36,923 bases of DNA from Oscillospiraceae bacterium. GTDB taxonomy: Bacteria > Bacillota > Clostridia > Oscillospirales > Oscillospiraceae. Below the pieces are notes generated by a model. It ran no database searches and was not told the DNA's origin. It saw only the letters and a program-made list of their open reading frames with translations. The translations under genes were made by a program, and so were the position numbers. Where the stretch lies: assembly GCA_902793285.1 (NCBI GenBank), contig CADBCV010000022.1:1-36923 (forward strand), written 5' to 3'. This document shows, in pieces, positions 1 to 36,923 of the stretch; positions within the stretch are counted from its first letter, which is position 1, and each line of letters begins with the position of its first letter.

Positions 1-63
1 GACCGCTTTGTGGTCTTCCGCGGCAGCATCGACACCAATGAACGCGCACAGAAGAGAATGTAA
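1..63 (+). CDS. C-terminal end of an unidentified protein (partial)
   Basis: An open frame enters from the left edge and ends at a TAA at 61-63. It encodes 20 residues, DRFVVFRGSIDTNERAQKRM. Nothing in this short tail identifies the family. A strong bidirectional terminator follows 18 bases later, which supports this being a true gene end, convergent with the TRAP operon on the other strand. Confidence 0.6.
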   Translation, partial: DRFVVFRGSIDTNERAQKRM

Positions 64-77
64 CAACATTTGAACGT

Positions 78-110
78 AAAAAACGGAACGCAAAAAGCGT
101 TCCGTTTTTT
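78..110. terminator. Bidirectional intrinsic terminator
   Basis: An 11-bp perfect stem (AAACGGAACGC at 81-91 and its complement at 97-107) closes an AAAAA loop. It has a T-run on the plus-strand side (105-110) and, read on the minus strand, a matching T-run (78-83). It sits between the gene ending at 63 and the dctM ending at 127, so it can serve both convergent transcripts. Confidence 0.85.
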
Positions 111-126
111 GTGTTTAAGTTGCTTC

Positions 127-1455
127 CTACATGGAGATTGTGGTGTTGATCGGGCCGTAGATCAGATCCGGCACCACGGTGACAAGCACCGGGATGAAGG
201 TAATGAGCAGCAGCACGATGAACAGGCATAGTATGAACGGCCAGACCTCTTTGATGAAGTCGCCGACACGGCAGCCGGTGATGCCGCAGGTGGTGAACAT
301 CATGGAGCCGAAGGGAGGCGTGATGCCGCCGATCATGATGTTGACGATGCAGACAAGGCCGAAGTGGATGGTGTCCACGCCGAGATTCTGGGCGACCGGC
401 AGGAGCAGCGGGGTCGCGATCATGAGCGCCGCGCCGCCCTCGAGGAACATGCCCATGATGAGAAGCACGAGGTTCACGAGCATGAGGAACACATACTTGT
501 TGCTCGTGAGCGTCGTGATGGAGGCCGCGACGATCTTCGGCAGGTTAATGTAGCTCATGTAGTTGCCGAAGGTGGAGGCGGAGACCATGATGAGAACGAC
601 GCTGGAGGTGCCGGCGATGGTGTCGAGCAGGATGGGAATAAAATGCTCCCGGAAGCTGAGCTTTTTATACACGAACTTGCCGATGATGAAGCAGTACAGC
701 ACCGCGACGGCGCCGCCCTCGGCCGGGGTGAAGAGGCCGAAGCGCATACCGAGGATGATGCCGAACGGGAAGAACAGGCCCCAGAAGGAGATAAACGCCT
801 GCTTGAGGACTTCCTTGACCGGCGGGAACTTGTCGCGCGTGGTGGGGTAGTTGCGGCGGTGGGCGATGATGGCCACGACGATCATCATGGACAGGCTCAT
901 CAGGATGCCGGGGACATAGCCCGCGGCGAAGATGCGGCCCAGGGACGCCTGCGCGATCAGGGAGTAGACGATGAGGTTGACCCCGGGAGGAATGACGGGC
1001 GTGGCCGCAGACGAGGCCGCGGTGATGGCGGCGGAGAAGGCCTTGGAGTAGCCGCGCTTCTCCATCTCGGGCACGAGCATCTTCGACTGCATGGCGCAGT
1101 CGGCGTTCGCGGAGCCGGAGCAGCCGCCCATCAGCATACTCAAAAGCACGTTGACCTGGGCAAGGCCGCCCTTCATGTGGCCCGTGACGCATTCACAGAA
1201 GTCCATCATCTTGTCTGAGATGCCGCCGTAGTTCATGACGGAGCCGGACATGACGAAAAAGGGGATGGCCAGCATGGAGAAGGACTGCGTGGAGTTCATG
1301 ACCTTCTGCAGGATGGTCCAGGGCTGCACGCCGTTGTTGATGAAGAGGAAATAGAAGAAGGTGGAGCCGAAGAGGGCATAGACGATGGGCATCCCCGCAA
1401 AGTAGAGGATGAAGACGAGGAAGACGGGGATGAGATTCACAAAGCTCAGTGTCAT
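127..1455 (-). CDS. dctM: TRAP transporter large permease subunit DctM (operon 1)
   Basis: This is the large membrane subunit (442 aa) of a tripartite ATP-independent periplasmic-type transporter, which uses an ion gradient to import an organic anion delivered by DctP. The protein is hydrophobic throughout. It carries the DctM-family blocks GGCSGSANAD, AAITAASSAATPVIPPG and GGITPPFGSMMF. The ATG at 1453-1455 is chosen because it overlaps the TGA of the upstream dctQ by one base (TGATG), a translational-coupling arrangement; an in-frame extension to 1596 would run into dctQ and is unlikely. It is the last gene of dctP-dctQ-dctM and ends at the terminator at 78-110. It closely resembles the second DctM at 4379-5674. 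The substrate cannot be told from sequence. Confidence 0.95.
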   Translation of the reverse strand: MTLSFVNLIPVFLVFILYFAGMPIVYALFGSTFFYFLFINNGVQPWTILQKVMNSTQSFSMLAIPFFVMSGSVMNYGGISDKMMDFCECVTGHMKGGLAQVNVLLSMLMGGCSGSANADCAMQSKMLVPEMEKRGYSKAFSAAITAASSAATPVIPPGVNLIVYSLIAQASLGRIFAAGYVPGILMSLSMMIVVAIIAHRRNYPTTRDKFPPVKEVLKQAFISFWGLFFPFGIILGMRFGLFTPAEGGAVAVLYCFIIGKFVYKKLSFREHFIPILLDTIAGTSSVVLIMVSASTFGNYMSYINLPKIVAASITTLTSNKYVFLMLVNLVLLIMGMFLEGGAALMIATPLLLPVAQNLGVDTIHFGLVCIVNIMIGGITPPFGSMMFTTCGITGCRVGDFIKEVWPFILCLFIVLLLITFIPVLVTVVPDLIYGPINTTISM

Positions 1456-2042
1456 CAGTAGGCGCCCCCTTCCTCGATGGCCGTTTCGGCTGTGGCCTTC
1501 GGCTTGAGAATGTGGAGCTGGTTGCGCAGAAAGTCGATCACGGAGTAGATGAACGAGACGCCGAAGCCGAGCGGCACCGCGATGCCGGTGTACCACTTGG
1601 GGATACGCAGCGTGTCGGTGTAGGTGAGCTTCACCTTGCCCCAGGCAAAGACGCCGTCCTTGATCTGGAACATGATGCCGCGCTTAAAGATCAGGTTCAG
1701 GACATACTGGGTGCTGATATAGGTCAGAAGCAGCAAAATCGCGATCTCCAGCAGGGCCACGATAAACTCGATCGTCTGTCTGGAGCGGCCCTTCACGAGG
1801 TTCACCACGATGTCCACGCCGAGATGGGCGTGGCGGCGGTGGGCGTAGGCGCTGCCCATGAACACCGTCCACACGAAGAGACTGGTCACGACCTCGTCGG
1901 TCCACTTGATGGGGCTGTTGAGGAAGTAGCGGAACACCACGTTCACGTTGACCAGGATCACGCAGAGCGTCAGAGTCGTGCCGCAGATGACGGCGTCCAG
2001 GTTGGAGAAAAAGGTCTTTGCGGTGAATTTCTTTTTATTCAT
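1455..2042 (-). CDS. dctQ: TRAP transporter small permease subunit DctQ (operon 1)
   Basis: This is the small four-helix membrane subunit (195 aa) of the TRAP transporter. It has four hydrophobic segments, the family-type block VNVNVVFRYFLNSPIKWTDE early on, and a GVDIVV stretch in the middle. ATG at 2042 is preferred over an in-frame TTG six bases upstream (2048), because the ribosome site AAGGA lies 10 bases before the ATG and only 4 before the TTG. It overlaps dctM by one base and follows dctP after a 108-base gap containing a hairpin. The Glu/Gly-rich C-terminus is short. Confidence 0.92.
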   Translation of the reverse strand: MNKKKFTAKTFFSNLDAVICGTTLTLCVILVNVNVVFRYFLNSPIKWTDEVVTSLFVWTVFMGSAYAHRRHAHLGVDIVVNLVKGRSRQTIEFIVALLEIAILLLLTYISTQYVLNLIFKRGIMFQIKDGVFAWGKVKLTYTDTLRIPKWYTGIAVPLGFGVSFIYSVIDFLRNQLHILKPKATAETAIEEGGAY

Positions 2043-2086
2043 AGGCAAACAATCCTTAACGTAAGAGATCCCTTATTACCGGACAT

Positions 2087-2112
2087 GGACTGCCCGCGGA
2101 TACGGGCAGTCC
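2087..2112 (-). other. Intercistronic hairpin between dctP and dctQ
   Basis: A perfect 10-bp inverted repeat (GGACTGCCCG / CGGGCAGTCC) with a 6-base loop lies between the dctP stop and the dctQ ribosome site. There is no T-run on the minus strand after it, so a full terminator is unlikely. Such hairpins often protect the upstream message and let the binding protein be made in excess; that role is inferred. Confidence 0.6.
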
Positions 2113-2150
2113 AGTCGTATAAACTGTGAATTTTAAGGGTGCGCGGAAAC

Positions 2151-3188
2151 TTACGCGGCCTTGCCGGCGCGGAAGTCGTTGATGAGGTCGACGAGCTGCT
2201 GGTGCAGGTCGGGGTTGGCGTCGTACTCCTCGACGATCCAGTCGTAAACGGGAGCGCAGGCGGCGGTGAAGGCGTCGATGTCGACCTCGTTCCAGGTCAC
2301 GCCGGCCTCGTTCTTCATCTTCTCGATCTGGACGGACTCATCGTCGGCGCAGTTCTGCTGCTCCCAGAGGCCGCACTCGAGCGCGCACGCGTCGAGGATG
2401 TCACGCCACTTCTCGGGCATATCCTGATACACGTCCTCCGCCATGAACAGCCAGCGGGTCGCGATGAAGTGGTTGGTCAGGGCGACCTTCTTGACGAGCT
2501 CGTAGGGGGCGCCGGCACCGGCGAGGGTGGAGGTGGAGCCTTCAAAGCCGTCAACCAGACCGGAGGAGATGGAGGAGAGGCACTCGGTAAAGCTCATGGG
2601 CACGGGGGTCGCGCCGAGGCACTCGATGGTCTTGATGAAGAGGGAGGCGGTGGTGGAGCGCAGCTTCACACCCTTGAGATCCTCGGGCGTGTAGATGTCC
2701 TTGTTGGTGACGACGGAGCGGAAGCCGAAGGAGTAGTGGGTGTCGAGGATGTGGATGTTCTCCTCAGCCAGGGCGTCCTTCACGCCCTTGACGATGTCGG
2801 AATCCATGACGTAGTTGTACTCTTCGTCGTTGTTGTAGAGCATCGGGCCGACGAGGACGGCGCAGTCACCGACCCAGTCCGCGAAGAGGGAGGGCTCCTC
2901 CAGGCCGATCCACTTATCGCCGTTGACGGCGTGGACGACGGAGTCACGGTAGCAGTCGAGCTCGTTGAGGCCGTGGAAGGTGACCTTCACGTGGCCCTCG
3001 GTGCGCTCGGTGACCATTTCGGCGAACTTCTCGGCGGCTTTGTAGTTCCACTCTTTGGGGTTGAAGACGTTGGAGTAGGTCAGCTCGATGTAGTAGTCGT
3101 CGGCGTCGTCGGCAAAGGCGGCGGGCGCGAAGGCGAACATGCTGACGACCATGGTCAGGATCAGAAGCATTGCGAGAGTTTTCTTCAT
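2151..3188 (-). CDS. dctP: TRAP transporter solute-binding protein DctP (operon 1)
   Basis: This 345-aa extracytoplasmic binding protein captures an organic acid and passes it to DctQM. Residues 1-26 are a signal peptide (MKK, hydrophobic core, cleavage near AAFA-DD). There is no lipobox cysteine, which is unusual for a monoderm where one would expect a lipoprotein anchor. The family core is present: TPEDLKGVKLRS (the Arg normally pairs with the substrate carboxylate), then GATPVPMSF and SSGLVDGFEGS. ATG at 3186-3188 follows AAGGAGA with good spacing. It is first in operon 1, with a roughly 160-base leader to the proposed promoter at 3356-3385. It is a paralogue of the DctP at 6598-7623. Confidence 0.95.
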   Translation of the reverse strand: MKKTLAMLLILTMVVSMFAFAPAAFADDADDYYIELTYSNVFNPKEWNYKAAEKFAEMVTERTEGHVKVTFHGLNELDCYRDSVVHAVNGDKWIGLEEPSLFADWVGDCAVLVGPMLYNNDEEYNYVMDSDIVKGVKDALAEENIHILDTHYSFGFRSVVTNKDIYTPEDLKGVKLRSTTASLFIKTIECLGATPVPMSFTECLSSISSGLVDGFEGSTSTLAGAGAPYELVKKVALTNHFIATRWLFMAEDVYQDMPEKWRDILDACALECGLWEQQNCADDESVQIEKMKNEAGVTWNEVDIDAFTAACAPVYDWIVEEYDANPDLHQQLVDLINDFRAGKAA

Positions 3189-3271
3189 TTCGATTTCTCC
3201 TTTTTTCAGATTCGTCGTTTTCCTGGCCGTCCGAATCCTGGCCCTGAAAGGAGAAAGGAACCCTTATTACT

Positions 3272-3315
3272 CCCCTTTCCGTCAGGAAAGGGGAAAAGAG
3301 AGGGCCCTCTCTTTT
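3272..3315 (-). other. Paired hairpins in the leader of TRAP operon 1
   Basis: Two adjacent inverted repeats lie in the predicted untranslated leader of dctP1: CCCCTTTCC / GGAAAGGGG (3272-3280, 3285-3293) and a perfect 22-bp palindrome (arms AAAAGAGAGGG and CCCTCTCTTTT, 3294-3315). Read on the minus strand the palindrome ends in a TTTT tract, so it could act as a weak attenuator. No matching structure is seen in the leader of operon 2. Confidence 0.5.
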
Positions 3316-3355
3316 CGGCGCCGTCCGATTGTGAACAGGCCATTAACACGATTTA

Positions 3356-3385
3356 AATGTACACCAGTTTGTACGGAATTGTCAA
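3356..3385 (-). promoter_or_regulatory. Promoter and operator region of TRAP operon 1
   Basis: On the minus strand a TTGACA -35 (3380-3385) lies 18 bases from TACATT (3356-3361). The core overlaps an inverted repeat with arms GTACA / TGTAC (3359-3374). The same arrangement occurs upstream of the second dctP (7702-7731), with most positions conserved over about 35 bases. A second conserved block lies upstream at 3428-3467. A shared regulator, perhaps GntR-like, is inferred; none is encoded in the window. Confidence 0.6.
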
Positions 3386-3453
3386 TAGCGGCCTCTCGCA
3401 GGGCTTTCGCTTTTGTCAGCTTTCATAAAAACGCCGCCGGGTTTTTGGACAAA

Positions 3454-4206
3454 TTATTTTCTTGACAAATCTTTTTGTGCGGCGAGCCACGCCTTCGGGA
3501 TGCTGGGGTAGTTTGAGAAGATCCCGTCCACGCCCCAGGCATAGAGCCGCTCTAGGGCGTCCATGTCGTTGACGGTCCAGACGTTGATTTTGATGCCGTG
3601 CTCCTTGCAGTTTCGCACGTTCTCATCGTTCAGCCCCGCGACCGGCGGATGGTAGCACGTGTAGCCCGCCGCCCTGCAGTAAGCCCCGGGGAAGACCTTG
3701 ACGCCGCTCTCATGCTCCACTAGGGCGCCGAGATCCACATAGTCCGGGACGATGGCCTTCATGCGCGTCATGGAGAAGTGGTTGAAGGAGGAGAACAGGA
3801 TCTTTCGCTCCAGACCGTATTTTACGATCATGTCCCAGGTTTTCGCTTCGATGTCCGGGTAATAGGTGTTGTCGGTCTTGATCTCGATGTTGGTGACAAT
3901 GGACTGCTCCGCGGCCCACTCGCAGTACTCCTCAAAGGCGGGAACCTTCTCAGGTCCGTATTTGTGGGCCCATAGCTTCGCCGCGTTGAGGCTTCTGAGC
4001 TCCTCAAACGTAAGATCGCAGATGCGGCCTGTGCCGTCGGTGGTGCGGTCGACGCGCTCGTCATGGTGGACGACGAGGACGCCGTCCTTTGTTTCGTGCA
4101 CGTCCAGCTCGATCCCGTCTGTCCCCACCTCGACCGCCTCCCGGAAGGCGAGCATGGTGTTTTCCGGATATTTTCCGCTATAGCCTCTGTGTGCAAATAC
4201 TCTCAT
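3454..4206 (-). CDS. Glycerophosphodiester phosphodiesterase
   Basis: This 250-aa cytosolic-type GDPD hydrolyses glycerophosphodiesters to glycerol-3-phosphate plus an alcohol. The TIM-barrel family motifs are clear: HRG at residues 6-8, PENT at 14-17, the metal-binding E33-x-D35 in GIELDVHETKDG, HHD at 47-49, IEIKTD mid-protein, and the C-terminal NVWTVND and WGVDGIFSNYP. It has no signal peptide. The ATG at 4204-4206 follows GAGGAT. It lies between the two TRAP operons on the same strand, with hairpins upstream and the operon 1 control region directly after its stop. The conserved upstream block shared with operon 2 even reaches its last codons. Glycerophosphodiester or phospholipid-headgroup salvage is the likely job. 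Confidence 0.95.
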   Translation of the reverse strand: MRVFAHRGYSGKYPENTMLAFREAVEVGTDGIELDVHETKDGVLVVHHDERVDRTTDGTGRICDLTFEELRSLNAAKLWAHKYGPEKVPAFEEYCEWAAEQSIVTNIEIKTDNTYYPDIEAKTWDMIVKYGLERKILFSSFNHFSMTRMKAIVPDYVDLGALVEHESGVKVFPGAYCRAAGYTCYHPPVAGLNDENVRNCKEHGIKINVWTVNDMDALERLYAWGVDGIFSNYPSIPKAWLAAQKDLSRK

Positions 4207-4239
4207 AAATTCTATCCTCGCAGTGATTCGATTAAACTG

Positions 4240-4268
4240 TTTTTGAGGCAGCTTTGCTGCCTCAAAAA
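4240..4268. terminator. Intrinsic terminator downstream of dctM2
   Basis: This perfect 13-bp stem (TTTTTGAGGCAGC and its complement) with a TTT loop is symmetric, so it can end transcripts on either strand. It stands between dctM (ending at 4379) and the GDPD start at 4206 and separates those transcripts. Confidence 0.7.
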
Positions 4269-4349
4269 CTCCTTAGGTGAGCAAAGCGAACCCTCGCGCC
4301 GACCAACCGAGGCGTCTCACGTAAGCCGAGGGCGATAAGCGCGAGTTGC

Positions 4350-4376
4350 TCGATTGAAAACACTGTTTTCAATCGA
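4350..4376. terminator. Hairpin directly after dctM2 stop
   Basis: A 13-bp inverted repeat (TCGATTGAAAACA / TGTTTTCAATCGA, one central base) begins two bases after the dctM stop at 4379 on the minus strand. It contains AAAA/TTTT but no separate T-tail, so it may be a 3'-end stabiliser or a weak terminator. Between it and the hairpin at 4240-4268 is a repeat-like stretch (4275-4349) with the GTCTCACGTAAG loop motif seen in other intergenic repeats here. Confidence 0.5.
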
Positions 4377-4378
4377 AA

Positions 4379-5674
4379 TTAGTAGATGAGATTCGGCAGC
4401 AGCAGGGAGATGCCGGGGATATAGGTGAGCAGCAGCAGCGCGATGATGAGGGCGAGAATGAAGGGCTGCACCTCACGGATAAAGTCTCCCATCTTACAGC
4501 CGGTAATGGATACGCAGGTGAACATCATGGAGCCGAAGGGCGGCGTCAGGCCGCCGATCATGATGTTGACGTTCACCACGATGCCGAAGTGGACAAGGTC
4601 TATGCCCGCGGCCTTCACCAGCGGGACCATCAGGGGCGCGAGGATGATGAGCGCCGCGCCGCCCTCGAGGAACATGCCCATGACGAGGAGCGCCGCGTTC
4701 AAAATCAGCAGGACGAGATACTTGTTCGTGGCGATGCCGCTGACGGCCTTGAGGAGGTTATTCGGGATATTCTCCCAGGTGAGATAGTAGCCGAAGAGGT
4801 TTGCCGCCACGATGATGAGCATGACGGTGCAGGTGCCGGCGATGGTCTCCTTGAAGATGATGAGGAAGTGCTCCCTGCGCAGGCCCTTATAGACAAACTT
4901 GCCGATCAGAAAGCAGTACAGGATGCCGACGCCGCCGGCCTCTGTCGGGGTGAAGAGGCCCATGCGCATCCCCATGATGATGCCGAGCGGGAAGAAGAGC
5001 GCCCAGAAGGAGTCCAGCGCCTGCTTGGCGATCTGCTTTCCGGTGGCGCGCGCGGTGCGGCTGGGGGCGTAGCCGCGCTTTTTGGCGATGATATGCACGG
5101 CGACCATCAGCGCCCCCGCCATCAGAAAGCCCGGCAGGTAGCCCGCCGCGAAGAGCTTGCCGACGGACGCGCCCGCGATGAGGCCGTAAACGATGAGGTT
5201 GATGCCGGGCGGGATGATGGGCGTGATGCAGGAGGAGGCGGCGGTGATGGCCGCGGAGAAGCCCTTGCCGTAGCCGCGCTTTTCCATCTCGGGCACGAGC
5301 ATTTTGCACTCCATGGCGGCGTCCGCGTTGGCGGAGCCGGAGCAGCCGCCCATGAGCATACTCAACAGTACGTTCATCTGGGCAAGGCCGCCCTCCGTAT
5401 GGCCGGTGAGGGCGTCGGCAAAGGCCATGAGCTTGTCGCTCATGCCGGAGTAGTTCATGATGGAGCCCGCCATGATAAAGAAGGGAATGGCGAGCAGGGG
5501 GAAGGACTGGGTCGCGGTGATGAACTTCTGCAGGAGCAGATAGGTCTTGGAGGTGGTGTCCACAAAGCCGAAGTAGTACAGGGTGCCCGCCATCAGCGCG
5601 TAGGCGATGGGGATGCCGGTGAAGTACAGCACCAGGGCAATGATGATCGGAAGATACATGACGATGCCGGCCAT
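4379..5674 (-). CDS. dctM: TRAP transporter large permease subunit DctM (operon 2)
   Basis: This 431-aa polytopic membrane subunit is a paralogue of the DctM at 127-1455. It shares long blocks such as LLSMLMGGCSGSANAD, LVPEMEKRGYG, the PIIPPG motif and GGLTPPFGSMMF. The start ATG at 5672-5674 is separated by one base from the dctQ stop (TGA at 5676-5678), so translation is probably coupled. It ends just before two hairpins. The duplicated system may serve a related acid; the substrate is not deducible. Confidence 0.95.
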   Translation of the reverse strand: MAGIVMYLPIIIALVLYFTGIPIAYALMAGTLYYFGFVDTTSKTYLLLQKFITATQSFPLLAIPFFIMAGSIMNYSGMSDKLMAFADALTGHTEGGLAQMNVLLSMLMGGCSGSANADAAMECKMLVPEMEKRGYGKGFSAAITAASSCITPIIPPGINLIVYGLIAGASVGKLFAAGYLPGFLMAGALMVAVHIIAKKRGYAPSRTARATGKQIAKQALDSFWALFFPLGIIMGMRMGLFTPTEAGGVGILYCFLIGKFVYKGLRREHFLIIFKETIAGTCTVMLIIVAANLFGYYLTWENIPNNLLKAVSGIATNKYLVLLILNAALLVMGMFLEGGAALIILAPLMVPLVKAAGIDLVHFGIVVNVNIMIGGLTPPFGSMMFTCVSITGCKMGDFIREVQPFILALIIALLLLTYIPGISLLLPNLIY

Positions 5675-5675
5675 A

Positions 5676-6188
5676 TCAGCTTTGCGCCTCCTTTCCCTTT
5701 CTCATCTTTATAACATCCTCTACGCAGTGCGCAAGCGAATAGACCGCCATGAGGCCAAAGCCGATCAGAAGCGCCATGTACAGATAGTTGACGGAGATCT
5801 TCATGATGGGCATGGTCTTGTTCCTGGAGGAGCGCAGAAACAGCACCGCGAGATAGGTGATGTAGCTATTGAGCACGAGGATGATGATATCGGTCAGCAG
5901 ATGGACAAACTCGCGCGCCTTCTCGGGCAGGCGGTTGACCAGCAGGTCCACGCCGACATGCTGCCGGGTCCGCAGGCACCAGGCCGCCCCGATGAACACG
6001 GTATAGACAAAGCAGCTTGTGGCCAGCTCCTCGGTCCAGGCAAAGACAAAGTTGAAGATATACCTGGAAAAGACGTTCACAATGACAAGGGTCATCGTAA
6101 CGGCGAACAGCGCACCCGCGGCATAGGCGTCAAGATTCTTGAGGATGTGCTTGACTCTCTCTTTCAAGCGGAGGACACCTTCTTTCAT
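5676..6188 (-). CDS. dctQ: TRAP transporter small permease subunit DctQ (operon 2)
   Basis: This 170-aa membrane protein has four hydrophobic segments and the DctQ-type block VIVNVFSRYIFN followed by FAWTEEL, then QHVGVDLLVN. The ATG at 6186-6188 has only a poor upstream ribosome site. A GAAGGTG lies just inside the gene and would suit the TTG at codon 8, so the true start may be seven codons later. It precedes dctM with a one-base gap. It is separated from dctP2 by 409 bases filled with two repeat elements, which is unusual inside a TRAP operon. Confidence 0.9.
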   Translation of the reverse strand: MKEGVLRLKERVKHILKNLDAYAAGALFAVTMTLVIVNVFSRYIFNFVFAWTEELATSCFVYTVFIGAAWCLRTRQHVGVDLLVNRLPEKAREFVHLLTDIIILVLNSYITYLAVLFLRSSRNKTMPIMKISVNYLYMALLIGFGLMAVYSLAHCVEDVIKMRKGKEAQS

Positions 6189-6276
6189 AAGGGATTGGGA
6201 ATATAAAAAGTATTTATGGGTATCGGGTTAACGCAGCAAACGGGCTGCGCTCCTTGTCCCCCTGCCTGGAGGGAAC

Positions 6277-6400
6277 CTCTAAAAACTCAGGCCTGGTGAT
6301 GCGCCGAGAGATTTTGTTCCAGATTGAAGGGCAAAAAACGCAGGAATCCTTTGTGGCTTTCAAGTTTTTTGCACGAAAAGCTGGGACAAAAGATCCGGCG
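6277..6400 (+). repeat. 149-bp MITE-like element, copy 1 (one end eroded)
   Basis: It begins with CTCTAAAAAC, the terminal inverted repeat of the complete copy at 23727-23875, and matches that copy's reverse complement over about 120 bases. One block, from roughly 6321 to 6384, appears identical. The matching right end is lost after about 6400. The element lies between dctP2 and dctQ2 and is in the opposite orientation to copy 2. Confidence 0.75.
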
Positions 6401-6455
6401 TAGGACGCTTGACTTTTGCCGATGAAAGGCGATACCCATACCGCGGAAACAAAGA

Positions 6456-6549
6456 GTACGGCGAAATCGTCTTGTTCTGCGAAATCGCCGTACTTTTTCT
6501 GCTTCATTTGGTTTACACCGCCGGGAGGAGCAAGCCCCTCCCCTACGGC
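6456..6549 (+). repeat. REP-like hairpin plus GGGGAGG palindrome (partial composite)
   Basis: A hairpin with arms GTACGGCGA and TCGCCGTAC (6456-6493) carries a symmetric AA/AA internal mismatch. It is followed by a palindrome ending in CCCCTACGG (6520-6549). It matches the right half of the composites at 27541-27688 and 36493-36643. Its internal mismatch is the strand complement of theirs, meaning this hairpin is inserted the other way round. It lies in the dctP2-dctQ2 gap next to the MITE. The remaining bases of that gap show nothing else. Confidence 0.75.
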
Positions 6550-6597
6550 GTTATGGGACTTGTTTCACAGATAGACTTTCGCTCTGACCGGAAAAGC

Positions 6598-7623
6598 TCA
6601 GGCGTGGGCGGCGTCGTACTCGGCGACCAGGGCCTGGAGCTGCGGGATGAAGTCGGGATCAACGCCGTCCTCGGCGACGAGGCGGTCATACTCGACCTGC
6701 ATGACGGCGCGGAAGGCGTCCATATCCACCTCGTTGAAGTGGCAGCCCTGCTCCTTCTCGAGCATCTCCATGGTGGACTGGAAGTTGTCGTCGGTGAACT
6801 TGGTCAGCTCCGCGGCGCCGTTCGTGAACTCCTCCTGGATGATGTCGCGGTACTCCTCGGGCAGGGAGTTCCAGACGTCGATGTTGATGTAAGCGCCGCA
6901 GGTGCCGATGAGGTGGTTCGTGAAGGACATCTGCTTGGCAACCTCGGCAGAGCCGTTGGTGGAGTAGGCGTTCATGTTGCCCTCAAGACCGTCGACAACA
7001 CCCTGCTGCACGGCGGAGATGGTCTCGCCGAAGGGCAGGGGAACAGGCGTGCCGCCCATGGCGTTCATGAGGTTGATGTACATGGAGGAGTTGGGGACGC
7101 GGATCTTCATGCCCTTCAGATCCTCGGGCGTGGTGATGACCTTGTTCGTCTGCATACATCTGAGGCCGACGTTGAAGTCGAGCGCGAGAACATGGATGCC
7201 GTAGTTGTCCTCAATATCCTGGCAGAGGGCCTTCACAAGGTCAGACTGGCAGACATAGGAGTACTCCTGGAGGTTGGAATACAGCATGGGGGCGATCAGG
7301 GCCTCAAAGTTGATGTTGTAGTCGGCGAGGTAAGAGGGGTCTTCGCAGGCGATCCAGTAGGAACCGTCCACAACCTGCTGGAGGTTGTCCTTGTAGACGG
7401 CGAGCTGGCTGGAGCCGTAGGTCTGGATGTCAACGGCGCCGTTGGTGCGCTCACGGATGCGGTCGGCGACCATTTCCATCTCCACGGTGAGCTGCTCGGT
7501 GGGGGCGAAAACGTGGCTGAGTTTGAAGACATACTTGTCTTCCTTCGCGGAGGCGCTGGGAGCAAACGCGAACATGGCGAGCACCATGGTCAGCGTCAGG
7601 AGCAGTGCGATCATTTTTTTCAT
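6598..7623 (-). CDS. dctP: TRAP transporter solute-binding protein DctP (operon 2)
   Basis: This 341-aa binding protein has a signal peptide (residues 1-26, cleavage near SASA-KE) and no lipobox cysteine. Family features are TPEDLKGMKIRVPNSS with the conserved substrate Arg, GGTPVPLPFGE and QQGVVDGLEGN. The ATG at 7621-7623 follows AAGGAGA with ideal spacing. It is a paralogue of the operon 1 DctP but divergent in the ligand-facing segments, so it may bind a different acid. It heads operon 2 behind the promoter at 7702-7731. Confidence 0.95.
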   Translation of the reverse strand: MKKMIALLLTLTMVLAMFAFAPSASAKEDKYVFKLSHVFAPTEQLTVEMEMVADRIRERTNGAVDIQTYGSSQLAVYKDNLQQVVDGSYWIACEDPSYLADYNINFEALIAPMLYSNLQEYSYVCQSDLVKALCQDIEDNYGIHVLALDFNVGLRCMQTNKVITTPEDLKGMKIRVPNSSMYINLMNAMGGTPVPLPFGETISAVQQGVVDGLEGNMNAYSTNGSAEVAKQMSFTNHLIGTCGAYINIDVWNSLPEEYRDIIQEEFTNGAAELTKFTDDNFQSTMEMLEKEQGCHFNEVDMDAFRAVMQVEYDRLVAEDGVDPDFIPQLQALVAEYDAAHA

Positions 7624-7701
7624 GTTGTGTTCTCCTTTTCGTTTGATTGATTCGTTTTCGGGGGCCGACAGCGGCCGTCGGCGCGCCGCCTCTCTGTTTT
7701 T

Positions 7702-7731
7702 AAGTTACACCTGTTTGTATAGAATTGTCAA
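7702..7731 (-). promoter_or_regulatory. Promoter and operator region of TRAP operon 2
   Basis: On the minus strand TTGACA (7726-7731) is followed after 18 bases by TAACTT (7702-7707). An inverted TACA / TGTA pair sits in the spacer (7706-7719). The segment matches the operon 1 control region at 3347-3389. Further upstream, 7768-7812 matches 3428-3467 (TTTCATAAAAAC, then TTTTTGGACAA and CTTGACA), which suggests conserved regulator sites. Confidence 0.6.
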
Positions 7732-7841
7732 TAGTCGCCTTTTATGCCGCCTGTTTTTTGGCGGTTTTCATAAAAACTGCACAATTTTTTTGGACAAGTT
7801 ACGCCCTTGACAGTGCCTTTCCGAAGATCGCTCCGCGCGCC

Positions 7842-7870
7842 TTGCGCTTTCGGCGCGGGCGTGATAGAAT
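7842..7870 (+). promoter_or_regulatory. Probable sigma-A promoter for the YcxB-like gene
   Basis: TTGCGC (7842-7847) is followed after 17 bases by TAGAAT (7865-7870). The start codon of the downstream gene is 36 bases further on. Confidence 0.5.
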
Positions 7871-7905
7871 ACAGTATCTACCTTTATTTATTGGGAGGTG
7901 GCGGA

Positions 7906-8484
7906 ATGCCCGCGTTTGAGGCAGAGATGCGCCATGACCGCAAGAGTCTCACGGACCTTGCCCACATGCAGTACGATCTCTTCTGCGGCCGCAACCGCGC
8001 GGCGCGGGGTCTGCTGAGCGCGCTGCTCATCGCGCTCGCCCTCTTTTACGGCGGCGGGAGCTGGTGGAGCCTGCTGATCCTCGCCTACGCCTGCTACCTG
8101 CTGACGAGCACCTACGCCGCCTCCAACCGCACGGCGCGGAAGCTGGCCGATCAGCTTGAGGCCGCGGGGCAGCCCCTGCCCGCCTCCCGCTATGTGTTTG
8201 AGGAGAAGAAAATGCGCATCTACGATCTCGCGGACGGGGAGGAGCTGGACGCCCTGCCCTACGGCGAGGTTGCGGGACTCGGGGAGGATTACGACGCCTT
8301 CTACCTCTTCCGGACCCAGTACGGCGGCTACCGGGTGCCGAAGGCGGCGCTCGGCGAAAAGGAGGGCGCGTTCCGCCGCTTTGTGGAGGAGAGGACCGGC
8401 AAGCTCTTCATGCGCCGCGTCACGCCGCTCAACCGCCTGCGCCAGTGGCTGCGGGCGCGGGAGCAGGAGCCGATGCATCTCTGA
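7906..8484 (+). CDS. YcxB-like membrane protein
   Basis: This 192-aa protein has two hydrophobic segments (about residues 34-62) after a short N-terminus. A C-terminal cytoplasmic domain follows with the pattern RYVFEEKKMRIYDLADGEE, then PYGEVAGLGEDYDAFYLFRT and YRVPKAAL, ending FRRFVEERTG. This spacing is typical of the YcxB-like domain family, whose role is unknown. ATG at 7906 is chosen because GGGAGGTGG stands just upstream; the open frame extends to 7807 but no better start exists. It is transcribed divergently from TRAP operon 2 and is followed by repeats, so it is probably a single-gene unit. Confidence 0.75.
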   Translation: MPAFEAEMRHDRKSLTDLAHMQYDLFCGRNRAARGLLSALLIALALFYGGGSWWSLLILAYACYLLTSTYAASNRTARKLADQLEAAGQPLPASRYVFEEKKMRIYDLADGEELDALPYGEVAGLGEDYDAFYLFRTQYGGYRVPKAALGEKEGAFRRFVEERTGKLFMRRVTPLNRLRQWLRAREQEPMHL

Positions 8485-8527
8485 GCCTGTACACACATAA
8501 GAATAGAGCAGGAAAAACACCCGCTTC

Positions 8528-8690
8528 CCGTAGGGGCCGATGCCTTCATCGGCCCGCAAACCGGCGTCACGGTACAAGCGTACCGTGATGCGAAAACGTA
8601 CCCATATTACCGTAGGGGAGGGGCTTGCCCCTCCCGCGCGGGGATAACCTTCCCTGTACCTATTTGCCGATGATATCCGCCCCTACGGCG
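8528..8690 (+). repeat. Cluster of CCGTAGGGG-type palindromes
   Basis: Three palindromes lie end to end. One starts CCGTAGGGG with arms GCCGATG / CATCGGC (8528-8557). A hairpin with arms CACGGTAC / GTACCGTG follows (8568-8587). A composite then runs from CCGTAGGGG (8610) with the GGGGCTTGCCCC core to CCCCTACGG (ending 8688). The whole YcxB-alr intergenic space is made of this family. Confidence 0.75.
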
Positions 8691-8740
8691 GGGTCGGGCG
8701 CTTTTCCTGCGCAATACTCTTTTGATTCAGGGTGATCCAT

Positions 8741-9886
8741 ATGACAGAAACCGAAAAACGCTGCTGGGCGGAGATCAGCCCGGAAAACCTCCTGCACAAT
8801 GTCCGCGCGCTCCGCGCCGCCCTGCCGGCGGGCTGCCGCTTTCTCGGCGTGGTGAAGGCCGACGCCTACGGTCACGGCGCCGTGGAGACGGCAAAGCTCC
8901 TGGAGGGGGCGGGCGCGGACTATCTCGCGGTGGCCTGCCTGGACGAGGCGCTGGAGCTGCGCGCAAACGGCGTCACGATGCCGGTTCTGATCCTCGGCCA
9001 CAGCTCCGCGGCCTACACCGAAACCCTCATTGAGCATGACATCACCCAGGCTGTCGCGGGGTTTGAGGAGGCCCGCGCCTTTTCCGAGGCCGCGATCAGG
9101 GCGGGCGGCACGCTCCGGGTACATATGGCGGTGGACACGGGCATGTCCCGCCTCGGCTTTCTCTGCACGGGCAAAAATTTCGACCGGGGCGTCTCGGAGC
9201 TTGCGCACGCCTGCTCACTCCCGGGGCTGGACGCGGAGGGCGTGTTCACCCACTTTGCCGTCGCCGACGAGCCTGGCGAGGAGAACGAGCGCTTTACGAG
9301 AGAGCAGTATCGCCTCTTCACCGCCGCGATCGAGGCGGCGGAGCGGCAGGGCGCGCGCTTTGCAATCCGCCACTGCATGAACTCCGGCGCGCTGCTGCAC
9401 TACCCGGAGTTTGCCCTGGACATGGCGCGGCCCGGCCTTCTGCTCTACGGCTACGGCGACACGGAGGGGAAGCTGGGGCTGCGGCCCTGTATGCGCCTTG
9501 TGACGCGGCTTCTCACGGTCAAGACCCTCTCGCCCGGCGCGAGCGTGAGCTACGGGCGGCGCTTTACAGCCCAGCGGGAGACGCGCCTCGGCGTGCTCGG
9601 CATCGGGTACGCGGACGGTCTGCCCCGGCTCTGCTCCAACCGCTGCGCCTTCGCCGTTGCGGGCGGGATGGCGCCCCAGCGCGGGAGCATCTGCATGGAC
9701 ATGTGTATGCTTGATCTCACGGAGCTGCCTGAGGCAGAGCCCGGGGACGAGGTGGAGATCTTCGGCCCCGCGGCCGATCTCAACGCCCTCTCCGAAGCGG
9801 CGCAGACCATCCCCTATGAGCTATTGTGCGCGGTGTCCAAGCGCGTCCCCCGCGTGATAAAAAACTTTAGTCCGTATCGGGTTTAG
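8741..9886 (+). CDS. alr: Alanine racemase
   Basis: This 381-aa PLP enzyme interconverts L- and D-alanine for peptidoglycan. The PLP lysine is K39 in VVKADAYGHG and the catalytic tyrosine is Y271 in SVSYGRRF. HMAVDTGMSRLGF, the HCMNSGALL block, and GIGYADGLPR followed by GSICMDM are all present. ATG at 8741 is preferred to the GTG at 8732 because the only ribosome-site-like sequence (AGGGTG, 8729-8734) overlaps the GTG and is well spaced for the ATG. The next gene is D-Ala-D-Ala ligase, so the two supply successive steps; they are separated by a 278-base repeat cluster. Length and motifs are normal and the enzyme looks intact. Confidence 0.97.
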   Translation: MTETEKRCWAEISPENLLHNVRALRAALPAGCRFLGVVKADAYGHGAVETAKLLEGAGADYLAVACLDEALELRANGVTMPVLILGHSSAAYTETLIEHDITQAVAGFEEARAFSEAAIRAGGTLRVHMAVDTGMSRLGFLCTGKNFDRGVSELAHACSLPGLDAEGVFTHFAVADEPGEENERFTREQYRLFTAAIEAAERQGARFAIRHCMNSGALLHYPEFALDMARPGLLLYGYGDTEGKLGLRPCMRLVTRLLTVKTLSPGASVSYGRRFTAQRETRLGVLGIGYADGLPRLCSNRCAFAVAGGMAPQRGSICMDMCMLDLTELPEAEPGDEVEIFGPAADLNALSEAAQTIPYELLCAVSKRVPRVIKNFSPYRV

Positions 9887-9908
9887 TCAGCCAACAGACT
9901 GCGCGCCT

Positions 9909-10104
9909 GGCCCCCTTGCCTAAAGGGGGCTGGCACGGCCGATCTCCCGCGAGGCCGTGACTGGGGAATCGGCCCCCTTGCCTAAAGGGGGCTGGCACGG
10001 CCGATCCCCCGCGAGGCCGTGACTGGGGGATACGCAATTTTGCGACCGCGTGCGGTGAACCGTATCCCCCCGGCCTTCGGCCACCCCCCTTTAGGCAAGG
10101 GGGG
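9909..10104 (+). repeat. Double-hairpin repeat array between alr and ddl
   Basis: A 62-base unit is repeated directly (9909 and 9971). Each unit has a CCCCCTTGCC-TAAAGGGGG hairpin, then a CACGGCC / GGCCGTG hairpin and ACTGGGG. It continues with GGGGGATACG, a CGCAA / TTGCG mini-stem, and CGTATCCCCC, and closes with an inverted copy of the first hairpin (10085-10104). The copy at 36735-36870 has compensating changes in the stems. The array could end or slow alr transcription before ddl. Confidence 0.75.
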
Positions 10105-10164
10105 CGACGCTTGACCTTAATTGCGTCAACCCGATACCCGCAAAAAACTTTTAAGAGGTAAGGC

Positions 10165-11229
10165 ATGAAAATTGTTGTTTTGGGCGGCGGCGTCAGCACC
10201 GAGCGCCACGTCTCCCTGGTCACGGGCACCTCGGTGTGCAGGGCGCTGCGCGCGCTCGGCCACCGGGCGGTGTTTGCGGATCTCTACATGGGGCTGGAGG
10301 ATTACGCCGGCCCCCTCGAGGACGCCTTTGACGCGCCGGACGGTCTCACCGGCCAGGTCGCCATCGGCAAGACCGCGCCGGATCTCGAGGCGGTCAAGGC
10401 ATCCCGCCGGGATCAGGGGCCGAGCCGCATCGGGAAAAACGTGCTGGAGCTCTGCCGCCTTGCCGACTGCGTGTTCCTCGGCCTCCACGGGGCCGACGGG
10501 GAGGACGGCAAGATCCAGGCGGCGCTCGATCTGCTGGGCGTGCCCTACACCGGCTCCGGCCCGCTCTCCAGCGCGATGGCCATGGACAAAGCGGTCGCAA
10601 AGCGCATGATGGAGGGCGCCGGCGTGCTGACCCCCCGCTGGCGGGAGCTCTGCTACACAGAGGCGGATATCCCGCGGCTCACACAGGAGCTGCCCGTGCC
10701 CTGCGCCGTGAAGGTGGTCAACGGCGGCTCGTCCATCGGCGTGGAGCTGCCGGACACCCGGGAGGAGCTGGAGGCGGCGCTGCGAAATCTCGCGCGCTTT
10801 CACAGCCGCGTCATTGTGGAGGAGAAGATCCGCGGGCGCGAGATCACCCAGCCCATCCTGGACGGCCGCTACATGAGCGCCATCGAGATCGTCCCGCCCG
10901 CGGGGAGCTATTTTGACTATGTCGCGAAATACCAGAGCGGCGCGGAGGGCGCGCAGGAGATCTGCCCCGCCCGCATCACGGAGGCCGAGCGCGCCGCCGT
11001 GGGCGAGGCCGCGCTGAAAGTCCACGCGGCGCTGGGCCTCTCGGTCTACTCCCGGGTGGACTTCATCCTGGACGATCAGGGCAGGCCCTGGTGTCTCGAG
11101 GTGAACACCCTGCCGGGCATGACGCCGAACTCCCTCATCCCCCGCGCGGCCGCCGCCGAGGGGATGAGCTTTGCCGAGCTCTGCGAGAAGATCGTGCTGC
11201 TCTCGCTGGAGGAGAGAAAGAGAACATAA
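10165..11229 (+). CDS. ddl: D-alanine--D-alanine ligase
   Basis: This 354-aa ATP-grasp ligase joins two D-Ala for the peptidoglycan stem. The N-terminal GGGVSTERHVS, the GADGEDGKIQ block, YTGSGPLSSAMAMDK, the omega-loop-region YFDYVAKYQSG and the C-terminal LEVNTLPGMTPNS are all as in Ddl. The Tyr of AKY in the omega loop is the residue typical of D-Ala-D-Ala rather than D-Ala-D-Lac ligases, so normal vancomycin-sensitive precursors are predicted from this gene. ATG at 10165 follows AAGAGGTAAGG. It is followed closely by yvcK (12-base gap) and probably co-transcribed with it. Confidence 0.96.
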   Translation: MKIVVLGGGVSTERHVSLVTGTSVCRALRALGHRAVFADLYMGLEDYAGPLEDAFDAPDGLTGQVAIGKTAPDLEAVKASRRDQGPSRIGKNVLELCRLADCVFLGLHGADGEDGKIQAALDLLGVPYTGSGPLSSAMAMDKAVAKRMMEGAGVLTPRWRELCYTEADIPRLTQELPVPCAVKVVNGGSSIGVELPDTREELEAALRNLARFHSRVIVEEKIRGREITQPILDGRYMSAIEIVPPAGSYFDYVAKYQSGAEGAQEICPARITEAERAAVGEAALKVHAALGLSVYSRVDFILDDQGRPWCLEVNTLPGMTPNSLIPRAAAAEGMSFAELCEKIVLLSLEERKRT

Positions 11230-11241
11230 AGGGGCGCGCCT

Positions 11242-12192
11242 ATGAAAAAAATCGTCGTCTTCGGCGGGGGCACGGGGCTCTCGTGCCTGCTGTCGGGGCT
11301 CAAGCTCTTCCCGGTGGATGTGACCACCGTCATCGCCGTGAGCGACAACGGCAGCAGCACCGGGGTCTTAAAAAAGGAACTGGATATCCCCGCCGTCGGC
11401 GACGTGGGCAAGGTGCTCATCTCCATGGCAAACGTGGACGAGGATTTTACAAGCCTTTTGCGCTACCGCTTCTCCAAGGACGGCAGCCTCTACAACCACC
11501 CGGTGCGAAACATCATGCTCGCCGCGCTCATCGACCTCAAGGGCAGTCTCACGGAGGCCACGCGCTACATGTGCAGGCTTCTCAACGTGAAGGGCACAGT
11601 CCTGCCGCTGACCGAGGAAAAGGTGGAGCTTGTGGGGGAAACCGCCGAAAAAGGCCGGGAATTTTACGGCCAGGTGGAGGTAAGCCACAATATCCGCAGC
11701 ATCACGCGCCTCAACTATGACCACGACGTACATGTGGGGCAGGAGGTCGTCTCCCGCATCCTCGAGAGCGATCTCATCGTCTTCAGCCCCGGCAGTCTCT
11801 ACACCAGCATCCTCCCGCACCTGATTGCGGAGGAGGTGGTGGAGGCCGTCGGGAGGGCGAAGGCCCCGATCCTCTATGTCTGCAATTTCTTTACCCAGCC
11901 GGGAGAGACGGAGAACTACCGCGTCAGCGACCACCTGCGGGTCCTCAACCAGTATCTGGGGGCGCGGAAGGTGGACATTGTGCTCGCGAACAACGGGGCG
12001 ATCGACCCCAGGGTTGCGGACGTGTACCTCACGCGGGAGAACAAGACCGCCGTCGAGCTCGACCGCGAGGCTGTCGCGGCCCTCGGCGCGCACATCATCG
12101 AGGACGATCTGGTCTGCGTCGAGGACGGGAGCCTCCGCCACGACGCGATGCGCACCGCGTTTTTGATCTTCTCCTACCTGATGGGGAAATAG
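11242..12192 (+). CDS. yvcK: YvcK-family (CofD-like) regulator of cell-wall/carbon balance
   Basis: This 316-aa Rossmann-fold protein of the YvcK/gluconeogenesis-factor family is needed in Bacillus for growth on gluconeogenic carbon and for correct cell-wall synthesis; family members bind UDP-sugars. The glycine-rich start VVFGGGTGLS, SDNGSSTG, GDVGKVL, the LVVFSPGSLYTSILPHL-like block (here LIVFSPGSLYTSILPHL) and the NNG motif are present. It usually sits in rapZ-yvcK-whiA; here it follows ddl instead and neither partner is present. The start ATG at 11242 lies 12 bases after ddl and the stop is 2 bases before the next gene, so a ddl-yvcK-membrane protein operon is likely. Confidence 0.93.
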   Translation: MKKIVVFGGGTGLSCLLSGLKLFPVDVTTVIAVSDNGSSTGVLKKELDIPAVGDVGKVLISMANVDEDFTSLLRYRFSKDGSLYNHPVRNIMLAALIDLKGSLTEATRYMCRLLNVKGTVLPLTEEKVELVGETAEKGREFYGQVEVSHNIRSITRLNYDHDVHVGQEVVSRILESDLIVFSPGSLYTSILPHLIAEEVVEAVGRAKAPILYVCNFFTQPGETENYRVSDHLRVLNQYLGARKVDIVLANNGAIDPRVADVYLTRENKTAVELDREAVAALGAHIIEDDLVCVEDGSLRHDAMRTAFLIFSYLMGK

Positions 12193-12194
12193 CC

Positions 12195-12770
12195 ATGCCC
12201 GGAACGCCAAAGAAAAAGCCTCTGCCGGAGCGGGAGGGGCGCGGCAGCTTCAAGCTCGCCTTTTGCAGCCTGATGGCGGCGCTCGGCACGGGGCTCATGA
12301 TGACGGGCGGCCTCATCCCGGTGCTGACCTACTGCTCTCCCCTGCTGGCCGGCGTGCTGCTCATCCCGGTGCTGCGGGAATACGGGCGGCGCTGGGCCCT
12401 GCTCGTCTGGGCGGTGACGGCGCTTTTGTGTCTCATGCTCTGCGCGGACAAGGAGGCCGCCTTTTTCTACCTCTTTCTGGGCTATTACCCGGTCCTGAAA
12501 ACGCTGCTGGAGCGCGTAAAGCCGCGGGGCCTCGCGCTTTTCTGCAAGCTGCTGTTCTTCGCCGTGTCCATCGGGGGCATGTACGCCCTCATCGCGCTGG
12601 TATTTCAGCTTGACGTGGGGCTTGAGGAGCTGGAGGAGCTCGGCCGCTGGGCGGGGATCGTTTTCTATGTCCTGCTCACCGCCACCATGCTCATTTACGA
12701 CAGCGCGCTCAAAAGTCTCGCCATCCTGTACGAATACCGCCTGCGCCCGCGGATCAAAAGAATGAAGTAA
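12195..12770 (+). CDS. Hypothetical polytopic membrane protein
   Basis: This is a 191-aa protein I do not recognise. A basic N-terminal tail (about 18 residues, KKKPLPEREGRG) precedes five or six hydrophobic helices, with short loops and a basic C-terminus (RPRIKRMK). It starts two bases after the yvcK stop and is therefore almost certainly translated from the same message. The context hints at a cell-envelope role, perhaps an ECF-type substrate-binding-like or integral accessory protein, but there is no motif to prove it. A small palindrome (AAGGCCGGCCTT) follows directly after the stop. Confidence 0.7.
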   Translation: MPGTPKKKPLPEREGRGSFKLAFCSLMAALGTGLMMTGGLIPVLTYCSPLLAGVLLIPVLREYGRRWALLVWAVTALLCLMLCADKEAAFFYLFLGYYPVLKTLLERVKPRGLALFCKLLFFAVSIGGMYALIALVFQLDVGLEELEELGRWAGIVFYVLLTATMLIYDSALKSLAILYEYRLRPRIKRMK

Positions 12771-12839
12771 AAAGGCCGGCCTTGTAAAAAACGGAGAACA
12801 TATCGAAAATCCCGCGGGCGCTTTCGTGAAAAAATGCCA

Positions 12840-12868
12840 TTGACAGCATTACGTTAAAGTGCTAAACT
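12840..12868 (+). promoter_or_regulatory. Sigma-A promoter of the T-box/trpXYZ-like operon
   Basis: A perfect TTGACA (12840-12845) is followed, 17 bases later, by TAAACT (12863-12868). Transcription should begin near 12875, just before T-box stem I. Confidence 0.8.
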
Positions 12869-12875
12869 CATGCCA

Positions 12876-13155
12876 AACCGAAGAGGAAGAGTGAGTAAGC
12901 CAGATCTCTTTTTCCGCAGCGAGCTGCCGACGGTGCGAGGGCAGTGAAAAACATCCGGCCGAATGGACTTCCGAGGGCGACCAGAAAGGGCGCGGGCCCG
13001 AGTATGCGAGCCGGGGCATGACTCCCCGTTAGAAACGGTCTGCGTATGACAGTACGCGCAAAGCGGGCGCAATTGCGTCAAGCCGGGTGGCACCGCAGGT
13101 TCGTCTTATCGATCCTGTCCCAGCAAAGAAATTTGCAGGGACAGGATTTTTTGTA
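12876..13155 (+). promoter_or_regulatory. T-box leader, specifier UGG (tryptophan)
   Basis: This leader senses uncharged tRNA. Stem I closes with GGAAG (12885-12889) pairing CTTCC (12968-12972). The specifier loop presents GAA-UGG-A, with UGG at 12964-12966, the tryptophan codon. The distal part of stem I shows CTGCC / GGCAG with the GGTGCGA block between. The antiterminator bulge TGGCACCGC is at 13088-13096. Its TGGC would pair with a tRNA ending GCCA, fitting the G discriminator of bacterial tRNA-Trp. A strong terminator (13112-13152) ends the leader. The downstream genes resemble trpXYZ, which are known T-box(Trp) targets in other Firmicutes. Confidence 0.93.
13112..13152 (+). terminator. 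Regulated T-box terminator
   Basis: The stem ATCCTGTCCC / GGGACAGGAT, with an inner GCAAA / TTTGC extension, is followed by TTTTTT. It competes with the antiterminator carrying the T-box motif at 13088-13096. Read-through is expected when uncharged tRNA-Trp is bound. Confidence 0.9.
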
Positions 13156-13189
13156 TCTGCCTGTCCCGAAAAGAAAGGAAGCGTTTCCC

Positions 13190-14215
13190 ATGAAAAAAAG
13201 CATCTCCCTTCTCCTCGTCCTCGTCCTGATCCTGGCCCTCGCGGCCCCCGTCCACGCGGAGGGGAAAACCACCTACACCATCGGCATCTGCAATTTTGTT
13301 GACGACGCCTCCCTGAACCAGATCATCGCAAACATCCGCAGCCGCCTCGCGGAGCTTGAGAGCGAGAGCGTAGCGTTCAAGGTCCTGGAGGACAACTGCA
13401 ATCTCGACGCAAACGTCATGAACCAGATCATCACAAACTTCCTCTCCCAGAAGGTCGACCTCATGGTCGGCGTGGCGACGCCGGTCGCCATGGGGATGCA
13501 GGCCGCGACCGAGGATAACGGCGTGCCCGTGGTCTTCGCCGCCGTGTCCGACCCCGTGGGCGCGGGGATCGTGGATTCCCTCGAGGCCCCGGGCGCGAAC
13601 ATCACCGGCACCTCCGACTATCTGGACACCAACGCCGTCATGAACCTCATCTTCGCCGCCGATCCCGACGCCGATCTCATTGGCCTCCTCTACAACGTGA
13701 GCGAGGACGCCTCCGCCGCCCCCATCGCCGCGGCGAAGGAGTACCTGGACCAAAAGGGCGTCAAATACATCGAGCGCACCGGCACCACCGTGGATGAGAT
13801 CATGCTCGCGGCCGAGGCCCTCGTGAGCGCGGGCGTCGACGCCGTGTTCACCCCGACGGACAACACCGTCATGAACGCGGAGCTCGCCATCTACGAGACT
13901 CTCGCCGAGGCGAAGATCCCCCACTACACCGGCGCTGACAGCTTCGCCCTCAACGGCGCGTTCCTCGGCTACGGCGTGGACTACGCGAATCTCGGCCGGG
14001 AGACCGCCGACATGATCGCGGAGATCCTGCTGGAGGGCAAGGACCCCGGCACGGTCCCCGTCAAGACCTTCGATAACGGCACCGCCACCGTGAATACCGA
14101 GACCTGCGAGGCCATCGGCTTCGACTTTGACAAGATCGCCGAAGCCTTCGCCCCCTTCTGCACCAAGGTCCAGACCATCACCACCGCCGAGAGCTTCGAC
14201 GACCTGGCGAAATAA
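13190..14215 (+). CDS. ABC transporter substrate-binding protein, TrpX-like
   Basis: This 341-aa secreted binding protein belongs to the ABC_sub_bind (TrpX) family. The signal peptide covers residues 1-24 (cleavage near VHA-EG) and has no lipobox cysteine. Family features are YTIGICNFVDDASLNQI at the start of the mature part, NLDANVMNQI, VGVATPVAMGMQ, VFAAVSDPVGAG and the late VFTPTDNTVM. The ATG at 13190 follows AAAGGAAG. It is placed immediately behind a Trp T-box, so import of tryptophan or a precursor is the likely function, as proposed for streptococcal TrpXYZ. Its stop codon lies at the edge of a repeat. Confidence 0.9.
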   Translation: MKKSISLLLVLVLILALAAPVHAEGKTTYTIGICNFVDDASLNQIIANIRSRLAELESESVAFKVLEDNCNLDANVMNQIITNFLSQKVDLMVGVATPVAMGMQAATEDNGVPVVFAAVSDPVGAGIVDSLEAPGANITGTSDYLDTNAVMNLIFAADPDADLIGLLYNVSEDASAAPIAAAKEYLDQKGVKYIERTGTTVDEIMLAAEALVSAGVDAVFTPTDNTVMNAELAIYETLAEAKIPHYTGADSFALNGAFLGYGVDYANLGRETADMIAEILLEGKDPGTVPVKTFDNGTATVNTETCEAIGFDFDKIAEAFAPFCTKVQTITTAESFDDLAK

Positions 14216-14413
14216 ACCCCTTCCACCGCTGAAGCGGTCCCCCTCCCCCAATCGCCGCAGGCGGCTGGGGGAGGCAAGCGCACTTCAGGCTCCCTCTCTG
14301 AGGGAGCTGGCACCAGTGCGCACACTGGTGACTGAGGGAGTCTGTCAGTAAACCCCTTCCACCGCTGAAGCGGTCCCCCTCCCCCGGTCGCCGCAAGCGG
14401 CTGGGGGAGGCAA
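14213..14413 (+). repeat. Repeat cluster inserted between the trpX- and trpY-like genes
   Basis: Two direct copies (about 65 bases at 14213 and 14349) share CCGCTGAAGCGG and GGGGGAGGC blocks. They flank a double hairpin (14288-14340: GCTCCCTC / GAGGGAGC, then CACCAGTG / CACTGGTG). The first copy begins on the TAA stop of the binding-protein gene. The array separates the binding protein from its permease and may lower permease expression. Confidence 0.75.
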
Positions 14414-14433
14414 GTTATTGTACGTAAGGAGTT

Positions 14434-15369
14434 GTGTATCCGTTGCTGTCCATCCTGCAAACCGCACTGGAGCTGGGGCTGATCGGCTCGCTCACGGTGC
14501 TGGCCCTGTTTTTAAGCTATACCATGCTGGGGGTCTGCGACCTCTCCACCGACGGGTGCTTCACGCTCGGCGCCGCGGTGGGCGCGGTGGTGGCCATCGC
14601 CGGCCATCCCTGGCTCTCCCTGCCCGCCGCGATGTGCGCGGGGGTCCTGTCCGGGTTTATCACGGCCCTCTTGCAGACAAAGCTCGGCATCGACAGCCTG
14701 CTCGCCGGCATCATTGTGAACACCGGGCTCTATTCCGTCAACATCGCCGTCATGGGCGGGGCCTCGCTTCTGAACATGAACAAGACCGCGACGGTGTTCA
14801 CCCTGCTCAAATCCGCCCTCGCCGGAACGCGGGCCGCGGGGCTCTACAAACTCACAGCCGGCCTCATCGCGGCGGCGCTCGTCGTCCTGTTTTTGAGTCT
14901 CTTTCTGCGCACCCGGCTCGGCCTTGCCATCCACGCCACCGGCGATAACCCCGACATGGTCCGCTCCTCGTCCATCAACCCGGATTTCACCACCATTGTG
15001 GGCCTCTGCCTCTCGGGAAGCCTCACGGCCCTCTCGGGCTGCCTGCTCGCCCAGTCGCAGAAGTCGGTGAACATCGACATCGGCTCCGGCATGGTCACGA
15101 TCGCGCTGGCCTCGCTCCTGATCGGCAGGGCCTTCGCCCCGCGGGGGAGCATCCCGAAAAGGGCGCTCGGCGCGGTGATCGGCGCGGTGGTGTTCCGTCT
15201 GGTGTACGCCGTGGCGCTGCGGCTCAACATGCCGGCCTTCATGCTGAAGCTGGTGTCCTCCGTCATCGTCATCATCGCCATCGCGGGGCCCTATCTCAAA
15301 AACCGCTGGCCGGAGCTCCACCGCCGCCTGTATCACGGGCGGGAGAGAGGGGGCGAGGGCCATGCTTGA
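14434..15369 (+). CDS. ABC transporter permease, TrpY-like
   Basis: This 311-aa polytopic membrane protein is of the branched-chain-amino-acid/ribose permease superfamily. It has about eight to nine hydrophobic segments and the block CDLSTDGCFTLGAAVGA near the N-terminus, as seen in TrpY partners of ABC_sub_bind proteins. The start is uncertain. GTG at 14434 is the only start giving the full first helix, but the AAGGAG at 14426-14431 lies just two bases upstream; TTG at 14443 has better spacing. It overlaps the ATPase gene by eight bases. Confidence 0.88.
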   Translation: MYPLLSILQTALELGLIGSLTVLALFLSYTMLGVCDLSTDGCFTLGAAVGAVVAIAGHPWLSLPAAMCAGVLSGFITALLQTKLGIDSLLAGIIVNTGLYSVNIAVMGGASLLNMNKTATVFTLLKSALAGTRAAGLYKLTAGLIAAALVVLFLSLFLRTRLGLAIHATGDNPDMVRSSSINPDFTTIVGLCLSGSLTALSGCLLAQSQKSVNIDIGSGMVTIALASLLIGRAFAPRGSIPKRALGAVIGAVVFRLVYAVALRLNMPAFMLKLVSSVIVIIAIAGPYLKNRWPELHRRLYHGRERGGEGHA

Positions 15370-16147
15370 GCTCGAGCGCATCTCCAAGACCTTCAACCCC
15401 GGCACCGTGAACGAAAAGCGCGCCCTGCACGAGCTGACCCTGCACGTGAAGGACGGGGACTTCATCTCCATCATCGGCGCGAACGGCGCGGGCAAGTCCA
15501 CGCTCTTCAACGCCATCGCGGGCTCCTTCTTCACGGACAGCGGGCGCATCACCCTCGGCGGGGCGGACATCACCCTCCGGCCCGAGCATCTGCGCGCCAA
15601 GGAAATCGGCAGGCTCTTCCAGGACCCCATGCGCGGCACCGCGCCGGGGATGACCATTGAAGAAAATCTCGCCCTCGCGGCGGGGCGCGGGGGGTGGCTG
15701 TCCCGGATCACGAAGGCGGACGTGGCCCTCTTCCGCGAAAGGCTCGCCCCCCTCGGCATGGGGCTGGAGGACCGGATGCAGCAGCCTGTGGGCCTGCTCT
15801 CCGGCGGGCAGCGGCAGGCGCTCGCCCTCATGATGGCGACCATCAACCCGCCGAAGCTCCTCCTTCTGGATGAGCACACGGCGGCGCTCGACCCCGCGAC
15901 GGCGGAAAAGGTGCTCGCGCTCACCCGGCAGATCGTGGCGGAGGGCAGGCTCACCTGCCTCATGGTGACGCACAACATGCAGTCCGCGCTGGAGCTCGGG
16001 AACCGCACGCTCATGATGGACCGGGGCCGCATCATCTTCGATGTGGAGGGAGAGGCGCGCAGCCGTCTCAGCGTGCCGGACCTCCTGGTCCTCTTCCGCG
16101 AGGCCGCCGGGCGCAATCTCGACAACGACCGCATGATGCTCTCCTGA
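15362..16147 (+). CDS. ABC transporter ATP-binding protein, TrpZ-like
   Basis: This 261-aa nucleotide-binding subunit has Walker A GANGAGKST at residues 39-47, the signature LSGGQ at 146-150 and Walker B LLLLDEH ending at D170-E171, then the D-loop AALDP. The catalytic glutamate is present. The ATG at 15362 overlaps the permease end by eight bases, a coupled arrangement. It energises the importer formed with the two genes upstream and is the last gene before the terminator at 16207-16265. Confidence 0.95.
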   Translation: MLELERISKTFNPGTVNEKRALHELTLHVKDGDFISIIGANGAGKSTLFNAIAGSFFTDSGRITLGGADITLRPEHLRAKEIGRLFQDPMRGTAPGMTIEENLALAAGRGGWLSRITKADVALFRERLAPLGMGLEDRMQQPVGLLSGGQRQALALMMATINPPKLLLLDEHTAALDPATAEKVLALTRQIVAEGRLTCLMVTHNMQSALELGNRTLMMDRGRIIFDVEGEARSRLSVPDLLVLFREAAGRNLDNDRMMLS

Positions 16148-16206
16148 TAAAACTGTCCCTGCGGCAGAATTTGCGCCGGCGTTTTATGTACGGCCGGTAT
16201 GAAAAA

Positions 16207-16265
16207 AGCCTTCGGCAAAACGGTACGGAGACCGTACACATTTGCCGAAGGCTATCTGTTTTTTG
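16207..16265. terminator. Bidirectional terminator between trpZ-like and metG
   Basis: A 13-bp stem (AGCCTTCGGCAAA / TTTGCCGAAGGCT), with an inner GTACGG / CCGTAC hairpin, has T-runs on both strands (plus TTTTTT near 16259-16264; minus from the A-run at 16202-16207). It sits between convergent genes ending at 16147 and 16302. Confidence 0.9.
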
Positions 16266-16301
16266 TGCGATGCCTTTTCCACAAAACACAGTGTTTTATA
16301 C

Positions 16302-18257
16302 TCAGCAGAGCTGGGCGCCGGCGGGGACGGAGTCGTCGAGCATCACAAGATGCAGCTCCTCCTTGCCGTCCACCTCGCGCACGGCGGACAGCAGCATCCC
16401 GCAGGACTCCTGTCCCATCATCTTGCGCGGGGGCAGATTCAGGATGGCGACCACGGTCTTGCCGACGAGCTCCTCCGGCTCGTAGAACTTGCGGATGCCG
16501 GAGAGGATCTGGCGCGGCGTGCCGCTGCCGTCGTCGAGCTGGAACTTCAGGAGCTTCTCGCTCTTCTTCACGGCCTCGCAGGCGAGGACCTTGCACACGC
16601 GCATGTCGCACTTGGCAAACTCGTCGATCGTGACCTCGGGCAGGACGGGGTTTACCTTGACCTGCGGGCCCTTTGCTGCCTTCTCGGCCTGCTCCAGCTC
16701 CTCGAGCATCTTCTGCGCGTCGATGCGGGGGAAGAGGGTTTCGCCCTTGTGGACTTCAACCTCGCCGGGCAGGGCGCCGTAGGTGAGGGCGGCGTCCCAG
16801 GTGCGCAGGCTCTCGTCCGCGCCGATCTGGTCAAAGGCTTTTGCGCAGCTTGCCGGGATGAAGGGCGTGAGCAGGATGAGCGAGACGCGAAGCGCCTCTA
16901 AGAGATTATACATGACAGAAGCGAGACGGGGCTTTTTCGCCTCGTCCTTTGCGAGGACCCAGGGCGCGGTCTCGTCGATGTACTTGTTTGCGCGCTGGAT
17001 GAGACGGAAGATCTCCTCCAGGGCGAGATGGGGCTGGAAAACGTCCATCTGCGCGGCGTATTTTTCGGGCGTTGTCTTGATGAGGGCGACAAGCTCCTCA
17101 TCCAAAGCGTCCGTCTCGCGCGCCACGGGGAGCTTCCCGCCGAAGTACTTTTCCACCATGGCGGTCGTGCGGGAGACGAGATTGCCGAGATCGTTTGCAA
17201 GGTCGGTGTTGATGGTGGAGATGAGCAGCTCGTTGGAGAAGTTGCCGTCCGAGCCGAAGGGGAAGGTGCGCAGCAGGAAGAAGCGCAGCGCGTCCACGCC
17301 GAACTTGTCCGCGAGGATATAGGGGTCCACCACGTTGCCCTTGGACTTGGACATCTTGCCGCCGTCGATGACGAGCCAGCCGTGGCCGTAGACCTTCTTC
17401 GGCAGGGGCAGGCCCATGCTCATGAGCATGGCGGGCCAGATGATGGAGTGGAAGCGGACGATCTCCTTGCCGACGATGTGGCAGTCGGCGGGCCAGAACT
17501 TCTCAAAGTCGTCGTAGCGGTCGTTGAGATAGCCCAGGGCGGTGCAGTAGTTGAACAGGGCGTCCACCCAGACATAGACCACATGGCCCGGGTCGAAGTC
17601 CACCGGGATGCCCCAGGTGAAGCTCGTGCGGGAGACGCAGAGATCCTCGAGCCCGGGCTTGATGAAGTTGTTGATCATCTCGTTGACGCGGGAGGCGGGC
17701 TCCAGGAAGGTGCCGGTCTCCAGAAGCTCCTGCACGGGCTTTGCGTACTTGGAGAGACGGAAGAAGTAGGCCTCCTCCTCGGCGTCGTACACGGGGCGGC
17801 CGCAGTCGGGGCACATGCCGTTTACAAGCTGGCTCTCGGTCCAGAAACTCTCGCAGGGGGTGCAGTACTTGCCCTTGTAGGCGCCCTTGTAGATGTCCCC
17901 TTTGTCGTACATCTTTTTGAAGATGCGCTGGATGGCCTGGACGTGGTAGTCGTCGGTGGTGCGGATGAAGCGGTCGTTGGAGATATTCATGAGCTTCCAC
18001 AGATCGAGGATGCCGCCCTTGCCCGCGACGATCCTGTCCACGAACTCCTGGGGCGTGATGCCGGCGGCCCTGGCCTTCTCCTCGATCTTCTGGCCGTGCT
18101 CGTCCGTGCCGGTCAGAAACATCACGTCATAGCCGCGAAGCCGCTTGTAGCGGGCAAAGGCGTCGGTCGCGACGGTGCAGTAGGTGTGGCCGATGTGCAG
18201 CTTGTCCGAGGGGTAGTAGATCGGCGTCGTGATGTAAAAGGTCTTCTTGTTTTCCAT
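16302..18257 (-). CDS. metG: Methionyl-tRNA synthetase
   Basis: This 651-aa class I synthetase charges tRNA-Met. HIGH is at residues 21-24 (LHIGHTY) and KMSKS at 301-305. A four-cysteine zinc site is formed by C132, C135, C149 and C152. The C-terminus (about 545-651) is a tRNA-binding EMAP/Csaa-type domain (DMRVCKVLACEAVKKSEKLL, then PRQILSGI and ILNLPPRKMMG), as in dimeric bacterial MetG. The ATG at 18257 follows AGGAGA. Its 5' region abuts the repeat cluster 18301-18675. Motifs are complete. Confidence 0.98.
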   Translation of the reverse strand: MENKKTFYITTPIYYPSDKLHIGHTYCTVATDAFARYKRLRGYDVMFLTGTDEHGQKIEEKARAAGITPQEFVDRIVAGKGGILDLWKLMNISNDRFIRTTDDYHVQAIQRIFKKMYDKGDIYKGAYKGKYCTPCESFWTESQLVNGMCPDCGRPVYDAEEEAYFFRLSKYAKPVQELLETGTFLEPASRVNEMINNFIKPGLEDLCVSRTSFTWGIPVDFDPGHVVYVWVDALFNYCTALGYLNDRYDDFEKFWPADCHIVGKEIVRFHSIIWPAMLMSMGLPLPKKVYGHGWLVIDGGKMSKSKGNVVDPYILADKFGVDALRFFLLRTFPFGSDGNFSNELLISTINTDLANDLGNLVSRTTAMVEKYFGGKLPVARETDALDEELVALIKTTPEKYAAQMDVFQPHLALEEIFRLIQRANKYIDETAPWVLAKDEAKKPRLASVMYNLLEALRVSLILLTPFIPASCAKAFDQIGADESLRTWDAALTYGALPGEVEVHKGETLFPRIDAQKMLEELEQAEKAAKGPQVKVNPVLPEVTIDEFAKCDMRVCKVLACEAVKKSEKLLKFQLDDGSGTPRQILSGIRKFYEPEELVGKTVVAILNLPPRKMMGQESCGMLLSAVREVDGKEELHLVMLDDSVPAGAQLC

Positions 18258-18300
18258 GCTCTCTTCTCCTGTATTTGAATTTACGATACTTCAAAGGGTT

Positions 18301-18377
18301 ACTGTAGGGGGCGGCCTCCCGGACGCCCCGTGTCGGATGACGTATAACGGGCGGTCGAGGACGCCCGCCCCTACAGT
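18301..18377 (+). repeat. Composite palindrome with perfect 10-bp terminal inverted repeats
   Basis: The element is bounded by ACTGTAGGGG (18301-18310) and CCCCTACAGT (18368-18377). Inside are two GC hairpins, GGGGCG...CGCCCC and GGGCG...CGCCC. It is a variant of the CCGTAGGGG family: the changed end base pair is altered on both sides, so pairing of the ends is preserved. Confidence 0.8.
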
Positions 18378-18398
18378 CTTGTAACAGAAAAAACTTCA

Positions 18399-18675
18399 TG
18401 TCATTCTGAGGAGCGAAGCGACGAAGAATCCCATACCGATTGCAGACAACCACGGGATCCTTCGCTGCGCTCAGGATGACAAGAATTTTTATGTCATTCT
18501 GAGGAGCGAAGCGACGAAGAATCCCGTACCGATTGCAGACAACCACGAGATCCTTCGCTGCGCTCAGGATGACAAGAATTTTTATGTCATTCTGAGGAGC
18601 GAAGCGACGAAGAATCCCGTACCGATTGCAGACAACCACGGGATCCTTCGCTGCGCTCAGGATGACAAGAATTTT
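18399..18675 (+). repeat. Three tandem 93-bp palindromic units
   Basis: Units start at 18399, 18492 and 18585, each TGTCATTCTGAGGAGCGAAG and ending with the near-complement (CTTCGCTGCGCTCAGGATGACA-type end). Copies differ by only a few bases. Each unit can fold into one long imperfect hairpin. A single degenerate copy in the inverse orientation lies at 24087-24230. The array fills the space between VanW (ending 18676) and metG. Confidence 0.85.
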
Positions 18676-20307
18676 TTAGCCTAAATACGCGTCGGTCCCG
18701 CCGCGCTCGTAGCCCTCGGGCCACTCGATGTCCTCATCGTGGAAGTAGTAGATGCCGGAGTTTTCGTGGACGGTCTCGAGATAGTTTCCGTCGGCGTCGT
18801 AGAGATCGCCGTAGGTGTGGATGCTCTTGCCCACGAGGACCCAGGGCAGCTCCTCGTCAAACACGTCGTCCTCCGTGTGGTACAGGCGGACGGTGATGCC
18901 GTCGAGATCGGTGCCCCAGATCTCCACCACGAGGGACATGTCGTCCTCATTGAGATAGGCGGCGAGCTTGATGGGGTAGTCAAAGTTGTTGCGGAACTTG
19001 AAGTCCGGCTGCCGCCAGCTCACCGTGGCGTCGAGACCGTAGTCGAGATAGCCCACCTTGAAGTAGTGGTTCTGCCGCACGACGGTCTTGAGTCTGGCGT
19101 ACATCGTCGCGCTGTAGAGCGTGGAGGACACCTGGCAGATGCCGCCGCCGAGCTCCGCCACCACCTGCCCGTCGGAGTAGGCGTCGGCGTACTGGAAGCC
19201 CGCCTCCTGGGTGCGCTGGCCCACCGTGTCGTTATAGGAGAAGGTCTCCCCCGGCAGGAGGATCAGCCCGTCGAGCTTTGAGGCCGCGAGGCGGATGTTG
19301 TTCACGCGCTCCGGCGTGGAGCCGTAGTAGTAGGTGAGCTGGGAGCCCAGCAGGTCCCGGTACAGGGCGGCCTCGAGCTCCGCCGCGGTGACCTCGGGCC
19401 GGACGGCGATGAGCGGGACGATGACCTGCTCGCCCACCTTCGCGCTGTCCCAGAGGCGTTTGGCCTCGTCCAGGTCAAAGCCGTAGCCCACCACCTCGGG
19501 CACGACCTCAAAGCTCTCGGTATAATAGGCGTCCGCGGGCATGACGGCGATGTCCCAGAAGAGCGTCTCAAAATCCGGGGCCGGGAGCTCCTGCGTGAGT
19601 TTGTCGTACTGCAGGGTCTTCTCCCCGGCCTTCAGCGCCGCGGTGACGGCGGCATAGAGCCCGTCTTTGTCCAGCGGGATGCCGCCCGCCCCCTTGAAGA
19701 GGATGAGCTTCTCCCCGGGCAGATCGCCGATATAGGCCGTGCGGTTGAGATTCTTCTCCAGCGCCGCAAGCCCCCCGTCCACGCACTCGCGCACGTAGAC
19801 CTCATCCAGGGTCTGCTCGCCCGCCTGGATGCTCGTGGGGGAGAGACGGCTTTTCACCGCGGCCCGGAGATTGGAGAACACGTTCGTCCCGTGCCCCGGG
19901 GCGTAGGCGAGATTGACGGCGCTCTCCCGGCTCAAAATCGCGCCGGAGCGCAGATAGTCCACCGCGAAGTTCGCCCCCGCCGGGAGCGCGACGGAGAGCG
20001 TCTCCCCCTCCAGATTGCCGAAGCCGGCCTCCCGCAGGGCTTTGTCCGCCTCCTCGCGGGTCAGGCCGCCGACGGAGACCCCCTCCACATAGGTGTTGGG
20101 GAGGATGCGCCTGTCCACCGAGACGCGGTAGCCCAGAACGCCCGCCGCGCAGACCAGAAGCCCCGCGGCGCACACGAGCGTGAGCGCAAGCACGAGCGCG
20201 CGTCTGGCCGGGCTGCGCTTTGACCGGGGCTTTGGCGCGGGCTCCTCCTTTTTCTCGGGGGCGCCGGATATTTTGTTTTTCAGCAGCTTATCGTAGTTAT
20301 CGCTCAA
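18676..20307 (-). CDS. VanW-domain, membrane-anchored peptidoglycan-associated protein
   Basis: This is a 543-aa protein. Residues 1-35 are a basic Lys/Pro/Arg-rich cytoplasmic tail and 37-59 a membrane anchor. Residues 67-315 hold PG_binding_4-like repeats (VGGLTREEADKAL and a second LDEAKRLW region). A C-terminal VanW domain runs from about 335 to 465, with LPGETFSYNDTVGQRT and GGGICQVSSTLY (C391). This architecture is common in Clostridia and is thought to act in the cell wall; the VanW activity is unknown. The start is a TTG at 20307: no in-frame ATG exists between the upstream TGA and this point, and AGAGGA stands seven bases before it. It begins 12 bases after hemW, so the two are co-translated from one message. 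Confidence 0.9.
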   Translation of the reverse strand: MSDNYDKLLKNKISGAPEKKEEPAPKPRSKRSPARRALVLALTLVCAAGLLVCAAGVLGYRVSVDRRILPNTYVEGVSVGGLTREEADKALREAGFGNLEGETLSVALPAGANFAVDYLRSGAILSRESAVNLAYAPGHGTNVFSNLRAAVKSRLSPTSIQAGEQTLDEVYVRECVDGGLAALEKNLNRTAYIGDLPGEKLILFKGAGGIPLDKDGLYAAVTAALKAGEKTLQYDKLTQELPAPDFETLFWDIAVMPADAYYTESFEVVPEVVGYGFDLDEAKRLWDSAKVGEQVIVPLIAVRPEVTAAELEAALYRDLLGSQLTYYYGSTPERVNNIRLAASKLDGLILLPGETFSYNDTVGQRTQEAGFQYADAYSDGQVVAELGGGICQVSSTLYSATMYARLKTVVRQNHYFKVGYLDYGLDATVSWRQPDFKFRNNFDYPIKLAAYLNEDDMSLVVEIWGTDLDGITVRLYHTEDDVFDEELPWVLVGKSIHTYGDLYDADGNYLETVHENSGIYYFHDEDIEWPEGYERGGTDAYLG

Positions 20308-20319
20308 AGTATTATCCTC

Positions 20320-21588
20320 TCAGGTTTCGCTTTTCCTCTGCTGTTCGTAGAGCTCGGCAAAGAGCTCCTCCTCCCCCTTCGGCAGATCGAGCGGGCGGGC
20401 GTTATATTCCTCGCCGCTGATCCAGGGGGTGCCCTCGATCCGGCCGCTCGCCTGGGTTTCGAGCATGATGCCGATGAGGGTGTTGGAGATCAGAAAACCC
20501 GGCACCGTGAAGTGCCAGCGGTCCTCCGTCTGCGCAACCCAGCCCTTCTGTTTGAAGGCCTCCAGCACCTTGCCGATGGGCCGCCAGTCGCACTGGGTCC
20601 GCGTCACGTAGTCGTAGCGGGAGATGCCGCGGGAGGTGCGCATCCCGAGCATCACATACTCCACCGCGCGCTCGAGGGGGCTGATCTCCTCATACTCGTC
20701 CACGATGCTGACCTTGCGGTGCACGCCGGAGATATACTCCCGCAGGTCCTTCACATAGCTGTAGCGCACGTTGCCCACGCAGGAGTGGGCGCCGGGGCCG
20801 AAGCTGATGTAGTCGTCCATGTTCCAGTATTTGAGATTGTGCCGGGACTCAAAGCCCGGGGCCGCGAAGTTTGAGATCTCATACTGCTTGTAGCCGTAGC
20901 GCTCGAGCATCTCGGCGGCGTAGGAGTACATGTCCGCCTGCTCGTCGTCATCCGGCAGGATGGGGGAATCCTTGTACTCCCTGTACATCCGGGTCCCCGG
21001 CTCCAGCTTGAGGCCGTAGCAGGAGATATGCTCCGGGTGCATCTCCACGATCTTGGCGAGCGTGTCCGCCCAGTCGCGCTTTGTCTGGCTCGGCAGGCCG
21101 TACATGAGATCGAGACTCACATTGTCAAAGCCCGCGCGCCGCGCCGCCCGGAACGCCTGCTGCGCCTGCTGGAAGCTGTGGCGGCGGCCGATGAGCTTGA
21201 GGAGGTTGTTGTCCGTGGCCTGCACGCCGATGGACACGCGGTTGACCCCCTCCTGCCGCAGGAGCTTGAAGGCCGTGGGGCTGATGGAGTCGGGGTTGCA
21301 CTCCACGCTGATCTCCCCGTCGAGACGCACATTTCCGTTGAGCTTCAAAACGTCCAGGATCTCCACCAGCCGGTCGGCCCCGTAAAAGCTCGGGGTGCCG
21401 CCGCCGAAGTAGATCGAATCCACCTCATAGCTTCGGATGGAGTGGGCGGACTCCCGGATATGCTCCAGGAGGGCCGCCTGATACTCGGGCATCAGGTGGT
21501 CGCAGCCCGCGAGCGAATAGAAGTCGCAGTAGCTGCACTTGGAGGCGCAGAAGGGGATGTGGATATAGATACCGAGTCTTGGTCTCAT
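20320..21588 (-). CDS. hemW: HemW-like radical SAM heme chaperone / coproporphyrinogen oxidase-like
   Basis: This 422-aa radical SAM protein has the CxxxCxxC cluster C14-C18-C21 in IPFCASKCSYCDFY. The HemW signature features are GGGTPS at 62-67, ECNPDS, GVNRVSIGVQA and the C-terminal HemW extension. The cysteine following the cluster that marks true HemN (CxxxCxxCxC) is replaced by Asp-Phe, so heme insertion/chaperone HemW rather than oxygen-independent coproporphyrinogen oxidase is likely. The ATG at 21588 follows AGGAG. It leads a two-gene unit with the VanW protein; no functional link is obvious. Confidence 0.92.
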   Translation of the reverse strand: MRPRLGIYIHIPFCASKCSYCDFYSLAGCDHLMPEYQAALLEHIRESAHSIRSYEVDSIYFGGGTPSFYGADRLVEILDVLKLNGNVRLDGEISVECNPDSISPTAFKLLRQEGVNRVSIGVQATDNNLLKLIGRRHSFQQAQQAFRAARRAGFDNVSLDLMYGLPSQTKRDWADTLAKIVEMHPEHISCYGLKLEPGTRMYREYKDSPILPDDDEQADMYSYAAEMLERYGYKQYEISNFAAPGFESRHNLKYWNMDDYISFGPGAHSCVGNVRYSYVKDLREYISGVHRKVSIVDEYEEISPLERAVEYVMLGMRTSRGISRYDYVTRTQCDWRPIGKVLEAFKQKGWVAQTEDRWHFTVPGFLISNTLIGIMLETQASGRIEGTPWISGEEYNARPLDLPKGEEELFAELYEQQRKSET

Positions 21589-21604
21589 AAGACGCTCCTG
21601 TTAT

Positions 21605-21770
21605 GCCTTCCCCTTGAGGGGAAGGTGGCATCCGGCGTCTCACGCAAGCCGGATGACGGATGAGGTGTCACCCTCACCGTTTGTACGAAGTTGGTCAGAG
21701 GTGGGAAGCTCCACCTCATCCGCCCCAGTGTGCGCACTGGGGCACCTTCCCCTCAAGGGGGAGGCAGAAG
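21605..21770 (+). repeat. Paired double-hairpin repeats in inverted arrangement
   Basis: CCTTCCCC / GGGGAAGG (21606-21622) is followed by CATCCGGC / GCCGGATG around the loop GTCTCACGCAA (to 21654). An unmatched central part follows, then a CCCCAGTG / CACTGGGG hairpin and an inverted CCTTCCCCTCAAGGGGG end. It belongs to the same family as 9909-10104 and fills the gap between hemW and htpG. Confidence 0.7.
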
Positions 21771-21784
21771 AAGGGCGGAAAGAA

Positions 21785-23698
21785 TCAGAACAGCTCCGAA
21801 ACCTCGCTGACAAACGCGGCGGGGTCCTCGATCTCGGCCCCGGCCATGAGCTCGGCAAGGCGCGCGAGAATGAGGGAGAGGTTCTTGGCCCTGTCGGTGT
21901 CGCCGTTATCGAAGGCGGCCTTGAGGGCGGCGAAGGCTTTGTGCTCGGGGTTCAATTCCAGGACACGGGTCGCGCGGATATTGCGCATCTCGGGGCTCGG
22001 CCCGCGGCGGAAGTATTTCTCCATCTCGAGCGTGAGCCCGCCCTCCGTGGTCAGGCAGCAGGGCTGGGAGGCGAGCTTCCGGCTCAGGCGCACCTTGCTC
22101 ACGGCGTCGCCCACGGACTCCTTCACGAAGTCCAGAAATTCCTTGTTTTCAATGTCGCGCTCCTCGGCGGCCTTCTTTTCCTCCTCGGTCTCAAAGCCGA
22201 GATCGTCCGTCACGACGTTGCAGAAGCTCTTGCCGTCCTGGTCGTGCAGGGCCTCCAGCACCATCTCGTCGATGGGCGTCGTGAGGCAGAGGATCTCATA
22301 GCCGCGCTTTTTCACGTCCTCGCACTGGGGCAGGCTCAGCGCGTGCTTAACGGAGTCGGAGCTTGCGTAGTAGATGACCTTCTGGCTCTCGGGCATGGCC
22401 TCCACATATTCCTTGAGCGTCATCTGGTGATCCTCGGAGGTGTAGAAGATCAGAAGGTCGCGCAGGAAATCCTTGTAGCGGCCGTACTCGTCGCACACGC
22501 CGCACTTGATATGGATGCCGTAGTTGCGGAAGAACTCCTCGTACTTGGGCCGGTCGTCCTTCATGAGCTTTTCAAGCTCGCCCTTGATGCGCTTTTCGAT
22601 GTTCTGGCCCATGATCTTGAGCTGGCGGTCGTGCTGCAGAAGCTCACGGGAGATGTTGAGCGAGAGATCCGGGGAGTCCACGACGCCCTTGACAAACTCA
22701 AAGTAGTCGTGCACGAGCTTGTCGCACTCCTCCATGATCATGACGCCGTTGGAGTAGAGGGTGATGCCGCCCTTCGTCTCGCCGTAGAACTGGCTGCCGT
22801 GCTCCTCCCCGGGGACAAAGAGCATGGCCTTGTAGCTCACGCTGCCCTCGGCATTGATACGCACGAGGGCGCAGGGGTCCTTTACGTCGTGGTGCTTCTC
22901 CTTGTACCAGGCGATGCAGTCGTCGTCCGTGACCTCGCCCTTGGAGCGCTGCCAGATGGGGACCATGGAGTTGACGGTCTCTTCCTCCTTGACGGTGCGA
23001 TAGGCTGTCTTGGGGCTGCCGTCGTCGTTTTTCTCCCCGGTCTCATAGCTCTCGCTGCGCTCGACCTCCATGATGATGGGCCAGCGCACATAGTCGGAGT
23101 ATTTCTTGATGAGGGAGCGGAGCTTCCAGGTCTCGAGGAAGCTGCCGTAGATCTCCTCCTCGCTGTCGGGCTTGAGGTGCATGATGACCTCGGTGCCGAT
23201 CTCATCGCGGTCGATCTCCTGCACGGTGTAGCCGTCCGCGCCGCTCGACTCCCAGCAGACGCCCTTCTCCTCCCCGTACTTGCGGGTGAGGACGGTGACC
23301 TTGTCCGCCACCATGAAGGCCGAGTAGAAGCCCACGCCGAACTGGCCGATGATGCTGAGATCCTCGGCCTTGGAAGTGTCCATCTCCGCCTTGAACGCGC
23401 CGGAGCCGGACTTTGCGATCACGCCGAGATTGTTCTCGCACTCGGCCATACTCATGCCAATGCCGTTATCCTTCACGGTGACGGTGCGCGCGTCCTTATC
23501 GGCGCGCACGTCGATGCGAAAGTCCCCGCGGCTCAGGCCCACCTGCTCGTCCGTCAGGGACAGGTAGCAGAGCTTGTCGATGGCGTCGGACGCGTTGGAG
23601 ATGATCTCGCGCAGGAAGATCTCCTTGTTGGTGTATATGGAGTTGATCATCAGATCAAGAAGCCGCTTGGATTCCGCCTTGAATTGCTTTTTGGACAT
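21785..23698 (-). CDS. htpG: Molecular chaperone HtpG (Hsp90)
   Basis: This 637-aa GHKL-ATPase chaperone has the N-terminal ATP-site blocks FLREIISNASDAIDK, DNGIGMS and IGQFGVGFYSAFMVA. The middle-domain region around ELLQHDR follows (the Arg is present), with a normal C-terminal dimerisation region. It is of full length. The ATG at 23698 follows AGGGAGG. The transcript probably starts near 23900 from the promoter at 23908-23935, so a roughly 200-base leader includes the whole MITE copy at 23727-23875. No CIRCE element or other heat-shock operator is visible. Confidence 0.97.
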   Translation of the reverse strand: MSKKQFKAESKRLLDLMINSIYTNKEIFLREIISNASDAIDKLCYLSLTDEQVGLSRGDFRIDVRADKDARTVTVKDNGIGMSMAECENNLGVIAKSGSGAFKAEMDTSKAEDLSIIGQFGVGFYSAFMVADKVTVLTRKYGEEKGVCWESSGADGYTVQEIDRDEIGTEVIMHLKPDSEEEIYGSFLETWKLRSLIKKYSDYVRWPIIMEVERSESYETGEKNDDGSPKTAYRTVKEEETVNSMVPIWQRSKGEVTDDDCIAWYKEKHHDVKDPCALVRINAEGSVSYKAMLFVPGEEHGSQFYGETKGGITLYSNGVMIMEECDKLVHDYFEFVKGVVDSPDLSLNISRELLQHDRQLKIMGQNIEKRIKGELEKLMKDDRPKYEEFFRNYGIHIKCGVCDEYGRYKDFLRDLLIFYTSEDHQMTLKEYVEAMPESQKVIYYASSDSVKHALSLPQCEDVKKRGYEILCLTTPIDEMVLEALHDQDGKSFCNVVTDDLGFETEEEKKAAEERDIENKEFLDFVKESVGDAVSKVRLSRKLASQPCCLTTEGGLTLEMEKYFRRGPSPEMRNIRATRVLELNPEHKAFAALKAAFDNGDTDRAKNLSLILARLAELMAGAEIEDPAAFVSEVSELF

Positions 23699-23726
23699 GT
23701 TTTGGTTAGCCTCCCTTTTTGGTCAT

Positions 23727-23875
23727 CTCTAAAAACTCCTGCCCGGCGCTGCGCCGGAGCTTTTGCCCCAGCTTTTCGTGCAAAAAACTTGAAAGCCACA
23801 AAGGATTCCTGCGTTTTTTGCCCTTCAATCTGAGACAAAATCTCTCGGCGCATCGCTAGGCCTGCGTTTTTAGAG
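23727..23875 (+). repeat. 149-bp MITE-like element, complete copy 2
   Basis: It is bounded by perfect 10-bp terminal inverted repeats CTCTAAAAAC (23727-23736) and GTTTTTAGAG (23866-23875). It carries an internal GCCGGCGCTGCGCCGG-type palindrome and a long block identical to copy 1 at 6277-6400. No target-site duplication is evident. It has no coding capacity worth trusting, though short frames stay open in both directions. Confidence 0.85.
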
Positions 23876-23907
23876 CTGCCCTTGTGTGATTTTTTCCATA
23901 AATATAA

Positions 23908-23935
23908 AGTATATCACGTTTTTCGGGATTTGCAA
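23908..23935 (-). promoter_or_regulatory. Probable promoter of htpG
   Basis: On the minus strand TTGCAA (23930-23935) is followed after 16 bases by TATACT (23908-23913). It is placed upstream of the MITE that separates it from the htpG start. Confidence 0.5.
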
Positions 23936-23994
23936 CGCCGCCCGCGCGGAATTTACCTTTTGATAACAAAAGCAAGGGGCACATTCATGCAAGA

Positions 23995-24080
23995 CCGTAG
24001 GGGTCGATCCCCAGATCGACCCGCCGCATAGCGTAAGGAAACGCTAAAAAGCGGGCCGATGAGGGCATCGGCCCCTACGG
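23995..24080 (+). repeat. 86-bp composite palindrome with CCGTAGGGG ends
   Basis: CCGTAGGGG at 23995-24003 and CCCCTACGG at 24072-24080 form perfect 9-bp ends. Three hairpins lie inside: GTCGATC / GATCGAC, AGCGT / ACGCT, and GGGCCGATG / CATCGGCCC. It is a clear whole member of the composite family. Confidence 0.85.
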
Positions 24081-24086
24081 CATTCT

Positions 24087-24306
24087 GTCATCCTCCTGAA
24101 GGGCATAGAGATTCTAAGCGGCAAGCCGCTAAGAATCTCTAATGTTCGCGCAAGCGAAGGATCCCGTGCTTGGCTGCAATTGGGACGGGATTCTTCGTCG
24201 CTGTGCTCCTCAGAATGACAGGAACGAAATGACATTGCGAATTCGCCCAACAGTTTTTCGCGTTTCCTTTTCACCGCGCGGGCGGCTGATAGCCGCCCCT
24301 ACGGCG
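24087..24306 (-). repeat. Degenerate 93-bp-family palindrome with inserted hairpin, plus a half composite
   Basis: A reversed copy of the TGTCATTCTGAG palindrome spans 24087-24230. Its one arm is interrupted by a 16-bp near-perfect hairpin (AGAGATTCTAAGCGGC and partner, 24107-24140). At 24279-24306 a half composite GGGCGGCTGATAGCCGCCCC-TACGG follows. Nothing else is seen up to the PAP2 stop at 24356. Confidence 0.65.
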
Positions 24307-24355
24307 TCGGAGGGACTTTTTTCAAAGCCTTTTTACGCGCGGTACGGCTCGCGGT

Positions 24356-25300
24356 TCAGTGCTTGCCCTGGTAGCCGGCGCCGCGCGGGCGGACGGTCTT
24401 CTTGGCGGCGCCTGCGTCGGGGGCGGCGTGGCGGCCTGCGCTGCGGGTGGGCTGCACGTCGTGGGCGCCGGCGGCGCGGGTCCGGACGGGCTTTGCGGCG
24501 GGAGTCTCCGCCTTCGCGGCCGGTGTCTGGCGGCGCGCGGGATAGGTCTTCACGTCCTCATCCGCGGGGGCCTCCTGCGCGCGGCGCGCGGGCTTTGCCG
24601 GGGCGGTCTTCTTCTCGGATTTCCCGAAGGGCAGCGCCGGGAGCCGGAAGGGCAGGACCTCCTGAATGTCAAAGTCCAGGATCAGCCCAAAGATCGGCAC
24701 GTCGGCCCTGCGCCGGAGGAAGCGGAAAATGAACTGGGTGATGAACCACGCGACCGCGCCGGAGAACACGCCGATCACGGCGGCGGCCAGCACGTCGCTG
24801 GGGTAGTGGGCCATCAGGTAGTTGCGGGAGATGGCCATGACGAGCACCGTGATCACCGAGGGGAGAATCCACTTTTTTCCCCGCATCAGGGTGATCGCGG
24901 TCATGCCGGCGGCGCAGGCCGTCACATGGCCCGAGGGGAAGGAGAAGCCGTCCTCCGCCGGGGAGCCGATGGCGTTCCACCAGAGCTCATATTCGATCGA
25001 GCTCTGGAAGGGGCGCGGGCGGGCGACCGTATCCTTGAGGATGATGTTCGTGATGAGCGCGCCGCAGCACACCGCGCCGAAAATGCACACGCCGAGATCG
25101 CGCTTCGACGCCATCAGCATGAACAGCAGCGCGAGCAGGAAGAAGGGCCAGCCCTTCTCCCCCATGAAGGTGATAAAACGCATGAGGAATGTCAGCACCG
25201 GATGGAGATGCTCTCCAAAAAAGTGCTGGATCGACAGAAAGAAATGGTCAAAACCGTGCAGGCTGGTGTCCAGCCAGATGGCCGAGGCGGTTGTCGCCAT
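24356..25300 (-). CDS. PAP2-family membrane phosphatase with basic Ala/Pro tail
   Basis: This is a 314-aa protein. Five to six hydrophobic segments span residues 25-195. The acid-phosphatase motifs are intact: K89-x4-RPRP (to 97), PSGH at 122-125, and SR(159)...H165...D169. It probably dephosphorylates a lipid phosphate such as undecaprenyl-PP or phosphatidic acid outside the membrane. Residues about 225-314 form a low-complexity tail of Ala, Pro, Lys and Arg with no family match by eye. ATG at 25298-25300 is chosen because AGAGGGAT precedes it; the frame remains open to 25396 with no better start. It is transcribed divergently from the RNase gene. Confidence 0.9.
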   Translation of the reverse strand: MATTASAIWLDTSLHGFDHFFLSIQHFFGEHLHPVLTFLMRFITFMGEKGWPFFLLALLFMLMASKRDLGVCIFGAVCCGALITNIILKDTVARPRPFQSSIEYELWWNAIGSPAEDGFSFPSGHVTACAAGMTAITLMRGKKWILPSVITVLVMAISRNYLMAHYPSDVLAAAVIGVFSGAVAWFITQFIFRFLRRRADVPIFGLILDFDIQEVLPFRLPALPFGKSEKKTAPAKPARRAQEAPADEDVKTYPARRQTPAAKAETPAAKPVRTRAAGAHDVQPTRSAGRHAAPDAGAAKKTVRPRGAGYQGKH

Positions 25301-25389
25301 AGAGTATCCCTCTTTTCGTAACGAACTGTAACCACTATACAACAAACTGTAACAAAATGCAAGAGCTTTCCTGCGGGAAATTCGGGAAG

Positions 25390-25418
25390 TTGTCAAGGGC
25401 GGGAAAGCGTGTTATAGT
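25390..25418 (+). promoter_or_regulatory. Sigma-A promoter of the barnase-like gene
   Basis: TTGTCA (25390-25395) is followed after 17 bases by TATAGT (25413-25418). An AT-rich tract of alternating TA lies downstream before the ribosome site. Confidence 0.7.
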
Positions 25419-25467
25419 AATATATTAGTAATATATATTATATGGACAGCTAAGGAGCTGATGCAAG

Positions 25468-26049
25468 ATGAAACTGAAAAAACTGCTGCCGGTGCTGGTG
25501 CTGGCGCTGCTGCTGGCCTATCTCCTCCTGCCGGGGACCACTGCGCCCGCCCTGCCGGAGACACCCGCCGCGACGAGCGACACCGCGCTCACCCTCGTGA
25601 CCGAGGCCCCGCGCGCGACCGCCGCGCCGAGTCCCACAGCCGCACCGAAACCCACGGCCACGCCGAAACCCACCGCGACCCCGAAGCCCGCCGCGCAGAC
25701 GCTGGATGAAAACGGCAGCTACACCACCAAGGAGGATCTCGCCCTCTACATCCACACCTACGGCCACCTGCCCCCGAACTTTGTCACCAAGAAGGAGGCC
25801 GAAGCCGCCGGCTGGACGGGCGGCTCGCTCGAGCGGGTGCTGCCCGGCATGTGCATCGGCGGCAGCCGCTTCGGCAACTACGAGGGCCAGCTCCCGAGCG
25901 CCAAGGGACGCCGCTGGACCGAGTGCGACGTGAACACGCTCGGCGCGCGCTCCCGGGGGGCGGAGCGCATCGTCTTCTCGAACGACGGCCTCATCTACTA
26001 CACCCCCGACCACTATGAGAGCTTTGAGCTTCTGTATGACGGAAGCTGA
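25468..26049 (+). CDS. Secreted or membrane-anchored barnase-type ribonuclease
   Basis: This is a 193-aa protein. Residues 1-22 are a signal peptide or anchor, and 25-76 form a Thr/Ala/Pro/Lys spacer with three TPKPTA-type repeats. Residues 83-190 are a complete microbial RNase (barnase-like) domain: LALYIHTYGHLPPNF, KKEAEAAGW, IGGSRFGN-EGQLP, GRRWTECDVN and YYTPDHYESF. The four catalytic residues of barnase (E73, R83, R87, H102) correspond to E152, R163, R167 and H182. The ATG at 25468 lies ten bases after AAGGAG. No barstar-like inhibitor is seen. It precedes spo0A, and two 0A boxes start seven bases after its stop. It is likely an exported RNase for nutrient release or competition. Confidence 0.9.
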   Translation: MKLKKLLPVLVLALLLAYLLLPGTTAPALPETPAATSDTALTLVTEAPRATAAPSPTAAPKPTATPKPTATPKPAAQTLDENGSYTTKEDLALYIHTYGHLPPNFVTKKEAEAAGWTGGSLERVLPGMCIGGSRFGNYEGQLPSAKGRRWTECDVNTLGARSRGAERIVFSNDGLIYYTPDHYESFELLYDGS

Positions 26050-26055
26050 CCCCCG

Positions 26056-26072
26056 TTCGACAGGATTCGACA
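26056..26072 (+). promoter_or_regulatory. Two direct 0A boxes upstream of spo0A
   Basis: TTCGACA occurs at 26056-26062 and 26066-26072, ten bases apart, each the exact reverse complement of the 0A-box consensus TGTCGAA. One helical turn spacing suits binding of Spo0A dimers. They lie upstream of the spo0A promoter at 26113-26141. Confidence 0.75.
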
Positions 26073-26112
26073 AAAAGGAAGCGAAAAGAAAGGCAAAACT
26101 TGCCGTCCCCTG

Positions 26113-26141
26113 TTGAACGATGGCAAAACGTGATATATTAT
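26113..26141 (+). promoter_or_regulatory. Probable vegetative promoter of spo0A
   Basis: TTGAAC (26113-26118) is followed after 17 bases by TATTAT (26136-26141). A transcript would start near 26148, with a roughly 135-base leader carrying further 0A-like boxes. Confidence 0.6.
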
Positions 26142-26162
26142 GTCAACAGATAATCCCGATTG

Positions 26163-26185
26163 TTCGACAGTGTTCTGTTGTCGCA
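26163..26185 (+). promoter_or_regulatory. 0A boxes in the spo0A leader
   Basis: An exact TTCGACA at 26163-26169 and a one-mismatch TGTCGCA at 26179-26185 lie in inverted orientation downstream of the proposed start point. Binding here would be expected to repress transcription. The second box overlaps one of two direct repeats GCAAAACTTGCC (26093-26104, 26183-26194). Confidence 0.55.
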
Positions 26186-26284
26186 AAACTTGCCCATATG
26201 GTAAATTTAACATGACAAACGCGACGAACGATGCTTTCTGCAAAAGCACTTACCACACGATCGCAACAGGGAGGACGTTACATT

Positions 26285-27079
26285 ATGGAAACCAGGATAC
26301 GCATACTCACCGCGGACCCGAACCGCGAATTCTGCCGCCAGCTCAAGGAGCTTATGACGGCCGAGGGGGATATGGAGATCGTCGGCATGGCGGCCGACGG
26401 GATAGACGCGCTGGAGCAGGCGGCGGAGCTCAAGCCCGATCTCATCCTGCTGGAGCTGGTGCTGCCGAAGCTGGACGGGCTGGAGGTGCTGCGCCGCCTG
26501 CGGGAGCGGAGCGCGGCCTGCCACGTGATCGTGCTGTCGGGCTTTGTCAACGCCAAGGTCATCGCGGAGTGCTCCGACTGCGGGGCCGACTACTTCATCC
26601 CCAAGCCCTGCGATGTGCAGGCCCTCATTGCCCGCGTCCGCCAGCTCAATTTTGACATGCCCCGCACGCCCGGCGTCGGCATCGACTTCCGGCGCGACGC
26701 GCCCCAGCCGCCCACCGACGGGAATCTCGAGGCCGTCGTCACCGACATTATCCATGAGATCGGCGTGCCCGCCCACATCAAGGGCTACCAGTACCTGCGG
26801 GAGGCCATCATCCTCACCATCCAGGACATGGACATGATCAACGCCGTCACCAAGGTCCTCTATCCTGAGGTGGCCAGGCGCTTCGGCACCACCCCCTCGC
26901 GCGTCGAGCGCGCCATCCGCCACGCCATCGAGGTGGCCTGGGACCGCGGCGACGTGGAGACCCTGCAAAGGTTCTTCGGCTACACCGTGAGCGGCATCAA
27001 GGGAAAACCGACGAATAGCGAATTTATCGCGATGATCGCGGACAATCTCTCCCTCAAACGCAAGCACGCCGTGCGGTGA
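26285..27079 (+). CDS. spo0A: Spo0A-like response regulator with atypical receiver
   Basis: This 264-aa sporulation master regulator homologue has a receiver at 1-120 and a Spo0A DNA-binding domain at 148-262 ([55 protein letters not shown]). The receiver is odd. The usual ADDN is ADPN (P12 in place of the metal-binding Asp), and the phosphoacceptor Asp of LLLD-x-x-x-P is Glu (E57 in [13 protein letters not shown]). The switch Ser (S85) and Lys (K107) remain. The ATG at 26285 follows GGGAGG. spoIVB, the usual upstream neighbour, is absent; the RNase gene replaces it. The many 0A boxes indicate autoregulation. Phosphorylation-independent or Glu-mimicked activity is an inference. Confidence 0.93.
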
Positions 27080-27083
27080 ACCC

Positions 27084-27200
27084 TCTCCGTCACGGCGCGG
27101 GCGGACACGCGCCGTGCCACCTCTCCCAGAGGGAGAGGCAAGACTTGGCTCCCCCCCTGGGGGAGCTGTCACCAGTGCGCACATCTGGTGACTGAGAGGG
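27084..27200 (+). repeat. Tandem hairpin repeats downstream of spo0A
   Basis: Hairpins with arms CACGGCGCG / CGCGCCGTG, CTCTCCC / GGGAGAG, GCTCCCCC / GGGGGAGC and CACCAGTG / CTGGTG lie in a row. They belong to the double-hairpin family of 9909 and 14288 and may also end the spo0A transcript, although no T-run is present. Confidence 0.65.
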
Positions 27201-27317
27201 AAGCCGCAACGGTTGGCGAGATTAGACCTGTTGGCGCTCAATACTATGAACCCTATGAAAGTATGAGTGATAAACGGCTGAAACACCAATAAAATATTTT
27301 TGCCTAAACCAATGAAT

Positions 27318-27367
27318 TCCTCCTGTTTGCTGCCTGTCAAAAAGACCAACAAACAGGAGGATTTTTA
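27318..27367 (+). terminator. Intrinsic-terminator-like hairpin
   Basis: A 12-bp stem TCCTCCTGTTTG / CAAACAGGAGGA (27318-27329, 27350-27361) is followed by TTTTT (27362-27366). It may be the real end of the spo0A transcript. Between 27200 and 27318 nothing else is recognised. Confidence 0.7.
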
Positions 27368-27390
27368 TCCCGTATAGAAGCAATCCTCTG

Positions 27391-27477
27391 ACGTGGTCAT
27401 GGTAGGATCGCTGCCAGATATTTGTACCCAATTCTCTGTTGACCAATCGCTTTAACGCGGAAATTGCACTTGGTACG
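27391..27477 (-). pseudogene. Relic of a REP-associated (Y1/RAYT-type) transposase
   Basis: On the minus strand 29 codons read VPSAISALKRLVNRELGTNI followed by WQRSYHDHV. This resembles the region around the HUH-transposase helix of REP-associated tyrosine transposases, where IWQRSYHDHVIR-like sequence precedes the C-terminal end. The frame departs from the family after HDHV (next is RGLLLYG) and no N-terminal part is visible upstream, where repeats start. It is an immobile fragment. It lies about 64 bases from the REPIN-like composite at 27541-27688. The assignment rests on memory of the family pattern, not on a search. Confidence 0.6.
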
Positions 27478-27486
27478 GTAGCTATT

Positions 27487-27518
27487 GTAGGGGTCGACGC
27501 CCTCGGCGGCCCGGCGGT
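27487..27518 (+). repeat. Degenerate half palindrome of the GTAGGGG family
   Basis: GTAGGGGTCGACGCCCTCGG begins this half-copy, followed by CGGCCCGGCGG with an imperfect stem. It lies directly between the transposase relic and the composite at 27541 and lacks the closing CCCCTAC end. Confidence 0.5.
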
Positions 27519-27540
27519 ATGAAACGCGATGCTTCCTGAT

Positions 27541-27688
27541 CGTAGGGGAGGGGCTTGCCCCTCCCGCGCGGGGAAACGTTCCGATATGATAAAATGTACG
27601 GCGATTTCGTAAAATGCTACGATTTCGCCGTACATTGCTATTTGTGCTTATCTTGTACTGCCGGGAGGGGCAAGCCCCTCCCCTACGG
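27541..27688 (+). repeat. 148-bp REPIN-like composite palindrome
   Basis: The outer ends CGTAGGGG / CCCCTACG bound two mirror GGGGAGGGGC-TTGCCCC hairpins. Between them is the hairpin GTACGGCGATTTCGTA ... TACGATTTCGCCGTAC (27596-27633), with a symmetric TT/TT internal loop. The structure (hairpin, central mismatched hairpin, inverted hairpin) recurs at 36493-36643 and partly at 6456-6549. It resembles REP doublets (REPINs) mobilised by RAYT transposases. Confidence 0.8.
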
Positions 27689-27740
27689 TGTTTATGGCAG
27701 AATACTGCAAAAAGTGGGGTTTGCCATGCGCCCGCGTTTT

Positions 27741-28136
27741 TCATAACTTTTGCAGGTAGTTTTTCACTTCTCCGACAAAATACCCCGCGTTTTGGACCTG
27801 TGCGGTAACGTCTGCCTTGGACGCAATAAAGAAGTCGTCGTAATCGCTGTCGGTTCTCAGGTCAAACAGCTCGCGGATGGTATCGGACATTTTGCTTTCA
27901 AACGTGCCGGTTCTGATATACAGGCGGCGAAACTCGGAAATGATGCCGCTGTGTTTCTTGGAATCATATCCATCGTATGCCAGCACCGCGCGCATGGCAT
28001 GAAAGACCGCATAGTAGGCGCGGTTTGCGGCGCTTTTGTAGCTTTCACGCTCCAGCAGAAGCACGGCGTCGGCAAGACATTCCTCCGCTTTCTCAAGGCG
28101 CACGTTGGAAATGGCGCGTTTGTTTTCAAGCGACAT
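27741..28136 (-). CDS. HEPN-domain toxin (HepT-like)
   Basis: This 131-aa all-helical HEPN protein is of the type normally encoded with an MNT nucleotidyltransferase. The HEPN motif is R39-x6-H46 in NRAYYAVFH, the pair of residues that gives RNase activity in the family. KKHSGIISEFRRLYI and LFDLRTDSDYDDFFIAS are further family features. The ATG at 28136 has GGAGGGGGTG just upstream; a longer open frame to 28256 overlaps the antitoxin and is not used. It overlaps the mntA end by 11 bases. The base composition of the pair looks lower in GC than the neighbours, suggesting acquisition. Toxin activity is inferred from the family. Confidence 0.85.
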   Translation of the reverse strand: MSLENKRAISNVRLEKAEECLADAVLLLERESYKSAANRAYYAVFHAMRAVLAYDGYDSKKHSGIISEFRRLYIRTGTFESKMSDTIRELFDLRTDSDYDDFFIASKADVTAQVQNAGYFVGEVKNYLQKL

Positions 28137-28464
28137 AGCGCACCCCCTCCGTTCTGACATTGCGATAGAACGGCAGATCGTCTGCAAACTGCGTGAAGAG
28201 CTTGAGCGGCTTGATCGTGACGGAGACGGTGACGTCATATCGGAGGCAGAGCTCACTCACAACATGGGAGATCGCGCTTCTGTATGAGGAAATCTCCGGC
28301 CAGTCCAGATCCACGGTCAGGAGGATATCGACGTCGGATTCCTCGTCGTAATCCCCGCGGGCGTAGGAGCCGTAGAGATACGCGTCATGGATCGGGATGG
28401 GCAAAATGGCCGAGCAGCCCTCATACACTTCGCCCAGGATCGTGATGGCGTCTTCCCTGCACAT
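28126..28464 (-). CDS. MNT-domain nucleotidyltransferase antitoxin (MntA-like)
   Basis: This 112-aa minimal nucleotidyltransferase has the hallmark GSYARG (from G32-S33) and DVD (D44-x-D46). These bind metal and ATP in AMPylating antitoxins such as MntA, which modify a tyrosine of the HEPN partner. A clear third acidic residue in the later strand (YDVTVSVTI) is not visible, as in some family members. The ATG at 28464 follows GGAGGTGA at perfect spacing. It lies upstream of, and overlaps by 11 bases, the HEPN gene, the usual order for this toxin-antitoxin type. The pair lies beside repeats and the transposase relic. Confidence 0.87.
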   Translation of the reverse strand: MCREDAITILGEVYEGCSAILPIPIHDAYLYGSYARGDYDEESDVDILLTVDLDWPEISSYRSAISHVVSELCLRYDVTVSVTIKPLKLFTQFADDLPFYRNVRTEGVRYVA

Positions 28465-28541
28465 ACGCTCACCTCCGTTGAAAATTCATCCTGCCCCTAT
28501 TATACCCGAAAAGTATGTCCGATTCAAGCGGAAGCCCCGTC

Positions 28542-30830
28542 TCACGTCCGCACGGGGGCGCTGAGGAAGAGGGTCTCGAAGCTCTCCACCGGCATGGGCT
28601 TTGCGAAGTAGTAGCCCTGGAAGAGGCGGCAGCCCATCCCGCTGAGCATCCGGTACTGATCCTCGGTCTCCACGCCCTCGGTGAGGGAGAGGATGCCGAG
28701 ATCGCGGGTCATGTTCATCACGTTTCGGAGAATGGTCTGCGAGCGCAGGCCGTCCTTTGCGCGGGTGAGGAAGACCATATCGACCTTCACCACGTCCACC
28801 GGCATGTCCTTCAGCATGTTGAGCGAGGAGTAGCCGCTGCCGAAATCGTCCATCTCCACAAGAAAGCCCTCGTCCTTGAGGCGGGAGAGGATGGCGATAC
28901 GCTCGGCGCTGTCGGTCATCATGACGGTCTCCGTGATCTCCACGCGCAGGCGGGAGGGCGGGACGCCGTACTCCTTCACAATGCCCTTGAGCTCGGCGAA
29001 GACGTCCATGAAGTAGAAATCCTTCGGCGAGATGTTGATGGACAGGAAGATATCGGAGATCCCCATCGCCTGCCAGCGGGCGAGGATCTCACACGCGCAG
29101 CGCCACATGTAGCGGTCCACATCCGCGATCATGCCGTTTTTCTCAAACACCGGCACAAAGCGCCCCGGCGGCAGGAAGCCCAGCGCGGGGTGGTTCCAGC
29201 GCACCAGCGCCTCCGCCCCGACGACGCGCCCCTCGCCGTCCACCATGGCCTGGAGATAGGGGCAGATCTGCCGCTCGGCCAGGGCGTCCGGGAGCTCGGC
29301 CGTGATGCGCTGGTCCCAGAGGGCCTTCTCGCGCATGGTGTCGTCATAGAGGGCAACGCGCTTTTTATAGTCCGTCTTCACGGTGGCGAGGGCCATGTGC
29401 GCGCGGTCGAACATGACGGACACGTCGATGTCCCGCTCCGTGACCCGGTAGGAGCCCTGGTGGATGATGACCCGGTGCGAGCGGGTTTCGTTTTTCACCA
29501 TGAACTCGGTCATATAGCGGCTGGCCTTTTCAAGGTCGAAGTCGCCTTCCTCCAGGCAGAGCCCGAAGCAGTCGGCGGAGAGCCTGCCGTAGAGCGCGCC
29601 CGGGGGCAGATTCTCACGCAGGCTGTCGGCAAAGCAGCGGAGCGTGTAATCGCCGAAGTCCTTCCCGAAGATGTCGTTGATCATCTTGAAGTCGTTGATG
29701 TCGAGATAAGAGATATAGTAGATCTTGTCCGGGTTTGCAAGCAGCGTCTCGCGGATGCGGGCGTAGAGGTATTCCTTGGTGTAAAGCCCCGTGAGCGTGT
29801 CGTGGTTTGCGTTGTAGCGCTCCTGCCGCAGGGCCTCCTCCTGGGCGGTGTTGTCCCGGATCGTGAGCAGGGAGCCGACGGCGCGCCCCTTCCGGTCAAA
29901 CATGCGGCGCTTATCCAGGGCGTAGTAGCGGGTACTGCCGCCGACCGTCAGGATACGCTCACAGGCCCACTCGTCCCCCTCCGGCGTGAGATCGGGGAAG
30001 ATCTCCCGCAGCCTCTCGCCGCAGCGGTCATTTTCCGACTCCTCCAGCTCCAGAAAGCGTGCGCCCTGGCGGTTCACCCAGACGCAGCGCTCGCCGATAT
30101 CGAAGAAATAGAGCGCCTCCGCAAGCCCGGAGGCCACGTTTGCCAGCATGTGATCCAAAAGCCGGAGCGGGCGGTAGTGCAGGGAGAAATAATAGACCAG
30201 AAGCCCGAAGACGCCGAAGCCGATCATGGACCGGTCGATGGGCGTGCGGGAGAAGATATAGAAGGTCTCCCAGATGCCGGAAAAAATCATGGAGAGGAAG
30301 ATGATGGAATAGCGCTCGGAATAGATCCGCGGCGCGCGCAGGGCCTTCACCAGGAAGATCACGAGCACCGCGAGGAAGATCCCGTAATCCAGCAGCCGGT
30401 GGATGGTCTGCCCGGCAAGGGGGACAAGGCGGTAATAGGGCGCGCCGTAGGCCATCACCATCTCGGTCGTGAAGGCGTGGCCGAAGACGGGGTTCAGCAG
30501 AAGCTGCACGGCGTCGAGAATGAGCAGGGCGTAGACAAAGCGCTTGAGATGCACATTCGGCCATGAGAGCTCGCAGTATTGGAGCGTGAAGTGCAGCACG
30601 CCGAACATCACGTAGTCCATGCCCAGAAAATAGATATAGCAGCCGAGCGTGGCAAGCCCCCTTGTGTGCGCGGCGATGATGAGCAGGTTCCCCAGCACGG
30701 GCGGAATGAGGGCCGAGAGCAGGATCACCACCGCGGGGGCGATCGCCTTTTTCGAGCGGCGGGCAAAATACGCGCACACAACCAGGGTGAGGGCCAGGAG
30801 AAGAACGACAACAGCGATTGCGGTGCGCAT
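28542..30830 (-). CDS. 7TM-PAS-GGDEF(degenerate)-EAL cyclic di-GMP phosphodiesterase
   Basis: This is a 762-aa protein. Residues 1-215 form seven hydrophobic segments of the histidine-kinase 7TM type and 225-330 are PAS-like. Residues 335-495 are a GGDEF domain in which the active-site GGDEF is SADCF (residues 418-422), so cyclase activity should be absent. Residues 510-750 are an EAL domain with every catalytic motif: EAL (540-542), N599, E631, DD 661-662, K682, E718 and Q738. It should hydrolyse c-di-GMP, with the degenerate GGDEF perhaps sensing GTP. ATG at 30830 follows AAGGAG. It is a single-gene unit from the promoter at 31018-31047. Confidence 0.93.
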   Translation of the reverse strand: MRTAIAVVVLLLALTLVVCAYFARRSKKAIAPAVVILLSALIPPVLGNLLIIAAHTRGLATLGCYIYFLGMDYVMFGVLHFTLQYCELSWPNVHLKRFVYALLILDAVQLLLNPVFGHAFTTEMVMAYGAPYYRLVPLAGQTIHRLLDYGIFLAVLVIFLVKALRAPRIYSERYSIIFLSMIFSGIWETFYIFSRTPIDRSMIGFGVFGLLVYYFSLHYRPLRLLDHMLANVASGLAEALYFFDIGERCVWVNRQGARFLELEESENDRCGERLREIFPDLTPEGDEWACERILTVGGSTRYYALDKRRMFDRKGRAVGSLLTIRDNTAQEEALRQERYNANHDTLTGLYTKEYLYARIRETLLANPDKIYYISYLDINDFKMINDIFGKDFGDYTLRCFADSLRENLPPGALYGRLSADCFGLCLEEGDFDLEKASRYMTEFMVKNETRSHRVIIHQGSYRVTERDIDVSVMFDRAHMALATVKTDYKKRVALYDDTMREKALWDQRITAELPDALAERQICPYLQAMVDGEGRVVGAEALVRWNHPALGFLPPGRFVPVFEKNGMIADVDRYMWRCACEILARWQAMGISDIFLSINISPKDFYFMDVFAELKGIVKEYGVPPSRLRVEITETVMMTDSAERIAILSRLKDEGFLVEMDDFGSGYSSLNMLKDMPVDVVKVDMVFLTRAKDGLRSQTILRNVMNMTRDLGILSLTEGVETEDQYRMLSGMGCRLFQGYYFAKPMPVESFETLFLSAPVRT

Positions 30831-31017
30831 GGTGATGACTCCTTTTTAAAGGCAACACCGCACAATCCGCCATCGGCGCCTCCCGGAAAATTTGCGCCCT
30901 GATTTCGTCACTTTTTCTTGAGGTACACAAAGTACATCTGCAAAAAAGTACCTAAAAGATATTCATTCTCTGGCTGCCGCAGACGGCAGACAGAATAAGC
31001 CTTGTATGATTTTATAT

Positions 31018-31047
31018 ATTATACCAGAGAAGTCCCGCCCATGTCTA
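31018..31047 (-). promoter_or_regulatory. Promoter of the EAL-domain gene
   Basis: On the minus strand TAGACA (31042-31047) is followed after 18 bases by a perfect TATAAT (31018-31023). It gives a leader of about 180 bases. Confidence 0.65.
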
Positions 31048-31163
31048 CAAAAATTATGTAATATTGCCAAATTTTAACTGCTGAAATGCACCGGGCGCAG
31101 CCCCGGCGCCGGTTCGCATCTAAAACCGCGCATAAAAATCATTTTCTTTTTCGCGGCAAAATA

Positions 31164-31172
31164 TGCTATACT
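31164..31172 (+). promoter_or_regulatory. Extended -10 promoter of the hydrolase gene
   Basis: TGC directly precedes TATACT (31167-31172), an extended -10; the -35 (TTCTTT near 31144) is weak. The start codon lies 27 bases further. Confidence 0.5.
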
Positions 31173-31198
31173 GGGAGAGAGCAATCCATGGAGGGAAC

Positions 31199-31921
31199 AT
31201 GAAAACGAAAGCAAACAAAAAACGCCGGATCATCCTCCTTGCGATCCCGGCGCTTCTGATTTTGAGTCTCTGTCTGTATATGGCCGACTACTACCGCGCG
31301 GGGGACGCGGCGCGCGCGGCGCTCCTGTCCGACGATGTCCTGGTGGAGGAAACGGACTTCGGCTGGTTCTTCGACGGCCCCGCGGCGGACGCCGCCCTGA
31401 TCTTCTATCCCGGCGCCAAGGTGGAGGAGACGGCCTATGCCCCGCTGCTGCACCGCCTCGCCCGGAGCGGGCCGGACGTCTTTCTGCTCAGGATGCCGCT
31501 CCACATCGCGCTTCTCGGCACAGAGCGCGCGCAGGCGGTCATGGAGCGCTATGACTATGCGCGCTGGTATGTCGGCGGGCACTCGCTCGGCGGGCTTGCG
31601 GCGGCAGACTTTGCGGCGGAGCACGCGGTCGCGGGGGTGGTGCTCCTCGCGGCGTACCCGACAAAGCCGCTGGAGGAGCCGATGCTGCTCATCTGCGGCA
31701 CGGAGGACGGCGTCATAAACCGGGAGCGCATGGCAAAGGCACAGAGCTTCGGCACGGTGGAGGAGCTTATGATCCCCGGCGGCAACCACGCGGACTTCGG
31801 CGATTACGGCGCGCAGCGGAGGGACAACGCAGCCCTCATCCCGCCGGAGCGGCAGCAGCGTGAGACCGCCGAGGCCGTCGCCGCCTGGATCGCGCGATCC
31901 GAGAGCGCGGGCGCGGCATAA
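31199..31921 (+). CDS. Membrane-anchored alpha/beta hydrolase
   Basis: This is a 240-aa protein. A basic N-terminus (MKTKANKKRR) and one hydrophobic anchor (11-28) hold a compact alpha/beta-hydrolase domain outside the membrane. The nucleophile elbow is GGHSLGG with S129, the acid D170 in CGTEDGV and the base H197 in GGNHADFG, all in order, as in the Abhydrolase_5 family. The substrate is unknown; esterase or lipase action is plausible. ATG at 31199 is used because GGAGGGA precedes it closely. It stands alone, convergent with mglC, with a hairpin between. Confidence 0.88.
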   Translation: MKTKANKKRRIILLAIPALLILSLCLYMADYYRAGDAARAALLSDDVLVEETDFGWFFDGPAADAALIFYPGAKVEETAYAPLLHRLARSGPDVFLLRMPLHIALLGTERAQAVMERYDYARWYVGGHSLGGLAAADFAAEHAVAGVVLLAAYPTKPLEEPMLLICGTEDGVINRERMAKAQSFGTVEELMIPGGNHADFGDYGAQRRDNAALIPPERQQRETAEAVAAWIARSESAGAA

Positions 31922-31925
31922 CACC

Positions 31926-31966
31926 GGGCCCGCCGCATGACGCAAACGGTCAAAAACGGCGGGCCC
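31926..31966. terminator. Hairpin between convergent hydrolase and mglC
   Basis: A 10-bp perfect stem GGGCCCGCCG / CGGCGGGCCC closes a 21-base loop. A T-rich stretch on the minus strand lies inside the loop rather than after the stem, so termination efficiency is uncertain. Confidence 0.55.
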
Positions 31967-31979
31967 CTGTCAGATTTGA

Positions 31980-32990
31980 TTACTTCTTCTGGCGGTACTT
32001 GCGCATATCCAGGATGCAGGCGACCAGGATAACGGCGCCCTTGATGATGTAGGTGACGTTGCCGCTGATGCCGAGGAAGGTCATGCTGCTCATGATGAGC
32101 TGCATCATGAACACGCCGAGGATGACGCCGCTGATCTTGCCGGTGCCGCCGACGAAGGAGACGCCGCCGATAACCACGGCGGAGATGGCGTCGCTCTCAT
32201 AGTTGAGGCCCAGGGAGGGGCTGGAGGTGCCGATGCGGGCGCCCTCGATAAAGCCGGTGTAGCCGTAGAGCGCGCCGGCCATGATGAACACGCCCATGAT
32301 CGTGAGCAGGACGTTGACGCCGGAGACGCGCGCGGCCTCCTCGTTGGAGCCGACGGCGAACATGTTTTTGCCGAAGGTGGTCTTGTTCCAGATCACCCAC
32401 ATGAGCGCCGTCAGGATAATGGCCAGCAGCACATAGACCGGCACCGCCGTGGTCCCGATGCGGAAGAGGGGCTTTGTGACGAAGTTCGTGGTGTAGCTCG
32501 GGTCAAGGCTCGAGATCTGCTTGGAGTTGGAGACGGTGAGGTAGACACCGTAGGTGATGAGCTGGGTCGCGAGGGTGACGATGAAGGGGTGCAGCTTAAA
32601 CTTGCCCATGCAGAAGCCGTTGAGCACGCCGACGCAGGCGCCGACCGCCATGACGACCAGGATGACCGCGGGCACGAACCAGGGGGAGCCGCCCTCGATG
32701 AAGCGGTTATTGACGCTGGCCTTCTGCAGCAGGATGGCGGAGATGAAGGCGGTGAGACCGGCGACACGGCCGCCGGAGAGGTCGGTGCCGGCGAGGATGA
32801 TGCAGCCCGCGACGCCCAGGGCCATGGGAAGGCGGGCGGCGGTGAGGTTCACGATATTCATCAGCGAGGCGACGCCGAAAAACTGCGGACGCCGGATCTC
32901 CACGTAGATCGCCATGATGAGGATGATGAGGATCATGGCGTGATCCAGAATCCAGTTTACGATGTTGCCAGAGGATTTGGTCTTTGTCAT
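31980..32990 (-). CDS. mglC: Galactose/methyl-galactoside ABC transporter permease MglC
   Basis: This 336-aa polytopic permease of the ribose/galactose ABC family has about ten hydrophobic segments. The family-typical GTDLSGGRVAGL and the later GGVSFVGGTGKISG are present, with the coupling-helix NEEAARVSGVNV. The ATG at 32988-32990 follows AAGGGG; it lies 13 bases after the mglA stop. It forms the membrane channel of the importer fed by MglB. It is last in the mglBAC operon and ends near the hairpin at 31926-31966. Confidence 0.95.
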   Translation of the reverse strand: MTKTKSSGNIVNWILDHAMILIILIMAIYVEIRRPQFFGVASLMNIVNLTAARLPMALGVAGCIILAGTDLSGGRVAGLTAFISAILLQKASVNNRFIEGGSPWFVPAVILVVMAVGACVGVLNGFCMGKFKLHPFIVTLATQLITYGVYLTVSNSKQISSLDPSYTTNFVTKPLFRIGTTAVPVYVLLAIILTALMWVIWNKTTFGKNMFAVGSNEEAARVSGVNVLLTIMGVFIMAGALYGYTGFIEGARIGTSSPSLGLNYESDAISAVVIGGVSFVGGTGKISGVILGVFMMQLIMSSMTFLGISGNVTYIIKGAVILVACILDMRKYRQKK

Positions 32991-33003
32991 TGTCTGTACC
33001 CCT

Positions 33004-34509
33004 TTACACATATTTGGCAGCCAGGGTCATGATTTCCTCCTGGCTGGTATTGTCAGCGTCAACCTCTCCGGCCAGACGCCCGCCGCTCATGACGAGGATG
33101 CGGGTGCACACGCCGAGAAGCTCCGGCATCTCCGAGGAGACCATGATGACGGATTTGCCGGATTTGGCAAGGTCCTGAATGAGCTCATAGATCTCATACT
33201 TCGCGCCGACGTCGATGCCGCGGGTCGGCTCGTCCAGTAGCAGAATGTCCGGGCTTGTGAGGATCCAGCGGCCGAAGATGACCTTCTGCTGGTTGCCGCC
33301 GGAGAGCGAGCGGATCTGCGTTTTCTGGCTGGGCGTTTTGATGTGCATGGCCTGGATCATCTCGTCGGTGCTCTTGATCATTTTCTTCTCCTGCAGCAGC
33401 AGGCCCGACAGATAGTTCTTCAGGCTGGAGATGACGGTGTTCTCCCGGATGTTCAGGATGCTGAAGATGCCGGTGGCGCGGCGCTCCTCGGTGACGAGGG
33501 CGAAGCCGTTGGCGATGGCCTCCTTGGGCGTGCGGTTTCGGATCTCCTTGCCGTCCTTGTACATTTTACCGCCCCTGCGCGTGGCGGCGCCGAAGATGTT
33601 CTCCAGAAGCTCCGTGCGGCCGGAGCCGTCCAGACCCGCGACGCCGAGGATCTCGCCCCGCTTGAGACTGAAGCTCACATCCTGCAGGAGGGAATACTGG
33701 GCGGAGATGCCCTCCACCCTCAGGATATCCTCGTCGGAGGCGGTGTCGAGCTTCGGGGGGAACTGGTTGGTCATTTCGCGGCCGACCATGAGGCGGATGA
33801 TCTCCGCCTTGGTGAGATCCTTGGCCGCGTGGGTCGCGATGTAGTGGCCGTCGCGCATGATGGTGACCTCATCGCTGATGCGCAGGATCTCGTCCATCTT
33901 GTGGGAGATGTAGATGATGCCGCAGCCGCGGTCGCGGAGCATGTTGATGATGCGGAAGAGATGATCGACCTCGGTCTCGGTGAGGGAGGAGGTCGGCTCG
34001 TCCAGGACGATGACCTTGGAGTTGAAGGAGACGGCCTTTGCGATCTCCACCATCTGGCGCTGGGAGACCGGCATCTTGCCCATGATCATGCGCGGGTCCA
34101 CGTTCACGTCAAGCTCCTTGAAGACCTTCATGGTGTCTTCGTACATCTGCTTCTCGCTCACGATGGGCAGGCCCTTGATCTTGGGGTAGCGGCCGAGCCA
34201 GATATTATCCATGACGTTACGCTTGAGGGCCTGGTTGAGCTCCTGGTGCACCATGGCGACGCCGTTATCCAGCGCCTCGCGGGAGGATTTGAAATTGATC
34301 TCCTTCCCGTCCAGGTAGATGTGGCCCTCGTCCTTGCTGTAAATACCGAACAGGCATTTCATCAGCGTGGATTTGCCCGCGCCGTTTTCGCCCATCAGGG
34401 CGTGTACCGTGCCGGCGCGAAGGTTTAACTGCGCATGGTCGAGGGCCTTGACGCCGGGGAAGGATTTGCAGATGCCCTCCATGCGCAGCAGTATGTTCTG
34501 ATTGTCCAT
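33004..34509 (-). CDS. mglA: Galactose/methyl-galactoside ABC transporter ATPase MglA
   Basis: This 501-aa tandem ATPase has first Walker A GENGAGKST at residues 40-48 and Walker B VIVLDEPTSSL (D170-E171). The second half carries a degenerate P-loop GLDGSGRT (292-299), LSGGNQQK and ILLLDEPTRGIDVG. This asymmetric tandem form is characteristic of the RbsA/MglA sugar importers. The ATG at 34509 follows AAAGGAA; an in-frame upstream extension to 34545 lacks a ribosome site. It is separated from mglB by a terminator-like hairpin (34584-34620) and a second GC hairpin, a typical way to make less ATPase than binding protein. Confidence 0.96.
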   Translation of the reverse strand: MDNQNILLRMEGICKSFPGVKALDHAQLNLRAGTVHALMGENGAGKSTLMKCLFGIYSKDEGHIYLDGKEINFKSSREALDNGVAMVHQELNQALKRNVMDNIWLGRYPKIKGLPIVSEKQMYEDTMKVFKELDVNVDPRMIMGKMPVSQRQMVEIAKAVSFNSKVIVLDEPTSSLTETEVDHLFRIINMLRDRGCGIIYISHKMDEILRISDEVTIMRDGHYIATHAAKDLTKAEIIRLMVGREMTNQFPPKLDTASDEDILRVEGISAQYSLLQDVSFSLKRGEILGVAGLDGSGRTELLENIFGAATRRGGKMYKDGKEIRNRTPKEAIANGFALVTEERRATGIFSILNIRENTVISSLKNYLSGLLLQEKKMIKSTDEMIQAMHIKTPSQKTQIRSLSGGNQQKVIFGRWILTSPDILLLDEPTRGIDVGAKYEIYELIQDLAKSGKSVIMVSSEMPELLGVCTRILVMSGGRLAGEVDADNTSQEEIMTLAAKYV

Positions 34510-34550
34510 GCCGCGCTGTTCCTTTCTCTGGTAGTGTGAGATCATGCGCT

Positions 34551-34576
34551 CCCGCCGCCCGGGGAGGGGCGGCGGG
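34551..34576 (-). other. GC-rich hairpin upstream of the mglA ribosome site
   Basis: CCCGCCGCCC and GGGCGGCGGG form a strong stem with a short G/A loop. It may limit mRNA decay or influence mglA translation. Confidence 0.5.
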
Positions 34577-34583
34577 ACCGCAC

Positions 34584-34620
34584 AAAAAACCGGCCCGCGT
34601 ATGGATCACGCGAGCCGGCA
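34584..34620 (-). terminator. Leaky terminator between mglB and mglA
   Basis: On the minus strand GCCGGCTCGCG pairs with CGCGGGCCGG and is followed by TTTTTT. It lies 13 bases after the mglB stop. Partial termination would give more mglB message than mglAC, as known for many sugar ABC operons. Confidence 0.75.
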
Positions 34621-34632
34621 TCGGTTAAAAGA

Positions 34633-35712
34633 TTATTCGCCGGTGTAGGGCGCGTACGGGATCTGGACAAACCAGTCATCCACGATCACAACGTTCTCAG
34701 CGAGACCCTCGAACTTGTCAACACCCTTGATGAGGTTGTTGGTGATGGTCGCGGTGGCCTTGGCCATGCCGACGGCATCCTGCAGGACGGTACCGGTCAT
34801 GCGGCCTTCCTTGATGAGCTCCTTGGCAGCGTCGACAGCGTCAACACCGAAGACGGGGATGACCTTCGCGCCTTCGTCGCCGGTGTTGTAGCCGGCCTGG
34901 GCGAGGGCGTTGATGGCGCCGATGGCCATGTCGTCATTGTTGCAGATGATGAGCTCGACCATGTTGTTGTTGGCCTCGTTGTACTGGGCGAGGATGGTCT
35001 GCAGGTACTCGAAGGAGGCGACGTTGGACCAGGTGCCGTTCAGGTCGACGAGGTACTTGTTGGTGTTCGCGTCGTCATAGAACTTGAGGGCGGGCTTGCC
35101 GGCCGCCTCGAGCAGCTCGTCGGCAACTTCCTGGGCATACTTGGTGCGGGCAATGGCCTCCTGGTTGGCCTCGTCGCCCTTGAACATGACGTAGGAGATG
35201 ACGCCGTCGCCGTTGAGGTCGACCTTGTCGTAATTCTCAACGAGGTACTCGCCGATCATCTTGCCCTCGAGCTTGCCGGCATCCTCAAAGTTGGTGCCGA
35301 CGAAGGCGGTCTTCTCGTAGCCGAGGAAGAGCTCGGCAGCCTCGTCGTTGTCGGTGGAGACGGCGCGGTTGAAGAACACGGCGGGCTTGTCCTGGGCGCG
35401 GGCGACGTCCATCAGGTTCTGGGCGGTGCCGATGGCGCCGGAGTCAACGAGGTTGATGACGAGGGCGTCGGTGCCGGTGACGAGAGCGGTGTTGATGTCG
35501 TCGATCTGGGTCTGCTGGACACCGTTGGAGTCCTTATCGGTGACGGCGATGCCTTCGGCCTTGAAGGCGTCGTCCAGGGCGTTGCGGACGGAGGTGAGGT
35601 ACACGTCGCCGAAGGTGTACCAGGAGACGAAGGCGCTGCCGTCGGCAAAGGCGGCGCTGGAGAGGCTAAGGACCAGCATCAGAGCCAGCAGAATGGAGAT
35701 GAATTTTTTCAT
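34633..35712 (-). CDS. mglB: Galactose/glucose-binding protein MglB
   Basis: This 359-aa sugar-binding protein of the ABC importer has its signal peptide at 1-23 (cleavage near AFA-DG, no lipobox Cys). D165-LNGDG-VIS is an EF-hand-like calcium loop typical of MglB, and IICNNDDMAIGAINAL plus VFGVDAVDAAKELI are typical of periplasmic-binding-protein type 1 sugar proteins. ATG at 35712 is preferred to one at 35721 because AAGGATG stands eight bases upstream of 35712 and overlaps the other. It is first gene of mglBAC behind the promoter at 35784-35812. Galactose, methyl-galactoside or glucose is the likely ligand. Confidence 0.95.
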   Translation of the reverse strand: MKKFISILLALMLVLSLSSAAFADGSAFVSWYTFGDVYLTSVRNALDDAFKAEGIAVTDKDSNGVQQTQIDDINTALVTGTDALVINLVDSGAIGTAQNLMDVARAQDKPAVFFNRAVSTDNDEAAELFLGYEKTAFVGTNFEDAGKLEGKMIGEYLVENYDKVDLNGDGVISYVMFKGDEANQEAIARTKYAQEVADELLEAAGKPALKFYDDANTNKYLVDLNGTWSNVASFEYLQTILAQYNEANNNMVELIICNNDDMAIGAINALAQAGYNTGDEGAKVIPVFGVDAVDAAKELIKEGRMTGTVLQDAVGMAKATATITNNLIKGVDKFEGLAENVVIVDDWFVQIPYAPYTGE

Positions 35713-35783
35713 GGGTTGCATCCTTTCCTTACATGTTTTTGAGCAGAGCTCATGTGATTTTCTGCGATGCAGAAGCTACTCTA

Positions 35784-35812
35784 ATTTTAACGATTTCGGT
35801 GAAAAAGGTCAA
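35784..35812 (-). promoter_or_regulatory. Promoter of mglBAC
   Basis: On the minus strand TTGACC (35807-35812) is followed after 17 bases by TAAAAT (35784-35789). An odd palindrome TACAACTTGTA (35858-35868) lies about 45 bases upstream and could be a regulator site. Confidence 0.7.
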
Positions 35813-36003
35813 GGGAAACGCCTTGGTCATCTTCCACGAGAATTCCATGCTTTTTTATACAACTTGTACAAAAATTAGAAGTACCCGCGCTCCATGAAAA
35901 ATTGGACTTGACGGGGTTTTTCGCCCTTCCCTTTTCCGCCGCGCTCCGCTATAATGGCCATATGCTGGCGAAACGCCGTAAGGCTTGAAAAGGAGACGAC
36001 GCC

Positions 36004-36432
36004 ATGGATTTCTTTGCGCTCATAGACTCCGCCCGCCCCTATCTCACGCACTTTGACTACGACCACTACCCCGAGGATTTCGCCGCCTTTGAGCGGGCCG
36101 CCGCCCCCTTTTTCGACGCCCTGGACCCCGCCTGCTTCGAAGCGCGCATCGGGGCGATCCTGGACGGGGCCGCCGCGCGCTGGGAGAAAGTGCCCCGCCT
36201 CTCGCGCCGCGGGGAGGCAAAGCGCGACAAGACGGTGCTCGCGCTCTTCTTTACGCCCGCCGCCGCGCGCCATTCCGAAACGGCGCGGGCCTTCGCAGCC
36301 CTCCTGCAGGCGCGCTGGAACAGCCGCTTTCCCCGCAACCGCTATCTCGCCGGGGATTACGACGCCCTCCTCAAGGGCTTCGACACGGACTTTTTCGGCA
36401 TCACCCTGCGCAAAACCGAGCGCCGGGAGTGA
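36004..36432 (+). CDS. Uncharacterised small protein
   Basis: This is a 142-aa soluble protein I do not recognise. It is rich in Ala, Phe, Arg and Asp, with no signal peptide, membrane segment or clear motif. The N-terminus (MDFFALIDSARPYLTHFDYD) and C-terminus (GDYDALLKGFDTDFFGITLR) are distinctive. It could be an all-helical domain. The ATG at 36004 follows AGGAGACGACG. A perfect TATAAT (35950-35955) lies upstream, with no clear -35. It is probably a single-gene unit before the repeat cluster. Confidence 0.8.
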   Translation: MDFFALIDSARPYLTHFDYDHYPEDFAAFERAAAPFFDALDPACFEARIGAILDGAAARWEKVPRLSRRGEAKRDKTVLALFFTPAAARHSETARAFAALLQARWNSRFPRNRYLAGDYDALLKGFDTDFFGITLRKTERRE

Positions 36433-36492
36433 GCGCCCCGCAGCCTGCGACGCGGTACAGGCGTATCATGACGCGCAAATGTCCCCGCATGT
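36433..36492 (+). other. Short spacer with imperfect hairpin
   Basis: CGACGCGGTAC...GTATCATGACGCG forms an imperfect stem similar to the hairpin at 8564-8591. Nothing else is recognised here. Confidence 0.35.
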
Positions 36493-36643
36493 CGTAGGGG
36501 ACGGCGTCCTCGACGTCCCGTGCTGGGGACGATTAAAATGTGCAAAAATGTACGGCGATTTCGTATAAATAGTACGATTTCGCCGTACATCATTTAAAAT
36601 GATTACTCTGTACCGCCGGGCGGGGCAAGCCCCGCCCCTACGG
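36493..36643 (+). repeat. 151-bp REPIN-like composite palindrome
   Basis: Ends are CGTAGGGG (36493-36500) and CCCCTACGG (36635-36643). The left hairpin is GGGACG-x-CGTCCC and the right is GGGCGGGGC / GCCCCGCCC. The central hairpin GTACGGCGATTTCGTA (36550-36565) and partner (36573-36588) keeps the same TT/TT internal loop as at 27596. Confidence 0.8.
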
Positions 36644-36689
36644 ATGGTCGGACGTTTTCACTTTGATACTTACGTTTCTGTTATGGCGA

Positions 36690-36870
36690 CGTTTCGGGCG
36701 GTCGAGGACGCCCGCCCCTACGGACGGGCCGCGCTTGGCCCCCTTGTCTAAAGGGGGCTGGCACGGCGCGTCTCACGCAAGCGCCGTGACTGGGGGATAC
36801 ACAATTTTGTGACCGCGTGCGAAAAACCGTATCCCCCCGTCAGCTCGCAAGCTCGCTGCCACCCCGCAGC
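36690..36870 (+). repeat. Half composite followed by double-hairpin repeat
   Basis: GGGCGGTCGAGGACGCCCGC-CCCTACGG (36690-36723) is followed by the CCCCCTTGTC-TAAAGGGGG hairpin, the CACGGCGC / GCGCCGTG stem and GGGGGATAC...GTATCCCCC around a CACAA / TTGTG mini-stem. The last 30 bases contain CAAATGTGCC / GGCACATTTG (36878-36900), another hairpin at the window edge. Confidence 0.7.
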
Positions 36871-36923
36871 GTTAAGCAAATGTGCCGGTGGCACATTTGT
36901 AGCGTAGGCCGCAGCGGCTATGC

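Follow-up and report, generated by a model that had tools for sequence, protein, structure and literature searches.

In the textbook account, endospore formation begins with the phosphorylation of Spo0A, and this is commonly assumed for all spore formers. An earlier note on a spo0A gene from the Oscillospiraceae, a family of common, mostly uncultured gut bacteria, had read a Glu codon at the phosphoacceptor of the receiver and a Pro codon at a metal ligand. This gene lies in the window, the whole stretch of 36,923 nucleotides that was analyzed here, and it raises the question of whether a sporulation regulator of this kind can act without a phosphate switch and whether it still governs sporulation.

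The spo0A gene and its phosphorylation pocket

The reading frame opens with the ATG at 26285 and closes with a stop codon at 27077-27079. Its product was assigned to Spo0A by a match to the TIGR02875 profile that covered residues 4 to 260 and exceeded the cut-off of 200 bits (Table 1); the receiver matched PF00072 with 79.4 bits. The AlphaFold2 model had a mean pLDDT of 89.2 and a pTM of 0.50, indicating that the domains are reliable and that their mutual arrangement is not. Comparison of this model by Foldseek with 1qmp_A, the phosphorylated Spo0A receiver, gave an rmsd of 0.9 and a TMt of 0.90. The DNA-binding domain matched the fold of the 1fc3 and 1lq1 chains (Foldseek) with 59 to 65% identity, and an alignment of 56 family rows had most of its invariant columns in this domain.

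Both replacements in the pocket were confirmed, by the codons and by an HMMER alignment in which the reference was 9phz_E, the solved receiver of B. subtilis. In this alignment, the second Asp of ADDN was paired with Pro12 and the acceptor Asp of LVLDI with Glu57; we take these two Asp residues to be Asp11 and Asp56 in B. subtilis numbering. The description of the remainder of the protein as intact also held, with a full-length PF08769 match and with Ser85 and Lys107 in place. A phosphorylatable receiver contains two acids, an acceptor Asp, a Ser or Thr and a Lys; Pro12 and Glu57 occupy two of these five places. The protein falls within the definition of a pseudo-receiver as one that is missing any of the five residues (PMC12632262) and, having no acceptor Asp, is also an aspartate-less receiver.

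Use of another Asp as the acceptor was ruled out: the B. subtilis protein likewise has Asp at the places of Asp52 and Asp64 and, hence, neither takes the acceptor place. Sequencing error is unlikely, as the same Pro and Glu were detected in G174, a genome of the same genus (Spo0A 87% identical), and in the metagenome-assembled genome RUG14036 (L203, Spo0A 88% identical). The Spo0A proteins of these two differ at 2 of 264 residues, indicating that the two records are separate but stem from a single near lineage. No second canonical Spo0A was found in the assembly, which is 79.5% complete, and G174 (95% complete) had one Spo0A match; second matches, counted by eye, were present in 30 of 173 family genomes. 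The sole other Spo0A_C match of the source genome was a partial domain (L002, G000:C13:20832-24011, 1329-1701; C13:22332-22511) covering profile positions from about 42 to 104. An overlapping frame may encode its N-terminal part, and an HTH_17 gene and a fragment of a phage-integrase N-terminal domain lie nearby. This partial stand-alone domain recalls the receiver-less Spo0A of phages.

Table 1. Positions, strands and supporting evidence for spo0A, its pocket codons and surrounding features in the window
Feature	Position	Strand	Basis or remark
PAP2-family membrane phosphatase	24356-25396	-	69 bits
Barnase-type ribonuclease	25468-26049	+	PF00545, 68 bits; immediately upstream of spo0A
Two putative 0A-box cores, TGTCGAA	26056-26062, 26066-26072	-	Motif scan
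Third putative 0A-box core, TGTCGAA	26163-26169	-	Motif scan
spo0A, 264 aa	26285-27079	+	TIGR02875, 309.6 bits; Response_reg and Spo0A_C (Pfam)
Receiver domain, residues 4-122, pseudo-receiver	26294-26650	+	Foldseek of AlphaFold2 model; pentad incomplete
Codon 11, GAC, Asp, first acid	26315-26317	+	Codon read
Codon 12, CCG, Pro12 at second acid, a direct metal ligand	26318-26320	+	Codon and alignment to 9phz_E
Codon 57, GAG, Glu57 at phosphoacceptor	26453-26455	+	Codon and alignment to 9phz_E
Codon 85, TCG, Ser85, conserved pocket Ser	26537-26539	+	Ser/Thr in 125/130 family members
Codon 107, AAG, Lys107	26603-26605	+	Codon read
Codons 107-109, Lys-Pro-Cys, conserved Lys107 and family Cys at K+2	26603-26611	+	Lys in 129/130 family members
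C-terminal DNA-binding domain, residues 146-262	26720-27070	+	PF08769, 155.5 bits, full length
HEPN protein and nucleotidyltransferase, small overlapping genes	27741-28464	-	PF05168, 80 bits; PF01909, 38.5 bits
GGDEF and EAL cyclic-di-GMP protein	28542-30830	-	Downstream of spo0A

The receiver in the family, order and class

Within the GTDB family of the source genome, Spo0A was detected at an E value of ≤1e-20 in 173 of 200 genomes. From these, 131 genes of 130 genomes were taken and a second copy (L122) was dropped, leaving 130 genes from 89 genera; named matches include Oscillospiraceae, Flavonifractor, Oscillibacter, Lawsonibacter and Pseudoflavonifractor. This sampling was not random, the 30 best matches being automatic and the remainder picked by hand with the weakest left out, and the 43 Spo0A-bearing genomes outside the set include the lowest-scoring ones. 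The sample from other orders of the class (64 genes, 63 genomes) consisted of the 30 best Spo0A-profile matches plus 34 picked from lower rows of the match list, a selection that favors canonical proteins; in the class sample, 34 of 147 genomes were without a match over the profile cut-off. Residues were counted on a MAFFT alignment.

The second acid was absent from all 130 family members and present in 59 of the 64 genes from other orders. Its position was occupied in the family by Ala (50), Ser (27), Pro (21), Gly (12), Thr (11), Gln (4), Val (2), and Met, Asn and Cys (1 each). At the acceptor, 105 family members had Asp, 24 (from 14 genera) had Glu and 1 had Gly. Genes from other orders had no acceptor Glu (0/64), and retained Asp in 63, Ser/Thr in 62 and Lys in 62 cases. 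The other pocket residues were kept in the family, with the first acid in 127/130, Ser/Thr in 125/130 and Lys in 129/130. A complete pentad was, hence, found in 0/130 family members, compared to 57/64 genes of other orders and 14/45 genes from the remaining families of this order. The latter group (44 genomes, 22 families) had the second acid in 25 genes and an acceptor of Asp in 33, Glu in 7 and another residue in 5, while 80 named loci, a set not exclusive to the family, included 19 with the second acid, 16 with an acceptor Glu and 18 with a full pentad. Alteration of the receiver is, thus, widespread in the order and extends to every family member examined. The designation as a pseudo-receiver, therefore, stands but not as a feature of one genome, the second acid being lost in 130 of 130 family members. 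Alignment of relatives, by which the earlier note had hoped to place the two changes, indicated that the Glu change recurs (24/130) and that Pro is one of ten residues at the ligand site. Receivers that are more degraded still were observed in five genes from other families of the order (L163, L322, L328, L353 and L354), in which the pocket Lys is Pro, Leu, Met, Pro and Ile, respectively; three of these five have Asn or Glu as the acceptor.

Further positions around the pocket were characteristic of the family. Position 60 was Leu in 126/130 members and Met elsewhere, position 87 (Ser+2) was Phe in 119/130 and Val elsewhere, and position 109 (K+2) was Cys in 114/130, as against Cys in 4/64 and Phe in 45/64 genes of other orders. 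The window protein contains Leu60, Phe87 and Cys109. Phe at K+2 biases CheY toward the inactive state (Bourret et al. 2025, PMC12632262, in the part available), and loss of this Phe in the family is, hence, suggestive only. The DNA-binding domain also has a few family-specific residues, such as Asp223 and Gln228.

A fourth such position, an acid (Glu/Asp) at residue 14, was found in 118/130 family members, 7/45 genes from elsewhere in the order and 0/64 genes of other orders. This pattern could be due to a relocated metal site, whereby the acid at position 14 takes over the metal, the acceptor Asp is phosphorylated in most members and only the Glu57 lineages have left this scheme; presence of the acceptor Asp in 105 of 130 members and the nearly invariant Lys and Ser/Thr are in keeping with such a site. 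The window protein, however, has Arg14 and Glu57 and, hence, neither feature. Of three independent pairs on the tree, about one is informative for the association between ligand loss and an acid at position 14, and the change of the acceptor from Asp to Glu recurs while sporulation genes stay. A relocated site is, in our view, fairly unlikely.

The receiver has diverged rapidly and yet is under purifying selection, while the DNA-binding domain is conserved. For pairs of proteins with DNA-binding domains of 75 to 85% identity, receiver identity was 38% within the family (6,120 pairs), compared to 64% outside it, in other orders (304 pairs). Comparison of the window gene to L004 (G174), L203, L204 and L205 gave dN/dS values of 0.26, 0.23, 0.26 and 0.20 for the receiver and of 0.13, 0.09, 0.06 and 0.07 for the DNA-binding domain. 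On a quick-method tree that comprised 254 rows from the family, the order, the named loci and a few outgroups and omitted the pocket columns, Asp and Glu at the acceptor required at least 22 interchanges, with nine independent pairs on well-supported branches, a count that does not distinguish gain of Glu from loss. Half of the 24 Glu members have Pro at the ligand position and 12 of the 21 Pro members have Glu, but coupling of Pro12 to Glu57 was not upheld, as informative pairs were too few: the nine split on average into 0.9 changing the same way, 0.8 the opposite way and 7.3 with no difference.

Sporulation genes in the source genome and the family

Loss of sporulation, which the earlier note had offered as one outcome, was unsupported in the source genome. 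SpoIVA (630 bits), SigE, a SigK-type sigma factor, a SigF-type sigma factor accompanied by SpoIIAB, and a SigH-type gene were detected, the SigF-type and SigH-type matches being below curated cut-offs, though sigG is split by an insertion. Its 5′ piece (G000:C4:128951-129238; L293, L357) matches positions 2 to 97 of the SigG profile and is followed by ∼30 kb of foreign-looking genes up to the contig end. The 3′ piece (G000:C29:2461-2970; L361), located on another contig, matches positions 84 to 253 and directly follows a gene for a 485-aa serine recombinase with Resolvase, Recombinase and Zn_ribbon_recom domains. Elements that are excised during sporulation end at a serine recombinase gene, and the insert looks like a skin-like element present in sigG instead of sigK. 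The best SigG match was similarly low (E values of 1e-80 to 1e-69) in 17 of the 164 SigG-bearing family genomes, the source genome included, and two other low-scoring matches cover profile positions 91 to 253.

SpoIVA was present in 170 of 200 family genomes and in 119 of 128 good genomes, and SigG was detected at E values of ≤1e-62 in 164 of 200, with 0 over the strict cut-off of the profile. Spo0A and SpoIVA were both present in 161 of the 200 genomes and both absent in 18, with Spo0A alone absent in 9 and SpoIVA alone absent in 12 (Fisher P value of 1.2e-11 for absence sets compiled by hand, uncorrected for kinship and genome incompleteness). All three of Spo0A, SpoIVA and SigG were absent in 17 genomes, and genomes without SpoIVA and SigG tended to lack Spo0A as well. 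Genomes with an acceptor Glu (n = 24) had SpoIVA in 22 cases, SigG in 22 and both in 20; those with an acceptor Asp (n = 105) had SpoIVA in 98, SigG in 96 and both in 92. The genome G109, which belongs to the genus of the window and is 95% complete, had no Spo0A, SpoIVA or SigG match at the thresholds used, possibly due to a recent and complete loss of sporulation.

Published accounts of sporulation in these bacteria differ. Oscillibacter is described as asporogenous in the available portion of Galperin et al. 2012 (PMC3533761), and the SpoMAG classifier, applied to 34 Oscillospirales genomes from one host set, predicted spore formation for a single one (PMC12536801, accessible text). Sporulation potential was seen in Oscillospiraceae, with Spo0A being used as a sporulation marker, in the accessible part of PMC11536998. 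No record of spores from a Glu57 family member was found in the literature covered.

These data bear on the possibility that host-bound bacteria are losing sporulation and that the receiver is drifting. Decay of this kind would be consistent with the fast divergence of the receivers, the 17 genomes devoid of Spo0A, SpoIVA and SigG (G109 of the same genus among them), the interrupted sigG of the source genome and the few Oscillospirales spore formers predicted by SpoMAG. The receiver is, however, under purifying selection, with Lys, Ser/Thr and the first acid near-invariant and the DNA-binding domain conserved; SpoIVA persists in the large majority of good genomes; Spo0A is mostly gone where SpoIVA and SigG are gone; and the sigG insert has a serine recombinase gene at its end, as have elements excised during sporulation. 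We consider decay to be unlikely. A role of Spo0A outside sporulation, akin to its control of other stationary-phase genes elsewhere (PMC11210211, part available) and compatible with the 12 genomes that have Spo0A without SpoIVA, is highly improbable given that the two genes occur together or are missing together in all but 21 of the 200 genomes.

Control of Spo0A in the family

The reading that we favor, and place just on the probable side, is that a pseudo-receiver Spo0A is a family-wide feature that is still tied to sporulation and that, at least in the Glu57 lineages, Spo0A is not activated by Asp phosphorylation. As a metal-ligand acid has been lost in every sampled family member, Mg-dependent Asp phosphorylation is probably no longer the essential switch, although Spo0A would still start sporulation in the family. 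Its activity may be set mainly by the amount made, through auto-regulation via its own 0A boxes, and also by receiver-receiver or receiver-partner contacts. In the Glu57 lineages, Asp phosphorylation at the acceptor site would be impossible and Glu57, together with Ser85 and Lys107, probably holds the pocket in a standing, partly active state. Phosphate-free control is likely in the Glu lineages and less settled in the Asp lineages. The proposal that the protein acts without classical phosphotransfer was, thus, retained as the best reading. The points against it are the kept pocket residues, the HisKA proteins described below, the SpoMAG predictions, the asporogenous Oscillibacter and the split sigG. 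Near-invariance of the first acid, Ser/Thr and Lys along with the acceptor Asp of 105 members suggests that the pocket is used, and phosphate may still be accepted by most family members. A broader proposal, that the family and, to a lesser extent, the order freed Spo0A from phosphorylation control and gave it a new pocket, with input arriving via the nearly fixed Cys at K+2 or a partner protein, is tentative and leans toward the doubtful.

Searches for phosphorelay partners detected a Spo0E-like phosphatase at an E value of ≤0.001 in 0 of 150 family genomes, including the source genome, in 0 of 147 order genomes and in 56 of 147 class genomes, these samples being overlapping. For 69 non-family genes, Spo0E was present in the genomes of 38 of 57 with a full pentad and 0 of 12 without one (uncorrected for kinship). 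The Spo0E-type phosphatase that is common, if not universal, in phosphorelay-controlled systems was, therefore, not detected in the family, but this absence is a weak sign of lost phosphorylation because the genomes of 19 of the 57 full-pentad genes were also without Spo0E. Kinases, another item for which a check had been proposed, persist in the source genome, where a HisKA domain occurs in at least eight proteins, and kinase input to Spo0A is, hence, possible.

Three of the four copies in the window of TGTCGAA, which we take to be the 0A-box core motif, fall within 230 bases upstream of spo0A. Only this placement stands out, as the core was not enriched over the whole window (4 copies versus 4.2 expected) and neither was the longer TTTTGTCGAAW with up to two mismatches (12 matches versus 9.7 expected). 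A core was present within 300 bases upstream of spo0A for 78/130 family members, 18/44 in the order's remaining families and 33/62 in other orders, and inside spo0A for 11/130 family members. Permuted cores occurred upstream in a mean of 3.4/130 and 1.7/62 cases, with single permutations reaching 47 and 33. The upstream cores and the co-absence with SpoIVA and SigG are indirect, sequence-based indications that the window Spo0A may act as a sporulation regulator.

The window protein resembles Bacillus Spo0A and that of canonical Clostridia (TIGR02875; 1qmp, 1fc3 and 1lq1) in domain order, both folds, a DNA-binding domain with 59 to 65% identity, the first acid, Ser and Lys, and the upstream 0A-box cores. 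It differs in the family-wide loss of the second acid, its acceptor Glu, the Cys that replaces Phe at K+2 in most family members and the lack of a detectable Spo0E. Its receiver shares the absence of at least one of five pocket residues with the pseudo-receivers and aspartate-less receivers reviewed by Bourret et al. (2025, PMC12632262), among which, according to the available part of this review, loss of the second acid and an acceptor Glu are common. Unlike these, the protein is a sporulation master regulator that is changed in every sampled family member; the main text of the review does not mention Spo0A, Clostridia or sporulation. Receiver-less Spo0A proteins of gut phages offer another parallel, as their DNA-binding domain is possibly freed from host signals (PMC10294663, from the portion available), but the phage forms have no receiver, whereas that of the Oscillospiraceae is kept and under selection. 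No description of the altered Oscillospiraceae pocket was found in the literature covered, which leaves out most subscription journals and makes the novelty provisional. Ruminococcaceae, Oscillibacter and Ethanoligenens do not appear in the accessible main text of a 2018 paper on Spo0 evolution (PMC6136694), and the one paper found that mentions both Spo0A and pseudo-receiver concerns C. difficile colony morphology (PMC12393383).

If Spo0A is not phosphate-switched in Oscillospiraceae, the Bacillus and C. difficile models would not carry over to this family. Most of the sampled relatives keep spore-forming genes, and sporulation in them may start differently from the textbook. The mechanisms of pseudo-receivers remain a mystery according to the part of the 2025 review that was available (PMC12632262), and the repeated Asp-to-Glu changes of this family provide material for their study.

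The genes surrounding spo0A are listed in Table 1. The small overlapping HEPN and nucleotidyltransferase genes have, as judged from their domains, the make-up of a putative toxin-antitoxin pair.
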